Shown: piece by piece, positions 1 through 64,000 of the stretch
How positions within the stretch are numbered: position 1 is the stretch's first letter
Layout of the letters: each line of letters opens with the position of its first letter
NCBI RefSeq assembly: GCF_000425405.1
Contig: NZ_KE384363.1
Coordinates: 62,001 to 126,000 of the forward strand
DNA length: 64,000 bases
Direction of reading: 5' to 3'
Source: Ferrimonas kyonanensis DSM 18153
Lineage (GTDB): Bacteria > Pseudomonadota > Gammaproteobacteria > Enterobacterales > Shewanellaceae
Translations under genes and position numbers: made by a program
Notes under the pieces: generated by a model
The model's input: the letters and a program-made list of their open reading frames with translations, nothing else
Database searches by the model: none
Told to the model about the DNA's origin: nothing

Positions 1-953
1 GTATGGCCGGTCATCCCTTTGGTGCTGCTGACTGGCACCCGATCACCAAATATTCGAAACACCGCATCGCACTCCATGGCATCATTGAGCGGCGTGCCGG
101 TACCATGAAGGTTGATGTAGCTGATGGCCTGCGGAGAGATCCGTGCCATGGCCAGCGCAGCGCGCATCGCCGCTTCGGCGCCGTGTCCCTGTGGGTGGGG
201 GGCCGACACATGATGCGCATCGCTGCTCTCACCCGCGCCGCACAGGCGCACACCACCGGCTTCCCGAGTCATCACAAACAATACCGACGCCTCGCCGATA
301 TTGATGCCATCACGCCCCTGGGTCAGGGGGGCCCCCTGCCCCTTTGAGTAAGACTCCAGGGCATCGAAGCCATTGATGGTCAGCCTGCACAGGCTGTCAC
401 TGCCACCACAGATCACCGCGTCCACCTTGCCTTGCTGCAGCAGTCTGGCGGCCGCCGCCAGCGCTTTGGCCGCCGAGGAGCACGCCGTTGAAATGGTGTA
501 GGCAATGCCTGGCAGGTTAAACCGCTCGGCCACAAACAGGGCACAGGTCCCCATCTCCTGTTTACGATAGTCATAGCTGCGCGCCTCGGGCGCCCGGTCA
601 TCATCGGCCCACAACGTGTTCTCATAGGCCTCGATGCCCGACGTTGAGGTGCCCAGAATCACCGCCAGCCGATCACGGCCATAGCGGTTGACGGCCTCCT
701 GAACCTGGCCATCGATCTGCTCACAGCAATTGGCCAACATTCGGTTGTTGCGACAATCCCAATGAGCCAGCGATTCCGGCAACGGCTGGCTTAGGGCAGC
801 GGCCTGCCCCACGACGGTAGCACGGTTCAGATGGAAGGCGTCGCTGCTGGCAATGGCACCGGCCTCGGCGGCAAGGATTCCCCGCAACAACTGCTCGGGA
901 GTCTTGCCCAAAGGGCTGAATACCCCCGGTTGCCCCAGTTTTACCCCGTTCAT
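1..953 (-). CDS. apeO: beta-ketoacyl-ACP synthase, ApeO type (3' end cut by window edge)
   Basis: Condensing enzyme of the aryl polyene type II polyketide synthase; expected to extend the ACP-bound chain with malonyl units. Reading from ATG at 953, the frame stays open to the window edge (317 full codons). The FabB/FabF catalytic triad is visible: Cys158 in TACSS, His283 in HGTGT, and Lys312/His317 in TKGMTGH at the last codons present. The C-terminal quarter is outside the window. It follows apeN (stop at 950) with a 4-base ATGA overlap, so it is translationally coupled. The KS call is secure; the symbol rests on cluster order, where ApeO is the active half of a heterodimer with the Cys-less ApeC. 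Confidence 0.88.
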   Translation of the reverse strand, partial: MNGVKLGQPGVFSPLGKTPEQLLRGILAAEAGAIASSDAFHLNRATVVGQAAALSQPLPESLAHWDCRNNRMLANCCEQIDGQVQEAVNRYGRDRLAVILGTSTSGIEAYENTLWADDDRAPEARSYDYRKQEMGTCALFVAERFNLPGIAYTISTACSSAAKALAAAARLLQQGKVDAVICGGSDSLCRLTINGFDALESYSKGQGAPLTQGRDGINIGEASVLFVMTREAGGVRLCGAGESSDAHHVSAPHPQGHGAEAAMRAALAMARISPQAISYINLHGTGTPLNDAMECDAVFRIFGDRVPVSSTKGMTGH

Positions 954-1516
954 AATGACTCCTGGATCAGGGTGCTAAGGGTCATGCTAACCCCGTACAG
1001 ATGGTGTTCAAACCGGCGCTGATCCGCCGGCCCGGTGATGGTCACCAGCGGCACGCCTTCGCTGCTGAGTTGGCGGCAATTCAGACCGTCGCACTGCGAC
1101 GTTAATTGAGCCGGTCCATTCAGGCGCGATGCCAACTCGGCCAGTGGCCGCTCCGACAGTTGCACCATCGCCAGCAACCAGGCCGGATCTAACCCTCCAG
1201 GCAACCCGTGAACCTCGGACTCAAGCTGGTTGTCACTCCACTGAATCACCAGACTGATCTGCCCCAGCCCACCGGTGGCGGCCAGCACTCGCCGGCCAGG
1301 CAGACGCTCATCCACGCCCTGCAACGCCAATGCCGGCAGCGTTGGATCGTCAAACGCCAACTGCACCCGCTGCACAACCCGCGTCGGGGCAATGTCGGTT
1401 GCCGCCGGCAACAGGCAGTAAGACACCGACGGACTCAAGCGGGCACACTCGCCGCCCGGTAATCGCATCGCACACCCGGATAACGCCAACAGCAACACCA
1501 GACTCAACCACCGCAT
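950..1516 (-). CDS. apeN: DUF3261 outer-membrane-type lipoprotein of the APE cluster
   Basis: Small secreted lipoprotein, about 188 residues. A hydrophobic signal peptide ends in the lipobox LSGC, with the acylated Cys near residue 15. The rest looks soluble, with paired cysteines in the middle. DUF3261 proteins accompany aryl polyene clusters, and their exact role (probably envelope transport or attachment of the pigment) is unknown. The ATG at 1516 overlaps the stop of the flavin enzyme as TGATG and gives a typical MRW signal start; an ATG nine bases upstream (1525) is possible. Function beyond 'APE-associated lipoprotein' is inference. Confidence 0.75.
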   Translation of the reverse strand: MRWLSLVLLLALSGCAMRLPGGECARLSPSVSYCLLPAATDIAPTRVVQRVQLAFDDPTLPALALQGVDERLPGRRVLAATGGLGQISLVIQWSDNQLESEVHGLPGGLDPAWLLAMVQLSERPLAELASRLNGPAQLTSQCDGLNCRQLSSEGVPLVTITGPADQRRFEHHLYGVSMTLSTLIQESL

Positions 1517-2745
1517 CACTGGCATACCTCTACCAGGGCCGCCAACCGCCGGGCACTGTCCTTCACAAAGGGGTTATCTCGGTCCCAGGCGTAACCAGCC
1601 AGGATTGAGCACACCATCTGCCGAATCTTAGGGTTGGCGTTTTCATGGAACACCACGCTCTGAAAGCGGCCGTCGTACCAGGCTTTGACGTAGGTTTTAA
1701 AGGTGTCCACCCCCTCCTGAAGCGGGCGGCTGTACTCCTGCTGCCAGTCCACCGCTTGCCCCTGAAGTTGCCGATGCAAAACGTCGGCAGCCAGCACCGC
1801 CGATTTCATGGCAATGGTGACGCCGGAGGAAAACACCGGATCGAGAAACTCGCCGGCGTTGCCCAGCAGGGCAAAGCGAGGCCCCGCCAGACGACTGACG
1901 TTGGCTGAATAGCCTTGCAACTGATTGACCGGCTGATCGAAACGGGCATCAGCCAACACCGCCGCCAGGCTGGGAGTATCGGCAACCCAGCGCTTCAGCG
2001 TCTCGGCGCAGTCCTGATCCTCCTGCCCGTCAAAATACTCTGCCGATGCCACCACTCCTAACGACGCCCTGCCATCGGAAAAGGGGATCAGCCAAAACCA
2101 CACATCTTCATAGTCCGGATGGACGGTGATCAGAATTTTGTTGCGATCGAAACCGCCCTGGGCGCGATCTTCGATATGGGTAAACAGCGCCTTGCGGTTG
2201 GGAAAATCCGACGGCGACTCCAGTGATAACAATCTGGGCAACACTCGGGCAAACCCGGACGCATCCAGCACAAACTGACAATCGATTCGGTAATGACCAC
2301 CGTCGTCGGTCTCCACCTCCAGCACGGCTCCGTGCTCCTGCATCTGCACCGATGTCAGTGAGTGGCCGTAACGAATCTCCACGCCCTGAGCGGCGGCCCC
2401 GTCCGCCAGCAGTTGATCAAACCTGCCCCGTTGCACCTGATAGGTGGTGCCAGGGCCCGGAGAGAATTTATCGGTAAAATCAAACTCCGCATAACGTTGA
2501 CCACGACAAAAAGCGGCACCATTTTTAAACTGAAATCCCGCCTGCTCCACCGCCTCGGCAAGCCCAGCCTGCTGCAGGTACTCCATGCACTGGGGCAACA
2601 GGCTTTCGCCGATGGAAAAACGCGGAAAATGCGCCCGTTCCAGCACCAACACCTGATGGCCCTTGCGCTGCAACAAGGCACTGGCGACCGCACCGGAGGG
2701 ACCAGCCCCGATAATCACAACGGTGCGGCTTTCTTGTTCTGTCAT
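1516..2745 (-). CDS. FAD-dependent monooxygenase-fold enzyme with flavin-halogenase signatures
   Basis: A 409-residue flavoprotein. It has the Rossmann FAD-binding GxGxxG at residues 13-18 and HFPRFSIGESLLP near 39-51. It also has three features described for flavin-dependent halogenases: a lysine at 74 in the AGFxxKxG context of the catalytic Lys of PltA-type enzymes, WxWxIP at 216-221 (WFWLIP), and FxxPxxSxG at 300-308 (FLDPVFSSG). Such enzymes make HOCl or HOBr from FADH2 and O2 and halogenate an aromatic substrate. Xanthomonadins, related aryl polyenes, are brominated. The gene lies between apeM (ATGA overlap at 2742-2745) and apeN (TGATG overlap). A non-halogenating COG0644 oxidoreductase remains possible, and a flavin reductase partner is not visible nearby. 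Confidence 0.8.
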   Translation of the reverse strand: MTEQESRTVVIIGAGPSGAVASALLQRKGHQVLVLERAHFPRFSIGESLLPQCMEYLQQAGLAEAVEQAGFQFKNGAAFCRGQRYAEFDFTDKFSPGPGTTYQVQRGRFDQLLADGAAAQGVEIRYGHSLTSVQMQEHGAVLEVETDDGGHYRIDCQFVLDASGFARVLPRLLSLESPSDFPNRKALFTHIEDRAQGGFDRNKILITVHPDYEDVWFWLIPFSDGRASLGVVASAEYFDGQEDQDCAETLKRWVADTPSLAAVLADARFDQPVNQLQGYSANVSRLAGPRFALLGNAGEFLDPVFSSGVTIAMKSAVLAADVLHRQLQGQAVDWQQEYSRPLQEGVDTFKTYVKAWYDGRFQSVVFHENANPKIRQMVCSILAGYAWDRDNPFVKDSARRLAALVEVCQ

Positions 2746-5081
2746 TTTGATTCCTTTCTAATTTGTCGTTCGACAACCGGTGCCAACACCGCTGCCGTTA
2801 ATAACCCCATACTCAGGCTCTGGCCAAAGGCAGCCAGAGGCGGGGTGCTCGACAACCCCAGCATGCCAAAGGCAGCCACCGTCGACAGCACACTGAGCAA
2901 GATAGCCAGGCTGCAATGCCCCCACTCCGATTTCGGGGTCGAAGCCAGGAACAGAGTCTGATCCAATGCAATGCCCAGCATCAATAACAATCCCAGCATA
3001 TGAAACAGAGTCATGGGGATGCCGGCCAGCCCCCAAACGGCCGCCACCAGCAGCATGGCCGCCACCGGTGGTAACACCACCAACAGCGCCAGTTTCCATG
3101 GATGCACACGAGAGATCAGCAGCAGCGCCATAACCAGAATCAGCAGGGTGATCGCCATCAAAGCCAGTCGATAATGGGCCATGACCCGCCCGAGATCTTC
3201 AACGCGATCCAGGTAACGAACGCCCTCCCTCTGCGCCAGCGCCTTAAGCGGTGCCACATTCTGCACTCCGGTCAGCAGCACCACGCTGCGCCACCCCGAC
3301 GGGCCTTCGCCCAGCCACTGCAGTTTCAGCGGCGAGTTTCCAGGCTGGGCCAGCCATTGCGCCGGCGTCAGCACCGGCGCCTCGGCCAATTGCTGACTCA
3401 GGCCCGGCATGAACCCGGCCGCGAAACCGAGTTGCTGCAGCCCCTGGGCCAGTGACGGTGAAGCGTAAGCCCGGGCCAGCACCTGACGGCTGGCCTGTTG
3501 CCGGGCCAGCGATGGCAGGGTATCGGTCAGCAACGATGCGCCCTGCAACTGCTGCGAGGCGATCAAGGCCTGTAGCGGCGCTCGCAACGACTCTTCCAGT
3601 TGCAACAAGTGCTGCTCACTGTCGGCGCTCAGCAACAACATTCGGTGCTGCTCCGGCAGTGGCAACAACTGATTCAGGTGACGCTGCTGTTGCAGCAGCG
3701 ATTCCGAGCTCTGCTGGAAATGACGCACGTCATCGTCGAAGCTCAAGCGCCCTAAGCCGAACAGGGTCACCAGTGTGAGCAACAACCACAGCCAGGGCGA
3801 ACGGGTTAAGCGAGCGCCCAGCTGTGACCCGCGAGCGGCGACTCTGACACAGTAAGGATCGGCCGAAGGCTTGATAAACCCCATGACTGGCATCCACTGC
3901 ACGGTCAAGAACGCCCACAGCAATCCGGCAATGGAAAACACCGCCATCTGCTTAAGCCCGGGAAACGGCATAAAAATCATCACCAGATACGCCAGGCAGG
4001 AACTCAGCAGCGCCAGCAGCATCGGCAACCTCAGGGCACGAGCCGACCGGCGGGCACTGTCACCAGGCTGGCAACTGAGGTGCAAGGTATAGTCCACCGC
4101 CACGCCCACCAAGGTGGTACCAAACACCAAGGTAATGGCATGAAGTTGCCCCAGCACCAGCAAACAGGCCGAAGCCCCCACCAGCAGGGCACTGCCAATG
4201 ACCAGCAACAGCCAACCCAGCGGTGCCAGGCGCCGGAATACCACCAGGGTAAACAGCACCACCAACAGCAGCGAAGCGGAGCCAAGCCAGGTCATCTCCC
4301 GCTTGGCCTGAGTCGTGGCTTCGGCGGCGTGAAACACCACCCCCGCCCGAGTCAGAGTCACCTCGGGCCACTGTTCGGCCTCACCCTCGATGGCCTGCAG
4401 TAACCGCTGCTGTGCCCCGGGTTCAAACGCGGACTGCTGCAGTTGCCATTGAGTCAGCAGCAGTTGTCGCTGCTTCCAACTGCGGCTCAACCCCCGCGCC
4501 TCGGGCTGCCAACCCTCAACCCCCTGTGCCAGGGATTGCAGGTAGTCGGGGAACAGCAGCAAAGGGTCGCCCGCAATCAAGCCGGCGGCCGGGGTCACTC
4601 CCGGCGTCGACAAGGCGCGATACAGGCGGCTAAGCCACTGTTGTGGTTCCTGTTGTTGCAGCTCTCGCTGCTGGTCCGCCGTCAACAATCCAAACCGGTA
4701 GGGATAAAGAAACTGCCCCAACGATGCCATTCCGGACTCGGACGCCGATTGCAACACCGCACCACTGTGGCTCAGTCGTTGGCCGAGGCTGTCCGCCATG
4801 GCCGCAGCCATGTCACTGTCCGGGGCATCCAGCAACAGAAAGAACGTCTGTCCGCCGACACTGGCAAACCGATTCACCACTTCCGAGGCCGCCTCATCCT
4901 GATCCGAGGGCAGCAACGTGGTGATGTCAGTACTCATGGCCGGCCAGGAAAACCCCAACCGAACGGCGGTAACCAGCAGCAACAACAGCAACACTGCCAA
5001 CCAGCCAGCTATCCCTTGCGCCGGTGTCCAGCGGCGAACCGAATCAGAATTGGGCAAGCTCGCTCTCCAGCAGGGGCCCAT
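2742..5081 (-). CDS. apeM: MMPL/RND-family exporter of the APE cluster
   Basis: Inner-membrane exporter of 779 residues with the duplicated RND/MMPL layout: one N-terminal TM helix, a large periplasmic loop, a five-helix bundle, then the same again. Each half has an intramembrane acidic residue, Asp330 (GVAVDYTLHL) and Asp707 (GIALDQTLF), as expected for proton coupling. In APE and related pigment clusters this family pairs with a LolA-like carrier (here apeL, overlapping by 38 bases) and is thought to move the lipid-linked polyene to the outer membrane. The ATG at 5081 is used; a TTG eight codons later (5057) is also plausible. Substrate is inferred from context. Confidence 0.88.
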   Translation of the reverse strand: MGPCWRASLPNSDSVRRWTPAQGIAGWLAVLLLLLLVTAVRLGFSWPAMSTDITTLLPSDQDEAASEVVNRFASVGGQTFFLLLDAPDSDMAAAMADSLGQRLSHSGAVLQSASESGMASLGQFLYPYRFGLLTADQQRELQQQEPQQWLSRLYRALSTPGVTPAAGLIAGDPLLLFPDYLQSLAQGVEGWQPEARGLSRSWKQRQLLLTQWQLQQSAFEPGAQQRLLQAIEGEAEQWPEVTLTRAGVVFHAAEATTQAKREMTWLGSASLLLVVLFTLVVFRRLAPLGWLLLVIGSALLVGASACLLVLGQLHAITLVFGTTLVGVAVDYTLHLSCQPGDSARRSARALRLPMLLALLSSCLAYLVMIFMPFPGLKQMAVFSIAGLLWAFLTVQWMPVMGFIKPSADPYCVRVAARGSQLGARLTRSPWLWLLLTLVTLFGLGRLSFDDDVRHFQQSSESLLQQQRHLNQLLPLPEQHRMLLLSADSEQHLLQLEESLRAPLQALIASQQLQGASLLTDTLPSLARQQASRQVLARAYASPSLAQGLQQLGFAAGFMPGLSQQLAEAPVLTPAQWLAQPGNSPLKLQWLGEGPSGWRSVVLLTGVQNVAPLKALAQREGVRYLDRVEDLGRVMAHYRLALMAITLLILVMALLLISRVHPWKLALLVVLPPVAAMLLVAAVWGLAGIPMTLFHMLGLLLMLGIALDQTLFLASTPKSEWGHCSLAILLSVLSTVAAFGMLGLSSTPPLAAFGQSLSMGLLTAAVLAPVVERQIRKESK

Positions 5082-5613
5082 CCTGGCGATCGCCGAACCG
5101 GATCACCGTTGGCTGGCCAGCAGAATCCGTCAGGGTCAAGGTGCCGATGGCCTGATGTTCGCCGGTCAGTTCAATCTGCCGGAACAAGGTGGATAACAGG
5201 CTGTCCGTCGGGGTCAGGTGCAGTTGCCAGGCGTCCAGATCGCCGCTGGCGTGCATCTCAAAATGGCGCGCCAGGGCATCGATATCGCCCCGCATCAGGG
5301 CGGTCATCACCGGCAGCATTGACGCCATTCCCGGCTGCTGCAGGCGCTCACCATCCAACACCAGCTCGCCCTGACTGATTACCATGGTCTGAGGCCAGGG
5401 CGTGTGCTGTTTCCACACCACGCCGTGATCCGGCGCGATCAGGTACTCGCCTTCACTAAGCATCGGCGCACTCAAAAACGGCAGGGTTTTACTCTGGCTG
5501 AAACTGCCCCGCACCGGCTCAGGTTGCCCCAGCGCCTGCGCCAGGATCGTCAGGTCCAGGGCCTGACAGGAAAACGCCAGCGCGGTGAGCAGCAGGATTA
5601 GGCATCGAGCCAT
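5044..5613 (-). CDS. apeL: LolA-like outer-membrane lipoprotein carrier paralogue of the APE cluster
   Basis: Periplasmic carrier, 189 residues, with a Sec signal (MARCLILLLTALAFSCQA) and a LolA-type opening in which a GSFSQSKTL segment corresponds to the FxQ(x)K motif of LolA. It is distinct from the housekeeping LolA at 28482-29081. A pigment-dedicated copy next to an MMPL exporter suggests ferrying of the acylated aryl polyene across the periplasm. The frame is open further upstream to 5766, but the signal peptide and the 16-base overlap with the thioesterase support the ATG at 5613. Confidence 0.82.
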   Translation of the reverse strand: MARCLILLLTALAFSCQALDLTILAQALGQPEPVRGSFSQSKTLPFLSAPMLSEGEYLIAPDHGVVWKQHTPWPQTMVISQGELVLDGERLQQPGMASMLPVMTALMRGDIDALARHFEMHASGDLDAWQLHLTPTDSLLSTLFRQIELTGEHQAIGTLTLTDSAGQPTVIRFGDRQDGPLLESELAQF

Positions 5614-6020
5614 GGCAACAACCTCTGTTTCAATACCGGCGGCGACGCCAGGCACATCTCGCCAGTGGCGCCGCTGACTGCGACCTGAACCGTCTCGCCT
5701 TTGACCAGACGGCGGCCGCTGGCGGCATCGCATACCCGATAACGAATCCGCAGCCGCTGTTCCCACTCGATAAGCTCGGCGTAAACGTGCAGCTGTTGCT
5801 CAAATTCGGTCGGCTGTGGGTAACGAATCTTAACGTCGATGATCGGCCAACGGTAGCCGGACGCTTCCATCTGTCGATAGTTGTAATCCAGCTTGTCCAG
5901 CAACTCACACCGTGCCAACTCAAAGTAGCGCAGATAGTTGCCATGCCAGGTAATGCCCATGGGATCGCAATCGTGAAACGGCACCTTTACCTCGACTCTG
6001 GCAGAGACGATTACGGCCAT
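5598..6020 (-). CDS. apeK: hot-dog acyl-CoA/ACP thioesterase, 4HBT family
   Basis: Thioesterase of 140 residues with the 4-hydroxybenzoyl-CoA thioesterase motif DPMGxxWHGNY, putative catalytic Asp19. It probably releases or proofreads acyl-ACP intermediates of the polyene line. Two ATGs are in frame. A GGAGGT ribosome binding site lies seven bases before the ATG at 6020, so that start is chosen over 6035. The gene overlaps the lyase stop by 10 bases and apeL by 16. Confidence 0.83.
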   Translation of the reverse strand: MAVIVSARVEVKVPFHDCDPMGITWHGNYLRYFELARCELLDKLDYNYRQMEASGYRWPIIDVKIRYPQPTEFEQQLHVYAELIEWEQRLRIRYRVCDAASGRRLVKGETVQVAVSGATGEMCLASPPVLKQRLLPWLDA

Positions 6021-7573
6021 TGTGGTACCTCCCAACGACGTCGCTGAATGTCCGCCATTGTCTGGCGCAACGATTGCTCCAGCGGCCGGTCTTCGATCAC
6101 CAGGTCGAACTCGGACGCCACCTGAGTGGTCAATTCGGCGATGCCGGTCGTCAGGGGAAGGCCGCCCTCCTGGCGTTGTCTCAAGGTCAGAGCCTGATAG
6201 GACGCCAGTAACAACGCCGCCGCCACCTGCTCGGTCAGGGTCAGCACCCGCAATGCATCGCGGGCAGAGATGGTTCCCATGCTGACCTTGTCCTGGTTAT
6301 GACACTCGGTGGAGCGGCTGAAGACCGACGCGGGCATGGTCTGTTTCAGCGCTTCGGCGGTCCAGGCCGAGGCCCCAATCTGAACCGCCTTGAATCCGTG
6401 GTTGATCGCCGCACGCTCTCCGGTCGACGCCGACAGGTTTCTCGGCAGACCGTTGTTAAACTTGGTGTCGACCAGGTGCGCAAGCTGCCTGTCCATCAAG
6501 TCAGCCAGGTTGGCCACCGCATTTTTGAGGCTGTCCATGGCGAAGGCGATGTGCCCGCCATAGAAGTGGCCGCCATGAAGGATACGGCCGGCGTCGCCAT
6601 CGATAATGGGGTTGTCGTTGGCGCTGTTGAGTTCGGTCTCGATGGTCTGACGGAAAAACGGCAGTGCATCGGCCAACACGCCGATAACATGAGGGGCACA
6701 GCGCAGCGAATAACGGTCCTGCAAGCGCGGCGGGTTGGGATTACCGTCATTGCCCCCGAGATCCTGATAGATCCAATCGGCAACCTGAGCCTGACCGGGA
6801 TGCGGTTTGGCTTCAAACAGCAGCGGGTCGAAATGGTAAGGGTTGCCCTTCAGGGCCAGAGAGCACAGGGCGGTCAACCGGGCGCAAAGACGGGCCAGGT
6901 AGTCGGCGCGGGAATAGGCTTCGCAGGCCACCGCCGTCATCACCGCGGTGCCATTCATCAATGCCAGCCCCTCTTTGGGTCGGAGTACCAGAGGTTGCCA
7001 TCCCAGTTCGGCGTAGACATCCTGAGTCTCTCGAACCTGGCCCTGGTAATAGACCTCTCGTTCGCCAACCAGCGCCGCGGCGATGTAGGACAATGGCGTC
7101 AGATCGCCACTGGCGCCGACCGACCCCTCTTCGGGAATGCGCGGAATCACGCCCTGATTGAGCATCTCCACCATCCGTTCCAGCAGCGCAATGCTGACGC
7201 CGGAACGACCGATGCACAAGGAAGCCAGACGCGCAGCCAGAATCGCTCGGCCCTGAGTCTCATCGAAACAGCGCCCCATGCCACAACCATGGAAGCGGGT
7301 CAGGTGCAGCGGCAACTCCTGAACCAGTTCGTCTGGGATGGTAACCGTGCAGGAGTCGCCATAGCCTGTGGTGACCCCGTAGATCTCACCATCTTGCTGC
7401 AACAGGGTGTCAAGCAGATCGGCACTGCGCTGCAACCGTTGCCGCACCTCGGGACTGTCGCTGAGACTGACCCGGGCTCCTGCAGCGATGGCGTTAACCT
7501 GATTGATGGTCAACGGGCCCGCACCAAATTCAATCGGGGCGGACTGGGACAGTTGGCTTAACTGCGATTCCAT
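6011..7573 (-). CDS. aromatic amino acid ammonia lyase (HAL/PAL/TAL family)
   Basis: Cytoplasmic MIO-cofactor lyase of 520 residues. The self-cyclising Ala154-Ser155-Gly156 sits in GSVGASGDLTPLSYIAAA; the catalytic Tyr66 loop (IYGVTTGYG) and QDRYSLRC are intact. It should remove ammonia from an aromatic amino acid to give an aryl acrylate such as cinnamate, coumarate or urocanate. By alignment with Rhodobacter TAL (His89-Leu90), plant PAL (Phe-Leu) and HAL (Ser-His), the selectivity pair here is Phe94-His95, matching none of them. Its place inside the ape operon, upstream of the acyl-ACP ligase step, suggests it makes the aryl starter; a hutH role is unlikely because no hut genes are present. 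Confidence 0.9.
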   Translation of the reverse strand: MESQLSQLSQSAPIEFGAGPLTINQVNAIAAGARVSLSDSPEVRQRLQRSADLLDTLLQQDGEIYGVTTGYGDSCTVTIPDELVQELPLHLTRFHGCGMGRCFDETQGRAILAARLASLCIGRSGVSIALLERMVEMLNQGVIPRIPEEGSVGASGDLTPLSYIAAALVGEREVYYQGQVRETQDVYAELGWQPLVLRPKEGLALMNGTAVMTAVACEAYSRADYLARLCARLTALCSLALKGNPYHFDPLLFEAKPHPGQAQVADWIYQDLGGNDGNPNPPRLQDRYSLRCAPHVIGVLADALPFFRQTIETELNSANDNPIIDGDAGRILHGGHFYGGHIAFAMDSLKNAVANLADLMDRQLAHLVDTKFNNGLPRNLSASTGERAAINHGFKAVQIGASAWTAEALKQTMPASVFSRSTECHNQDKVSMGTISARDALRVLTLTEQVAAALLLASYQALTLRQRQEGGLPLTTGIAELTTQVASEFDLVIEDRPLEQSLRQTMADIQRRRWEVPQWP

Positions 7574-7576
7574 CTG

Positions 7577-9256
7577 TTATTCCTTATCTACTAACTGGCC
7601 ATCATCACGCAGCCAAAAATCATAAAAGTTGAACCAGTGCAACGGGTGTCGTATCACCTGTTGCTCCAGCTTACGGGCATAATGGTCGATGCATTCGCCA
7701 ATACGCTGCTGGCGGGTTTTGCGCGGCCCGCTGAGGGGAGCCGCCAGTTTTTCAAAGTGCAGCTCCGGGGTCGGATCGCCGGGTAAGCCCAGCATTAGAT
7801 ACAGCGGGCAATCGAGCACCGACGCCAACACGTAAGGACCGATGGAAAAAGCCGCCGCTTGACCGAGAAAATCGCTGTAATGCACCCGACCGAAATTGGT
7901 GGCCGAAGTGCGGTCACCGGCAATGATCACCAGTTCGCCAGCCGCCACCCGCTCCTGCAGGACAATGGCGGTTTCCGGTCCCAGCTCATCCACCTGCAGC
8001 AACTCGACCTGAGATCGAGGGTTCAATTCAGCCAATATGGCATTGAACTTCGCCGCATGGCGGGTCAGGGCCAGTACATTGATGCGCTTGCGAAACTCGG
8101 ACTCAGCGGCGGCCCTGAAAATCTCTATATTGCCAAAATGCGCGGTCAGGATCATCGCTCCCTGCCCCCGCTCAAACAGATCGACCATCAACTGCCGGTT
8201 GGGGAACTGGGCCGGGCCGACATTCAGTTTGCCACTCCAGGCATCCAGTTTGGTCAAGGCAGCCTGCCCAAATGTCAGGAAGTGGCGGTAACTGGCCCAG
8301 TTGCCCGAGCCGATGCTCGGCAAGCCCTGGGCCTCACGGGCCGCGTTGGCCCGGGTCAGGTAGGCTTTGGATGCCTGTCTGGCCTCTGTGCCGGTCACAA
8401 AGAAATAGCCGATGATGAACGGCAGCACCGCCCGGCAAAGCCAGCGGCCACCATGGCGGTAGAGCCACAGCAGGGTTTTCAGTCCCCACATGGCACCGCG
8501 CTCTGACACCGAGCTCCAGTGCTTACGACGGCGCTTTCTGAACAGCAGTGACGGCAGACGCCACAACATGCCAAAGACCAGACGGGTGTGCATGCAACTG
8601 ATTAGCCAGTTGTCTTCCAGGGCTCGAAAATGAGACCGTCCCTGTTCGGGGTAGATCACCGACGTTGGCTGCTGGATGATCGGCGTCCCCTGCCAGAACA
8701 ATCGCACCAGTATCTCCGGGTCGAAGTCCATGCGGTCACCGACCCGCTGCTGTTCGATGACGTTAGCCACCGCGGCAACCGGGTAGACCCGAAAACCGCA
8801 CATGGTGTCTTTCAGTTCCAGACTCAGGGTTTCCACCCATACCCAGACATGGGTCAGGTAGCGCGCCAGGTAGCGGTGCCGGGGCACCGACTCGTCGTAG
8901 CGGGGAATGCCGGTAACCACGGCGTCGGGCTGCCGTTTCGACAATGACAACAACTGCGGCAGATCATCGAGATCATGCTGACCATCGGCATCGACTTGAA
9001 CCGCATGGCTGAATCCCTGCTGACGCGCCCACAGGATGCCGGTCTTCACCGCCGCCCCTTTACCGCCGTTGACCGGACGCCGAACCAGAGTCACCCAGTC
9101 GTGACGCGCGGCCAGCGCCTCTACCGCCGCCAGCTCTTCGGCACTGGAGCCATCGTCCACCACCACACAGGGCAACGCCATGGCCGCAAGCCGTTCAAGC
9201 ACCGGCGCCAACTGCTGGCCATGGTTGTAGTGAGGAATCAGCAAGCAGGCGGTCAT
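7577..9256 (-). CDS. apeJ: bifunctional glycosyltransferase 2 / LpxL-type acyltransferase
   Basis: Fusion of 559 residues. Residues about 1-230 are a GT2 domain with VVDDGSS and the DxD-type motif VDADGQHD. After a basic linker and a hydrophobic segment (about 275-295), residues 300-550 form a lauroyl/myristoyl acyltransferase domain with an HX4E motif (AHFGNIE). In APE clusters this fusion is thought to add a sugar and acyl group so the polyene can be anchored in the membrane. The ATG at 9256 overlaps the apeI stop as ATGA; the lyase ATG follows three bases after the apeJ stop. Confidence 0.88.
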   Translation of the reverse strand: MTACLLIPHYNHGQQLAPVLERLAAMALPCVVVDDGSSAEELAAVEALAARHDWVTLVRRPVNGGKGAAVKTGILWARQQGFSHAVQVDADGQHDLDDLPQLLSLSKRQPDAVVTGIPRYDESVPRHRYLARYLTHVWVWVETLSLELKDTMCGFRVYPVAAVANVIEQQRVGDRMDFDPEILVRLFWQGTPIIQQPTSVIYPEQGRSHFRALEDNWLISCMHTRLVFGMLWRLPSLLFRKRRRKHWSSVSERGAMWGLKTLLWLYRHGGRWLCRAVLPFIIGYFFVTGTEARQASKAYLTRANAAREAQGLPSIGSGNWASYRHFLTFGQAALTKLDAWSGKLNVGPAQFPNRQLMVDLFERGQGAMILTAHFGNIEIFRAAAESEFRKRINVLALTRHAAKFNAILAELNPRSQVELLQVDELGPETAIVLQERVAAGELVIIAGDRTSATNFGRVHYSDFLGQAAAFSIGPYVLASVLDCPLYLMLGLPGDPTPELHFEKLAAPLSGPRKTRQQRIGECIDHYARKLEQQVIRHPLHWFNFYDFWLRDDGQLVDKE

Positions 9257-9609
9257 ACCGACTCCGGCTCAAACACGATCCGACCACTGGAATAACGCTT
9301 TTCCGTGCAGAAGAAAGCAAACCGCACCCGACCCTCGTCGAGCCGTTCCAACTCCAGGGTCAGCTGTTGCCCGGGTCGCTGAAGCTGCTGAAACTTCACC
9401 ACCTCGAGTCGGGCACAGCGCTCAGGCATGCCGTAGCAGGCCTGAGCCTGAGTGATGGCCCACTGCAACTGAACCACCCCTGGCAATACCGGCGCACCAT
9501 TAAAGTGGCCGTTAAAATAATCCAGGTCTTCAGGAATCATCAGCGTGAATCGCGTCACACCGTCGACCTGGCGCTGTTGCAGCCACACAGGGTCAATCTT
9601 GGTCATCAT
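9253..9609 (-). CDS. apeI: 3-hydroxyacyl-ACP dehydratase-like hot-dog protein
   Basis: Protein of 118 residues with a FabZ-like core: GHFNGAPVLPGV around His35 corresponds to the GHFPGxPxxPGV motif. It is expected to dehydrate 3-hydroxyacyl-ACP to build conjugated double bonds. In the characterised Xenorhabdus system ApeI works as a heterodimer with a second hot-dog protein, ApeP, which would lie left of this window. There are two adjacent ATGs (9609 and 9606). It overlaps apeH by 17 bases. Confidence 0.83.
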   Translation of the reverse strand: MMTKIDPVWLQQRQVDGVTRFTLMIPEDLDYFNGHFNGAPVLPGVVQLQWAITQAQACYGMPERCARLEVVKFQQLQRPGQQLTLELERLDEGRVRFAFFCTEKRYSSGRIVFEPESV

Positions 9610-10903
9610 GGAATAACTCCAGCAAAGCCGCCCTCGTCAGCTTACCTTGATGGTTAAATGGCAGGCGCTCAGGATAGCGCCAGCGTCTGGGCAAAGTCAC
9701 CCGTTCAAAATGCCCAAGCAGGTGATCTTTCCAGCAAAGTGCCAACTGCCTGCCACCGAGATTGGCACGGGCCACCAGGCCGGCCTCGGTTAACTGCACC
9801 ACAGCGCCAATTTGCGCACGCGCCGAGGGCAGCAACACCAAGGCCACCTGGGCGACCCATGGATGGCGCTCAAGCTCCTTTTCCATGCTCACCAGGCAGA
9901 CCCGCTTTTCGGCGATTTTGACGGTGCGATCGGCACGCCCAAGCAGCTGCATCCCGTCGGCACTGAGGCTAACCCGGTCGTCGGTGCGATACCAGCGATC
10001 ACCGTCGAGGTAGGGGGAACGAATCCACAACCGTTGCTGCTCACTCTTGACCTGGACACAGTCAAACGGCTGCCACAGCGGGTCCGGATGCTGTTCGCTG
10101 GCCCGGCGATGGGCAATGCCGCCGGTTTCGGTGCTGCCATAGATCTCCACCACCCCTTGTTGCCAGTGCCGGCAGCGCTCCAGCGCCGCATCGCGACGCA
10201 GGGGGCCGCCAGAACTGAACGCCATCACCGGCGCCACCCCCTCCTGCAACTGCCAATGTTGCAGCAGTGACGGGCTGGCGACCAGGGCGGCAGGGGCGTG
10301 GTGGGCCAGCGCCGCAGTCAGCGTTTCCGGGTACAGCAGGGTCTCAATAACAAAGGGACGCCCGGCGCAAAATGGCCACAACAGCCGAAACAGCAATCCG
10401 TAGATGTGCTGATGGGACACACTGGCCACCATCGTCGATCGCGCCAAGGCCTCACCGAACTGTTGCTCCAGCTCATTGATTTCGGCTTCCAGCTGCGACA
10501 GGGACTTGTCCACCGCTTTGGCTTCACCGCTGCTGCCGGAAGTAAACAAGCGCAAGCGCCCGCCAGGGCGCCATACGACCTCCTCGAAGTCGCAGTCTGC
10601 GGCCTGCCAGTGGTCGTCCATCTGCAACTGGTGGTGGTCCTCCAAGCGCTGCAAGGTCGATGCCTGGCCGTTGGCAGGCAGTATCACCTCAACGCCCAGC
10701 CCCAACAGCGCCAATAGGCGGATCAGGAAAGTCTGGGCATTGTCGCTGAACAGCAGCACCGACGCCGGAGGCTCGGTGCCGAGACTGGCCTGCACCCTGG
10801 CCACCTGCCGGCGCACATCGCTCAGCAGGATCTGGCCGTCCTCGGCGCCGCGACAGACCACGGAGTCATCGGCAAACAGTCGCGCCGTCAGCGACAGGGT
10901 CAT
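9593..10903 (-). CDS. apeH: AMP-dependent acyl-ACP ligase
   Basis: ANL-superfamily adenylating enzyme of 436 residues, compact for the family. Visible motifs are the phosphate loop TSGSSGEAKAV, the A5-type YGSTETGGIAHR, the A7-type YRTDDRVSL, and a C-terminal lysine in NHQGKLTR. It should activate the aryl starter acid with ATP and load it on ApeE or ApeF. The frame is open upstream to 11215, but the ATG at 10903 has an AGGAGG site and overlaps the apeG stop as ATGA. Confidence 0.87.
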   Translation of the reverse strand: MTLSLTARLFADDSVVCRGAEDGQILLSDVRRQVARVQASLGTEPPASVLLFSDNAQTFLIRLLALLGLGVEVILPANGQASTLQRLEDHHQLQMDDHWQAADCDFEEVVWRPGGRLRLFTSGSSGEAKAVDKSLSQLEAEINELEQQFGEALARSTMVASVSHQHIYGLLFRLLWPFCAGRPFVIETLLYPETLTAALAHHAPAALVASPSLLQHWQLQEGVAPVMAFSSGGPLRRDAALERCRHWQQGVVEIYGSTETGGIAHRRASEQHPDPLWQPFDCVQVKSEQQRLWIRSPYLDGDRWYRTDDRVSLSADGMQLLGRADRTVKIAEKRVCLVSMEKELERHPWVAQVALVLLPSARAQIGAVVQLTEAGLVARANLGGRQLALCWKDHLLGHFERVTLPRRWRYPERLPFNHQGKLTRAALLELFHDDQD

Positions 10904-11439
10904 ACCGCCTCCTGGTACTTTGGCCGAATCAGCAACTCTGCAACCACCATCAGCCCCATCAGCCCGTAAGAGATCAGGCCGTTGTAAAGTGTCCAACACT
11001 CCATATCCCCGTAGATCACCGTGGCCGTTGCAATGCTGCCATTGACCACAAAAAACACGCACCAGGCCAAGGTGACCCGGCGCAGATAGGGCTGCGCCTG
11101 CGCCGGCAGATTCGGGTGCCGAAGGCGAGCAAACTGCTCCACCATCGACGGTGGGCGCCGCAACGACCAGCCAAAGGCAAGCAACATCAGGCCGTTGACC
11201 AGCACCGGATACCACAGCAGCACCCTTTCATCCCGGGTAAGCAGGTACAAACCAACCAGGCCTGCGCCCACCATGGGGATCGCCCGGCTTGAGCGGGGAA
11301 CCATGGCGGCACGGATCAACAGCAGTGCCAATAGTAGAAAAGCAAAAGTCGGCCCCAATTGTTGCTGGACCGACACATACACTAATCCCGGGTACGCCAC
11401 CAACAGCAGCGTCACCGTGATGGCAAACAGGGGCTTCAT
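10900..11439 (-). CDS. apeG: APE-cluster integral membrane protein (COG4648 type)
   Basis: Polytopic inner-membrane protein of 179 residues with about five or six hydrophobic helices and short polar loops; no catalytic motif is visible. Its size, composition and position between the second ACP and the ligase match the COG4648 membrane protein of aryl polyene clusters, whose function is unknown. The start overlaps the upstream ACP stop as TGATG and the stop overlaps apeH as ATGA, so it is translated as part of the unit. Confidence 0.75.
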   Translation of the reverse strand: MKPLFAITVTLLLVAYPGLVYVSVQQQLGPTFAFLLLALLLIRAAMVPRSSRAIPMVGAGLVGLYLLTRDERVLLWYPVLVNGLMLLAFGWSLRRPPSMVEQFARLRHPNLPAQAQPYLRRVTLAWCVFFVVNGSIATATVIYGDMECWTLYNGLISYGLMGLMVVAELLIRPKYQEAV

Positions 11440-11687
11440 CAGGCGGGAATCAATTTTTCCAGTGCATCCAGAACGTCATTGACACTGCGAACGGCCTTAA
11501 ACTCCTCAGGCTGAATCTTTACCCCTGTGGTTTGCTGCAGCTTGATCACCAGATCAACCGCATCGATGCTGTCCAGATCCAGGTCTTCATACAGGCTGGC
11601 CTCTGCGGTGATATCAGCGGCTTCAATTTCAAACTCTTCGACCAGAATGGCCGACAGTTCGGCAAACAGCTCTTCACGACGGCTCAT
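11439..11687 (-). CDS. apeF: acyl carrier protein (second of two)
   Basis: Acidic 82-residue ACP with the phosphopantetheine serine at position 40 in DLDSIDAVDL. The prosthetic arm is probably added by the phosphopantetheinyl transferase at 13506-14114. It overlaps the preceding ACP gene by four bases. Having two different ACPs in tandem is the normal APE arrangement; which carries starter and which carries the growing chain cannot be told from sequence. The symbol rests on order. Confidence 0.88.
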   Translation of the reverse strand: MSRREELFAELSAILVEEFEIEAADITAEASLYEDLDLDSIDAVDLVIKLQQTTGVKIQPEEFKAVRSVNDVLDALEKLIPA

Positions 11688-11956
11688 GACTGCTCCCCTT
11701 GTTCAGTTTGGCTGCGAATAAAACCGGCCAGGGCCTCAACACTGGCAAAATGCGAACGGGTGTCTTCGGCATTGGGATCCAGTTTCACCCCATAGCGTTT
11801 CTTGATGGCCACCCCCAGTTCCAGGGCGTCGATGGAATCCAGACCCAGCCCTTCAATAAACAACGGGGCTTCGGTTTCAATGTCATCTACCGTAATCTCT
11901 TCCAGCTCCAGCGCGTCAATGATCAGCTGCTTTAACTCGGTAATTAATGGGTTCAT
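11684..11956 (-). CDS. apeE: acyl carrier protein (first of two)
   Basis: ACP of 90 residues with the modification site Ser41 in GLDSIDALEL. The surface is acidic, with a somewhat longer helix III region than the next ACP. In the Xenorhabdus work ApeE is the elongation carrier. Its ATG overlaps the acyltransferase stop (ATGA at 11953-11956). Confidence 0.88.
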   Translation of the reverse strand: MNPLITELKQLIIDALELEEITVDDIETEAPLFIEGLGLDSIDALELGVAIKKRYGVKLDPNAEDTRSHFASVEALAGFIRSQTEQGEQS

Positions 11957-12720
11957 TCTTTTTCTAACTCCGTATTAAATCTTTGTTCCATCTCGCGGGT
12001 CAGTCGCCTGACTTGCAACGACTCAGGCGCCCCCTCATCCGCGGGGCAGTCGATCGGGTCACCGACGTTCATGCTGATCACGAACCTCGATGGCGAGACC
12101 CTATACCAAGGCGTGCCCTTGGTCAGGGTCGTCGGGGTACAACGCAGGGTGATGGGCAATACCGTTGCCCGGCTCCCTAATACAATTCGGGCAGCGCCTC
12201 GCTGCATCTTGATGGGGGCGCCTGGGGTGGTTCTGGTGCCTTCGGGAAACACAATAATATTGTCGCCCTGCTGCAACTTCTGCCGGCTCAATCTTACCAC
12301 GTCATCCGGACAATCATTGGCGATATAACCCGCGGCTTTGATCACCCATCGCATAAACGGGTTTCGCAATAACGATTGCTTGACGATGCAGTTGGTATGG
12401 GGAATCGCCGAAATCAACACCACCACATCCAGCAAGCAGGGATGGTTGGCGATGATCACCATTCCTTTGGCTTGCTGAAGCCGTTGCGGCTGGTCTATGA
12501 CCACCCGAGTCACCCACAGCAACTCCATAAACCGCACGAAGAAACGAAACAACCAATGGACACAGCGCTGAGCACGCCGTTGCTTCTGCGCCGGGGCACC
12601 TGGCAGCAGCGACAGCAGCGGAAACAGACCGATGCCGGCGATAAGCCCACCCAAGCCAAACACGGCAAAACTCAAGCCGGTGGCGAGTATTCGATAGCCG
12701 TGATAGAGGGCCCGTATCAC
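11953..12720 (-). CDS. apeD: PlsC-type lysophospholipid acyltransferase
   Basis: Membrane-associated 1-acyl-glycerol-3-phosphate acyltransferase family member, about 255 residues. It has an N-terminal hydrophobic segment, the catalytic HX4D motif (His93, Asp98 in NHPCLLD), and FPEGTRT around residue 155. It probably transfers the finished polyene, or another acyl group, to a lipid acceptor. No ATG fits. GTG at 12720 overlaps the apeC stop as GTGA and has an upstream GGAG, so it is preferred to a TTG at 12735. Confidence 0.82.
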   Translation of the reverse strand: MIRALYHGYRILATGLSFAVFGLGGLIAGIGLFPLLSLLPGAPAQKQRRAQRCVHWLFRFFVRFMELLWVTRVVIDQPQRLQQAKGMVIIANHPCLLDVVVLISAIPHTNCIVKQSLLRNPFMRWVIKAAGYIANDCPDDVVRLSRQKLQQGDNIIVFPEGTRTTPGAPIKMQRGAARIVLGSRATVLPITLRCTPTTLTKGTPWYRVSPSRFVISMNVGDPIDCPADEGAPESLQVRRLTREMEQRFNTELEKE

Positions 12721-13424
12721 CGCAGCAGGCTCCAACGGTAACGCAGCCGCTCCTGTTGCATAACCGCACCACCATCGGCACCACTGAGCAGTCTCAGCAC
12801 TTGCCAGGGCACCGAGGTCAGTCGCGGGTGATCGGCCGGGTCGTCGGTGACCTCGGCCTGCAACCGCATCGAGGCAGACAGTGACAAGCGCAGCGACAGG
12901 GCCATGGCGGGTTGTTGCGGTTCGGACGCCGTCAGGAATCGGTCCGGTACCGGTTCATCCACATACACCACCAACACGTCGCGGTCGGCACTTAACTGAC
13001 TCTGGCCCTCAATCAGGGCCATCAGCAGAGTATCGCTGCCTGCGGCAATGGAGGTGGAGGGCTGGGTATTGGAAAAATGGATGCCATAACTGCCAGAGGC
13101 AAAGTTATGCACCGACTGACTAAAGCGAGTTGGCGATACCGCCTCACCGGCCAGCAGACCATCGAGCATGCCAACGGTCTGGCCGACTTCACCATGCTGG
13201 GACGCAAACACCGTCGGCAATGACTCCTCCCCGTTCAGCGGCTCTGCCACATACAGCGCCATCTTTGCCAGTCGGGTCAGGCGACGACGCTTCATCGCCG
13301 GTACAAACGGCAATGCCGGAGTTGATTCATCATCAGCACCGGGATAAATGGGCAGTTCGTTGGCAGAATTCCGGGTTGTCGATGTCCACCCCTGCCAACC
13401 CAGAACAGGGAAAGTATGTTTCAT
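12717..13424 (-). CDS. apeC: catalytically degenerate ketosynthase-like partner (chain-length-factor type)
   Basis: Protein of 235 residues resembling the N-terminal half of a ketosynthase (beta-ketoacyl synthase-like N domain). At the nucleophile region it reads SVHNFASGSYG instead of TACSS, so it lacks the active Cys, and it has no HGTGT. In characterised APE systems ApeC pairs with ApeO as a KS-CLF heterodimer; that role is inferred here from order and degeneracy. It is the first gene of the leftward operon, with its ATG at 13424 next to an AT-rich divergent promoter region. Confidence 0.82.
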   Translation of the reverse strand: MKHTFPVLGWQGWTSTTRNSANELPIYPGADDESTPALPFVPAMKRRRLTRLAKMALYVAEPLNGEESLPTVFASQHGEVGQTVGMLDGLLAGEAVSPTRFSQSVHNFASGSYGIHFSNTQPSTSIAAGSDTLLMALIEGQSQLSADRDVLVVYVDEPVPDRFLTASEPQQPAMALSLRLSLSASMRLQAEVTDDPADHPRLTSVPWQVLRLLSGADGGAVMQQERLRYRWSLLR

Positions 13425-13505
13425 ATCTCGTTGTAATTATGATTAAAGTCGTTATTCTGATTTACGCGAGCGCTACAATATCGTTTTTCGTCTACCCACA
13501 CAAGA
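13425..13505. promoter_or_regulatory. AT-rich divergent promoter region between apeC and the phosphopantetheinyl transferase
   Basis: The 81 bases between the diverging starts are much more AT-rich than the coding DNA around them and must hold the promoter of the whole leftward ape operon. No strong palindrome or unambiguous -35/-10 pair could be assigned by eye. Confidence 0.55.
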
Positions 13506-14114
13506 ATGAGTAAACAAACCGAGCCAGAAATGACGCTTCCTACTCAGATTCATTCATTATTTTCATATAACGATCAACAGCTGCGAATTATTATCGGGGA
13601 ATTTTTCGGCAGTCCAAATCGAAAGCAATTAAAACAAGCTCAGCGGGTCGCGGTGTTAAATCTATATAACCAACTCAATATTGACGGAAAATTCCCCGAT
13701 AGCTGGTCAAAAGATATCAATGGCAAACCCTACTTTCGTGATCACTCCTGGCAATTGTCCATCAGTCACAGCGATCACTTCGTCGCCCTGGCCGTGGCCA
13801 GCCACGGCCCCCTGGGTATTGATTTGCAAACCCATGGCCGCCGGCGTCAATCACAACTGGCCCACTACCTGAACTGGCCCAAGCCACAGTTTTTCCATCG
13901 CTGGTGCCTGTACGAAGCGGCCTACAAAGCGGGGCTGGCTGGGCCGCGTCCGCTACAGGAACTGATTGCGGACACCGAGTTGTCGCCGTCCCCCTTTGCC
14001 GTTCTCAATGCCAGTGGCCACTGCTGGTCACCCCGTCCCAAGTTGTCTGCCGCTTTGATCACCGCGCCGGACTTGTCGACACCAGCTCTCTGTACTAGTT
14101 TGATAACAACGTAA
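13506..14114 (+). CDS. 4'-phosphopantetheinyl transferase, Sfp type
   Basis: Transfers phosphopantetheine from CoA to a serine of ACPs; the likely targets are the two APE carriers. The 202-residue protein has GKPYF, SISHSDHF, the metal-binding GIDLQ and WCLYEAAYKA, matching the WxxxEAxxK motif of the family. The first 60 codons are clearly AT-rich and use codons unlike the neighbouring ape genes. It diverges from apeC by 81 bases. A second ATG at 13530 is a possible start. It is dedicated to the cluster by position only. Confidence 0.87.
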   Translation: MSKQTEPEMTLPTQIHSLFSYNDQQLRIIIGEFFGSPNRKQLKQAQRVAVLNLYNQLNIDGKFPDSWSKDINGKPYFRDHSWQLSISHSDHFVALAVASHGPLGIDLQTHGRRRQSQLAHYLNWPKPQFFHRWCLYEAAYKAGLAGPRPLQELIADTELSPSPFAVLNASGHCWSPRPKLSAALITAPDLSTPALCTSLITT

Positions 14115-14165
14115 AAAATTCAATTCTGCTCGGACGCATCCCACTTCGATGAGGGCGCCATACCC

Positions 14166-15104
14166 ATGCCGACGTTGTTTTTTTATTGTCTGCTGCTGCT
14201 CCTCAGCGGTTGTAATAACCTGTATTTTTACTCGCCTAAGACCCAGGAATCACCGCTTCTGGCCTCACAAGATCCAGGCTACCAGGATCACTGGCTATCG
14301 TCGCAGTCCGGCAACCGGCTTCATCTTCAATACCACTTTGCCGACACTCGCAGCGATCGGTTAGTGATCCATTTTCATGGCAATGCAGGCAATCTCAGTG
14401 AAACCGGAGAAAAGGTGCTGTGGTTGCTCGAGCACGGGTTCGACGTGCTGATGTTCGACTACTCCGGTTATGGCCATTCCACTGGCCGAGCGACCTCAGA
14501 AGCGTTGGCGCAGGATGCCGAAACGCTGCTGCGCTTTGTCAGCCGCAATCCCATGACCCGTCACAAAGAGATCACCATCATTGCTACCTCCATGGGCAGC
14601 GCCATCGCCCTGGAGGGGTTAGCCTTAACCGGGCTGGAAAACCACTTTAATCAACTTCTGGTGGACAGCTCGTTTGATCTTTACTCACTGCTCGCCCGGG
14701 ATGTGGTGGCTGACTACCCAGGAGGCCGACTTTGGCGCCACCTGATTCCCTGGTTTGTGGATGACCGCGCGTCACCCGTGCATACCGCCACCCAACTCAA
14801 GCAACTGCCGGTCATCATCTCCCACTGCCGCGACGACCGCCTCATCCCTTACCAGCGAGCCACTGGGCTCTATGACTCTCTGCATACCAATAAGCAGTGG
14901 TGGTTACTGGAGAATTGCCAGCACGCCAGAGGCTTTACCAACGACTACCCTGGCTATCAACAGCAATTACTGTTTCGACTTAATATGGGCAATACCGATC
15001 TTTTCGCCGACTCCGAATCGAAATCAAGCGAAACCACACGAACAACATCGGATAATTCGACGTCGATGGGGAATGACTCTTTTAGTAGTTCCCAGGCTAA
15101 ATAA
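14166..15104 (+). CDS. lipoprotein alpha/beta hydrolase (BEM46/FrsA-like)
   Basis: Predicted lipid-anchored hydrolase of 312 residues. A signal peptide ends in the lipobox LSGC. The oxyanion segment HFHGNAGN is typical of COG1073 hydrolases. The nucleophile is Ser142 in ATSMGS, with Ala where GxSxG normally has Gly; the acid is in CRDDRLIP and the catalytic His in NCQHARGF. The C-terminal 30 residues are Ser/Thr-rich and look disordered. Substrate unknown. It follows the transferase by about 50 bases in the same direction, so co-transcription is possible. Confidence 0.8.
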   Translation: MPTLFFYCLLLLLSGCNNLYFYSPKTQESPLLASQDPGYQDHWLSSQSGNRLHLQYHFADTRSDRLVIHFHGNAGNLSETGEKVLWLLEHGFDVLMFDYSGYGHSTGRATSEALAQDAETLLRFVSRNPMTRHKEITIIATSMGSAIALEGLALTGLENHFNQLLVDSSFDLYSLLARDVVADYPGGRLWRHLIPWFVDDRASPVHTATQLKQLPVIISHCRDDRLIPYQRATGLYDSLHTNKQWWLLENCQHARGFTNDYPGYQQQLLFRLNMGNTDLFADSESKSSETTRTTSDNSTSMGNDSFSSSQAK

Positions 15105-15413
15105 TGCTGCGGGAACTGATGCTAAATATGCAGATTAAGTCTAAAAAGTATCGCTCAACCTAAATATCCTGCCAAAAATAAGAAATAAAAAGCGCAGCCA
15201 TTAGCCGCGCTTTTTTTCATCTTATTCGGGTTAACATGATTGGCTTACGACACTATTCTCATGTTTTCAGACTGATCCGCGTGATATCCGGGACTCTACC
15301 GCCTCATCGAGGCGGGCATTGCACCACCTTTTAAGATGAGCCTGATGCTGCCACCGGTATCAAGCGCGCCCAGATCTGCGTCGATGGGCTGGCCTTATCT
15401 CGGTTCGCGCTGG
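15105..15413. other. intergenic region between converging genes
   Basis: Non-coding stretch of about 310 bases between the hydrolase and punC. It holds one hairpin terminator at its left third; I see no other gene, repeat or RNA structure in it. Confidence 0.6.
15187..15217. terminator. bidirectional rho-independent terminator
   Basis: An A-run and AGCGC arm pair with GCGCT followed by seven T, with a short inner AGC/GC stem. It can end the rightward hydrolase transcript and, read in reverse, the leftward punC transcript. Confidence 0.8.
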
Positions 15414-16622
15414 CTATTCACGCTCATCCACGGCCACGCGAGCCGGATCCGGCGCCACCCATTGGCGTCGCTGGCCGGGTTCGGAGATCACATAACCCAG
15501 CATGACACCGATGCAACTCAGGCCGATGGCGATGCCCACCGCTTCCAGAGCCCGGCTGGCAAACAGGGCCACCGCCGCACTGGCTGCGAAACTGATGCTA
15601 ATTTGAATGCTGTTTTGTAACCCTGCGGCGGTCGCCGGACACTCTTTGGCGCAACGCAGGGCTCGGTTGACCACGATGGGGTACAGGGCGCCGTTGGCGG
15701 CGGCCAGCAAGCAGAACGGCGCAATCAAAGGCCAGATCACCGGAATCGACAGCTGAGACACCACCAGCAGAATCAACGACGCCAGAGCAAACACCAACAG
15801 CAGCTGTTTCAGTACCCAGGCATCACCACACTTCTCGACCGCCCGCTTGCCCAGATAACCGCCGGCCATAAAGGCCAGTGTCTGGGGAATGAATACCCCG
15901 GCAATGTCACCGGCACCGTAGCCCAGGGAAGTCATCACCTTAGGCAGGCCGGTCAGAAACGCAAAGAAAGCCGCCGATCCAGCACTGTAGATCAGCACAT
16001 TTCCCAAATAATTAGGCCGGCGCAGCAGCAAACCGAAATCGGCGGCGATGCCGGTGCTGACCGGCTGAGGCCGATCCGCAGGGCGCATCAAAGTTACGCC
16101 AAAACAGAGCGCCCCCATAACCGCCAGGGCAACAAAAATGGCTTGCCAATCAAAGCTATGCATCAGCACCACACCAAGTTGGGGTGCCAATGCCGGTGTC
16201 AGCGCCACCAGTGGCATGATGGTGGCAAACAACCGCTGGGCATCGGACTCGCTTTTCTCCGCGATCACCATCGCCTGCCAGATCACCGCTGCCGCCGACA
16301 CGCCCAAGGCCTGTAACGCCCGCAGCAACAGCAGTTGCCAGATGCTGTCCACCACCAGAACCGCCAGCGACGACAGCACAAACAGACCTAAGCCCAACAA
16401 CAAGGCATTGCGGCGACCGAAGCGGTCGGAGATCACGCCCCACAGCAACTGCCCCAACGCCAGTCCGGCCAGAAACACCGACAGGCTCAGTGCCACCGCT
16501 TCGGCGCCGCTACCAAAATAATCCTGCATCCGCTCAAAGGCAGGCAGGTACATATCGGTGGCCACAAATCCCAGCATCGACAAGGCTGCCAGGTATATCA
16601 TTTCCAATCGAGCCATCTTCAT
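15414..16622 (-). CDS. punC: MFS purine nucleoside efflux transporter PunC
   Basis: Twelve-helix major facilitator of the Bcr/CflA drug:H+ antiporter group, 402 residues. It has LSMLGFVATDMYLPAF at the start, the loop 2-3 motif WGVISDRFGRR, and AAVIWQAMV in TM4, close to E. coli PunC (formerly YdhC). E. coli PunC exports purine ribonucleosides and is controlled by PunR, encoded divergently, which is also the arrangement here. The ATG at 16622 has a GGAA site at fitting distance; ATG 16616 is an alternative. Confidence 0.88.
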   Translation of the reverse strand: MKMARLEMIYLAALSMLGFVATDMYLPAFERMQDYFGSGAEAVALSLSVFLAGLALGQLLWGVISDRFGRRNALLLGLGLFVLSSLAVLVVDSIWQLLLLRALQALGVSAAAVIWQAMVIAEKSESDAQRLFATIMPLVALTPALAPQLGVVLMHSFDWQAIFVALAVMGALCFGVTLMRPADRPQPVSTGIAADFGLLLRRPNYLGNVLIYSAGSAAFFAFLTGLPKVMTSLGYGAGDIAGVFIPQTLAFMAGGYLGKRAVEKCGDAWVLKQLLLVFALASLILLVVSQLSIPVIWPLIAPFCLLAAANGALYPIVVNRALRCAKECPATAAGLQNSIQISISFAASAAVALFASRALEAVGIAIGLSCIGVMLGYVISEPGQRRQWVAPDPARVAVDERE

Positions 16623-16715
16623 AACATTTCCAATCAAAATTATTAATCAATGGGGCGGCGCCTACCCCATACATATCAAGGGCTGCGATTGTAGAGTTCG
16701 TAATGAAGAAAATTA

Positions 16716-16740
16716 AACGATATAATCCACCACTATCGTT
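16716..16740. promoter_or_regulatory. putative PunR operator, perfect inverted repeat with 11-base spacer
   Basis: AACGATA, 11 bases, then TATCGTT: a perfect 7+7 inverted repeat with LysR-type (T-N11-A) geometry in the punC-punR intergenic region, 18 bases before the punR ATG. LysR regulators usually bind such a site next to their own gene. Assignment to PunR is inference. Confidence 0.6.
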
Positions 16741-16757
16741 CAAAAAATTTGAATCGT

Positions 16758-17657
16758 ATGTTTTCCAAACACACCTTGGTGATGCTGGACACCGTCGCCC
16801 GGCTAGGGAGCTTTACCCAGGCCGCCCAGCAGTTGCACAAAGTGCCGTCCGCCATCAGTTATAACGTCAAGCAGGTTGAGCAGGACCTTGGCGTCACCCT
16901 GTTTCAGCGGCTTCCCCGTCGAGTCGAGCTCACGGAGGCGGGCCATCACTTCATGGCAGAAGCCCGCGTGATGCTGAGGCAGATGGAGGAGCTTCGGCAA
17001 CAGACTCAGCGAGTCGCCAATGGCTGGCAACATACGCTTCGGCTGGCGCTGGATAATGTGGTCAAGCCGCTGCGAATCACCGCGCTGGTGCGCGATTTCT
17101 ACCGTCAATTTGACGATGCGGAACTGGTGATCAGCATGGAAGTGTTTAACGGCGTATGGGATGCTCTGGCAGACGGTCGAGCCGACATCGCCATTGGTGC
17201 CACGTCGGCCATTCCAGTCGGCGGCGACTTTGGTTTTCGGGACATGGGAGAGTTACACTGGCGCTTTGTCATGGCCCCCCACCACCCGTGCGCCCAAGAG
17301 GCGGTGTTGACCCATCAGCAGCTGGAGCGCTACCCGGTGATCTGCCTGGAAGACAGCGCCCGCACCCTACCCAAACGCAGTAACTGGCAACTGGATAATC
17401 AGCGCCGACTGATGGTACCGGACTGGCCCAACGCCATTGCCTGTTTCATCGAAGGGCTGGGGCTGGGCTGCATGCCCAGCCACTATGCCGACCCCCTTAT
17501 CAACCGGGGGTTGCTGGTGGAACGCTCGCTGCCGGATCCGCGCCGACCCAGCGCCTGCTGCCTGGCCTGGCGCAACGACGACAGCAACGCGTTGCTGGCC
17601 TGGGTCCTGGACTATCTGGGAGACAGCGAGCAACTGAACCGGGAGTGGCTCAGTTAA
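16758..17657 (+). CDS. punR: LysR-family regulator PunR
   Basis: Transcription factor of 299 residues with an N-terminal winged HTH (LDTVARLGSFTQAAQQLHKVPSA) and a LysR effector domain. Long stretches match E. coli PunR (YdhB): EVFNGVWDALADGR, AIGATSAIPVGG, TLPKR, VPDW, LDYLGDSE, NREWL. PunR activates punC in response to adenine-type purines. The ATG at 16758 aligns with the E. coli start; a TTG three codons earlier is unlikely. No strong ribosome binding site is visible. Confidence 0.92.
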   Translation: MFSKHTLVMLDTVARLGSFTQAAQQLHKVPSAISYNVKQVEQDLGVTLFQRLPRRVELTEAGHHFMAEARVMLRQMEELRQQTQRVANGWQHTLRLALDNVVKPLRITALVRDFYRQFDDAELVISMEVFNGVWDALADGRADIAIGATSAIPVGGDFGFRDMGELHWRFVMAPHHPCAQEAVLTHQQLERYPVICLEDSARTLPKRSNWQLDNQRRLMVPDWPNAIACFIEGLGLGCMPSHYADPLINRGLLVERSLPDPRRPSACCLAWRNDDSNALLAWVLDYLGDSEQLNREWLS

Positions 17658-17666
17658 AGACCCGCC

Positions 17667-18170
17667 TCAACCAAAGGCCGGGTGATAGGCAACCTCACCC
17701 GTTGGGACGCTTCCCTTCAGGCTTCGAGCCATAAAGTACTCGGGCGGAACCCCTGGGTAGGTCAGCGACGATTCCGCCACGAAGCCAAAACGGCCGTAAT
17801 AGGCCGGATCGCCCACCAGCACCACGCCGTTGACGCCTTGAGTGCTAAGCCGCAAAATCGCCTCATTGACCAGCGCCGAGCCAATACCCTGGCCCTGGCT
17901 GTCTGGCGTCACCGACACCGGCGCCAACCCGACCCAACCCAGGTTCTCACCATCAATGGTCACCGGCGACACGGCGATATGCCCGACCACTCGTTCCTGC
18001 TCCACTGCCACCAAGGACAACACCAACGCCCCCTGCTGGCGCAGCTTTTCCACGATCAGGTGCTCAGTCGGTTTCTCGCCCGGTTGGTGATGCGGATGGT
18101 CGACAAATGCCTCATAGGTAATGCGGCCGATGGCCTCGCTGTCGCCCCTGTGTTCAACTCGTATCTGCAT
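17667..18170 (-). CDS. GNAT acetyltransferase, YhbS-like
   Basis: Single-domain GNAT of 167 residues. The acetyl-CoA motif A is VTPDSQGQGIGSALV (Q/RxxGxG/A), and motif B includes GDPAYYGRFGF, shared with E. coli YhbS. Substrate unknown. The frame continues upstream, but ATG 18170 has a GAGG site and matches the family's MxIRxE start. Its stop lies nine bases from the punR stop, so the two genes converge. Confidence 0.83.
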   Translation of the reverse strand: MQIRVEHRGDSEAIGRITYEAFVDHPHHQPGEKPTEHLIVEKLRQQGALVLSLVAVEQERVVGHIAVSPVTIDGENLGWVGLAPVSVTPDSQGQGIGSALVNEAILRLSTQGVNGVVLVGDPAYYGRFGFVAESSLTYPGVPPEYFMARSLKGSVPTGEVAYHPAFG

Positions 18171-18445
18171 AGCCCACCTCGCCAATGTTATTTTCCCCAA
18201 AGTGTACCTGAGTGGCCCTCGCAAACAATCACTTACACAGTTTTATCCGTTGCCTGGCCTTCGCTTTTACAGCGCCAGTCGCTTTTCCCTGGCCACCGAA
18301 CAGCAGGGTCTGGTGTCGAACCCAGTTCAGGCCATCATGGATACGCCCTCTGTCGCAAACCGGTTTAGAAACCGTAAACAAGCTGTGGTATTTTTGCCGC
18401 TCCTCTGCGTCTATCCGCAACAATAAATTACAACAGGAACACCGC

Positions 18446-20812
18446 GTGTCATTTCGATCTCTTTTGCTAGGGCTGTCTCTGGTCGGTTCAGTCGCCATGG
18501 CGGCCGATCCATTGTCGGTTGCCTCCGACCCTTTCCGTCAACTGGATGAACTGCTGCCCACCCCGACGGTCTATCGAACCGCATCCGGCCAGCCCGGCCA
18601 CCAGTACTGGCAACAGCAGGCCGACTACCGCATTCAGGTCACTCTGGACGATGCCAACCAGTCGTTGTCGGGTAAAGAGACCATCCACTATCAAAACCAC
18701 TCCCCGGACCGATTGCGCTATCTGTGGGTTGCACTGGATCAAAATAAATTCCGCCAGGATTCTCTGGCCAACCGCATGCGAACGGTCGATGTTGCCCGCG
18801 AAGGCGACCAAGCCAATCGCATCGACATGGGCAGTTACCGCCGTGCCCTGAAGACCCAGACTCACCCGGCCGGCGTGACCCTGTCCCTGGTGGCCGATGG
18901 CCAGGGCCAGCCATTGCCCTATACCGTGGTTGATACCATGATGCGGGTCGATCTCGCCGCGCCGCTGGAACCGGGTCAGAGCACCGACCTCACCATCCAC
19001 TGGCAATATCAGATTCATGAGCAAAAGGCCCTCGGGGGTCGCTCGGGCTACGAGTATTTTGAGCGGGACGACAACTACCTGTACGAAGTGGCTCAGTGGT
19101 TCCCCCGCATGGCGGTGTACAGCGATGCCCATGGCTGGCATAACAAGCCCTTCCTGCGTCACGGAGAGTTCACCCTGGAGTTTGGCGACTACGACGTCAG
19201 CATTACCGTGCCCGCCGACCACATCGTCAGCGCCACCGGCCAGCTTACCAACCCACAGCAGGTATTGACCGAGACTCAACGGCAGCGGTTACAGCGGGCA
19301 AAAACAGCCGACAAACCGATCAAGATCATTACCCTGGATGAAGCGCTGGCCAATGAAAAACGCCGGGCAACCGCCAATAAAACCTGGCGTTTCAAGGCCG
19401 AGAACGTGCGCGATTTCGCCTGGGCATCATCACGCAAGTTCCTCTGGGATGCACAGGGTTTCAAACAGGGTGGCACCGATACCCTGGCGATGTCGTTCTA
19501 CCCCGAGGAAGCGACCCCTTTATGGGACCAGTATTCCACCGCTGCCATCATCCACACGCTTGGGGTCTACAACCGCTACAGCTTCGACTACCCCTATCCG
19601 GTCGCCATCTCGGTTAACGGCCCGGTGGGTGGCATGGAATACCCGATGATCTCCTTTAACGGCCCCAGACCGGAGATCAATAAAGAGGATCGCAGCGACC
19701 GTACCTGGTCCAGGCGCACCAAGTACGGCCTGATCACGGTGATCATTCACGAAGTCGGCCACAATTACTTCCCGATGATCGTCAACTCCGACGAGCGTCA
19801 GTGGACCTGGATGGATGAAGGCATCAACACCTTTGTCCAGTATCTGGCGGAACAAAGCTGGGAGGCCGACTACCCTTCCAAAGGCGGCGAACCCCGCCAC
19901 ATCACCGGCTACATGAAGAGCGACGGCCAGGTACCGATCATGTCCAACTCAGAATCGATTCTGCAGTTTGGCAATAATGCCTACTCCAAGCCGGCCACCG
20001 CCCTCAACATTTTACGCGAAACCATCCTCGGCCGAGACTTGTTTGACTTCGCGTTTCGCGAGTATGCCGAACGCTGGAAATTCAAACGCCCCATGCCGGC
20101 GGACTTCTTCCGCACCATGGAAGACGCCTCCGGCGTGGATCTGGACTGGTTCTGGCGCGGCTGGTTCTACACCACGGATCACGTCGACATCAGCATCGAC
20201 GACGTACGCCAGTTCAGCGTCAACACTCAGGATCCCGACATCGAGTCTCAGTGGCAACGTCAACAGGAACAGGACAAGCCGGAAACCATCACCGATCGCC
20301 GCAATCAGGGCATGAGCCGCTTTACTGACGGCAAACCGGAACTGTTCGACTTCTACAACGAGCACGACAAGTTCACCGCCACCAATGCGGATCGCAACAC
20401 CTATCGCGAAGATCTCGACAAGCTGGAGCCTTTTGAGCGCGAGTTGCTGAAAGACGATCACACCGTGTACCTGCTGGATTTCAGCAACCGAGGCGGGCTG
20501 GTGATGCCGATCCTGCTTGAGCTCAGCTACGACGATGGCAGCCGCGAGCATCTGACTCTGCCCGCCGAGATTTGGGTAAAGAATGCCAGCCAGGTCACCA
20601 GTATGCTGATTCGCCCTAAGGACAAACAACTGACTCAGGTGGTGGTGGATCCCCATTGGCAAACCGCCGATGTGGATACCAGCAACAACCACTTTCCGCG
20701 CCAAATTCAGCCATCTCGATTGCAGCTGTTTAAGGAGAAGAAAAAGAAAAACATGATGCAGAAACATCGGGAAGCCTTAAAGGATGCCACTGAAGATAAA
20801 GGCCACTCATGA
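18446..20812 (+). CDS. secreted M1-family metallopeptidase
   Basis: Zinc aminopeptidase-like protein of 788 residues with a Sec signal (SFRSLLLGLSLVGSVAMA, cleavage before ADP). The N-terminal beta domain is followed by the GGMEYP equivalent of the GxMEN exopeptidase motif and HEXXH-X18-E: His435, Glu436, His439, Glu458. The C-terminus ends in a lysine-rich stretch. It should act in the periplasm or outside; substrate unknown. The GTG at 18446 is chosen because it opens the signal peptide and has an AGGA site, although the frame is open from 18212. Its stop overlaps the DUF6702 start (ATGA), so the pair is coupled. Confidence 0.9.
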   Translation: MSFRSLLLGLSLVGSVAMAADPLSVASDPFRQLDELLPTPTVYRTASGQPGHQYWQQQADYRIQVTLDDANQSLSGKETIHYQNHSPDRLRYLWVALDQNKFRQDSLANRMRTVDVAREGDQANRIDMGSYRRALKTQTHPAGVTLSLVADGQGQPLPYTVVDTMMRVDLAAPLEPGQSTDLTIHWQYQIHEQKALGGRSGYEYFERDDNYLYEVAQWFPRMAVYSDAHGWHNKPFLRHGEFTLEFGDYDVSITVPADHIVSATGQLTNPQQVLTETQRQRLQRAKTADKPIKIITLDEALANEKRRATANKTWRFKAENVRDFAWASSRKFLWDAQGFKQGGTDTLAMSFYPEEATPLWDQYSTAAIIHTLGVYNRYSFDYPYPVAISVNGPVGGMEYPMISFNGPRPEINKEDRSDRTWSRRTKYGLITVIIHEVGHNYFPMIVNSDERQWTWMDEGINTFVQYLAEQSWEADYPSKGGEPRHITGYMKSDGQVPIMSNSESILQFGNNAYSKPATALNILRETILGRDLFDFAFREYAERWKFKRPMPADFFRTMEDASGVDLDWFWRGWFYTTDHVDISIDDVRQFSVNTQDPDIESQWQRQQEQDKPETITDRRNQGMSRFTDGKPELFDFYNEHDKFTATNADRNTYREDLDKLEPFERELLKDDHTVYLLDFSNRGGLVMPILLELSYDDGSREHLTLPAEIWVKNASQVTSMLIRPKDKQLTQVVVDPHWQTADVDTSNNHFPRQIQPSRLQLFKEKKKKNMMQKHREALKDATEDKGHS

Positions 20813-21306
20813 GACGGCTTATAGCGACACTGTTGCTGGCGGTGCTGGCTCTGCCCTGCTGGAGCCACCGCTACCACTTCGGCATGACCCAGATGACTCT
20901 AAGTGCCGATGGTGCCAGCCTGGAGATCGTCCACCGATACAGTGCCCATGACATGAGTGCGGCGCTGGCCCTGCAGGCCGATGAGGAGTTCGAGGGCAAC
21001 GAGGCTCGGCTGCAGGCCTACCTGAAACAGCACTACGTGCTGCTCGACGGCGATGATCAGGTCATTGCCCCTCAGTGGGTTGGTCAGGAGTCGGACGTTC
21101 GGGATCTGTGGCTCTATCAGGAGCTGCCGCTCACCGACCGGTTGCGCGCGCAGATCAGCCAGGGGGTTCGCGTCGGCGTCACCCTGCTGTTCGAACTGGA
21201 GCCCTCTCAGGTCAACACCCTGACACTGCAGGGGCAAAATTCGCTGCAGACATGGCAACTGGATCGCCGCCAACCGGCGGCCACCCTGCGCCTGAATCTG
21301 CAATGA
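20809..21306 (+). CDS. DUF6702 periplasmic protein
   Basis: Protein of 165 residues with a signal peptide (RRLIATLLLAVLALPCWS) followed at once by HRYHFGMTQM, the usual start of DUF6702. The body is predicted mostly beta, with DDQVIAPQWVG and a C-terminal WQLDRRQPA. No catalytic motif. It is coupled to the M1 peptidase by a four-base overlap, as commonly seen for these families, so a partner or accessory role to the peptidase is likely but unproven. Confidence 0.75.
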   Translation: MRRLIATLLLAVLALPCWSHRYHFGMTQMTLSADGASLEIVHRYSAHDMSAALALQADEEFEGNEARLQAYLKQHYVLLDGDDQVIAPQWVGQESDVRDLWLYQELPLTDRLRAQISQGVRVGVTLLFELEPSQVNTLTLQGQNSLQTWQLDRRQPAATLRLNLQ

Positions 21307-21801
21307 TCATTGGCCCGGAGTGCGAACCCGGGCCATTATCAGCGCATCCACGTAGTGGCCGTCCCTGAAGGCGTAATCCCGGGCACGGCCCTCCAGCTCA
21401 AATCCCTGTTTGCGATACAGTGCCTGCGCCACGGGATTGTCCGCATACACCTCCAGCTCGATGCGCCGCAAGGCCAGCCAGTTGTCGGCCAGATCCAGCA
21501 GGGCCATCAACAGCGCGGTGCCTATCCCCTGCCCTTGCACCTCCGGCGCCACCGACATCCCCAGATTGGCCACATGGCGCCGCCGCGGTGCCGTGCACTG
21601 CTCCAGCGCACCGCTGGCTACCACCCGGCCATCCAGCTCCACCACCAGAAAGTGCACATGCTCCGGCGAATCCGTGATTCGCTTTTGCCACATCTCCTCG
21701 GTTGGGTAAGGCAGCTGCAGAGTATTGCCATAGCAACTGGGGGCCGACATGGCCTGGGCGATGTCGGCGGCATCGGCGGGTCTGGGGGCTCGAATCAGCA
21801 T
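21307..21801 (-). CDS. aaaT: L-amino acid N-acetyltransferase AaaT (YhhY-like)
   Basis: GNAT of 164 residues. Similarity to E. coli YhhY/AaaT, which acetylates L-Phe and L-Met, extends through CYGNTLQLPYPTEEMWQKR, RRRHVANLGM, the acetyl-CoA loop VQGQGIGTALL, DNWLALRRIELEVYADN and GHYVDALIMARV. Its stop abuts the DUF6702 stop with no gap, so the genes converge tail to tail. Confidence 0.85.
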   Translation of the reverse strand: MLIRAPRPADAADIAQAMSAPSCYGNTLQLPYPTEEMWQKRITDSPEHVHFLVVELDGRVVASGALEQCTAPRRRHVANLGMSVAPEVQGQGIGTALLMALLDLADNWLALRRIELEVYADNPVAQALYRKQGFELEGRARDYAFRDGHYVDALIMARVRTPGQ

Positions 21802-21891
21802 GCAGCGTTCCTCAATTGGCGCATCTCTTTGGGTTTAAGACCTCTCTTTCTCTCACGATTTCAAAGGCTTTACAACCACAGGCTGGGGTAA

Positions 21892-21918
21892 CCCCTGCCT
21901 CTAAAGCAAAGGCAGGGG
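21892..21918 (-). terminator. hairpin downstream of the zinc operon
   Basis: A perfect nine-base stem (CCCCTGCCT / AGGCAGGGG) with a nine-base loop lies 33 bases past the DUF3299 stop. There is no clear U-run on either side, so it may be a weak terminator or a 3' stabilising hairpin. Confidence 0.5.
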
Positions 21919-21950
21919 CAGTCGCCGGACGACTGTGCCAACGTCAACGG

Positions 21951-22451
21951 CTAGCCCTCGTCATAGGGGTTGGCCATGCTGGCCTTAAGCGAGTAGCCAG
22001 CGGCAAACGTCTCCATGTCGTAAGTCACGGCACTGAGAGTCCCGGTTACCCAGATGGCATCCCAGACGATGTCCTGAGGCAACCCCTGCGGGTAACTGAC
22101 GTAGACGATCTGGTTGGTGGGCGGTGGCGGCACATGAATGCAGGCGCCGTAGTAAGGCACCAGCAAGAACTCAGTCACCAGTTCACCGTCCCCTTCCAGG
22201 GGCACCACAAACCCTGCCAGGCGTACCTCTTTGCCATTGAGTTCGCTAACCACCTTGCCGTAGGTCTGAACCCAATCGATGGGTGCCGACTCATCAGCAA
22301 ACATCGGATGAATGGCCGCCGAGGGCGGCGGCGGCGGATTGTCTCGCTCCTCCTGAGGAATCAATGCGTCCCACTCCAGTACTCGGGGTTCCGCCTGAGC
22401 CAGCTGGCTCAGCAAGGCCAAAAAAGCCACTGCCAGATATCGTGCTTTCAT
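21951..22451 (-). CDS. DUF3299 periplasmic protein of the zinc operon
   Basis: Protein of 166 residues with a signal peptide (ending LAQAEP) and the DUF3299 core: LEWDALIP, a Pro-rich linker, GKEVRLAGFVVPLE, and YYGACIHVPPPPTNQ, whose Cys and His could bind metal. It is the last gene of a leftward operon with a FtsX-like ABC permease, an ATPase and a His-rich DUF2796 protein. This combination resembles Vibrio cholerae zrgABCDE, a zinc-regulated uptake locus. The specific role is unknown. Confidence 0.78.
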   Translation of the reverse strand: MKARYLAVAFLALLSQLAQAEPRVLEWDALIPQEERDNPPPPPSAAIHPMFADESAPIDWVQTYGKVVSELNGKEVRLAGFVVPLEGDGELVTEFLLVPYYGACIHVPPPPTNQIVYVSYPQGLPQDIVWDAIWVTGTLSAVTYDMETFAAGYSLKASMANPYDEG

Positions 22452-22460
22452 CTACTCTCC

Positions 22461-23711
22461 TTACAACCTTTGAGTCAGGCCATCATTCAGGGTTTGACGA
22501 TATGCCCGCCAGGCGGGCAACACCCCTGCCAGGCTGCCTGCTATCTGCACCGCCACCATCATCCACAGGACAGAGTTTGCAGGCAGACCCAAACTTAACT
22601 CCAACCCGTAATTGGACCGAGCCCACGGCGACAGAGCCAACACCCCGAGCTGAGCCAGCAGGTAGCCCAGTAGCGTACCCACCAGACTGAGCAAGGCCGC
22701 CTCGCCCCACAACAACAGGAAAATGTGCCTGGGCCCGGCGCCCATCGCCCGCAGAATCGCAATTTCTCGCCGCCGCTCACCCAGGCTGGCCAGCAGTGTA
22801 GTCAGCATGCCAATCAGCCCCACCGCCACCACAAAGCCGGAAACAATCGCCAGCGCCCGCTCCCCTTGTGATAACAGCGCCCACAGTTGCGACAGCGCCA
22901 GTCCCGGCAAAATCGCCGACAGCGGCTCGCTGCGATTGGTGTTGATGGCACGTTGTACGCCAAGCAGTTGCAGTTTGCTGTCCAGTCCGACCAGAAATGC
23001 CGTCAGGGTTTTGGGGGTCAAATCGTACTCAGCCGCTTGTTCGCCACTCACCGCATAGCGGCGACTGCCCCCCTGCCAACCAAGGTGAATCGCCTCAATC
23101 GCCTCCAGGGAAACATGCAGGCTGCGGTCCACCGGTGTGCCCGTCGGCGCCAGCACGCCGACGACACGAAATGGCATCTCGTCGTGTTTGGAAAAACTGA
23201 CCGATCCGCCGGCGCCGTGGGCCAACACCAGCTCATCTTCGAGCTGATAGCCGAGTTTAGCGGCCACTTCAGACCCCAGCACCACCTCGAACAAGCCGCT
23301 GAAAGGCACTCCCTTTGCCAGGCTCAACGATTGCCCCTGGCCAAAGCGGTAGTAACGGAAATAGTCCAGGTTCGTCCCCACCACCCGGTAGCCTCGGTGT
23401 GAGTCTCCCAGGGACAAGGGAATGGTCCAGGCGATCCCTTTGGTGGAAGCCAGGCGCCGATAGGTGTCATAACCAATGTTGTTGGTGGCATCCCCAAGAC
23501 GAAACACAGAATAGAGCAACAGGTTAATACTGCCGCTGCGGGCACCGACCACCAGATCGGTCCCGGAGATGGTGTTGGCAAAGCTCTGTCTGGCCTGAGT
23601 GCGGACCATCTCTACGCCAATGAACAGGGCCACAGACAAGGTGATCACCAGCAAAGTCAGGCCGACACTGGTGCGTCGGTTGGACAGGCTACGAGCCATC
23701 AAGGTCAGCAT
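22461..23711 (-). CDS. FtsX/MacB-like ABC transporter permease
   Basis: Permease of 416 residues with one N-terminal TM helix, a large periplasmic domain (about 40-270) and three C-terminal helices, the type VII FtsX-like layout. The C-terminal AILRAMGAGPRHIFLLLWGEA is typical. Such transporters usually work on envelope substrates rather than by classical import; in the zrg system the complex supports zinc uptake with a periplasmic His-rich protein. It overlaps the ATPase gene by seven bases. Confidence 0.85.
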   Translation of the reverse strand: MLTLMARSLSNRRTSVGLTLLVITLSVALFIGVEMVRTQARQSFANTISGTDLVVGARSGSINLLLYSVFRLGDATNNIGYDTYRRLASTKGIAWTIPLSLGDSHRGYRVVGTNLDYFRYYRFGQGQSLSLAKGVPFSGLFEVVLGSEVAAKLGYQLEDELVLAHGAGGSVSFSKHDEMPFRVVGVLAPTGTPVDRSLHVSLEAIEAIHLGWQGGSRRYAVSGEQAAEYDLTPKTLTAFLVGLDSKLQLLGVQRAINTNRSEPLSAILPGLALSQLWALLSQGERALAIVSGFVVAVGLIGMLTTLLASLGERRREIAILRAMGAGPRHIFLLLWGEAALLSLVGTLLGYLLAQLGVLALSPWARSNYGLELSLGLPANSVLWMMVAVQIAGSLAGVLPAWRAYRQTLNDGLTQRL

Positions 23712-24394
23712 GGCAGTACCTCTGTGCCCAGGGCACCCTCGACAAGCCGATAACTTCGGTCGACCACTCGGCTTACGGCCGGGTCATGACTGACCAGCAA
23801 CAGCGCCGAGCCGCAAAGCGCGCATTGCTCGGTCAGCAGCGCCAGGAATCGATCCCTGGCGGTCGGATCCAGGGCCGACGTCGGCTCATCCGCCAAAATC
23901 AGGCCTGGCGCACCGATCAGCGCGCGGGCGGCGGCCACCCGCTGTTGCTGCCCCACCGACAACCGGGTCACTGGCTGTGACAGCAGTGATTTATCCAGCT
24001 CCATCGCCTGCAGCAGTCGCGCCGTCTCCCCTTCGGCATTACCGGCGCGGTGACGCCGCGGCTTAGAAAATCGCAATGGCAGCAACACATTTTCTGCCAC
24101 ACTCAGGTAAGGCAACAGGTTAAATTGTTGAAAAATAATGCCCATGGATTCGGCCCGCAACCGATCCCGGGCAACGGCCGACAACGACCCAAGCGAGGTG
24201 CCGTCCACATCCAGTCGCCCCTGGTAGCCGGGCAGCACCCCGCTCACCAGATTGAGCAGGGTGGACTTGCCACTGCCTGAGGCCCCCTGCAGCAACACCC
24301 GCTCTCCCGGCTGCAGTGACATCTGCGCCACCTTCAGGCTGCGCTCGCTACCGGCCCAGCGGTAACTGAGTCCTTCAATGACCAATCGAGTCAT
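23705..24394 (-). CDS. ABC transporter ATPase (LolD/MacB-like)
   Basis: Nucleotide-binding subunit of 229 residues. Walker A is GASGSGKST, the signature LSVGQQQR, Walker B LILADEP, and the H-loop sits in LLVSHDP. It pairs with the FtsX-like permease immediately downstream and energises it in the cytoplasm. The ATG at 24394 is eight bases after the DUF2796 gene stop. Confidence 0.9.
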   Translation of the reverse strand: MTRLVIEGLSYRWAGSERSLKVAQMSLQPGERVLLQGASGSGKSTLLNLVSGVLPGYQGRLDVDGTSLGSLSAVARDRLRAESMGIIFQQFNLLPYLSVAENVLLPLRFSKPRRHRAGNAEGETARLLQAMELDKSLLSQPVTRLSVGQQQRVAAARALIGAPGLILADEPTSALDPTARDRFLALLTEQCALCGSALLLVSHDPAVSRVVDRSYRLVEGALGTEVLPC

Positions 24395-24402
24395 GCCCCC
24401 CC

Positions 24403-24972
24403 CTACCAGTCGAGAGTGACATGCTGGCGATCCAACTGCCCGCCACCACTGCCCGTTGGCGTCAACCGTTGCACCGTCAACTGACTCAGCTCGGGAAACT
24501 GGTCAAACAGCCGCACCGTCACCTGGGTCAACGCCGCCGGGGAAGCACAGCGCCACTGCCATTGCACCTGCAGGTCCATATGATCCTGCGCCGATGGCTC
24601 ATCCAGGCCCAGGGGGCGCTCGACAGACACGCCATCAGGCTGGCACTGGGCGTCCGGGGACAGGCTAAACAGCCGGTGTCCCGCCTCCAGGTTCGACAGC
24701 GCCTGAGCGACTCTCTGCTGCTCGTCAGCATTGGTCGGGGCGTGTTCAAAGCCCCACAGCGAGTGGGTGTCCACCTCCAGGCTCAGCTGCAGCAATTGCT
24801 GATCCTGAACCAGGGTTAATAAGCCTGCGCCATGAACATGGGCCTGATGGGATTCGAAATCATGGTGGTGCTCATGGTGGTGGTGCTCATGCTCCGATGC
24901 CCAACTGGACAGCGACATGGGGGCCAGGCACAGCACCAGGGCCATACGGCCGAATACAACTTGGGTTTGCAT
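24403..24972 (-). CDS. zrgA: His-rich periplasmic zinc-binding protein ZrgA-like (DUF2796)
   Basis: Protein of 189 residues with a signal peptide (to SSWAS) followed by a metal-binding stretch of alternating Glu/His (EHEHHHHEHHH), then FESHQAHVHGAG and the DUF2796 core ending in VTLDW. ZrgA of Vibrio cholerae binds zinc in the periplasm for its ABC partner. A CGGAG ribosome binding site precedes the ATG at 24972. I did not find a convincing Zur box upstream. Confidence 0.85.
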   Translation of the reverse strand: MQTQVVFGRMALVLCLAPMSLSSWASEHEHHHHEHHHDFESHQAHVHGAGLLTLVQDQQLLQLSLEVDTHSLWGFEHAPTNADEQQRVAQALSNLEAGHRLFSLSPDAQCQPDGVSVERPLGLDEPSAQDHMDLQVQWQWRCASPAALTQVTVRLFDQFPELSQLTVQRLTPTGSGGGQLDRQHVTLDW

Positions 24973-25009
24973 AAATAACTCCGTCTTGGGATTTGAAGAT
25001 TAGGTTCAA

Positions 25010-25300
25010 TCAGGACGGAGTGGCAGGAGGGTCGCGATTACCGCTGTTGCACTGAAACAGGTGCAGGGTTGGCCAAGACTCATTCGCGGTGACTGTCGCC
25101 ACCATTGGCAGGGCCGGCCAGTGGCAAGACGGCGTTGCCGCAGCCTGAAACCAGTGATCGATCAGCAGCGCATGGGCACAAGGCACGCCGGCCTCATGAT
25201 GGTGCAGCGACTCCTCCAGCCCCTGGCTGGCCAGCATCGACAGGCTGACTGTCCACAGCAGCAGCAACAGGGCGACCGCCCTGATGGGGAGTCGGGTCAT
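25010..25300 (-). CDS. small His/Cys secreted protein, probable zinc chaperone of the zrg operon
   Basis: Small protein of about 96 residues with an N-terminal signal (TRLPIRAVALLLLLWTVSLSMLA), then ESLHHHEAGVPCAHALLIDHW and a Cys near LFQCN. The His cluster plus Cys suggests metal binding. It leads the leftward operon, 37 bases before zrgA, and resembles short proteins annotated elsewhere as zinc chaperones of this uptake system. The start is uncertain: ATG 25300, ATG 25312 and GTG 25318 are all in frame. Confidence 0.6.
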   Translation of the reverse strand: MTRLPIRAVALLLLLWTVSLSMLASQGLEESLHHHEAGVPCAHALLIDHWFQAAATPSCHWPALPMVATVTANESWPTLHLFQCNSGNRDPPATPS

Positions 25301-25439
25301 CGGCACAGGCATGCACACATAATCAGGCTAAAAAGTTCTTAAAATAGTAGACGACTTATACCATTAGCGGCAGATCGGCAACAGCCCTGAGTTGTAAGCG
25401 GACGCGTCACCAGACGCCTCGACACGGGCGCCACAATGC

Positions 25440-25467
25440 AAAAAGCCCGGCTCGATGCCGGGCTTTT
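25440..25467 (-). terminator. serS terminator
   Basis: Ten-base perfect stem (AAAGCCCGGC / GCCGGGCTTT) with a five-base loop. Read leftwards it ends in TTTTT, 20 bases after the serS stop. Confidence 0.88.
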
Positions 25468-25487
25468 GACAGGCAACTCGCTGCCGT

Positions 25488-26789
<1,302 letters not shown>

Positions 26790-27164
26790 TTAAATTCGTG
26801 CATAAACCAGTTGCTGACCGCACAGCACCATCAACAGACAGAGGCCGACGTTCAGCAACACATTCAACATGGCTTTAATCCAGAATCCTTCCTGCATTAA
26901 CAGAATGGACTCATTGGAGAAGGTCGAGAAGGTGGTTAACGCACCTAACATGCCAACCCCAATGAAGGCTTTCAAGGCCGGAGGCAGATCGGAAACGTCG
27001 CCCCACGCATAAAGCGCCCCCATGATCAGAGAGCCGATGCAATTTACCATCAGTGTACCAAAGGGAAAGCCAGTTCCGAATAGCTTTATGGCCATTAGTG
27101 ATATGCCATAACGTGCGCTCGCTCCCACTGCGCCACCAAAAGCCACAGCGATCAGGTTATTCAT
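26790..27164 (-). CDS. crcB: fluoride channel CrcB/FluC
   Basis: Four-helix dual-topology membrane channel that expels fluoride, 124 residues. It has the opening [13 protein letters not shown], the polar [10 protein letters not shown] helix with the conserved Asn, and TTFSTFSNE, the Phe-box/Na+ site. It overlaps rarA by eight bases and precedes serS by 12, so it is embedded in a housekeeping operon rather than under its own promoter. No fluoride riboswitch precedes it. Confidence 0.93.
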
Positions 27165-28485
27165 AGCGTTTGTTCTCGCTTAGACGGTCTAAATCCGCCA
27201 AATGAGCCAATTTTTCCTTAATTTTCCTCTCCAGCCCACGATCCGTTGGCTGATAAAATTGTTGCTGCGCCAGTTCCGGCGGCAGGTAGGCCTCGCCGGC
27301 GGCATAGGCTCCGGGTTCATCGTGGGCATAACGGTACTCGGCACCATAGCCCAGATTCGCCATCAACTTGGTCGGGGCGTTTCTCAGGTGCACCGGCACC
27401 TCCAGATGCCCAGTTTCCCTGGCGGCCACCCGCGCAGCTTTGAAGGCGGTATAGACGGCATTGCTCTTAGGTGCGGCGGCCAGATAGACGATCGCCTGGG
27501 CGATGGCCCGCTCCCCTTCGGCCGGCCCCACCCGATGGAAACAATCCCAGGCGTTTAAGGCGATCTCCATGGCGCGAGGATCGGCATTACCGACGTCTTC
27601 TGAGGCGATGGCCAGCAAACGTCGAGCCACGTACAGCGGATCACCGCCACCCTCCAGGATGCGGCAGAACCAATACAAGGCGCCATCGGGATTGCTGCCC
27701 CGTACGGATTTGTGCACCGCCGAAATCAAGTCGTAATACTGATCGCCCTTATTGTCGTAGCGGGCGATGGGTTCACCGGCCACGTCCGCCAAATGCGACA
27801 GGGTCAGCGGCGCACCGTCGCTCATGTCCACCATCAGTTCCAGCAGATTCAGCGCTCGGCGGGCATCGCCATCCACCAGTTCGGCCAACGCCTGAGCCAC
27901 CTCTTGTGGCAGCACCACCTGTTGCTTACCCAGCCCGCGTTCTTCATCCGCCACCGCCTCACAGACAATGCGCTTAATGGCGTCGGTGGAGAGCTTTTTG
28001 ATCACATACACCCGGGCTCGCGACAACAGTGCACTGTTGACCTCAAACGACGGGTTCTCGGTGGTGGCACCAACGAAGATCACCGTGCCGTCTTCGATAA
28101 AGGGCAGGAAGGCGTCCTGTTGGCTCTTGTTGAAGCGATGCACTTCGTCCACAAACAGCAAGGTTCGGCGGCCATGGGCCTGAGCGATGTCCTTGGCTTT
28201 GGCAATGGCATCGCGGATCTCTTTCACCCCGGAGGTTACCGCCGAGATGCGCTCGACGTGCGCGTTGCTGTACTCGGCCACCAACTCGGCCAGGGTGGTC
28301 TTGCCGGTGCCTGGCGGGCCCCATAGAATCATCGAGTGAGCCTTGCCGGCCTCCAGTGCCTGTCGCAGCGGCTTTCCCTTGGCAAACAGGTGCTCCTGAC
28401 CGATGTAATGCTCCAGCTTGCTGGGACGCATCCGCGCCGCCAGTGGCCGAAAATCGGGGCTGAAGTCCAGATTCAGAGTACTCAT
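27157..28485 (-). CDS. rarA: replication-associated recombination protein A
   Basis: AAA+ ATPase (MgsA/WRNIP1 family), 442 residues, acting at stalled replication forks with SSB. Walker A is GPPGTGKTT, Walker [10 protein letters not shown], sensor 1 [14 protein letters not shown]; the C-terminal MgsA region ends at SENKRYE. Its ATG overlaps the lolA stop (ATGA), the same lolA-rarA-serS order as in E. coli, apart from the crcB insertion. Confidence 0.95.
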
Positions 28486-29081
28486 TGCCCGCGCTGATCG
28501 TCGATCTCGGTCCCCTCGGGGGCGTCAAAAACAAACATCGTATCCGCCAGAGGGGCAGTAGAGAAGTTGGTCAGTGCAAACTCACTGCGCACCGCCTGGC
28601 TGTCGGTCATGGCCAACGAGGTGATGGTCTCACCGGCAAAACACACCGACATCTTGCGCACATGACTGTCCTCGTCCTTGGGCTCGGCATCAAAACAATC
28701 GCCACGCTGGCTAAACTGGTAGCGTTGCCAGGCTTGCTCATCGGTACGGGTCAATATGGTCAACGGGGTCTGGGCAATGGCGTCGTCCTGACGGTACACC
28801 GACACCGATTCCATCAGCGGCTCATACACCCACACCGCCTCGCCGTCGGCCACCAACAGGCTCTCTTCCGGTGCGGTCAACTGCCACAAAAACCGGTCCG
28901 GCGCCCGCAGCGCCAATTTGCCCTGGCCGGTTTGAATCAGGTTACTGTCCTCGTCGAAGACCTGCTGCTGAAATTCGGCCTGAAACTGACTCAGGTTATC
29001 CAGTTTCTGCTTCAGGTTCTGCTGAGCATCGGCGTGGGCCAGCAGTGGCAACAATGCCACCGCGATTGCAATTCGTTTCAT
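28482..29081 (-). CDS. lolA: outer-membrane lipoprotein carrier protein LolA
   Basis: Periplasmic chaperone moving lipoproteins from LolCDE to LolB, 199 residues. Signal peptide [16 protein letters not shown]; mature start [27 protein letters not shown] shows the family FxAxFxQ region; [13 protein letters not shown] follows. It lies eight bases after ftsK. This is the housekeeping copy; apeL at 5044-5613 is a divergent paralogue. Confidence 0.94.
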
Positions 29082-29089
29082 TCAACCTC

Positions 29090-31711
29090 TCACTGTCGTG
29101 CTGGTACCAGCACTTCTCGGTTTCCGTTGTGCCCCGGCGCGCTCACCAGGCCACTTTGCTCCATCTCCTCCACCATTCTGGCAGCGCGGTTATAGCCAAT
29201 CTTCAGCTTGCGCTGAACACTGGAGATGGACGCCCGGCGTGACTCAATCACAAAAGCCACCGCCTCGTCGTAAAGTGCGTCTTTCTCAGCCTCGGAATCG
29301 GAACTCTCTCCCGGCAGCAGCACCTGTTCACCGCCGCTTTCTCCGGCCAGAATCTCTTCGATGTAATTGGGCTTGCCCCGGGCGCACCAATCTGCCACCA
29401 CCCGATGCACTTCGTGATCATCCACAAAGGCGCCGTGAACCCGCACCGGCACACCGGTACCGGGCGGCAGGTACAGCATGTCACCCTGGCCCAGCAACTG
29501 CTCGGCACCCTGCTGATCCAAAATGGTCCGTGAATCCACCCGGCTGGACACCTGGAAGGCGATCCGAGTCGGTATGTTGGCCTTAATCAGGCCGGTAATC
29601 ACATCCACCGACGGACGCTGGGTCGCCAGAATCAAGTGAATCCCGGCAGCCCGGGCCTTTTGGGCGATTCGAGCAATCAGCTCTTCCACCTTCTTGCCGA
29701 CGATCATCATCATGTCGGCAAACTCATCCACCACCACCACAATCGACGGCAACTTCTCCAACTCCGGCGGTTGCAGATCCATGCTGTCGGTGGGTTGCCA
29801 GAACGGATCCGTCAACGGCTGCCCCTGCTGCTGGGCTTCCAGAATCTTGGCGTTGTAGCCCTTGAGGTTTCGCACCCCCATGGCCGACATCAATTTATAC
29901 CGGCGCTCCATCTCCCCTACACACCAGCGCAGGGCATTGGCCGCCTCTTTCATGTCGGTCACCACTTCGCACAACAGGTGTGGAATGCCTTCGTACACCG
30001 ACAACTCCAGCATCTTGGGATCGATCATGATCAGGCGCACGTCTTCCGGAGTCGACTTGTACAGCAGGCTGACGATCATCGCGTTCACGCCCACCGACTT
30101 ACCCGAGCCGGTGGTACCCGCCACCAGCAAGTGCGGCATCTTGCCCAGATCGACCACCACCGGATAACCGGAGATGTCCTGCCCCAGCACCATGGCCAGG
30201 TTCGACTTGGACTGCTCAAACTGTTCGCAGCCGAGCACGTCTCGCATAAACACGGTTTCACGGCTCTTGTTGGGCAGCTCCAGGCCGATCACCGACTTGC
30301 CGGGAATCACCTCCACCACCCGTACGCTCACCGCGGACAACGCCCGCGCCAAGTCCTTAGCCAGGTTGGTGATTTTAGACACTTTGACACCGGGAGCCAG
30401 ATCCAGTTCAAACCGGGTGATCACCGGGCCGGGGTGAACATCCACCACCTTGGCCACCACATTGAAATCGGCCAGTTTCAGCTCCACCAAACGGGCAATC
30501 TGATCCAGCTCCTCCTGGGAGATGGGATTCTGCGCCTTATGGGGCCGGTCCAACAGTTCCAGCGTCGGCATCAGGGTCTGGGCTTCCATCTGCGCCGGAG
30601 TTAGCGCTTGCTGGTCCGCTGACGCCGCTTTCGGCGCCGGTGCGGGTTTCGGCGCCGGTTCCACCGCCCCGGCCTGCGGCTCAGGCGACAGTGCCGGGGC
30701 CTCGTCCGGGAAGGGTTCAGTCAGGGTCTCGGGCAGCAAGGGTTCCAGCGGGCTTAGCTTTGGTTCGGCCCTAGGGCCGTCCATCGCCTGTTTCAACGCT
30801 TCGGGCAAGGGCACCGACTCATCGGTGGCCGTCAGCGCTTCGTCCTGCTCCTCTTGGGGGCCGTACACCCGTTCGTCGTACCATTCGACAAAGCGTTTAA
30901 ACCAGGCAAAACGATGCAGCAGCGGCACCTTATCCAGCCAGTCGGAGAGCTCGTCGTCGGTCGCCGCCGACTCCGGTGCCTCTTCGGCCAATACCGGCCC
31001 GGCTCGGCCCGGCTTAGGCTGAGATGACGTGCGCTGCTTATGAGACTCGGCCACCTGCAGCAGCTCATCGGCATCACCGTCATCATTGCGGTCTCGGTTC
31101 ATCAACCTCGACGGCAGTCGCCACAACCAGGTCACTGCGGTAATCACCCCGAAGCCGACTGCTTCCACCACGGTTGCCCAACTTAAGCCGGTAAACAGGG
31201 TAAAGCCGGCGCCGACAAAGCACAGCAGCAGCAGGGTGGTGCCCAGCAGGTTGAAATAGGGCAACATGGCATCGCGAATCACATCACCAATGACGCCGCC
31301 GGCAGAAAAGTAGTAAATGTCATCGGCATTCATCGACGCCAGGGTAGAAAACCCCAGTAACATCAACAATAAACCAACTATTCGAAGGGCCACCGAGAAG
31401 TAATCGATCTCGTCGATGCGGTAGCTGCGGCGAAACATCAGCCAGCCGGTTACCGCGGTCAGCAGCGGCACGGACCAGGCGCTGAGGCCAAAAGAGAAGT
31501 ACAGCAGATCGGCAAGCCAGGCGCCCACCCGTCCCATGAGGTTATGTATCTGCCCGTCCCAGGCGGTTTGACTCCAGCCGGGATCCGCCGGATGGAAGCT
31601 GCCCAAGGCGGCCAACAGATACAGGGCCAGGGCGCAACAGACTATCAGCCCACCTTCCAGCAACCGCTGAATCCCATTGAGGGTACGGGGCTGAATCGCT
31701 TGGTCACTCAA
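29090..31711 (-). CDS. ftsK: DNA translocase FtsK
   Basis: Septal DNA pump that clears chromosome dimers and activates XerCD at dif. The 873-residue protein has four or five N-terminal TM helices (about 20-190), a Pro/Ala/Glu-rich linker (about 230-370), a RecA-like motor with Walker [13 protein letters not shown], and a C-terminal winged-helix gamma domain ([24 protein letters not shown]) that reads KOPS. The linker is short compared with E. coli FtsK (1329 residues). TTG is the best start, with AAGG upstream. A long gap to lrp suggests its own promoter. Confidence 0.95.
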
Positions 31712-31854
31712 GCTCGTTACCTTTTATGCACTTAACTAAATTACGATAAAGAATACCATATCAGACAACGGTCGCTGATGCATGGTTATCTATACAGTTA
31801 TCTGGGGGCGGCGACGCCGGCCGTCCCACCGGCAAAACTCGAACGGCTAAAACG

Positions 31855-31882
31855 AAAAAATGCCTCATAAAGAGGCACTTTT
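31855..31882 (-). terminator. lrp terminator
   Basis: TGCCTC / GAGGCA stem with a five-base loop and, read leftwards, six U, located 26 bases after the lrp stop. Confidence 0.85.
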
Positions 31883-31907
31883 TGGGTAAACCAGAGCGGG
31901 ACCGGGC

Positions 31908-32414
31908 TTAGGCTGGCACGCTGTGCTGGGCAATAAGTACCCGGCTGGTCTGTTTTACCTCTTCCATCACCACGTAGGTGCGAGTGTCTTTTACACCGGG
32001 CAGTTTCAACAGCGTTTCCGACAACAGCTGACGATAGGCGGACATGTCGCTAACACGAGTCTTCAGAAGGTAATCGAAGTCACCGGAGACCAGGTGACAC
32101 TCTTGGATGTCATCCAGCGCCATCACGGAATGGTTGAATTTATCGAACACTTCTGGGGAATCGCGGTTCAGGGTGATTTCGACATAAACCAACAAAGAGG
32201 CGCCAAGATAATGAGGATTTACCAGTGCGGTGTAGCCCTGGATAAAGCCTTGACGCTCAAGACGTTTCACCCGTTCCAGGCAGGGTGTTGGGCTAAGGCC
32301 AACGCGCTTGGAGAGTTCAACATTGGAGATACGACCATCCTTTTGCAGTTCATTCAGGATGTTGCGGTCGATTCTATCCAACTCTTTGAGTGGCTTTTTC
32401 TTATTATATGCCAT
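31908..32414 (-). CDS. lrp: leucine-responsive regulatory protein
   Basis: Global feast/famine regulator of 168 residues. The N-terminal HTH (DRIDRNILNELQKDGRISNVELSKRVGLSPTPCLERVKRLE) matches E. coli Lrp closely and is followed by the RAM effector domain. It sits divergently from ald, with 185 bases between the starts, and is likely to control it in response to leucine/alanine as in other bacteria. An AAGGAAG site precedes the ATG. Confidence 0.95.
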   Translation of the reverse strand: MAYNKKKPLKELDRIDRNILNELQKDGRISNVELSKRVGLSPTPCLERVKRLERQGFIQGYTALVNPHYLGASLLVYVEITLNRDSPEVFDKFNHSVMALDDIQECHLVSGDFDYLLKTRVSDMSAYRQLLSETLLKLPGVKDTRTYVVMEEVKQTSRVLIAQHSVPA

Positions 32415-32471
32415 TATGTGCTTCCTTTTCCCTTCTTGGTTGGGATTTTATCCTAATAATGCCCAAATATA

Positions 32472-32490
32472 TCGGAAGAAAAACTTCCGA
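32472..32490. promoter_or_regulatory. inverted repeat in the lrp-ald intergenic region
   Basis: TCGGAAG, five A, CTTCCGA: a perfect 7+5+7 repeat lying 58 bases before lrp and 110 before ald. It could be an operator or a hairpin in the lrp leader. No U-run follows on either strand, so a terminator is unlikely. Confidence 0.5.
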
Positions 32491-32599
32491 CTGAATAATA
32501 TACTGATTCGCACCCGATAGCCACGAAAAAATCATATTCAGGCGCATAAATTCACTACATACGCCTATGGATTAGTATAAAACAACAAAAGGGGAAAAT

Positions 32600-33718
32600 A
32601 TGATCATCGGTGTGCCAAAGGAGATTAAGAACCACGAATATCGCGTCGGCATGGTACCGGCCAGTGTGCGGGAACTGACCCGTCGCGGCCATAAAGTACT
32701 GGTGCAAACCCAGGCGGGTAGCGGTATCGGCTTCGACGATCAAGACTACATCAACGCCGGCGCCGAGATCCTTGACAGCGCCGCTGCCGTCTTCGCCAGC
32801 GCGGAGATGATTGTAAAGGTAAAAGAGCCTCAGGCAGTGGAACGCGCTATGCTGCGTCCAGGTCAGATTCTGTTTACCTACCTCCACCTGGCACCGGATC
32901 TGCCGCAAACCCAGGATCTGGTGAACAGCGGTGCCGTCTGCATCGCCTATGAAACCGTTACCGACAACAAAGGTGGCCTGCCTCTGCTGGCGCCGATGTC
33001 GGAAGTGGCCGGTCGCATGTCGATTCAGGCCGGTGCCCAGGCACTGGAGAAATCCAACATGGGACGTGGCATGTTGCTGGGCGGCGTGCCCGGTGTCGAG
33101 CCCGCCAAGGTGGTGGTCATCGGCGGCGGCATGGTCGGCCGCAACGCGGCCCTAATGGCCGTCGGCCTGGGCGCCGACGTCACCATACTGGATCGTAACG
33201 TCAACGTACTTCGGGATCTCAACCATCAATTCGAAAACCGCGCCAAGGTGATCTACTCTACCGCCGAAGCGCTGGAAAAACACGTGCTGGAAGCAGACTT
33301 GGTGATTGGCGGGGTGCTGATTCCGGGCGCGGCGGCACCGAAACTGGTGACCCGTGACCACATCAGCAAGATGAAACCCGGTGCTGCCATTGTCGATGTG
33401 GCCATCGATCAGGGCGGCTGTGTCGAGACCTCCAAGGCCACCACCCACCAGGATCCGGTGTTCATCGTCGACGATGTGGTGCATTACTGTGTGGCCAACA
33501 TGCCTGGCGCCGTGCCCCGCACCTCCACCTTTGCCCTGAACAACGCCACCCTGCCTTACATCATTGCGCTGGCAGAAAAAGGCTATAAGCAAGCGCTGCT
33601 GGACGACGAGCACTTGCTGAACGGCCTCAATGTCATCAACGGTAAGATCACCTGCGAAGAGGTCGCCGAAGCGCTGAACTTTGAGTTCTTCGACCCCCGC
33701 AGCGAACTGACTGGATAA
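32600..33718 (+). CDS. ald: alanine dehydrogenase
   Basis: NAD-dependent oxidative deamination of L-alanine to pyruvate, cytoplasmic, 372 residues. The N-terminal domain has [18 protein letters not shown], substrate residues in VKVKEP (Lys near 74) and the catalytic His in YLHLAPD. The NAD fold shows [15 protein letters not shown]. An AGGGGAAA ribosome binding site precedes the ATG. E. coli lacks this gene between lrp and trxB. Lrp control is likely from the divergent arrangement. Confidence 0.96.
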
Positions 33719-33727
33719 AAAACCTGA

Positions 33728-34783
<1,056 letters not shown>

Positions 34784-34805
34784 GGCCGCCCCTATCCACC
34801 TGAAT

Positions 34806-34837
34806 CAAGAGGGAGCCGGTCTCCCTCTTGTTGTTTG
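34806..34837 (+). terminator. hairpin terminator/attenuator between trxB and cydD
   Basis: A perfect ten-base stem (CAAGAGGGAG / CTCCCTCTTG, loop CCGGT) is followed by TTGTTTG. The U-run is interrupted and the hairpin lies only 15 bases before the cydD start, so partial read-through is likely. Confidence 0.65.
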
Positions 34838-34851
34838 TCAAAGAAGATTCT

Positions 34852-36543
34852 ATGGACAAAGCGTTACAGCGCCAACTAAGCGGCTGGCTGCGTGGAGCCG
34901 CCAGGCCCGCCCGCAGCTGGCTGCTGCTTACCATCGGTTTCGGCATGCTGGCCGGCCTCTGCATCATCGGTCAGGCCTGGGTACTGGCCAACTTGCTGCA
35001 CCAACTGGTGATTGAGCAGGTCGACAAAGCCACACTCATTCCCGAGTTCCTGCTGCTGGCGGCACTGATCGCCGCCAAATCCCTGGCCCTGGCCGGCCGG
35101 GAAGTGGCCAGTTTCCGCATCGGATCGCTGGTCCGTCACAACACCCGCCAGGCGATTCTGGACAAACTCGACCGTCTCGGCCCAGCCTTTACCGCCAGCA
35201 AAAGTGGCGGCGCCTGGACCACCATGTTGCTGGAACAGACCGAGCAGATGCAGGACTTCTTCTCCAAGTACCTGCCACAGATGATGCTGGCCGGACTGAT
35301 TCCACTGATGATTCTGGTGCTGCTGTTTCCCATCAACTGGATCGCCGGCCTGATTCTGCTGGGTACCGCGCCATTGACGGTACTGTTTATGGCCATCATC
35401 GGCATGGGTGCCGCCGACGCCAACAAACGCAACTTCCAGGCCCTGGCACGCCTGTCCGGCACCTTCCTAGACCGGTTGCGCGGCATGAGTACCATCCGTC
35501 AGTTTGCCGCCGCCCAGTCTCAGGCCGACACCCTACGTGATGCCTCCGACGAATTCCGCCAACGCACCATGGAGGTGCTGAGGATGGCATTTCTGTCATC
35601 GGCGGTGCTGGAGTTTTTTGCCGCCATCTCCATCGCCCTGATCGCGGTCTATTTTGGTTTCAGCTATCTGGGCCATTTGGATTTTGGTCATTATGGCGCC
35701 GGCATCACCCTGTTTACCGGCTTCCTGGTGTTACTGCTGGCACCGGAGTTTTACCAGCCGCTGCGGGATCTGGGGGCGTTTTATCACGCTAAGGCTCAGG
35801 CACTGGGAGCCGCCGAGTCCATCGTTGCCTTCCTGGATCATCAGTCCGAGGTCAATCAGGGTGACCGCGACCTGAAGGCCGGCTCGCCACTGCACGTCCG
35901 CGCGTCACAGTTGGTGGTCTGTGCCCATGATCATACGCCACTCACTCAGCCGCTGGACTTTGAGCTCGCCCCGGGACACAAGCTGGCGCTGGTCGGCCCT
36001 TCCGGGGCCGGAAAAAGCTCGGTATTGAAAGCCCTGATGGGGCTGCTGCCCTACCAGGGCAGCCTCACCGTCGACGGTATTGAAGTTCGGGACCTCGACC
36101 GCGACCCCTGGATGGGTCACTACAGCTGGTTGGGCCAAAATCCGGCCCTGGTGCACGGCAGCGTTCGCGACAACCTGTTGATGGGGCGCAGCGACATCGA
36201 TGACGCCCGCCTGCAGCAAGCCTGTGAACGGGCCCATCTGGATCAGGCGCTGGCGCAGTTTGATCAGGGCCTGGAGCACAGGGTCGGCGATCGCAACAGC
36301 GGCCTGTCTGTTGGCCAGGCCCAGCGCATCGCTCTGACCCGCGCTCTGCTCAAGGATGCGCCCTTACTGCTGCTGGATGAGCCCACCGCCAGTCTGGATC
36401 AGCGCAGTGAACAACTGGTCATGGACGGGTTGAGACAACACTGGGCCGACAAGAGCGTGGTGATGATCAGTCATCGCAATGACAGCCTCAATGAGATGGA
36501 CACCGTGGTCACCCTGATGCCTAAGGAGCGCACCGATGCGTGA
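34852..36543 (+). CDS. cydD: heterodimeric ABC exporter CydD
   Basis: One half of the CydDC glutathione/cysteine (and heme-linked) exporter needed for cytochrome bd assembly, 563 residues. Six TM helices fall in the first 310 residues; the C-terminal ATPase has Walker A GPSGAGKSS, signature LSVGQAQR and Walker B LLLLDEPTASLD. ATG 34852 is used; the frame extends to a TTG at 34828. It overlaps cydC by eight bases. Confidence 0.95.
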   Translation: MDKALQRQLSGWLRGAARPARSWLLLTIGFGMLAGLCIIGQAWVLANLLHQLVIEQVDKATLIPEFLLLAALIAAKSLALAGREVASFRIGSLVRHNTRQAILDKLDRLGPAFTASKSGGAWTTMLLEQTEQMQDFFSKYLPQMMLAGLIPLMILVLLFPINWIAGLILLGTAPLTVLFMAIIGMGAADANKRNFQALARLSGTFLDRLRGMSTIRQFAAAQSQADTLRDASDEFRQRTMEVLRMAFLSSAVLEFFAAISIALIAVYFGFSYLGHLDFGHYGAGITLFTGFLVLLLAPEFYQPLRDLGAFYHAKAQALGAAESIVAFLDHQSEVNQGDRDLKAGSPLHVRASQLVVCAHDHTPLTQPLDFELAPGHKLALVGPSGAGKSSVLKALMGLLPYQGSLTVDGIEVRDLDRDPWMGHYSWLGQNPALVHGSVRDNLLMGRSDIDDARLQQACERAHLDQALAQFDQGLEHRVGDRNSGLSVGQAQRIALTRALLKDAPLLLLDEPTASLDQRSEQLVMDGLRQHWADKSVVMISHRNDSLNEMDTVVTLMPKERTDA

Positions 36544-38185
36544 TTTGCTGCCGTTCGTGGCCCTGTTCCGCCCGCATTGGAAACCGATGCTGCTGGGCGT
36601 GTTTCTGGCCATTGTTACCCTGTGTGCCAGCATCGGCCTGCTGTCGCTGTCGGGGTGGTTCCTGGCCGCCTCGGCCAGTGCCGGCCTGGTGGTTGCCACC
36701 CGGGGCCAGTTCAACTACATGTACCCTTCCGGCGGCGTTCGAGGCCTGTCCATTCTGCGTACCGCCGCCCGCTGGGCCGAACGGGTCGTCAGCCACGACG
36801 CCACCTTTCGGCTGCTAACGGATCTTCGCGACCGGTTCTTTCGGGTTCTGGCTCCCCTGACCCCGGCGGACCGCAGCGATCTGCGCGATGGCGATCTGCT
36901 CAACCGCATGGTGGCCGACGTTGATACCCTGGACCACCTGTACCTGAGGCTGATCTCCCCCCTGGTTGCCGCCCTGGCAGCCATTGCACTGGTGTGCTTG
37001 CTGGTGGCCAGCTTTGATCCACAGTTGGCGCTGACTCTTGGCGCCGTGCTGTTGAGCCTGCTGGTACTGCTGCCGCTGTTGTTCTACCGCCTGGGCCGCC
37101 GTCCCGGCCAGCAACTCGGTGACAGCACCCGCCTGCTGCGGCAGCAATTGGTGGATCTGATCAGCGCTCAGACCGAACTCAGTGTCTACGCCGCCACCAC
37201 CAACCAGCGGCGAAAGATTCTCTGCGCCGAAAACCAGTTGATTGGTGCCCAGGCCCGCCTGACCCGGGTGACGGCCCTGTCCCAGGCCCTGTTGCAACTG
37301 CTCAACGGCTGGACTCTGGTGCTGATGCTGTACCTGGCCGCCGATCAAGTGGGCAGCGCCGCGCCTCCGGGGCCGCTGCTGGCGCTGATCGCCTTTGTGA
37401 CCCTGGCCAGCTTTGAAGCCCTGATTCCCGTCGCCGGCGCCTTTCAGCACCTGAGCCACACCGTCAATGCCGCCCAGCGACTGAAACCGGTACTGGAGCA
37501 GCGTTCCAGCGTCCGCTTCGGCGATGCCCCCTGGCAGCAAGGTAGCATCACTCTGGACAATCTCCATTTCAGCTACCCAAACAGCCCCAACCCAGCCCTA
37601 AATGGCGTGTCGCTGACCCTGGCTCCAGGCGAAAAGATTGCCCTGGTGGGCAAAACCGGCTGCGGCAAATCCACCCTGCTCAGCCTGCTTAGCCGCGAAT
37701 GGCAACCCCAGTCCGGTCAGATTCGCCTCAATGACACCCCGTGGGAATCGCTGTCCGAAACCGCCCTGAGGCAACAACTCTGCGTGGTGGAGCAGCGGGT
37801 GCACGTCTTTAATGGCAGCCTGAGAGACAACCTGCTACTGGCCAGCCCCGGAGCCGACGATGCCCGGCTGATTCAAGCGCTGAGCCAGGTCGGACTGACT
37901 GCGCTGTTGGACGGAGATGGCCTGAATCAGTGGCTGGGAGAGGGTGGCCGTCAACTTTCCGGTGGTGAAGCCCGGCGCATCGGTCTGGCCCGCGCACTGC
38001 TGCATCCGGCTCAGGTGTTGTTGATGGATGAGCCTACCGAAGGCCTGGACGATGCCACCGAGGCCGAGGTGCTCAAACAGTTGTTGCAAGGAGAACGCAG
38101 CGTCATCTACGTCACCCATAAACAGGCGGGACTGGCGCAGATGGATCGGATACTGAACATGGAGCAAGGGCAACTTCGGCCCTGA
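36536..38185 (+). CDS. cydC: heterodimeric ABC exporter CydC
   Basis: Partner subunit of CydD, 549 residues. TM domain begins MRDLLPFVALFRPHWKPML with the typical LSLSGWFLAASA; Walker A GKTGCGKST, signature LSGGEARR, Walker B VLLMDEPTEGLD. Needed with CydD for periplasmic thiol balance and bd-type oxidase maturation. A terminator follows 14 bases after the stop. Confidence 0.95.
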   Translation: MRDLLPFVALFRPHWKPMLLGVFLAIVTLCASIGLLSLSGWFLAASASAGLVVATRGQFNYMYPSGGVRGLSILRTAARWAERVVSHDATFRLLTDLRDRFFRVLAPLTPADRSDLRDGDLLNRMVADVDTLDHLYLRLISPLVAALAAIALVCLLVASFDPQLALTLGAVLLSLLVLLPLLFYRLGRRPGQQLGDSTRLLRQQLVDLISAQTELSVYAATTNQRRKILCAENQLIGAQARLTRVTALSQALLQLLNGWTLVLMLYLAADQVGSAAPPGPLLALIAFVTLASFEALIPVAGAFQHLSHTVNAAQRLKPVLEQRSSVRFGDAPWQQGSITLDNLHFSYPNSPNPALNGVSLTLAPGEKIALVGKTGCGKSTLLSLLSREWQPQSGQIRLNDTPWESLSETALRQQLCVVEQRVHVFNGSLRDNLLLASPGADDARLIQALSQVGLTALLDGDGLNQWLGEGGRQLSGGEARRIGLARALLHPAQVLLMDEPTEGLDDATEAEVLKQLLQGERSVIYVTHKQAGLAQMDRILNMEQGQLRP

Positions 38186-38198
38186 AGAAGAAACAACG

Positions 38199-38226
38199 AG
38201 GGCGCCGACAGGCGCCCTTCGCTTTG
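38199..38226 (+). terminator. cydDC terminator
   Basis: GGGCGCC / GGCGCCC stem with a four-base loop followed by TTCGCTTT, between the converging cydC and glycine-zipper genes. Confidence 0.75.
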
Positions 38227-38234
38227 GCGGCGGA

Positions 38235-38705
38235 TTACATCGCCTTATCCACCCGGACACTGCCCCCTTGAAGGTACACCAGTCGCACCTCGTCCCCGGC
38301 CTGGAACAACATACTGGGATCCCGGTCCTGCAGCACCATCAGTTGGTCACCGGCCTCGGTCTTAACCATCAACTCCACCAGCCGAACCTGCCGCACCTGA
38401 TAGGCCGGGTTGTTGTTGTGTACCATACCGGCCCCCAACAGCGCGCCGACCACGGTTGCCACGTCCTTGCCCGAACCTCCGCCAAACTGGTTGCCAATCA
38501 GGCCGCCCACCAGGGCTCCGCCAAAGGTCTTCCAGCCCCGGTTGCGATCCTCGATCAATTCATCCTGCGTCACCTGGCGTACCGACTCTACTGTGGCATA
38601 ATCCACCTTCTGAACGGGCACCGCCTGATTGCGATTGTAAACCTGAGCCTGGGCCTGAACCGTAAACAACAGCACCAAAGCCAGTAATCCTCGTTTCACC
38701 CACAT
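38235..38705 (-). CDS. glycine-zipper 2TM-domain envelope protein
   Basis: Secreted 156-residue protein with a signal peptide (KRGLLALVLLFTVQAQA), a central Gly-rich zipper (FGGALVGGLIGNQFGGGSGKDVATVVGALLGAGM) and a C-terminal beta region, the layout of the Rickettsia 17 kDa antigen/SlyB-like family but without a lipobox Cys. It probably sits at the outer membrane. It converges with cydC and diverges from aat by 47 bases. Precise role unknown. Confidence 0.8.
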   Translation of the reverse strand: MWVKRGLLALVLLFTVQAQAQVYNRNQAVPVQKVDYATVESVRQVTQDELIEDRNRGWKTFGGALVGGLIGNQFGGGSGKDVATVVGALLGAGMVHNNNPAYQVRQVRLVELMVKTEAGDQLMVLQDRDPSMLFQAGDEVRLVYLQGGSVRVDKAM

Positions 38706-38752
38706 GATTTTTTCGCTAACTTTAATAGATACACGGTTTAATAGTACGCCTT

Positions 38753-39466
38753 ATGGTTAAAGTTGTCCGCTACCTGAATACTGAAAGTCATTGGTTTCCT
38801 ACTCCGCAGGAGGCCCTCAATGACCCCAATGGCCTGCTGGCCATTGGCGGCGATCTGTCACCGGAGCGTTTGATCCAGGCCTATCACAGCGGCATCTTTC
38901 CCTGGTTCAATCCCGACGAACCCATTTTATGGTGGTCGCCGGATCCCAGGGCGGTATTCCGGGTGGCGGATCACTGCCCCGGCAAAAGCCTCAAGAAGAG
39001 CCTGCGCCGGGCGGGGTGGCGGATGAGTCTCAACCGGGACTTTGCTGCTGTCATCGATGGCTGCGCCGCCCCCAGGGCCAAACAGGACGGCACCTGGATC
39101 AGCCCGGCCATGCGTCAAAGCTACCTGACCCTGCACCAGATGGGGGTGGCCCACTCCATCGAAGTCTGGGATGGCGACGCACTGGCTGGCGGGCTGTATG
39201 GCCTGCGTGTCGGCGGCCTGTTTTGCGGCGAATCGATGTTTCACCGCCAGACCGACGCTTCAAAAGTGGCCTTCTGGGCCCTGAACCATCACCTGCGCCA
39301 GTGTGGCATCCACTGGATTGACGCCCAGGTTCCCAACGCCCACCTGGCTAACCTGGGAGCCCAAACCCTGTCGCGGGATCGATTCCTCAACCTGTTGGCC
39401 AGACACCGGGATCAACCGGTCAACGCCAGTCAGTGGCAACCTCAGGAGATTGAGCTAGATGTCTGA
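38753..39466 (+). CDS. aat: leucyl/phenylalanyl-tRNA-protein transferase
   Basis: Adds Leu or Phe from tRNA to N-terminal Arg/Lys, creating an N-degron read by ClpS, 237 residues. Family signatures: FPTPQEALNDPNGLLAIGGDLSPERLIQAYHSGIFPWF, WWSPDPRAVF, GESMFHRQTDASKVA. It overlaps bpt by eight bases, forming a two-gene unit placed near infA and clpA/clpS. Confidence 0.96.
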   Translation: MVKVVRYLNTESHWFPTPQEALNDPNGLLAIGGDLSPERLIQAYHSGIFPWFNPDEPILWWSPDPRAVFRVADHCPGKSLKKSLRRAGWRMSLNRDFAAVIDGCAAPRAKQDGTWISPAMRQSYLTLHQMGVAHSIEVWDGDALAGGLYGLRVGGLFCGESMFHRQTDASKVAFWALNHHLRQCGIHWIDAQVPNAHLANLGAQTLSRDRFLNLLARHRDQPVNASQWQPQEIELDV

Positions 39467-40157
39467 AGTCAGCCGCCTGCCCCTGGGGCTCAGCCAGCCG
39501 TTCGACTGCAGCTACCGACCGGAGAAGAAGGAGCAACTGCTCATTGTCCAGAGCAAGATGACGCCAGCTCACTTCGAGGGACTGATGCGACTGGGGTTTC
39601 GCCGCAGTGGCAGCGACGTGTATCGGCCTCACTGCCCGGAATGCCGCTCCTGCCAGCCAGTCAGGGTCGACGCGGCTCGCTTTCGTCCCAGTCGTTCACA
39701 AAAGCGGGTTCTGGCCAGAAACCGTGATCTGACCTGGACTGAAGTGGCCGCTCCCACCGAAGAGCAGCGGCGCCTGTATCACGACTACATTCGTCTGCGC
39801 CACCACGACGGCCCCATGTATCCGCCCACCGATGAGCAGTTCAACCGATTTCTGCCGTGCCCCTGGTTGCCACAACGTTACCTCGAAGCACGACTGGACG
39901 GACGGCTGGTGCTGGTGGCGGTCACCGATGAACTGGAACATGCCCTGTCGGCGGTCTACACCTTTTTTGCCCCCGAGCTGGCCCGGCGCTCCCTCGGGGT
40001 ACTGGGCATCCTCAAACAGCTGGAGCTGGCGCAGCAGCAGCACAAAGCCTTCCTGTACCTGGGATACCAGATCGATGAATGCCGAAAAATGGCCTATAAA
40101 ACCCACTATCACCCCTATCAGGTGCTGGTTACTGGGGGCTGGCAAGCCATTGATTAA
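39459..40157 (+). CDS. bpt: aspartate/glutamate leucyltransferase Bpt
   Basis: Arginyltransferase-like enzyme that attaches Leu to N-terminal Asp or Glu, 232 residues. It shows the N-terminal YRPEKKEQLLIVQ and the Cys-rich CPECRSCQPVRVDAARF, plus DGRLVLVAVTDELEHALSAVY and YLGYQIDECRKMAYKTHYHP. E. coli lacks Bpt; Vibrio vulnificus has an aat-bpt operon like this one. With Aat it widens the range of N-degrons delivered to ClpAP. Confidence 0.93.
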   Translation: MSEVSRLPLGLSQPFDCSYRPEKKEQLLIVQSKMTPAHFEGLMRLGFRRSGSDVYRPHCPECRSCQPVRVDAARFRPSRSQKRVLARNRDLTWTEVAAPTEEQRRLYHDYIRLRHHDGPMYPPTDEQFNRFLPCPWLPQRYLEARLDGRLVLVAVTDELEHALSAVYTFFAPELARRSLGVLGILKQLELAQQQHKAFLYLGYQIDECRKMAYKTHYHPYQVLVTGGWQAID

Positions 40158-40348
40158 TAAAACATCATCACCGGTGTCTGTGCCACTTTCCAGGGCTGCA
40201 ACCAAAATCTTTGCCCGCCATCGGGGCAAACCGGGCACAGGCTAGCGTTGTGGCGTATAGTTGGGGCAGGTGTAAGCGTTTGACCATTGCTGACCAAAGC
40301 CGCTGAAGAGGCTGATGAAGCGCGCATTTCGCCACTGATGGGTATATC

Positions 40349-40377
40349 TTTACAGTGGCCGGTTTTTACGGCATGAT
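40349..40377 (+). promoter_or_regulatory. candidate sigma70 promoter of infA
   Basis: TTTACA, 17 bases, CATGAT, ending 37 bases before the infA ATG. Both boxes deviate from consensus. Confidence 0.4.
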
Positions 40378-40399
40378 ACGCCCGATTTTTGTTTCGTAA

Positions 40400-40633
<234 letters not shown>

Positions 40634-40682
40634 TCGTCCGTTTCGACTGCGCGATTCACTCGCGCCACCGACCGATTAAAAT

Positions 40683-40711
40683 AAAAGCCCAGCACAACGC
40701 TGGGCTTTTTC
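40683..40711. terminator. bidirectional infA/clpA terminator
   Basis: Eleven-base perfect stem (AAAAGCCCAGC / GCTGGGCTTTT, loop ACAAC) between converging infA and clpA, with U-runs in both directions. Confidence 0.9.
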
Positions 40712-40731
40712 GTGTCGGAACAGCACGCCAA

Positions 40732-43008
40732 TCAGGCTTCGGTAACGGCGCTGTCCTCGCTGGAGTAATCGAAGCACAGTTCGTCCGCTTTAACGCTGAC
40801 GCTGACCTCGCCGCCCTGCTGCAGTCGACCAAACAAAATCTCGTTGGCCAAAGGCTTTTTCAGTTGCTCCTGCACCAATCGGCTCATGGGGCGGGCCCCC
40901 ATGTTCTGATCGTAGCCCTTCTCTGCCATCCAGACCCGAGCGTCCTCGTCCACGGTCAGGGTCACGCCCTTGTCGTCCAGTTGCGCCTGCAGCTCCACCA
41001 GGAACTTATCCACCACCTTGGCGATTACCTGCATATCCAGATGATTGAACCAGACAATGGAATCGAGGCGATTGCGGAATTCAGGGGTGAACACCCGATT
41101 GATTTCACTCATGGCATCCAGGCTGTGATCCTGCTGCCGGAAGCCGATGGACTTGCGCACCGTCTCCTGCACCCCGGCATTGGTGGTCATCACCAGAATC
41201 ACATTGCGAAAGTCCGCCTTGCGACCGTTGTTGTCGGTCAGGGTACCGTGATCCATCACCTGCAACAGCAGGTTATAAACATCCGGGTGAGCTTTCTCAA
41301 TCTCATCCAGCAACACCACACTGTGGGGTTGCTTGAGCACCGCATCGGTCAGCAGTCCACCCTGGTCGTAACCGACGTAGCCAGGAGGCGCACCCACCAG
41401 GCGACTGACACTGTGGCGCTCCATGTATTCGGACATATCAAACCGAATCAACTCAATCCCCAGCAATCGGGCCAGCTGGGCGGTAATCTCCGTTTTCCCC
41501 ACCCCGGTCGGTCCGGCCAGCAGGAAGTTACCCACGGGCCGATCTTCGTTGCCCAGACCACTGCGCGACAGTCGAATGGCGGCCGTCAATGAATCGATGG
41601 CCTGATCCTGGCCGAACACCACCAACTTGAGGTTACGATCCAGGTTGGCCAGCAAATCCTTGTCCGAGGCCGACACCGATTTTTCGGGAATACGGGCGAT
41701 TTTGGCGATGATGGTCTCGATGTCGGTCACCGACACCGTCTTCTTGCGCTTTGACGGCGGCAACAACGCCATCCGGGCCCCGGCCTCGTCAATGACATCG
41801 ATGGCCTTATCCGGCAGATGACGCTCATTGATGTGCTTGGCCGACAACTCGGTGGCAGCGGTCAACGCCGACTGGGTGTAACGTACGCCATGGTGCTGCT
41901 CATAGCGCTCTTTCAGGCCCTGCAGAATGCGAATGGTCTCCGGCACGCTGGGTTCGACCACGTCAATTTTCTGGAATCGGCGCGCCAGGGCACGATCTTT
42001 CTCAAAGATCCCCTGAAACTCCTGATAGGTGGTGGAACCAACACAGCGCAGTTTGCCGCTGGACAACAGTGGCTTCAGCAGGTTGGAGGCATCCATCATG
42101 CCGCCGCTGGCAGCACCGGCACCGATGATGGTGTGAATCTCATCAATGAACAGGATGGCGTTTTTACGCCGCTGCAGTTGCCGCAGCACCGCTTTGAAGC
42201 GTTTCTCAAAGTCGCCGCGGTACTTGGTGCCCGCCAGCAGCGAGCCCATGTCCAGGCTGAAGATGATGCAGTCTTTCATCACCTCCGGCACCTGCTCATT
42301 CACAATCCGATAGGCCATGCCTTCGGCAATGGCGGTTTTACCGACGCCAGCCTCCCCCACCAGCAACGGGTTGTTTTTACGGCGCCGACACAGCACCTGA
42401 ATCGCCCGTTCCAGCTCAGAATCCCGGCCAATCAGCGGATCAATCAGGCCCGCCTGAGCCTGCTCATTCAGGTTGGTGGCAAAATTCTCCAGCTTCTCGC
42501 TGCCCTCGGCGGACTCCTCGCCCTGAATCTCGTCCTGAGGGCCGTCATTACTGGCATCGAGTTCGTCGCTGCCGCCTTTGACCACGCCATGGGCGATAAA
42601 ATTGACCACATCGAGGCGGGTCACATCGGATTTGCGCAGCAGGTACACCGCCTGGGACTCCTGCTCGCTGAAAATGGCCACCAATACATTGGCACCGGAC
42701 ACCTCATTGCGGCCGCTGCTCTGGACGTGGAACACCGCCCGCTGCAGCACCCGCTGAAAACCGAGCGTAGGCTGAGTCTCACGCTCCTCATCGTCCTCGG
42801 GGATCAGTGGCGTTGTCTGCTCAATGAAGCCCTCTATCTCCTGCTTGAGGGTCACCAACTTGGCGCCGCAGGCTTCCAGGGCTTCTTTGGCTGCCGGGTT
42901 ATCCAGCAGGGCAAGCAGCAGATGCTCCACGGTCATAAACTCATGGCGGCTGCTTTTGGCCCTTTGAAACGCGTTATTCAAGGTCAATTCGAGATCTTTG
43001 TTCAACAT
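40732..43008 (-). CDS. clpA: ClpA, ATPase unfoldase of ClpAP
   Basis: Hexameric AAA+ unfoldase feeding ClpP, 758 residues like E. coli. The N domain (about 1-145) binds ClpS. D1 has Walker A GEAGVGKTAIAEG; D2 has GPTGVGKTEITAQ and the ClpP-binding IGF-type loop region (RKSIGFRQQD). ATG 43008 has a GGGGAA site; the frame runs on to 43086 but the extension is not homologous. clpS lies 34 bases upstream in the same direction. Confidence 0.97.
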   Translation of the reverse strand: MLNKDLELTLNNAFQRAKSSRHEFMTVEHLLLALLDNPAAKEALEACGAKLVTLKQEIEGFIEQTTPLIPEDDEERETQPTLGFQRVLQRAVFHVQSSGRNEVSGANVLVAIFSEQESQAVYLLRKSDVTRLDVVNFIAHGVVKGGSDELDASNDGPQDEIQGEESAEGSEKLENFATNLNEQAQAGLIDPLIGRDSELERAIQVLCRRRKNNPLLVGEAGVGKTAIAEGMAYRIVNEQVPEVMKDCIIFSLDMGSLLAGTKYRGDFEKRFKAVLRQLQRRKNAILFIDEIHTIIGAGAASGGMMDASNLLKPLLSSGKLRCVGSTTYQEFQGIFEKDRALARRFQKIDVVEPSVPETIRILQGLKERYEQHHGVRYTQSALTAATELSAKHINERHLPDKAIDVIDEAGARMALLPPSKRKKTVSVTDIETIIAKIARIPEKSVSASDKDLLANLDRNLKLVVFGQDQAIDSLTAAIRLSRSGLGNEDRPVGNFLLAGPTGVGKTEITAQLARLLGIELIRFDMSEYMERHSVSRLVGAPPGYVGYDQGGLLTDAVLKQPHSVVLLDEIEKAHPDVYNLLLQVMDHGTLTDNNGRKADFRNVILVMTTNAGVQETVRKSIGFRQQDHSLDAMSEINRVFTPEFRNRLDSIVWFNHLDMQVIAKVVDKFLVELQAQLDDKGVTLTVDEDARVWMAEKGYDQNMGARPMSRLVQEQLKKPLANEILFGRLQQGGEVSVSVKADELCFDYSSEDSAVTEA

Positions 43009-43042
43009 ATAGATTTCCCCTGAGTTACGTTGCACATGCCTG

Positions 43043-43357
43043 TTAGACGCGCTCTGTTGAGCACAACAGAGGGTGGTCGTTTTCACGAGCGTAGCGATTC
43101 ACCTGGGCAGCCTTAGTCTCGGCCACGTCCAGAGTATACAAACCACATACGCCTTTTCCCTGATAGTGGATCGCAAGCATTATTTCCGTTGCTTGTTCAA
43201 CTGTTTTCGAAAAATACTTCTGCAGGACCAGTACCACAAAATCCATGGGGGTGTAGTCGTCGTTGTTCAGTATCACTTTGTACTGAGGGGGTGGCTCTAC
43301 CGCCTGTTGTTGAGATTCCTTTTCAACAACAAAATCCGTTTGGCTCTCTCTGCTCAT
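43043..43357 (-). CDS. clpS: ClpS adaptor for N-degron substrates
   Basis: Adaptor of 104 residues that binds N-terminal Leu, Phe, Tyr or Trp and delivers proteins to ClpA. It has the flexible N-terminal tail, [17 protein letters not shown] with the substrate-binding Asn-Asp-Asp, and [20 protein letters not shown]. It leads the clpS-clpA unit and diverges from cspD. Confidence 0.96.
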
Positions 43358-43413
43358 AGTAAAAGCGTAGTCACTCTGGGTCGATTTGTTGAAGATTGTG
43401 CGGTAATAAAGTC

Positions 43414-43455
43414 TTGACTCCGATGTTATCCATTTGTTAATAGATAGGGAGTCAA
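43414..43455. promoter_or_regulatory. inverted repeat and -35-like box upstream of cspD
   Basis: TTGACTCC (43414-43421) and its exact complement GGAGTCAA (43448-43455) flank 26 bases in the clpS-cspD intergenic region. TTGACT matches a -35 hexamer with a weak extended TGT-TAATAG -10 after 18 bases, so the repeat would bracket the core promoter of cspD. Confidence 0.4.
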
Positions 43456-43552
43456 CATCATAGTTGGCCGCTATGTTTCATTCCTATCTCTGTTATATGG
43501 GTGAAACCAGACGATTACAAGACGATTCAAGACAATGGAAGGAAGTCGAGGT

Positions 43553-43759
43553 ATGGCTAACGGAACGGTTAAGTGGTTTAACAACGCCAAAGGATTCGGA
43601 TTTATCTGCCCTGAGACTGGCGGCGAGGACGTGTTCGCGCACTACTCCACCATCCAGATGGAAGGGTATCGCACGCTGAAAGCTGGCCAAACTGTGGAAT
43701 TTGAAATGGAGCAGGGTCCGAAAGGCATGCACGCTTCAAACATCACTCCCGCCAAGTAA
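43553..43759 (+). CDS. cspD: cold-shock-domain protein CspD
   Basis: Single cold-shock domain of 68 residues with RNP1 KGFGFI and RNP2 DVFAHY. In E. coli CspD binds single-stranded DNA, inhibits replication in stationary phase, and lies divergently from clpSA exactly as here. ATG 43553 begins the typical [10 protein letters not shown]; an in-frame ATG at 43535 is an unlikely start. Confidence 0.93.
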
Positions 43760-43776
43760 CACCTGGCCGGAGGCCG

Positions 43777-43808
43777 AAAAAAAGCAGACCCGAGGGTCTG
43801 CTTTTTTT
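43777..43808. terminator. bidirectional cspD/icd terminator
   Basis: AAAAAAAGCAGACC pairs with GGTCTGCTTTTTTT around a short CGAG-type loop, between converging cspD and icd. Confidence 0.9.
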
Positions 43809-43833
43809 ATGTAAGCGGGTTTATCAGCCTCGA

Positions 43834-45087
43834 TCACATGTTATCGATGATGGCATCGCCAAACTCGGAACAGCTCAGCAACGTGGCATCGTCCATCAAG
43901 CGGTCGAAGTCATAGGTCACGGTTTTGGCGGCAATCGCCCCTTCCATGCCGTTGACGATCAGATCCGCCGCTTCGATCCAGCCCATGTGGCGCAACATCA
44001 TCTCACCGGACAGAATCAGAGAACCCGGGTTCACCTTATCCTGACCAGCGTACTTAGGTGCGGTACCATGGGTGGCTTCAAACAGTGCCACACCATCGCC
44101 GATGTTGGCGCCAGGCGCGATGCCGATGCCACCCACTTGCGCCGCCAGGGCATCGGAGATGTAGTCGCCATTGAGGTTCATGGTGGCGATGACGTCGTAC
44201 TCTGCCGGACGCAACAGAATTTGCTGTAGGAAGGCATCGGCGATCACGTCTTTAATGATGATCTCTTTACCGGTCTTGGGGTTGGTCATCTTGCACCAGG
44301 GGCCGCCATCAAGCAGTTCGGCGCCAAACTCGCGCTGGGCCAGCTCATAGCCGAAGTCCTTGAAGGCCCCCTCGGTGAACTTCATGATGTTGCCTTTGTG
44401 CACCAGGGTCAGCGAATCGCGGTCGTTGTCGATGGTATACTGAATGGCCGCTCGCACCAGGCGCTCGGTACCGGCCTTGGAGATCGGCTTGATGCCAATG
44501 CCACAGTTGTCTTCGAAACGAATCTTGGTGGCGCCCATCTCTTCGGTCAGGAACTTGATCACCTTGTTGGCATCGGCGGTACCCGCCTGCCACTCGACGC
44601 CGGCGTAGATGTCTTCACTGTTCTCGCGAAAGATCACCATGTCGGTCAGCTCAGGCTGCTTCAGCGGGCTTGGGGTGCCGCTGTAATAGCGAACCGGACG
44701 CAGGCACACGTACAGATCCAGCTCCTGACGCAGGGCCACGTTCAGGGAACGGATTCCGCCGCCCACCGGGGTGGTCAGCGGGCCCTTGATGGCCACTGCG
44801 TAGTCCTTAACCGCCGCCAGCGTCTCCTCAGGCAGCCAGGTATCGGCGCCGTACACCTGAGTGGATTTTTCGCCGCAGTAGATCTCCATCCAGTGAATCT
44901 TACGCTCGCCGCCATAGGCTTTTTCGATGGCAGCATCCAGGACTTTTCGCATTGGCGGGGTCACATCCACACCGATGCCGTCACCTTCGATAAATGGAAT
45001 GATGGGTTCATTGGGAACGTTCAGCGCACCGTTGTCGGTAACCGTGATCTTCTGACCTTCGGCAGGAACGACAATCTTTGACTCCAT
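43834..45087 (-). CDS. icd: NADP-dependent isocitrate dehydrogenase
   Basis: TCA-cycle enzyme converting isocitrate to 2-oxoglutarate, 417 residues (E. coli 416). The phosphorylatable Ser is in [17 protein letters not shown] specificity residues Lys-Tyr are in [17 protein letters not shown]; ends [12 protein letters not shown] 45087 has a strong AAGGAG site; the frame is open to 45249 but the extra part is non-homologous. Divergent from rluE as in E. coli. Confidence 0.97.
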
Positions 45088-45296
45088 GTTATTCTCCTTT
45101 TTCCTTGCGCTTGATGTGCGGCCGACTCGGCGACCGGCAGTTTGAGCTTTGTCACAATTCGCCGTCATCATAAAACATTCCGCTTGGTTTAGAAACGGCC
45201 AGCCGGTGAACTGTCCGCCAGTATTCATCAGCCCCGCGTCCGACTCCATTGCACCTTGGTCTAGTCCCCGGACGCAAAGCCCGGTACACTGTTCCC

Positions 45297-45911
45297 ATGC
45301 AAAAACAACGCCCAGTCAGAGCCGCCAAGCGGCCTGGACAGCGACCTGCGCCACGACCGAAACGACCTCGTGGCCCCCGACAGGTTCTGCTGTTCAACAA
45401 ACCTTTCGACGTCTTGACCCAATTTACCGATGACGCCAATCGAGCCACCCTCAAAGATTACATTCCCGTCGAGGGGGTGTACGCCGCCGGCCGCCTGGAC
45501 CGGGACAGCGAAGGCCTGCTGGTACTGACCAACGACGGTCAGCTGCAGGCAAAACTGACCCAGCCGGGCAGAAAAACCAGTAAAACTTACTGGGTCCAGG
45601 TGGAAGGGATTCCCAGCGATGATGCCCTGACCCAGCTGAGCCAGGGGGTCACCCTCAATGACGGTCCGACCCTGCCGGCCAAAGTGGAGCGCATCGACGA
45701 GCCCGCCATGCTGTGGCCCCGCACTCCCCCCATTCGGGAGCGCAAATCGATTCCAACCTGCTGGCTGGCCATCACCCTTATCGAGGGACGCAACCGCCAG
45801 GTGAGGCGCATGACCGCCCACATTGGTCACCCCACTCTGAGGCTGATTCGCTATCGAATGGGCAACTGGACCCTGGACGGTCTCGACAGCGGCGACTATC
45901 GCCAGGTGTAA
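45297..45911 (+). CDS. rluE: 23S rRNA pseudouridine(2457) synthase RluE
   Basis: RsuA/RluBEF-family pseudouridine synthase, 204 residues. The catalytic Asp is in [30 protein letters not shown] and [23 protein letters not shown] are family motifs. A basic Arg/Pro-rich N-terminal tail of about 25 residues precedes the catalytic domain, and there is no S4 domain, as in RluE. ATG 45297 is preferred to the upstream open frame from 45249. Confidence 0.92.
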
Positions 45912-46002
45912 ACAACAGCGACTCGACGCCAACGGACATTTTTTGATTGGCCCCTTGAAGCCATTCGCCAATAGCCCCATATGGCCAATTCATGGTAAAA
46001 TC

Positions 46003-46036
46003 TGCGCCCGCGCACCAAAGGGCGCATTTTTCTTTT
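46003..46036 (+). terminator. rluE terminator
   Basis: TGCGCCC / GGGCGCA stem with a ten-base loop followed by TTTTTCTTTTT, between rluE and mnmA. E. coli has nudJ in this interval; here the 150-base gap is too small for it. Confidence 0.7.
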
Positions 46037-46067
46037 TGCACTTACTCTATTCGGAAATAGCGTGTCT

Positions 46068-47171
46068 ATGTCAGATAACCGTTCCAAGAAGGTGATCGTC
46101 GGCATGTCCGGCGGCGTTGATTCCTCCGTGTCTGCCTACCTGCTGATGCAGCAGGGCTATCAGGTCGAAGGCCTGTTTATGAAAAACTGGGAAGAGGACG
46201 ATACCGATGAGTATTGTGCCGCCGCCCAGGATCTGGCCGATGCCCAGGCGGTGTGTGACAAGCTGGGAATCACTCTGCACAGCATCAACTTTGCTGCCGA
46301 ATACTGGGACAACGTGTTCGAGTACTTCCTCGAGGAGTACAAGGCGGGTCGTACCCCCAACCCAGACATCATGTGCAACAAAGAGATCAAATTTAAGGCG
46401 TTCCTGGAGTTCTCTGCCGAGGCGCTGGGGGCCGATTACATCGCCATGGGTCACTACGTCCGCCGCCGTCAAGCCGCCGACGGCCGCTTTGAAATGCTGC
46501 GGGGCCTGGACGGCAACAAAGATCAAAGCTACTTCCTGTATACCCTGAGTAGCGAGCAGGTCGGGCAAACCCTGTTCCCCGTCGGCGATCTCGAAAAACC
46601 GGAAGTGCGCCGCATCGCCGAAGAACAAGGGCTGGTCACCGCCGGTAAAAAAGACAGCACCGGCATCTGCTTTATTGGCGAGCGCAAATTCACCGACTTC
46701 CTGGCCCAGTACCTGCCCGCCCAGCCCGGCGACATCGAAACCGTGGACGGCGAGTGCATCGGTACCCACCAGGGGTTGATGTACCACACCCTGGGCCAAC
46801 GCAAAGGGCTGGGCATCGGCGGCATGAAAGAGTCTGGCGCCGAGCCCTGGTATGTGGTCGACAAAGACCTGAAACGCAACGTGTTGGTGGTGGCTCAAGG
46901 TGCCGATCATCCAAGGCTGTTCTCCACCGGCCTGGTGGCCAACCAGCTGCACTGGGTCGACCGCCTCGGTCCCGCCGACGGCAGCAAATTAAGCGTTAAA
47001 ACCCGTTATCGCCAACAAGATATTCCTTGTTCCATCAAGGTATTGGATAATGGCGATCTTGAAGTCCTGTTTGACGAGCCGGTCTCCTCCGTGACTCCGG
47101 GCCAGTCTGCCGTGTTCTACGACGGCGACGTGTGCCTGGGCGGTGGCATTATCGACGCAGTCATTCGTTAA
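46068..47171 (+). CDS. mnmA: tRNA-specific 2-thiouridylase MnmA
   Basis: Thiolates U34 of Lys, Glu and Gln tRNAs with sulfur from the Tus relay, about 368 residues. The PP-loop [10 protein letters not shown], catalytic Cys in [12 protein letters not shown] and second Cys in [12 protein letters not shown] are intact. ATG 46068 is used, though GTG 46062 has better ribosome binding site spacing. Eleven bases separate it from hflD. Confidence 0.96.
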
Positions 47172-47182
47172 CGGAAACTGAG

Positions 47183-47794
47183 ATGCAAGAGAACCTGCAA
47201 GCACGCACCATGGCTTTTGCCGCCCTGACCCAGGCCATCTGGCAGGTGCAACAGCTGTCCCGCTATGGCCGGGTGGACGACGACGCCATGGCCATGAGCC
47301 TGAACGCCATCCTGATCACCGATCCGGACAACCCGGAGGACGTGTACGATCGCGACCGCCTCAACGCCGGCTATCGCACCCTGGTGGACCAGATTGGCGA
47401 CGGCAACCGCAAAGACGTCGATTTGACTCGCTACATCGTTGGCATCATGGCGCTGGAACGCAAGCTGGCCAAGAATCCGTCGGCCCTGAGCATGCTGAGC
47501 GAGCGCCTGTCCCAGGTAAAACGTCAGCTGCACCACTTTGAGATTACCGATCCCCAGGTGCTGGCCAACCTGTCCTCCATCTACAGTGACGTCATCAGCC
47601 CTCTGGGGGCCAAGATTCAGGTGGTCGGCAACCCGGAGCAGCTGCAGCAGACAGTCAATCAGAACCGCATTCGAGCCCTGTTGCTCGGCGCGATTCGAGC
47701 GGCGGTGTTATGGCGACAACTGGGCGGAAAACGGCGGCAGCTGATGTTTGCCCGCAGCGCCATGGTCAAGACCGCCATGCAGGCGATTAAATAG
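47183..47794 (+). CDS. hflD: high-frequency lysogenisation protein HflD homologue
   Basis: Alpha-helical membrane-associated protein of 203 residues (DUF489). In E. coli it binds lambda CII and lies between mnmA and purB, the same place as here. It has [17 protein letters not shown] near the start and [29 protein letters not shown] at the end. Its cellular role without lambda is unclear. ATG 47183 has GGAAA upstream. Confidence 0.92.
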
Positions 47795-47803
47795 AATACT
47801 CAT

Positions 47804-47836
47804 AAGATGCGCCGGGCTCCCTCGGCGCATCTTCAT
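47804..47836 (+). terminator. hairpin between hflD and purB
   Basis: GATGCGCCG / CGGCGCATC nine-base stem with an eight-base loop, followed by TTCATTATAA. The weak U-run makes it a partial terminator at best. Confidence 0.55.
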
Positions 47837-47841
47837 TATAA

Positions 47842-49266
<1,425 letters not shown>

Positions 49267-49283
49267 CCTGCCGCACTGCCGTC

Positions 49284-49313
49284 AACGCCACCGCTAAGGT
49301 GGCGTTTTTCTTT
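49284..49313 (+). terminator. purB terminator
   Basis: AACGCCACC / GGTGGCGTT stem with a five-base loop and a following T-run, 18 bases after the purB stop. Confidence 0.88.
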
Positions 49314-49375
49314 CCTCATTCCATTAAAAACTTCGTCTAGGCTAAACAGAACGCTTTTTTTCATCGGAGCCCCAG

Positions 49376-50407
49376 ATGAACTCCCTGAAGCCTCTGCTGT
49401 TTAGCCTGCCGCTACTGCTCGCCTGCTCCCCGGAACCGCAACCACAACGCGCCGCCGCCGTCAGGCCGGTAAAGCTGTTCACCATCACCGACGCCCAGCG
49501 CAACCAAGTCTATGAATTTCCTGCCGTGGTGGACGCTTCCCGGGACGCCGCCCTGAGTTTTCAGGTCAGTGGCCTGCTCAAGGAGCTCAACATCATCGAG
49601 GCTCAACAGGTTCAGGAAGGTGAACTGCTGGCCAAGCTGGACCAGCGGGATTTCCTCAATAAGCTGGCGTCGGCTCAGGCGGAGTATGACAACGCCGAGC
49701 GGGAATACCGACGACTGGAGCAAGTGGCCTCCAAGGGACTGATCTCCCAAAGTGATCTCACCAAGCAGCTCTCCGCCCGCGACATAGCCAAAGCCAACCT
49801 GGGGATCGCACAGAAGGCCCTGGATGACAGCGTACTGCACGCGCCCTTCTCTGGCACCATCGCCCAGGTGCCGGTAATCAACCTACAGAACATCACTGCC
49901 GGAGAGCTGGTGGCTAAATTAATCGACACCCAGGAACTTGAGGTAAATTTCAATGTTCCCTCCAGGCTGATTAAGTCCGGCCAGCCACCCAAAGTTGAGG
50001 TGATCATCAATGCCGACCCGGAGCGACGCTACACCGCCCGATTCAAGGAAATTGGCCTGATTGCCGACCCCAGTTCCCAGACCTATCCGGTTACCTGGCT
50101 GTTCACCCCACCGAAGGGCAAACTGATACTGCCTGGCATGCTGGCCACGGTCGAAGCCTCGCCCCCCGGAGCTGGCAGCACTACTCTGGCCATCCCGCTG
50201 GAGGCGGTTCAGCAGCAGGGAACCCAAACCTATGTGTGGCTCTACCAGCAGCAGAGCGGCTCCGTCATCCGCCGGGATATCCAGGTCTCCGATGGTGTGG
50301 GTGACCTGGTGCCAGTCAGTGCGGGACTGGCCATCGGCGATACCATAGTTGCTGCCGGCGGCGCCTATCTGGCGGAGGGGATGGAGGTGAAACCATGGCA
50401 GGATTGA
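49376..50407 (+). CDS. RND efflux periplasmic adaptor (membrane fusion protein), lipoprotein
   Basis: AcrA/MexA-type adaptor of 343 residues. A lipobox LLAC places the acylated Cys near residue 17. It has barrel-sandwich halves around VDASRDAALSFQVSGLLKEL and APFSGTIAQVPV, with a short coiled-coil hairpin (about 95-145) carrying Q/E/R-rich heptads. It bridges the pump to an outer-membrane channel, which is not encoded here. It overlaps the pump gene by 13 bases. Substrate unknown. Confidence 0.93.
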   Translation: MNSLKPLLFSLPLLLACSPEPQPQRAAAVRPVKLFTITDAQRNQVYEFPAVVDASRDAALSFQVSGLLKELNIIEAQQVQEGELLAKLDQRDFLNKLASAQAEYDNAEREYRRLEQVASKGLISQSDLTKQLSARDIAKANLGIAQKALDDSVLHAPFSGTIAQVPVINLQNITAGELVAKLIDTQELEVNFNVPSRLIKSGQPPKVEVIINADPERRYTARFKEIGLIADPSSQTYPVTWLFTPPKGKLILPGMLATVEASPPGAGSTTLAIPLEAVQQQGTQTYVWLYQQQSGSVIRRDIQVSDGVGDLVPVSAGLAIGDTIVAAGGAYLAEGMEVKPWQD

Positions 50408-53400
50408 ACCTGGCAGAGTTCAGCATTCGCAACAAGGTCTTCAGCGTTATCCTGATTATCCTGGTGTGCATGGGAGGCTGGAACGCCTACCAGGAGATGC
50501 CCCGGCTGGAGGACCCCGACTTCACCATTCGAGAAGCACCGGTGATCACACTTTACCCCGGCGCCAGCCCCGAGGAGGTGGCCGAAGAGGTCACCGATCC
50601 TCTGGAGCAGGCGATTCAGGAGATGCAGGAAGTGGACTACCTGGAGTCCACCTCATCGGACGGGGTATCGGAGATCAAGGTCAACATCAAATATGAATTC
50701 TCCAAGAGCAAAGACGCCCTGAGTCTGGTGTGGACCAAGCTGCGCAACAAGGTGCGCGATGCCCAAACCGACCTGCCCCCTGGCACCTACGAATCTGTAG
50801 TGGTGGATGACTTTGGCGACGTCTACGGCCTCTATTACCTGATCACTGGCCAGGGATTTTCCGATGCGGAATTGCGTCGCTACGCCAAGCAGTTGCAGAG
50901 CGAACTGCTGCAAGTGGAGGATGTGGCCAAGGTGAGCCTGGGCGGGGAACGCAGTGAGGGAATCTATGTGGAGATCTCCCGGGCCCATGCCACCGCCCTG
51001 GGACTTAATATCAACAATATCTACGCCACTCTGGAGAGCCAGAATACCGTCAGCAGCGCCGGTGACGTCAAGATTGGCGATAAACGGGTAATCATCTACC
51101 CCAGTGGCAACATCGATTCGGTGGAGTCCATTCGCAACCTTCAGGTCTCCTCCACCGCAGATGGCCAGGTGGTCTACCTCAAGGACATCGCCAATGTCTG
51201 GCGCGGCTATCAGACCCCCAGGGATCACAGCTACCGCTTCAATGGCCAGCCTGCCGTCGCCATGGGGATCTCAGCGGTTCAGGGTAGCAACATCGTCAAG
51301 GTGGGCCAAGCGATAGACGCCAAGCTGGCGGATGCGGAAAGCCGCCGCCCCTGGGGCATGGAGGTCAACCAGTTCTACCATCAAGGGCAAGAGGTGGCGG
51401 CTTCTGTGCAGGGGTTTGTGGCCAACGTGCTTATCGCACTGGTGATTGTGGTGGTGACCCTGCTGCTGTTTATGGGCCTGAAGTCCGCTGCGGTGATCGG
51501 CGCCATCTTGCTGCTGACCATCGCCGCCACCCTGGCCACCATGCACATCAGCGGCATCCCCATGCACCGCATCTCATTGGGGGCATTGATCATCGCCCTG
51601 GGAATGATGGTCGACAATGCCATTGTGGTCACCGAAGGAATACTGGTGGGGATGCAGCGAGGCACAAAAAAACTGGCCATAGCCAAAAACATCGTTACCC
51701 AGACCCAGTGGCCATTGCTGGGAGGCACCCTGGTGGGCATCATCGCCTTTGCCCCCATCGGCTTCGCGCCCGGCGACACCGCCGAGTACACCGGCCACCT
51801 GTTCTGGGTGATCCTCATCTCCCTGCTCTACAGCTGGCTGTTTGCCCTGACCCTGACGCCCCTGTTTTGCTACTGGCTGTTTAAAGAGCAATCACCGGAC
51901 AGTGATGCCAATGCTGGCGACGGTGCCTTTACCCGAGCCTATAAGTCCAGCCTGACACTGGCCCTGAAGCTACGTCTGTTGGTGTGTGCCGGAGTGGTGG
52001 CGCTGTTCATCGCATCGGTATGGGGCTTTCAGTTCGTCAAGGACGGCTTCTTCCCCGCCTCCACCACGCCTCAGATGGTGGTGGATTACTGGCTGCCCCA
52101 GGGGAGTGACATCGAACGCACTTACCAAGACTTGGCCGCGGTCGAAACCTTTATTCTGCAACAGCAAGGGGTGAAGTCGGTCAACGCCACCATAGGTGCA
52201 GGAGGCCTTCGCTACATGCTGGTGTACTCGCCGGAATCGGAAAACAGCGCCTACGGCCAGCTGCTGGTGCGCCTGGATGACTATCGGCGCAACGATACCC
52301 TGATCCCCAGGATTCAGAATTACATTGACCAAAACTTCCCCAATGCTCAGGCCAAGGTGTGGCGCTTTGTACTGGGGCCAGGAGGTGGCTCCAAGATCGA
52401 AGCCACCTTCAAGGGACCTGACCGGGCCGTACTCAGGCAACTGGCGGATCGAGCCAAGGCCATCATGATTGCCGATGGCGGCGCCATCGCCATCAAGGAT
52501 GACTGGCGCCAACCGGTTAGCGTCATTGAACCCATCTACTCAGAATCGGAAGCCCGGCGAGCCGGCATCAATCGGGAAGACCTGGCCATGGCGCTGTTGA
52601 CTAACTTCTCCGGCCGGCAGATCGGCACCTTTCGAGAATTTGATGATCTTATCCCCATCTTCGCCCGGGCGCCGGCACTGGAACGAGTCGGCATCAAGGG
52701 CATCCAAAATATTCAGGTACTGAGTGCCAGCACCGGCCAGACCGTACCCATTGCTCAAGTGGTTGAAGAGTTTCGCACTATCTGGCGTGACGGGCAGATA
52801 AAGCGAGAAGACAGGCTGTGGACCATCAAGGCCCAGAGCGACCCACTCCCCGGGGAGCTGGCATCGGATCTGCTTACTCGCATCAGGGCTCAGGTGGAGG
52901 CGATCCCCCTGCCCAACGGCTACAGTCTGGAGTGGGATGGAGAATTTGGCGATTCCACAGAATCTCAGCAGGACCTGGCCTCAGTGATTCCTCTCGGGGT
53001 GATGTTTATGGTCGTCATCGTGTTTGTGCTGTTCGGCACCGTTCGCCAACCGGTGATCATCTGGCTGGTGGTGCCACTGTCCCTGATCGGGGTGGTGGCC
53101 GGCCTGCTTGCCACCTCTACACCCATGGAGTTCATGGGGATCCTGGGGCTGCTCTCCCTCTCCGGTTTGCTGATCAAAAACGCCATCGTCCTGGTGGATC
53201 AAATTGATCTGGAGATTGCGGAGGGCAAAGCCCCCTATCAAGCGGTCATCGACGCCTCCGCCAGCCGGGTCCGGCCGGTGATGATGGGGGCCCTGACCAC
53301 GGTACTCGGGGTACTGCCGCTGTTTTTTGACGCCTTCTTTCGCTCCATGTCTGTGGTCCTGGTCGGCGGACTGTCGTTTGCGACCCTGCTGACGCTAATC

Positions 53401-53454
53401 CTGATTCCCGTGTTGTACGCCCTGTTTTTCAACATTCGAACCCCCGCCCCCTGA
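50395..53454 (+). CDS. RND-family efflux pump, inner-membrane permease
   Basis: Twelve-helix proton-driven pump of 1019 residues related to AcrB. In TM4 the proton-relay pair reads Asp407-Asn408 (GMMVDNAIVVTEG), not Asp-Asp as in AcrB; the relay Lys (LSGLLIKNAIVL) and Arg (SRVRPVMMGALTT) are kept. Two large periplasmic loops are present. Substrate unknown; no local regulator or TolC is seen. It lies between purB and roxA where E. coli has phoPQ. Confidence 0.93.
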   Translation: MAGLNLAEFSIRNKVFSVILIILVCMGGWNAYQEMPRLEDPDFTIREAPVITLYPGASPEEVAEEVTDPLEQAIQEMQEVDYLESTSSDGVSEIKVNIKYEFSKSKDALSLVWTKLRNKVRDAQTDLPPGTYESVVVDDFGDVYGLYYLITGQGFSDAELRRYAKQLQSELLQVEDVAKVSLGGERSEGIYVEISRAHATALGLNINNIYATLESQNTVSSAGDVKIGDKRVIIYPSGNIDSVESIRNLQVSSTADGQVVYLKDIANVWRGYQTPRDHSYRFNGQPAVAMGISAVQGSNIVKVGQAIDAKLADAESRRPWGMEVNQFYHQGQEVAASVQGFVANVLIALVIVVVTLLLFMGLKSAAVIGAILLLTIAATLATMHISGIPMHRISLGALIIALGMMVDNAIVVTEGILVGMQRGTKKLAIAKNIVTQTQWPLLGGTLVGIIAFAPIGFAPGDTAEYTGHLFWVILISLLYSWLFALTLTPLFCYWLFKEQSPDSDANAGDGAFTRAYKSSLTLALKLRLLVCAGVVALFIASVWGFQFVKDGFFPASTTPQMVVDYWLPQGSDIERTYQDLAAVETFILQQQGVKSVNATIGAGGLRYMLVYSPESENSAYGQLLVRLDDYRRNDTLIPRIQNYIDQNFPNAQAKVWRFVLGPGGGSKIEATFKGPDRAVLRQLADRAKAIMIADGGAIAIKDDWRQPVSVIEPIYSESEARRAGINREDLAMALLTNFSGRQIGTFREFDDLIPIFARAPALERVGIKGIQNIQVLSASTGQTVPIAQVVEEFRTIWRDGQIKREDRLWTIKAQSDPLPGELASDLLTRIRAQVEAIPLPNGYSLEWDGEFGDSTESQQDLASVIPLGVMFMVVIVFVLFGTVRQPVIIWLVVPLSLIGVVAGLLATSTPMEFMGILGLLSLSGLLIKNAIVLVDQIDLEIAEGKAPYQAVIDASASRVRPVMMGALTTVLGVLPLFFDAFFRSMSVVLVGGLSFATLLTLILIPVLYALFFNIRTPAP

Positions 53455-53508
53455 GCGTGTATAATCCGGGCCTGCCAAGCTGGCCCGGACTCTTTCTCAA
53501 GGACACCT

Positions 53509-54642
53509 ATGTACTCGCTGCAACCTGACGCCCTCGACGCCATTCGCCACCATTGGCAACAGCGGCCGCTGTATATCCCCGCCGCCTTTGCCGATTTCAT
53601 CGACCCGCTGGAGCCGGATGAACTGGCCGGCGTGGCTCTGGAGGAAACCGCCAGCAGCCGCGTCATCATTCAACAGCAGGGTCAGTGGCGCGCCGAACCC
53701 GGACCGATTGAGGATTTCAGCCGCTTCGGCGACCAAGGCTGGCAACTGCTGGTGCAGGCCGTGAACCACTTTGTTCCCGCCGCCGCCGAGCTGGCCAGCG
53801 CATTTCGCTTCCTGCCGGACTGGCGCTTTGACGACCTGATGGTTTCTTTTGCCGCCCCCGGAGGCGGCGTCGGCCCCCATGTCGATAACTACGACGTCTT
53901 CATCATTCAGGGCCAGGGCCGGCGCCGTTGGCAGGTGGGCAACCGTGGCCCCCATCGCCCCAGAGCGGGACACAGCACCATGGCACTGGTGGAGGATTTT
54001 GACGCCATCATCGATGTGGAGATGGCTCCGGGCGACCTGCTGTATATTCCGCCGGGCTACCCCCACTGCGGTCAGACTCTGGTGCCCTCCCTCTCCTACT
54101 CGGTGGGGTTTCGGGCTCCCAGTCAACAGGAGCTCATCAGCCAATTGGCTGACTGCCTGCAGGACCAGGACCTGGGCAAGCGCCGATTTATCTCCAACAG
54201 CGAGCCGGCCCAACCGCAGCGCATCAGCCAGGCGCACCAACAGGGTATGGCCAAGCTGATCAGCCAACTGGTGGCCGATACGGCCACCCTGGGGCCGATG
54301 CTCGGCACCCTGCTCAGCCAAAACCGCTTCGAGCTGGATCTGCAGCCACTCCAACCCCCATTGTCACTGTCGCAGCTGCAACACGCGCTGCAACAAGGCC
54401 AGCACCTGCAGCGGGTAGGCGGATTAAAGTGCCTGCAACTGGAGGGCGATGACACCAGCCTGTTTCTGGACGGCCAGCGTTGGTGCCTGCCCAACGGCCT
54501 TGCCGATGCCATCACCGATCTGGCCCGGCATCATAAGCTGGAGTTCCCCATGCTAACGCCCCTGCTTAGCAATCCACAGAGCGCCGCCGAATTGCTGCAG
54601 TGGGTCAACCAGGGTTACTGGTATCTGCAAGACAACCACTGA
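53509..54642 (+). CDS. roxA: ribosomal oxygenase, 50S L16 arginine 3-hydroxylase
   Basis: JmjC/cupin 2-oxoglutarate and Fe(II)-dependent oxygenase YcfD/RoxA that hydroxylates an Arg of ribosomal protein L16, 377 residues. The iron triad is His124-x-Asp126 (PHVDNYDVF) and His186 (PPGYPHCG), one residue off E. coli 125/127/187. The C-terminal winged-helix domain is present. An AAGGA site precedes ATG 53509. E. coli ycfD is also in the purB region. Confidence 0.92.
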   Translation: MYSLQPDALDAIRHHWQQRPLYIPAAFADFIDPLEPDELAGVALEETASSRVIIQQQGQWRAEPGPIEDFSRFGDQGWQLLVQAVNHFVPAAAELASAFRFLPDWRFDDLMVSFAAPGGGVGPHVDNYDVFIIQGQGRRRWQVGNRGPHRPRAGHSTMALVEDFDAIIDVEMAPGDLLYIPPGYPHCGQTLVPSLSYSVGFRAPSQQELISQLADCLQDQDLGKRRFISNSEPAQPQRISQAHQQGMAKLISQLVADTATLGPMLGTLLSQNRFELDLQPLQPPLSLSQLQHALQQGQHLQRVGGLKCLQLEGDDTSLFLDGQRWCLPNGLADAITDLARHHKLEFPMLTPLLSNPQSAAELLQWVNQGYWYLQDNH

Positions 54643-54646
54643 GCAC

Positions 54647-54676
54647 AAAAAAAGGGAGCCGCTGGCTCCCGTTTTT
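54647..54676. terminator. bidirectional roxA/DUF2057 terminator
   Basis: GGGAGCC / GGCTCCC stem with a three-base loop, flanked by seven A and five T, between converging genes. Confidence 0.9.
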
Positions 54677-54691
54677 ATCAACCCTGATGGG

Positions 54692-55096
54692 CTAGTCTGC
54701 CAGTAGCGCCACGGCAATGGCGCCGGTGTTGCTGTAGCGCTTTGACGGTACCGCCTGGCCGTTTTGCTCAACCTGGAATTTCAGGTCATGGCCGTACGCC
54801 TCGTAAGTGCGACGGTCTTTTAACGCTATCCGGTACTCCCCTTGATCGGCGTTGAACACCAGATGGATGGGGGCAGAGGTGTAGTGATCATTGGCCTCAG
54901 GATGGCTAATGAAAGGATTGATGTAACGCAGGGTCACCACCTGCTTGCCCTGCCCCAACTCAATGGTTTGTTGCTGCCGAGATACCGCTTCGCCGTTGAC
55001 GTTCATCGCCTCAAATCCCAGTGGCAACTGCAATGTTGCGGCCGAAGTGGTCGCCGAAGCCAGCAGCAGTGCCGCACCAAGCATAAGTTTGTTCAT
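54692..55096 (-). CDS. short DUF2057 (YccT-like) secreted protein
   Basis: Secreted 134-residue protein with a signal peptide (NKLMLGAALLLASATTSA) and the DUF2057 start ATLQLPLGFEAMNVNGE, then QVVTLRYINPF. E. coli YccT is about 220 residues, so this member lacks roughly the last third. The C-terminal NTGAIAVALLAD ends cleanly, and no frame remnant follows before the terminator. A near-consensus CRP site is 88 bases upstream, so catabolite control is likely. Function unknown. ATG 55096 has a GGGAGA site. Confidence 0.75.
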   Translation of the reverse strand: MNKLMLGAALLLASATTSAATLQLPLGFEAMNVNGEAVSRQQQTIELGQGKQVVTLRYINPFISHPEANDHYTSAPIHLVFNADQGEYRIALKDRRTYEAYGHDLKFQVEQNGQAVPSKRYSNTGAIAVALLAD

Positions 55097-55173
55097 GTTA
55101 TCGTCTCCCTGATACCGGTTTGCGGGCCCGGTGTCCGATGCCATCAGGCCCAGTCCCTATTAGATCTAACAGA

Positions 55174-55195
55174 AAATGTGACATTGATCACATTT
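55174..55195. promoter_or_regulatory. near-consensus CRP (cAMP receptor protein) site
   Basis: AAATGTGA and TCACATTT flank a six-base centre: both TGTGA/TCACA half-sites are perfect with correct N6 spacing and the flanking AAA/TTT. It is centred about 88 bases before the DUF2057 start, a usual distance for class I or II activation. Confidence 0.85.
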
Positions 55196-55234
55196 TGATT
55201 TGCAATTAACAGCAGAATCTGAGGCAAATCGCCC

Positions 55235-55252
55235 CAGTCATGACCATGACTG
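55235..55252. promoter_or_regulatory. perfect 18-base palindrome (8+2+8)
   Basis: CAGTCATG-AC-CATGACTG in the DUF2057-fccA intergenic region, about 40 bases upstream of the CRP site. It has the form of a dimeric-regulator operator; the protein is unknown. Confidence 0.55.
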
Positions 55253-55309
55253 ACTGCCAGCAACCGCAATCTCTGCCTTGATACCCATTAGATTGACTAA
55301 CAAACACAG

Positions 55310-55324
55310 TTCATTCTGAATGAA
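55310..55324. promoter_or_regulatory. perfect 15-base palindrome (7+1+7)
   Basis: TTCATTC-T-GAATGAA in the same intergenic region, 58 bases beyond the 18-base palindrome. Possible operator, or chance in AT-rich DNA. Confidence 0.4.
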
Positions 55325-55380
55325 TATGGTAGGAGGTGCAGAGGCGGGATCGATGACGTGGCCATCGGAAAGGAAAGGAT

Positions 55381-55410
55381 AAAAAAAGGGGAGAGCCCAA
55401 AGGCTCTCCC
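55381..55410 (-). terminator. fccA terminator
   Basis: GGGAGAGCC / GGCTCTCCC stem, loop CAAA; read leftwards it ends CCTTTTTTT, 31 bases after the fccA stop. Confidence 0.9.
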
Positions 55411-55440
55411 AAATCGTGCAGGAATTGATTGTTTCAGAGC

Positions 55441-57225
55441 TTACTTGGCGTACTTAGCCGCTTGCTCACCGGCCAGGCGACCGAAGGTGACGATGTCAGA
55501 GATGGCGTTACCACCCAGACGGTTAGCACCGTGAACACCGCCAGTCACTTCACCGGCACCGTACAGGCCAGGAATCACCTTGCCTTCAGCGTTCAGAATC
55601 TCAGACTTGTTGTCGATCTTGACGCCGCCCATGGTGTGGTGAACACCTGGAGTCACTTCGATGGCGTAGTAGCTGCCTTCGTTCAGTGCGCGAGGCAGTT
55701 GAGGACGCTCGAAGTCACTGTCTTTACCGGCTGCAACCAGCTCGTTGTAACGGGCAATGGTCTTCTCCAGGTTGTTACCGTTGATGCCCTGAGAATCTCC
55801 CAGCGCTACGGCAGATGCGTTGCTAGGAACCACACCCAGACCGATGTACTTCTCAATCTTCTTCAGAGAGTGACGTACAGAGTCATCGAAGATCAGGAAG
55901 GCAGTACCGCCGGTTTGCTTCAGAATCGCCGCCGCCGCTTTATCACGGGTGGTGATTTCATTGACGAAACGCTTACCTTCACGGTTAACCAGGATGGCAC
56001 CGTTACCGCGAACCGCTTCGGTTACCATCACACCACCGGCCACAGACAGAGTTGGGTGAGCCTGGATGTACTTCAGGTCAACCATGTCCGCACCCGCTTC
56101 GGCCGCCACGTCCAGACCGTCACCGGTGGCACCAGGTTGGTTGGTGGCTTTAAAGCCTTTCAGCTTAGGATCCAGCTTGGACACGCGTTCGTTGTTCTTA
56201 CCGAAACCACCGGTTGCCAGTACCACGGCGTCGGCTTTCACCCAGTAGTAACCGGTGTACTTACCTTTCACCAGCATGCCTTTCACTTTACCGGCGTCGT
56301 CTTTCAGTACTTCAACACCGCGGCTGTTCATGCGCATGTCGATGCCACGCTTAACGGCGTTATCGTACAGAACCTGAACCACGTGAGCGCCGACACCAGC
56401 ACCACCGGTAGGACGGTGAGTACGGTTTACAGACGCGCCACCCATGCGGCCCACATCGCTCAGGTCGGCACCCATGTTGGTCATCCAGTCAATGGAGCCG
56501 GCAGAGTGCTCTACCAGTACCTTAACAAGGGCAGGATCGTTGATGTTACGGCCACCTTTCATGGTGTCTTTGGTCATCAGCTCGATGCTGTCTTTGATGC
56601 CCTTAGCCGCTTGCTGCTTAGTTTCTGCAGCGTTCATGCCGCCGGCGGCCAGTTTAGCGTTACCACCGATAACCGGCTCTTTCTCAATCAGCATTACCTT
56701 GGCGCCATTATCAAACGCCGATACCGCCGCGGAGAAGCCAGCGCCACCGGAGCCAACAACCAGCACATCGACGGTGTCACGAGGGGCTGCAGCCAGTGCT
56801 GCCTGACGATCGGCCTTGTCTTTGTGCAGCTCGGCGATGCTAGGCTCGTGACGCTCCCACTTGCCGCGGTACGGCATGTCGAAGTCGAAGCTGTGGCAGG
56901 AATCACAGTAGTTCAGAGATTGCTGGTGACCGCTGTGGCAAGAGGTACAGGCTGGCTCACCCGGGAAGTGAGAGTCGTGAGCATTGTAGTGCTCATGCTT
57001 GGTGGTTTCAGCAACCTCTTTCAGGTCACCGTGGCAGGACACACACTGGGCATTTTCATGGCTCAGGTTGTCATCGGACAACTCCATGCTTTCGGTGTGA
57101 CAGGCATCACACTCCATGTTTTCACCATGAAAATCGGCCAGATTATCGGCAGCGAAGGCGCCGGTAGATAGCAGGCCGGACACCAATACCGCACCAATGG
57201 AAAGTGCATATTTGCGAGCGTTCAT
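55441..57225 (-). CDS. fccA: periplasmic flavocytochrome c fumarate reductase
   Basis: Soluble tetraheme flavoprotein of the Shewanella Fcc3 type; reduces fumarate to succinate with electrons from the CymA/quinol pool. Signal peptide of 25 residues, then four CXXCH heme sites (His43, 65, 97, 111 of the precursor), then the FAD domain ([15 protein letters not shown]). After subtracting 25, the active-site residues fall exactly on Fcc3 numbers: His365, Arg402 (proton donor), His504, Arg544. TE in VMVTEAVRG is also kept. This favours fumarate over urocanate. ATG 57225 has an AGGAG site. A porin gene diverges upstream. Confidence 0.95.
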
Positions 57226-57646
57226 CAATATCTCCTAAGTGTATTTAGCAATCCGATAATTAACGAGTAACACGGACAACCAATAAAGTGCTTAAAATAA
57301 AGGCTGTGACCAAACATTCAGTACGCAATTTATTTCAGCTTTCTTTTGATACCTATAATTGAGTACTCAAAACTCAGATTCAAGTGCCTTGAACAGAACT
57401 GGAGATCGGGTCACAACCGGCCGTCAAGGCCATGCACAACTGCATGATACACAAGGGCGCTATGCAGTTTTGCATAGCGCCGCGCCAAGCCGATCAAACA
57501 AAAGGGTAAAAATTGGAAGACGGGCAAAAAATACGAAATGAGATAGATTCAAAAAACAAATTTGGTAATGGATCACATAACAACATTGAATCTTTCCTTA
57601 ATCTAGCCAGCAAATAATCCCCACTCTAAATAAAAAGGGTTTTAAG
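57226..57646. other. AT-rich divergent intergenic region between fccA and the porin gene
   Basis: Non-coding stretch of 421 bases holding promoters for both genes and one strong hairpin. Partial CRP-like (TGTGACC near 57305) and FNR-like (TTGATACCTATAA near 57347) sequences occur but are not good enough to call. A 60-codon frame inside it lacks a ribosome binding site and is not accepted. Confidence 0.6.
57456..57481. repeat. strong 11-base inverted repeat in the porin leader region
   Basis: GGCGCTATGCA, loop GTTT, TGCATAGCGCC: a perfect 11-base stem without a following U-run, 166 bases before the porin ATG. GC-rich against an AT-rich background. Could be an mRNA leader structure, part of a small RNA, or an operator. 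Confidence 0.6.
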
Positions 57647-58711
57647 ATGAAAAAAAGCATTATTGCTTCTTCAATGCTGCTGGCACTGATGGGTTCCGCT
57701 GCTGCTCAAGCTGAAATGCCAACCTTCTACGGCGCCATGCGTATGGCCGTAACCAACGCCGACACCGGCTTCGCCTCCAACCCTGGCGGCGGTGAAGGAA
57801 CCACCATCGAAAACGATTTCTCCCTGGTGGGCATTAAAGGCACCGTTGGCCTGAACGACGCCCTGGATTTGGTCTACAAAGCCGAAGTCATGGTAAAAGG
57901 CGATGACGAAGCCAATGGCTCCAACCCATTCTCCTCTCGTGACACCTACCTGGGTCTGAAAGGCGGCTTCGGTGAGATGACCTTCGGTCGCATGGGCCAG
58001 GCGTTCTGGAAAGCGGAAGGCGGCGTGGATCAGTTCAACGTCACCAACACCGATATCAACCGTCTGTTCTCCGGTAACAGCCGTCACGGTGACATGATCA
58101 GCTTCACCACCCCTTCTCTGGGTGGCGTTACCGTTATCGGTACCTACCAGCTGGAAGATGACGCTAAATCAGATAATTTCGACGAGACTTGGGATAAACA
58201 AGGCGATCTGTACTCCGTTGCCGCCCTGTACGGCGACAAGAAACTGGCCAAGAAAAACTACTTCGTGGCCGTGGCCTACAACGCCGGCATCGGCGGCGAC
58301 GAAGCCTACCGTGTAACCGGTCAGGTAAAACTGGGTCAGGTAAAACTGGGCGCCATGTTCCAGGATACTCAGGATCTCGAGCACAGTAACCTGGATGGCA
58401 ACGGCTTTGCCATCGACGCCAGCTACCCGCTGACTGAAAAACTGAGCCTGAAGGCCCGTTACGGCCAGGACGATTCCGGTAACGGTAAGTACGCTGGCAA
58501 CGTCATCAAGAGCCTGTCCGGTCTGGATAAAGCCGACATCACCACCGCCGAAGTGACCAACTACGCCGTGGGTGCGGACTACAAACTGAGCAAAGCTGCC
58601 AAGGTTTACGCTCACTACAGCCGCTTCGACGCCGAGATTGCCACCGCCGGTGCCAAACTGTACGACGAAGGCGACAACATCTTCTCCATGGGTCTGCACT
58701 ACAAGTTCTAA
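57647..58711 (+). CDS. outer-membrane general porin
   Basis: Gram-negative trimeric porin of 354 residues. Signal peptide KKSIIASSMLLALMGSAAAQA, then alternating beta-strand pattern, loop 3 region near GRMGQAFWKAEGGVDQF, and the C-terminal FSMGLHYKF with terminal Phe needed for BAM assembly. It allows diffusion of small solutes, perhaps including dicarboxylates for fccA next door (inference). Contains an in-frame 15-base tandem duplication at 58319-58348 (GQVKL twice). Promoter and leader lie in the 421-base upstream gap. Confidence 0.92.
   Translation: MKKSIIASSMLLALMGSAAAQAEMPTFYGAMRMAVTNADTGFASNPGGGEGTTIENDFSLVGIKGTVGLNDALDLVYKAEVMVKGDDEANGSNPFSSRDTYLGLKGGFGEMTFGRMGQAFWKAEGGVDQFNVTNTDINRLFSGNSRHGDMISFTTPSLGGVTVIGTYQLEDDAKSDNFDETWDKQGDLYSVAALYGDKKLAKKNYFVAVAYNAGIGGDEAYRVTGQVKLGQVKLGAMFQDTQDLEHSNLDGNGFAIDASYPLTEKLSLKARYGQDDSGNGKYAGNVIKSLSGLDKADITTAEVTNYAVGADYKLSKAAKVYAHYSRFDAEIATAGAKLYDEGDNIFSMGLHYKF
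58319..58348 (+). repeat. 15-base tandem duplication inside the porin gene
   Basis: GGTCAGGTAAAACTG occurs twice head to tail and is in frame, duplicating Gly-Gln-Val-Lys-Leu in a predicted beta strand. Confidence 0.85.
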
Positions 58712-58731
58712 AACCACTTGCACTGACTCAC

Positions 58732-58760
58732 AAAAAGGGGCCATACGGCCCCTTTTTTTC
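58732..58760 (+). terminator. porin terminator
   Basis: GGGGCC / GGCCCC stem with a four-base loop and seven T, 25 bases after the porin stop. Confidence 0.92.
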
Positions 58761-58831
58761 ATCCCTGACTGAGTCAAATTCGCGACCTCGAGCACACCCC
58801 TGCCGACCGGCCTTAGGTATCATTCCGGGCT

Positions 58832-60802
58832 ATGAAATATTGTCTGCTTTTGCTTATTGCGTTTTCGGGCTTCGTCAGCGCCAATGCCGACCCCGTCATC
58901 TTCGGTGTGCACTCCAATACCGCGCCATTGGAGTGGCGCAACAACGGTGTCGACCAGGGATTTCACGTTGAGCTGATGTCCCGCATCGGCCAGTTGACCC
59001 ACCGTCAAATCCGGGTGCGACGAAAATCGTTCCAGCAGCTGGTACGGGACGTCCAGAACCCCGACAGTGACATCGACGTCATCGCCGTAGTCAGTCCGGT
59101 CAGCATCAACCGCACCCTGCAACAATCCGACCCCATCTACGCCACCCACGCTAAGGCTTACACCTTGCAGGGAAAGAGCTTCATCAACAACTGGCAAGAT
59201 CTGGCCAGCAAGCGGGTTGCGATAAAGGTTGGCTCATTTGTGGATGTCTACCTGCAGGGCCACCCACAGAACTTCATCCGTATCGATGTCGACCTCTATG
59301 AAACCGGCTTTAAGATGCTGCTGCAGAAACGGGTCGACGTGGTTCTAGCAGAGAACTTTGTGGCACGGCGACTGCAACCCCACTACCCTTCGGTTCGAAG
59401 TGCCAGTGATCCGTTGATTTTCGGCGCCTTTAACTTTGTCAGCAACGACAAAAATGCCGAACTCATGGGGCAGATCAATTCGGCCCTGAGACAACTGAAA
59501 CTGTCTGGCGAGTACGATCGGCTGGTCAACAAGTGGTTTGGTACCGGGCGAGAGAAGGTGGATCTGATCTCCACCCAGGAGAAGGTGATGTGGTGGGCGC
59601 TGTTCGTGGCGACCCTGGCTGCCACCGGCATGGTATTTACCTGGTCCATGAGCCGACGACTGCACAAGCGCACCCTGGATCTGGACAGCGAACTGGCCCA
59701 GCGCCGCGCCGCCGAAAAGCAGATTTCCCAGCTGTCGGAACAATTCCAGTCGGTGCTGGACGGCATTCCCCATGGCGTCATCCTCTACGACCGCCAACAA
59801 ACGCGGCTGTGGAGCAATGGCAAAAACATCGAACTGCTGGAGTCCAGTGCCCTGCTCAATGCCAGCGGCTTGCACTTTCAACTGGCGCCGCTGCTGCGGC
59901 TGGTGCTGAACACTCAGAAACCTCAGGTGCGCGAACTGCATCAGGAACAGCGCTACTGGCAGTTGCAGGTCCACCCCATCGGTGGTGAACAGGTGGTGGT
60001 GCTGCTTGAAGAAACCACCGAACAGCATCAGCTGCGCCAGGCCAACGATCAGGCCAGCCGCCTGGCCTCACTGGGGGAGTTGTCCGCCGGCATCGCCCAT
60101 GAAATCAACAACCCCACCGGGCTGATTGTGCATGCCATCGCCCTGTTCAGTGAGGCGATGCAGGATCTGAAACCGGCCATCGAGCACTACCAGCACCAGG
60201 ACCCCTTCTGGCTGATCGCCGGCCTGGAGCCACAGCGGGCGGTGCTGGAGCTGGATCACGGCAGCCAGACCATCGAAGAGGGGGCCCGGCGCATTAGCCG
60301 CATCGTCAATGACCTTAAACAGTATGCCCAGCCCGAACAACATCGCAATCACCAGGCCCTGAACGTCAATGACGTCATTCAGGTGTCGCTGCGACTGACC
60401 GCCAACCAGGTCAAACGCTTCAGTATTGAAACCCACCTGACCGAGCCCGGCCCGCGGATCTATGGCGACGCCCAGCAGCTGCAACAGGTGGTGATTAACC
60501 TGATTCAAAACGCCTGCCATGCGATGACTCGGGACAGCGGCAAACTGATTCTCAGCAGTGGCATCGAAGAGGAGATGGTTTACATTCGCGTGGCCGACAA
60601 CGGCTGCGGCATGGACCATGCCACCCTGCAACGCATTAAAGAGCCTTTCTTCACCACCCGCCGCGCCATTGGCGGCAGCGGACTGGGACTGTCGGTGTGC
60701 AGCCGCATCGTCAATGAACACCACGGCGACTGGCAGGTTCAGTCCAGTCCGGGGAAAGGCACCACCATGACTCTGCTGTTTTCCGAGGAGCCCAGTCAAT
60801 GA
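58832..60802 (+). CDS. sensor histidine kinase with periplasmic solute-binding (SBP3) domain
   Basis: Inner-membrane kinase of 656 residues. Signal/TM at the N-terminus, a periplasmic family 3 solute-binding domain (about 20-240: IFGVHSNTAPLEWRNNGVDQGFHVELM), one TM helix (about 253-275), a coiled coil, a PAS-like region (about 300-400), HisKA with His423 in LSAGIAHEINNP, and HATPase with NLIQNACHAM, DNGCGMD and GGSGLGLS. It likely senses a small ligand in the periplasm. Its stop overlaps the response-regulator start (ATGA), so the two form one system. Ligand unknown. Confidence 0.92.
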   Translation: MKYCLLLLIAFSGFVSANADPVIFGVHSNTAPLEWRNNGVDQGFHVELMSRIGQLTHRQIRVRRKSFQQLVRDVQNPDSDIDVIAVVSPVSINRTLQQSDPIYATHAKAYTLQGKSFINNWQDLASKRVAIKVGSFVDVYLQGHPQNFIRIDVDLYETGFKMLLQKRVDVVLAENFVARRLQPHYPSVRSASDPLIFGAFNFVSNDKNAELMGQINSALRQLKLSGEYDRLVNKWFGTGREKVDLISTQEKVMWWALFVATLAATGMVFTWSMSRRLHKRTLDLDSELAQRRAAEKQISQLSEQFQSVLDGIPHGVILYDRQQTRLWSNGKNIELLESSALLNASGLHFQLAPLLRLVLNTQKPQVRELHQEQRYWQLQVHPIGGEQVVVLLEETTEQHQLRQANDQASRLASLGELSAGIAHEINNPTGLIVHAIALFSEAMQDLKPAIEHYQHQDPFWLIAGLEPQRAVLELDHGSQTIEEGARRISRIVNDLKQYAQPEQHRNHQALNVNDVIQVSLRLTANQVKRFSIETHLTEPGPRIYGDAQQLQQVVINLIQNACHAMTRDSGKLILSSGIEEEMVYIRVADNGCGMDHATLQRIKEPFFTTRRAIGGSGLGLSVCSRIVNEHHGDWQVQSSPGKGTTMTLLFSEEPSQ

Positions 60803-62181
60803 AACTGGCAAGAAATCTGCTTTTGGTCGATGACGAGTCGCAGTGGCTCAGAACCCTGTCCATGACTCTGAATCGACTGGTACCGGAAGCCAATGTGGAC
60901 ACCTGTGTCGACAGCCGCCAGGTCATGAACCGCCTCGACACCAAGGACTACGCCCTGGTGCTGCTGGATCTGACCATGCCATTTCACTCCGGTGAGGAGT
61001 TGCTGGAATCGATTCGCAACCAGTACCCCAATACCCGGGTCATCATCGTCACCGGAGTCAATGAGGTGGACACCGCCGTGCGCTGCATGAAACGAGGCGC
61101 CTACGATTACTTCATTAAAACCGGCGATGTGGACGACCTGGCGATCTCGGTTCGCCGGGCACTGGAAGTGGTGGGGCTGGAGCGTAGCTATCAGCACGTC
61201 AAAGACAGCTTCCTCACCAAGGAGCTGAGCCAACCTCAGGCCTTCAACCACATCCTGACCTGTGAGCCGGCCATGCTGGATCGGCTGCGCTACCTGGAGG
61301 CGTTGGCCATCAGCCCCGAGCCGATACTGATCACCGGCGAGAGCGGCAGTGGCAAAGATCAATTCGCTAAAGCACTGCACCTGTTGAGCTGTGCCGATGC
61401 GCCCTTTGTGTCCATCAACCTGGCCGGCCTGAACCTGTCCACCATCGAGGCCACCCTGTTTGGTCAGATTCGCGGTGCCCTGGGTGCCGATGAACCCGCC
61501 CGGGCCGGATTGGTGCACAGCGCCGCCGATGGCGTGCTCTACCTGGATGAGATTGGCGATCTGCCGCTGGAGGCCCAGAGTAAATTGCTGGACCTGCTGC
61601 AGCACCGTCAATACTACCCGCTGGGCAGCGATCGACCTCAGCCGGTGCGGTGCCGAATAGTCGCCTCGACCCAACACGATCTGCTGGCGCTGAAGCAGGC
61701 GGGTAAATTCCGCAACGATCTGCTGTACCGGCTAAGGTCCCACCGCATCAACCTGCCGCCACTGCGGGATCGCCCCCTGGACCTGACCATGCTGATCAAT
61801 CACTTTATTGAGATGGCGGCCAACGAGATGCAGCGGACGGCGCCGTTGCAGCCTAGGGATCTGGCCGACAAGCTGCGTGGCTACCAGTTCCCTGGCAACC
61901 TGCAGGAGCTGAAAGGGATGGTGTTTGATGCGGTCAGCCGCAGCGACGACACCCACCTCAATGTGGCCCCGTTTCTGGAAGCCATCAACGAACTCAATGG
62001 CTCGGCGGCGCCCATCGACCAGCAGTTGCGCTTTCCCGATAAGCTCCCCACCCTGGCCGAGGCAGGGAAGGCGCTTATCGACGAAGCCATGAGCCGCACC
62101 GCCAACAATCAAACCGCCGCGGCCCAGATGCTGGGAATCAGTCAAAGCGCCCTGAGCCGGCGCATCGCCAAGGGGGAGTGA
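60799..62181 (+). CDS. NtrC-type response regulator with degenerate GAFTGA loop
   Basis: Response regulator of 460 residues: receiver (Asp57 acceptor in LLDLTMP, Lys107), AAA+ domain (Walker A GESGSGKD at 180-187, Walker B YLDEIGD with Asp250-Glu251) and a C-terminal Fis-type HTH (AAQMLGISQSALSRRIAK). The sigma54-contacting GAFTGA of canonical activators is replaced by GALGAD at 226-231, losing the essential Phe and Thr. It may therefore bind DNA and act without sigma54, like TyrR-type proteins. Target genes unknown; neighbours are the porin and fccA. Confidence 0.9.
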   Translation: MKLARNLLLVDDESQWLRTLSMTLNRLVPEANVDTCVDSRQVMNRLDTKDYALVLLDLTMPFHSGEELLESIRNQYPNTRVIIVTGVNEVDTAVRCMKRGAYDYFIKTGDVDDLAISVRRALEVVGLERSYQHVKDSFLTKELSQPQAFNHILTCEPAMLDRLRYLEALAISPEPILITGESGSGKDQFAKALHLLSCADAPFVSINLAGLNLSTIEATLFGQIRGALGADEPARAGLVHSAADGVLYLDEIGDLPLEAQSKLLDLLQHRQYYPLGSDRPQPVRCRIVASTQHDLLALKQAGKFRNDLLYRLRSHRINLPPLRDRPLDLTMLINHFIEMAANEMQRTAPLQPRDLADKLRGYQFPGNLQELKGMVFDAVSRSDDTHLNVAPFLEAINELNGSAAPIDQQLRFPDKLPTLAEAGKALIDEAMSRTANNQTAAAQMLGISQSALSRRIAKGE

Positions 62182-62190
62182 CCCCCGAGG

Positions 62191-62216
62191 CAAAAAAAGG
62201 GAGCCACTGGCTCCCT
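62191..62216 (-). terminator. DUF4826 gene terminator
   Basis: GGGAGCC / GGCTCCC stem, loop ACT, with seven U when read leftwards, 17 bases after the stop. Confidence 0.87.
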
Positions 62217-62233
62217 GTCTGGTTGCTGTGCAC

Positions 62234-62644
62234 TCAGCCTTGCTGCTGCCAGTAGCGGTCGGTCATGTGCATGGTGGCCATCGACTCGGCTCTGGCGATC
62301 ATCAGGTTGGCAAACTCCACCTGCGTCTTGTCTTGGGTGGTGCGCAGAATGTTCTCCGCCTTCAACTGCCAGTTCAGGGCAAAGTGACGCAGCGCCTCTC
62401 TGGCGTCCGGAATGTTCTGAGCATCCAGCAGATCCGTCGGCAGGTCGCCACTGATCACCCAGAAACGACGGCTGGCACTGCCATTTTCCTGAATTTTCCA
62501 AAGCGTCACGAACGGGGGCAGAATGCGGCTGTCCTTATCCAGCACCTTACCGGGAATCAAGCCCTTCTCTGCCATATGGCGATTGGCCTTTTGAAACTGC
62601 TCACGAATCCAACGCTGTTCCTCGGTGCCTTGTTGTTCTGTCAT
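62234..62644 (-). CDS. DUF4826 cytoplasmic protein
   Basis: Soluble helical protein of 136 residues, no signal peptide or TM helix. It has RWIREQFQKANRHMAEKGLIPGKV and SRILPPFVTLWKIQENGS, typical of DUF4826 in Shewanella-like genomes. Function unknown. A GGAAGAGG site precedes ATG 62644. It converges with the response regulator. Confidence 0.75.
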   Translation of the reverse strand: MTEQQGTEEQRWIREQFQKANRHMAEKGLIPGKVLDKDSRILPPFVTLWKIQENGSASRRFWVISGDLPTDLLDAQNIPDAREALRHFALNWQLKAENILRTTQDKTQVEFANLMIARAESMATMHMTDRYWQQQG

Positions 62645-62760
62645 TACCTCTTCCTTATTTATTTCAGCGCTTACCAGTCAAGCCTTAGGCTGATGCCTTC
62701 AGAGTGTGATCTATGTCAACTTTGCTTGCCATCTTTGCCACTAAGGTACCGTGGTTCGAC

Positions 62761-62789
62761 TTGGCGCACCCGGTCGTCACTGGTATGGT
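62761..62789 (+). promoter_or_regulatory. candidate sigma70 promoter of the amino acid dehydrogenase
   Basis: TTGGCG, 17 bases, TATGGT with a TGG extended -10 element just before it, 64 bases before the GTG start. Confidence 0.55.
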
Positions 62790-62852
62790 TGCGTCCATAA
62801 TCACATATAAGAAGGCCTGAGACCAAGGCCAAACTGCACAGGGAGCAAGCTA

Positions 62853-63896
62853 GTGGCTATTTTTGAGCACATCTCTTTTGACGGGCACGAGCACGTCATG
62901 TTCTGTCATGACCAGGCCTCAGGCCTGAAAGCGATCATCGCTGTCCATGACACCACTCTGGGCCCTGCAGTCGGCGGATGCCGTATGTGGCCCTATGACA
63001 GCGAAGCGGACGCGGTCAACGACGTTCTGCGTCTGTCCCGGGGAATGACCTATAAAAACGCCCTGGCCGGACTGGAGTTTGGCGGCGGCAAATCGGTGAT
63101 CATCGGCGATCCCAAGTCCGACAAATCCGAGGCCCTGTTTCACGCCTTCGGCCGCGCCGTGGACTCTCTGGGCGGACGGTATTACTCCGCCGAAGACGTG
63201 GGCATCAACACCTCCGACATCATGACCGCCCACGAAGTCACCCCCTATATGTGCGGCCTGGAAGGCCAGAGCGGCGATCCCTCGCCGTTCACGGCGCTGG
63301 GTACCTTCCTGGGCATCAAGGCTGCGGTAAAACACCAACGCGGCCTCGACAGCCTGGAGGGGATCAAAGTGGCGGTTCAGGGACTGGGGCACGTCGGCTT
63401 CGATACCTGCCGTTACCTGCACGAAGCCGGGGCCGAACTGGTGGTCTGCGATCTCAGCGCCGAGCAACTGGACCGCGCCGCCACCGAATTTGGTGCCACC
63501 ATCGTTGGTCTGGACGAGATCTACAGCCAGGCGGTCGACGTCTATTGCCCATGCGCTTTGGGTGCCACCATCAATGACGCCACCATCCCCCAGCTTAAGG
63601 CCACCATCGTCGCCGGCTGCGCCAACAACCAACTGGCCGAGCCTCGCCACGGCGAAGTGCTAAAGCAGAAAGGGATTCTGTACGCGCCGGATTACGTCAT
63701 CAACGCCGGTGGCATCATCAACGTCTCCTTTGAGAAGGACTATGACGCTGCCAAATCAGACGCCAAGGTGCGTAAAATCTACGATACCCTGCTGACCATC
63801 TTCCGCAGCGCCGAAGAACAGGATCGGACCACCGGCGACGTGGCCGATGTCATGGCCCGGGAGATCATTGCCAAGGCCAGAGCCGCCAAAGCCTGA
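62853..63896 (+). CDS. leucine/valine/phenylalanine dehydrogenase (Glu/Leu/Phe/Val family)
   Basis: NAD-dependent oxidative deaminase of branched-chain or aromatic amino acids, 347 residues. It has VGGCRMWPY, RLSRGMTYKNALAGLEFGGGKSVI with the catalytic Lys, AEDVGINTSDIM, and the NAD fold VAVQGLGHVGFDTCRYL. Length and motifs fit leucine dehydrogenase best; exact substrate cannot be fixed. GTG start at 62853 with GGGAG upstream. A terminator follows. Confidence 0.92.
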   Translation: MAIFEHISFDGHEHVMFCHDQASGLKAIIAVHDTTLGPAVGGCRMWPYDSEADAVNDVLRLSRGMTYKNALAGLEFGGGKSVIIGDPKSDKSEALFHAFGRAVDSLGGRYYSAEDVGINTSDIMTAHEVTPYMCGLEGQSGDPSPFTALGTFLGIKAAVKHQRGLDSLEGIKVAVQGLGHVGFDTCRYLHEAGAELVVCDLSAEQLDRAATEFGATIVGLDEIYSQAVDVYCPCALGATINDATIPQLKATIVAGCANNQLAEPRHGEVLKQKGILYAPDYVINAGGIINVSFEKDYDAAKSDAKVRKIYDTLLTIFRSAEEQDRTTGDVADVMAREIIAKARAAKA

Positions 63897-63916
63897 TTCT
63901 CTGACCCAGCCTGCAC

Positions 63917-63942
63917 AAACCCCGCCCTGCGGGGTTTTTTTC
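63917..63942 (+). terminator. terminator after the amino acid dehydrogenase
   Basis: CCCCGC / GCGGGG stem with a three-base loop and seven T. The remaining 58 bases to the window edge hold nothing recognisable. Confidence 0.9.
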
Positions 63943-64000
63943 TGCCTCCAGCCCGGCCTTCACGGATCCTGTTTTGTGATCCTGCGCCTTGAACCAAGCC

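Follow-up and report, generated by a model that had tools for sequence, protein, structure and literature searches.

According to the available part of PMC8253772, aryl polyenes belong to the commonest bacterial natural products. Tailoring of the head group is one of the main ways in which they differ. The accessible sections of PMC3691225 describe Xanthomonas pigments that carry zero to two bromines, with a halogenase gene in the clusters of two Xanthomonas species, as well as a Lysobacter cluster without a halogenase, whose pigment is without a bromine pattern. In the excerpt of PMC3949708, arcA of Azoarcus BH72, which adjoins the chorismatase gene arcB, is listed as a halogenase, yet the arcuflavin polyene of Azoarcus is termed nonbrominated; thus, a halogenase-type gene is no guarantee of a brominated product. 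As for the flexirubins, the portion of PMC3992019 at our disposal reports that FlxA of Chitinophaga pinensis was shown to be a tyrosine ammonia lyase, that some flexirubins are chlorinated, and that the C. pinensis pigment is methylated and has a formula without halogen.

Here, we analysed a stretch of 64,000 nucleotides from Ferrimonas kyonanensis DSM 18153 (the window), in which a 409-aa flavoprotein is encoded within an aryl polyene cluster (Table 1). Among the matches listed in the literature on aryl polyene, xanthomonadin and flexirubin halogenation and on the solved protein 3nix, we found no study of the clade to which this protein belongs (the window-type clade). To our knowledge, no activity has been demonstrated for any of its members, 3nix included. 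The halogenases PltA, Mpy16, ChlB4 and CndH act on the pyrroles and phenols of antibiotics, and PltA, Mpy16, Bmp2 and ChlB4 act on carrier-bound substrates.

The cluster runs in the order acyltransferase, two carrier proteins, ligase, ApeI, ApeJ, ammonia lyase, thioesterase, LolA, ApeM, halogenase and ApeN. The ApeM ORF lies directly upstream of the halogenase-type ORF, with an overlap of 4 bp, and the location proposed in the first-pass annotation, between the transporter in the ApeM position and the DUF3261 protein in the ApeN position, was borne out. The transporter itself gave no Pfam match and a weak HpnN match. Beyond the window, the same contig encodes a ketosynthase, a dehydratase (assigned by clustering), a ketoreductase and a second ketosynthase. 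The local order is shared by clusters of A. baumannii and Pseudoalteromonas (L025, L028), and in a Burkholderia cluster (L030) the halogenase gene is placed further downstream. The best NCBIfam matches of the ammonia lyase were tyrosine and histidine lyases, all under their cut-offs, and this enzyme probably supplies 4-coumarate or cinnamate as the starter. A gene for a B12-radical-SAM protein of family TIGR04072 is present in all five Ferrimonas clusters; here, it lies just outside the window.

Table 1. Features of the aryl polyene cluster in the window (positions of the window; motif coordinates were computed from the ORF start).
Feature	Coordinates	Strand	Basis
DUF3261 protein, ApeN position (LolB-like)	950..1525	-	PF11659, E 1.3e-10; E. 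coli CFT073 ape order
Flavin-dependent halogenase-type protein	1516..2745	-	409 aa, ATG start; ORF, profile, alignment, model
FLDPVFSSG, FxxPxxSxG motif (residues 300-308)	1822..1848	-	Regular expression, alignment
WFWLIP, WxWxIP motif (residues 216-221)	2083..2100	-	Regular expression, alignment
Lys74 codon	2524..2526	-	Alignment with solved halogenases and 3nix
GAGPSG, FAD-binding GxGxxG (residues 13-18)	2692..2709	-	Regular expression
RND/MMPL-type transporter, ApeM position	2742..5081	-	30% to E. coli ApeM (tblastn)
LolA-like protein, ApeL position	5044..5766	-	Co-clusters with LolA-annotated ORFs of L025/L028; true start probably internal
Thioesterase, ApeK position	5598..6035	-	PF13279, E 2.3e-14
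Aromatic amino acid ammonia lyase	6011..7573	-	PF00221, E 9.9e-163
Glycosyltransferase/acyltransferase, ApeJ position	7577..9256	-	PF00535; 45% to E. coli gene
ApeI-like dehydratase	9253..9609	-	PF22818, E 4.9e-11
Acyl-ACP/AMP ligase, ApeH position	9593..11215	-	31% to E. coli ape ligase (tblastn); true start probably internal
Acyl carrier protein, ApeE/F position	11439..11687	-	Sequence (DLDSIDAVDL) and order
Acyl carrier protein, ApeE/F position	11684..11956	-	Sequence (GLDSIDALEL) and order
Lysophospholipid acyltransferase, ApeD position	11953..12735	-	Clusters with L025/L028 acyltransferases
Probable chain-length factor, ApeC position	12717..13424	-	Position alone

The FAD site, Lys74, WxWxIP and FxxPxxSxG were all recovered by regular expressions exactly where the first-pass annotation had placed them, the lysine being in the context GFQFKNG (residues 70-76). 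The Pfam profile Trp_halogenase scored 103.3 bits with the protein, at a cut-off of 21. Among the best 25 of 63 NCBIfam families, none exceeded its cut-off; the highest score, 175.1 bits, came from the CmlS equivalog (NF033113), with a curated cut-off of 900. We then assessed motif conservation in 140 loci, of which 113 hold a relative in an open frame of at least 300 residues; the 27 loci dropped, 17 fetched for DUF3261 and 10 for chorismatase, were those in which no relative was found. The lysine, WxWxIP and FxxPxxSxG were kept in all 101 relatives with at least 45% identity and in all 12 more distant ones, in a set where at least two genomes occur twice (L009 with L032, L011 with L110). The three motifs were also present in 7 of 7 solved chains (3nix, CndH, CmlS, Mpy16, ChlB4, RadH and FasV; PltA and Bmp2 were not among them), in each of which Lys74 is aligned to the conserved lysine. 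At the level of alignment, with the overall fold matching, Lys74 thus appears to correspond to the catalytic lysine, in agreement with the first-pass annotation. Two related flavoproteins, L003 from the same genome (LodB-like, 197 bits, below a cut-off of 400) and L016 from another Ferrimonas, have neither the lysine nor WxWxIP. None of the five weaker relatives L018-L022, whose alignments are partial, shows all three motifs, although the lysine position is occupied by a lysine in L019 and L022, and WxWxIP is present in L021. Taken together, the Trp_halogenase score and the conservation in relatives and solved chains indicate that the motif set is beyond chance.

The nearest solved protein is 3nix, a flavoprotein of Cytophaga hutchinsonii (E 5.6e-108, 42% identity), followed by CndH (3e1t), CmlS, Mpy16 (5buk), FasV (8zop), Bmp2, ChlB4, PltA and RadH. 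An orthologue in F. senticii (L032) is 67% identical. In named genomes, the best 80 of at least 588 confirmed stretches were mostly from Pseudomonas or Stutzerimonas, the rest being from Shewanella, Cupriavidus, Vibrio, methanotrophs and other Pseudomonadota. The matches listed from the plasmid collection (40 of 122 records) include relatives at 53-59% identity from Acinetobacter, Pseudoalteromonas, Cupriavidus, Burkholderia and Caballeronia, a broken Neisseria copy in the same range, and a relative in Aureispira (Bacteroidota) at 42%. The window-type clade is presumably widespread in soil, freshwater and clinical, that is, non-marine, bacteria. The expectation that such a gene would be annotated only as an FAD oxidoreductase needs a minor correction: ten of the first 22 plasmid-collection matches listed (52.7-59.0% identity) are named, nine of them as 'NAD(P)/FAD-dependent oxidoreductase', the exception being one relative called 'tryptophan 7-halogenase'.

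The AlphaFold2 model of the protein, built with 36 sequences, had a mean pLDDT of 91.8 and a pTM of 0.92. Foldseek ranked 3nix, RadH, PltA, Mpy16, ChlB4, FasV, CmlS, Bmp2 and CndH, then CtcP and PltM, and the first hydroxylase came below all of these. In VIA-align, the best fit was again 3nix (Z 54.8, rmsd 1.6, 400 residues aligned), and ranks 2 to 9 were all taken by halogenases with Z of 38.8-44.1: PltA 44.1, ChlB4 44.1, Mpy16 43.9, Bmp2 42.9 (triple mutant) and 42.4 (wild type), FasV 42.7, RadH 39.4 and CndH 38.8. The best hydroxylase, the p-nitrophenol hydroxylase PnpA, was tenth (Z 36.0), with CmlS just below (35.6) and p-hydroxybenzoate hydroxylases near 35. Thus, the modelled fold is nearer to halogenases than to hydroxylases, with the exception of CmlS.

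The relation to the halogenases of chorismatase loci was assessed in a survey of 370 genomes, 66 of which hold a PF21168 chorismatase, a family that we take to include XanB2; 20 of these loci were fetched. In nine, there is a halogenase-type gene that shares 45-54% identity with L031 of Variovorax and 30-34% with the Ferrimonas protein (tblastn), one (L159) contains a third, more distant halogenase-type gene, and in ten no halogenase-type gene was found within the fetched stretch. In L150, the chorismatase lies about 5 kb from the halogenase-type gene. L031 was chosen for the tree by similarity, and no ape gene was found near it. With L031, the nine chorismatase-linked genes make up one side of a branch with 100/98 support, and the 25 window-type rows are separated from them at this branch, have a fork of their own at 84/92, and join 3nix and Aureispira L027 at 80/90, which is below the starred support level. 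Six solved halogenases group with the chorismatase-linked side at 98/92 and not with the window-type clade, in a tree that does not include PltA and Bmp2. Deep placement is unsure, since RadH, CmlS, FasV, L159, L003 and L016 have long branches. By its sequence, the Ferrimonas protein does not belong to the halogenases that accompany XanB2-like chorismatases, and no match to PF21168 was found in the F. kyonanensis genome. Equating the chorismatase-linked clade with that of the xanthomonadins rests on the XanB2-like chorismatase nearby, as with arcA and arcB of Azoarcus, in a tree without a Xanthomonas sequence. Given this placement, neither the xanthomonadin analogy nor a characterised halogenase directly touches the window-type clade.

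Linkage to the polyene genes was followed in 40 genomes, that is, our own and 39 relatives. Of 14 Ferrimonas genomes, five carry the halogenase (at least 67% identity) together with a clear ApeM; both are missing from the other nine. Ten genomes of the whole set, own included, contain the two genes, and the distance between them is 0-59 bp in eight, 225 bp in G039 and 1.9 Mb in G036. In six genomes, a clear ApeM is not accompanied by an intact halogenase (G017, G021, G024, G027, G031 and G033); halogenase fragments with a stop remain in G024, and two short pieces remain in G037, which has no ApeM. For the named loci and the class-wide sample that follow, genes were counted with tblastn, because long spurious frames had caused genes to be missed when ORFs of GC-rich loci were clustered. 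Among 80 named loci, ApeM ends at most 1.5 kb upstream in 71, an ammonia lyase is present in 71, and a core aryl polyene gene (ApeM, KR or ApeR) was found in the fetched stretch in 77, the remaining three being L050 (a 4-kb contig), L081 and L099. Across the class, DUF3261 is present in 26 of 370 sampled genomes, own included. As a marker it is imperfect, since no DUF3261 match was found in G030, where the halogenase and ApeM are both present. The halogenase gene occurs in 8 of the 25 other DUF3261 loci, several of which are cut by contig ends. The polyene therefore does not need this gene and, judging by the linkage and locus counts, the halogenase is a facultative member of the cluster with a firm position in it. 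An ammonia lyase is found in 5 of the 8 DUF3261 loci with the halogenase and in 5 of the 17 without it; across these loci, it is not tied to the halogenase gene. We also asked whether the halogenase and the ApeB methyltransferase replace each other, which would have favoured a role in ring tailoring; strict mutual exclusion was dropped, as both adjoin in two Vibrio loci (L081, L099). ApeB-like genes are present in the halogenase-less loci L138, L121 and L120 (a 66-residue piece in the last), and one further methyltransferase in the halogenase-less locus L127; the motif scan for methyltransferases missed ApeB itself, and no count was drawn from it. The DUF3261 and ApeI genes, used as DNA queries against E. 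coli genomes, gave no match at that sensitivity.

Motifs, conservation, modelled fold and synteny support well the prediction that this aryl polyene cluster includes a flavin-dependent halogenase, and this part of the first-pass annotation stands. We consider it probable that the enzyme acts on the aryl head group, with chloride or bromide as the halide. It would be a single-component halogenase of the PltA/Mpy16/CndH type, in which reduced FAD (supplied by a separate reductase), oxygen and halide would give hypohalous acid, which would pass through the protein to Lys74; the ring of a head group derived from tyrosine would then be halogenated beside its phenol, probably with the head group still bound to a carrier protein of the ApeE/F type, and ApeL, ApeM and ApeN would bring the finished chain to the outer membrane. 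Here, we infer the halogenation, the carrier-bound substrate, the ring position, the tyrosine origin and the order of steps. Several observations speak against a head-group halogenase: no NCBIfam halogenase family called the protein above its cut-off, the six solved halogenases of the tree fall on the chorismatase-linked side and not with the window-type clade, the hydroxylase PnpA fits the model slightly better than CmlS, the Azoarcus gene bears a halogenase label and its pigment is nonbrominated (PMC3949708, in the excerpt cited above), the gene occurs in a minority of the sampled DUF3261 loci, and the ammonia lyase occurs with or without it. If the halogenase instead had a substrate other than the aryl head, be it a resorcinol or lipid partner that the cluster also processes, or tyrosine or coumarate that is still free and unloaded, its location between the transport genes ApeM and ApeN and not beside the polyketide synthase genes could be explained, and RadH, which we take to use a free substrate, is among the related folds; however, the best-fitting chlorinases, as we understand them, use carrier-bound aromatics, and we regard this option as very unlikely. 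The brominated pigment proposed in the first-pass annotation is a sub-case of the head-group halogenase, and the likelihoods of the two overlap. In its favour, bromide is present in seawater, Ferrimonas is presumably a marine genus, Bmp2 is among the close folds, and many flavin halogenases take bromide when it is present. Butuanimides, moreover, occur with bromine and with chlorine, and their chain is ascribed to an arylpolyene-type polyketide synthase of a Teredinibacter symbiont (PMC13151354, in its accessible part). However, PltA and Mpy16, both chlorinases, fit the model as well as or slightly better than Bmp2, and the protein is not a member of the chorismatase-linked clade. As the tree gives no sign of shared ancestry with that clade, the argument from xanthomonadin bromination was set aside. 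As close relatives are placed in the same way in many bacteria of presumably soil, freshwater and clinical origin, and flexirubins, which among known product classes come nearest in gene content, include chlorinated members, bromination in particular was not upheld: we hold it to be rather unlikely, with chlorine about as likely as bromine for the Ferrimonas pigment.

Other chemistry on the same scaffold has to be weighed as well. The protein might be a flavin monooxygenase that needs no halide and places a hydroxyl group on the aryl ring or on an early precursor. Such enzymes belong to the same fold superfamily, p-nitrophenol and p-hydroxybenzoate hydroxylases follow the halogenases in the fit to the model, and the QhpG monooxygenase profile (NF049967) gave 136.5 bits, under its curated cut-off of 240. 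However, Lys74 and WxWxIP, which together mark halogenases, are invariant across the clade and missing from L003 and L016; WxWxIP is moreover thought to hinder monooxygenation, and we find hydroxylation quite unlikely. It seems highly improbable that the protein is another redox flavoprotein on a halogenase-like scaffold, e.g., a reductase or desaturase for the polyene or a lipid carrier. The geranylgeranyl reductase family of NCBIfam gave 129 bits, under a cut-off of 158.8, and 3nix was deposited as a flavoprotein/dehydrogenase, yet this name comes from a structural-genomics entry, with no assay known to us behind it, and motifs and fold place the protein among the halogenases.

With a conserved halogenase lineage in such clusters, structures modelled on E. 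coli would miss a halogen, and the old structural-genomics entry 3nix would become a testable enzyme. We tentatively propose that aryl polyene clusters may have acquired ring halogenation at least twice, through two separate halogenase lineages, the chorismatase-linked one, tied to the 3-hydroxybenzoate route to the head group, and the window-type one. The window-type lineage is often found beside an ammonia lyase and has relatives in Bacteroidota. On this proposal, halogenated aryl polyenes would have been overlooked in many strains of Pseudomonas, Shewanella, Acinetobacter and Ferrimonas, and the Ferrimonas pigment would also be modified by the B12 radical SAM enzyme, of a ladderane family, giving a polyene lipid that is, as far as we know, not described.

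Among proteins of known structure, 3nix resembles the Ferrimonas protein most, with 42% identity over nearly the full length and all three motifs, and differs in being a protein of Bacteroidota. PltA, Mpy16, ChlB4 and CndH share the fold; CndH, Mpy16 and ChlB4 also have the lysine, WxWxIP and FxxPxxSxG and are 32-33% identical where aligned, yet they lie outside the window-type clade. The chorismatase-linked genes of the arcA type have the three motifs, and polyene genes lie near them in several loci; however, they form their own clade and stand near a PF21168 chorismatase, i.e., the 3-hydroxybenzoate route. The apeA-R cluster of E. coli CFT073 has the same gene backbone and order, but there ApeM and ApeN adjoin, neither a halogenase nor an ammonia lyase is present, and the methyltransferase ApeB is. 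The flexirubin clusters of C. pinensis and Flavobacterium johnsoniae differ in that their products are dialkylresorcinol esters, and are similar in having an ammonia lyase that feeds a 4-hydroxyphenyl polyene. Since the Ferrimonas cluster has an ammonia lyase and the genome has no PF21168 chorismatase, we tentatively favour a phenolic head for the Ferrimonas pigment, namely a 4-hydroxyphenyl group like that of the flexirubins.

The APE cluster that carries the halogenase extends beyond the window's left end. About 2.7 kb outside it, adjoining the last ketosynthase of the cluster, we found a B12-binding radical SAM gene, scoring 410.7 bits against TIGR04072 (cut-off 360). We searched 40 genomes for this family; scores above the cut-off came from the five Ferrimonas genomes having both ApeM and the halogenase and from no others (0/35). 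In these five genomes the distance between the radical SAM gene and the halogenase is 4.1-4.2 kb. The copy of one of them, Ferrimonas G009, contains an in-frame TAG.

Coordinates of the cluster-associated radical SAM gene and of genes noted at other loci
Feature	Position	Strand	Remarks
B12-binding radical SAM gene	L139:9964-11313 (= G000:C3:57964-59313)	-	TIGR04072 (rSAM_ladder_B12)
L003 flavoprotein	G000:C2:111361-112386		own genome; LodB-like, 197 bits (cut-off 400 not reached)
Distant halogenase-type gene, third kind	L159:16014-17186		26%; all three motifs
FAD oxidoreductase (annotated)	L027:3882-5405		Aureispira plasmid
FAD oxidoreductase (annotated)	L027:10821-12074		Aureispira plasmid
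ApeB-like methyltransferase	L081, L099:8911-9963		Vibrio; 52%
Broken halogenase gene	L026:12001-13194		Neisseria gonorrhoeae

Among the flavoproteins related to the halogenase, that of L003 lacks both the halogenase lysine and WxWxIP. The stretch that holds the third halogenase-type gene also contains APE-type genes and a chorismatase. On the Aureispira plasmid, the two oxidoreductases lie near an AMP-binding protein and a fused MMPL/acyltransferase/methyltransferase gene, and the second groups in the tree with 3nix, the Cytophaga hutchinsonii flavoprotein.

At the two Vibrio loci the methyltransferase is placed immediately upstream of the halogenase; an ammonia lyase is also present in both stretches, and no core APE genes were found within either. 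The Neisseria gonorrhoeae copy, broken into three pieces, occurs in two records among the matches listed (40 of 122 plasmid-collection records), with 57.5-57.7% identity; in the single Neisseria record fetched, tblastn found no further ape marker.

A homologue of the Ferrimonas radical SAM gene (30% identical) was also seen in another class member, on a 6.5-kb contig (L117) that contains DUF3261 and ApeM and no halogenase. Kuste2803, a B12/radical SAM enzyme of anammox bacteria, has been proposed as a candidate for ladderane cyclisation (PMC2649909).
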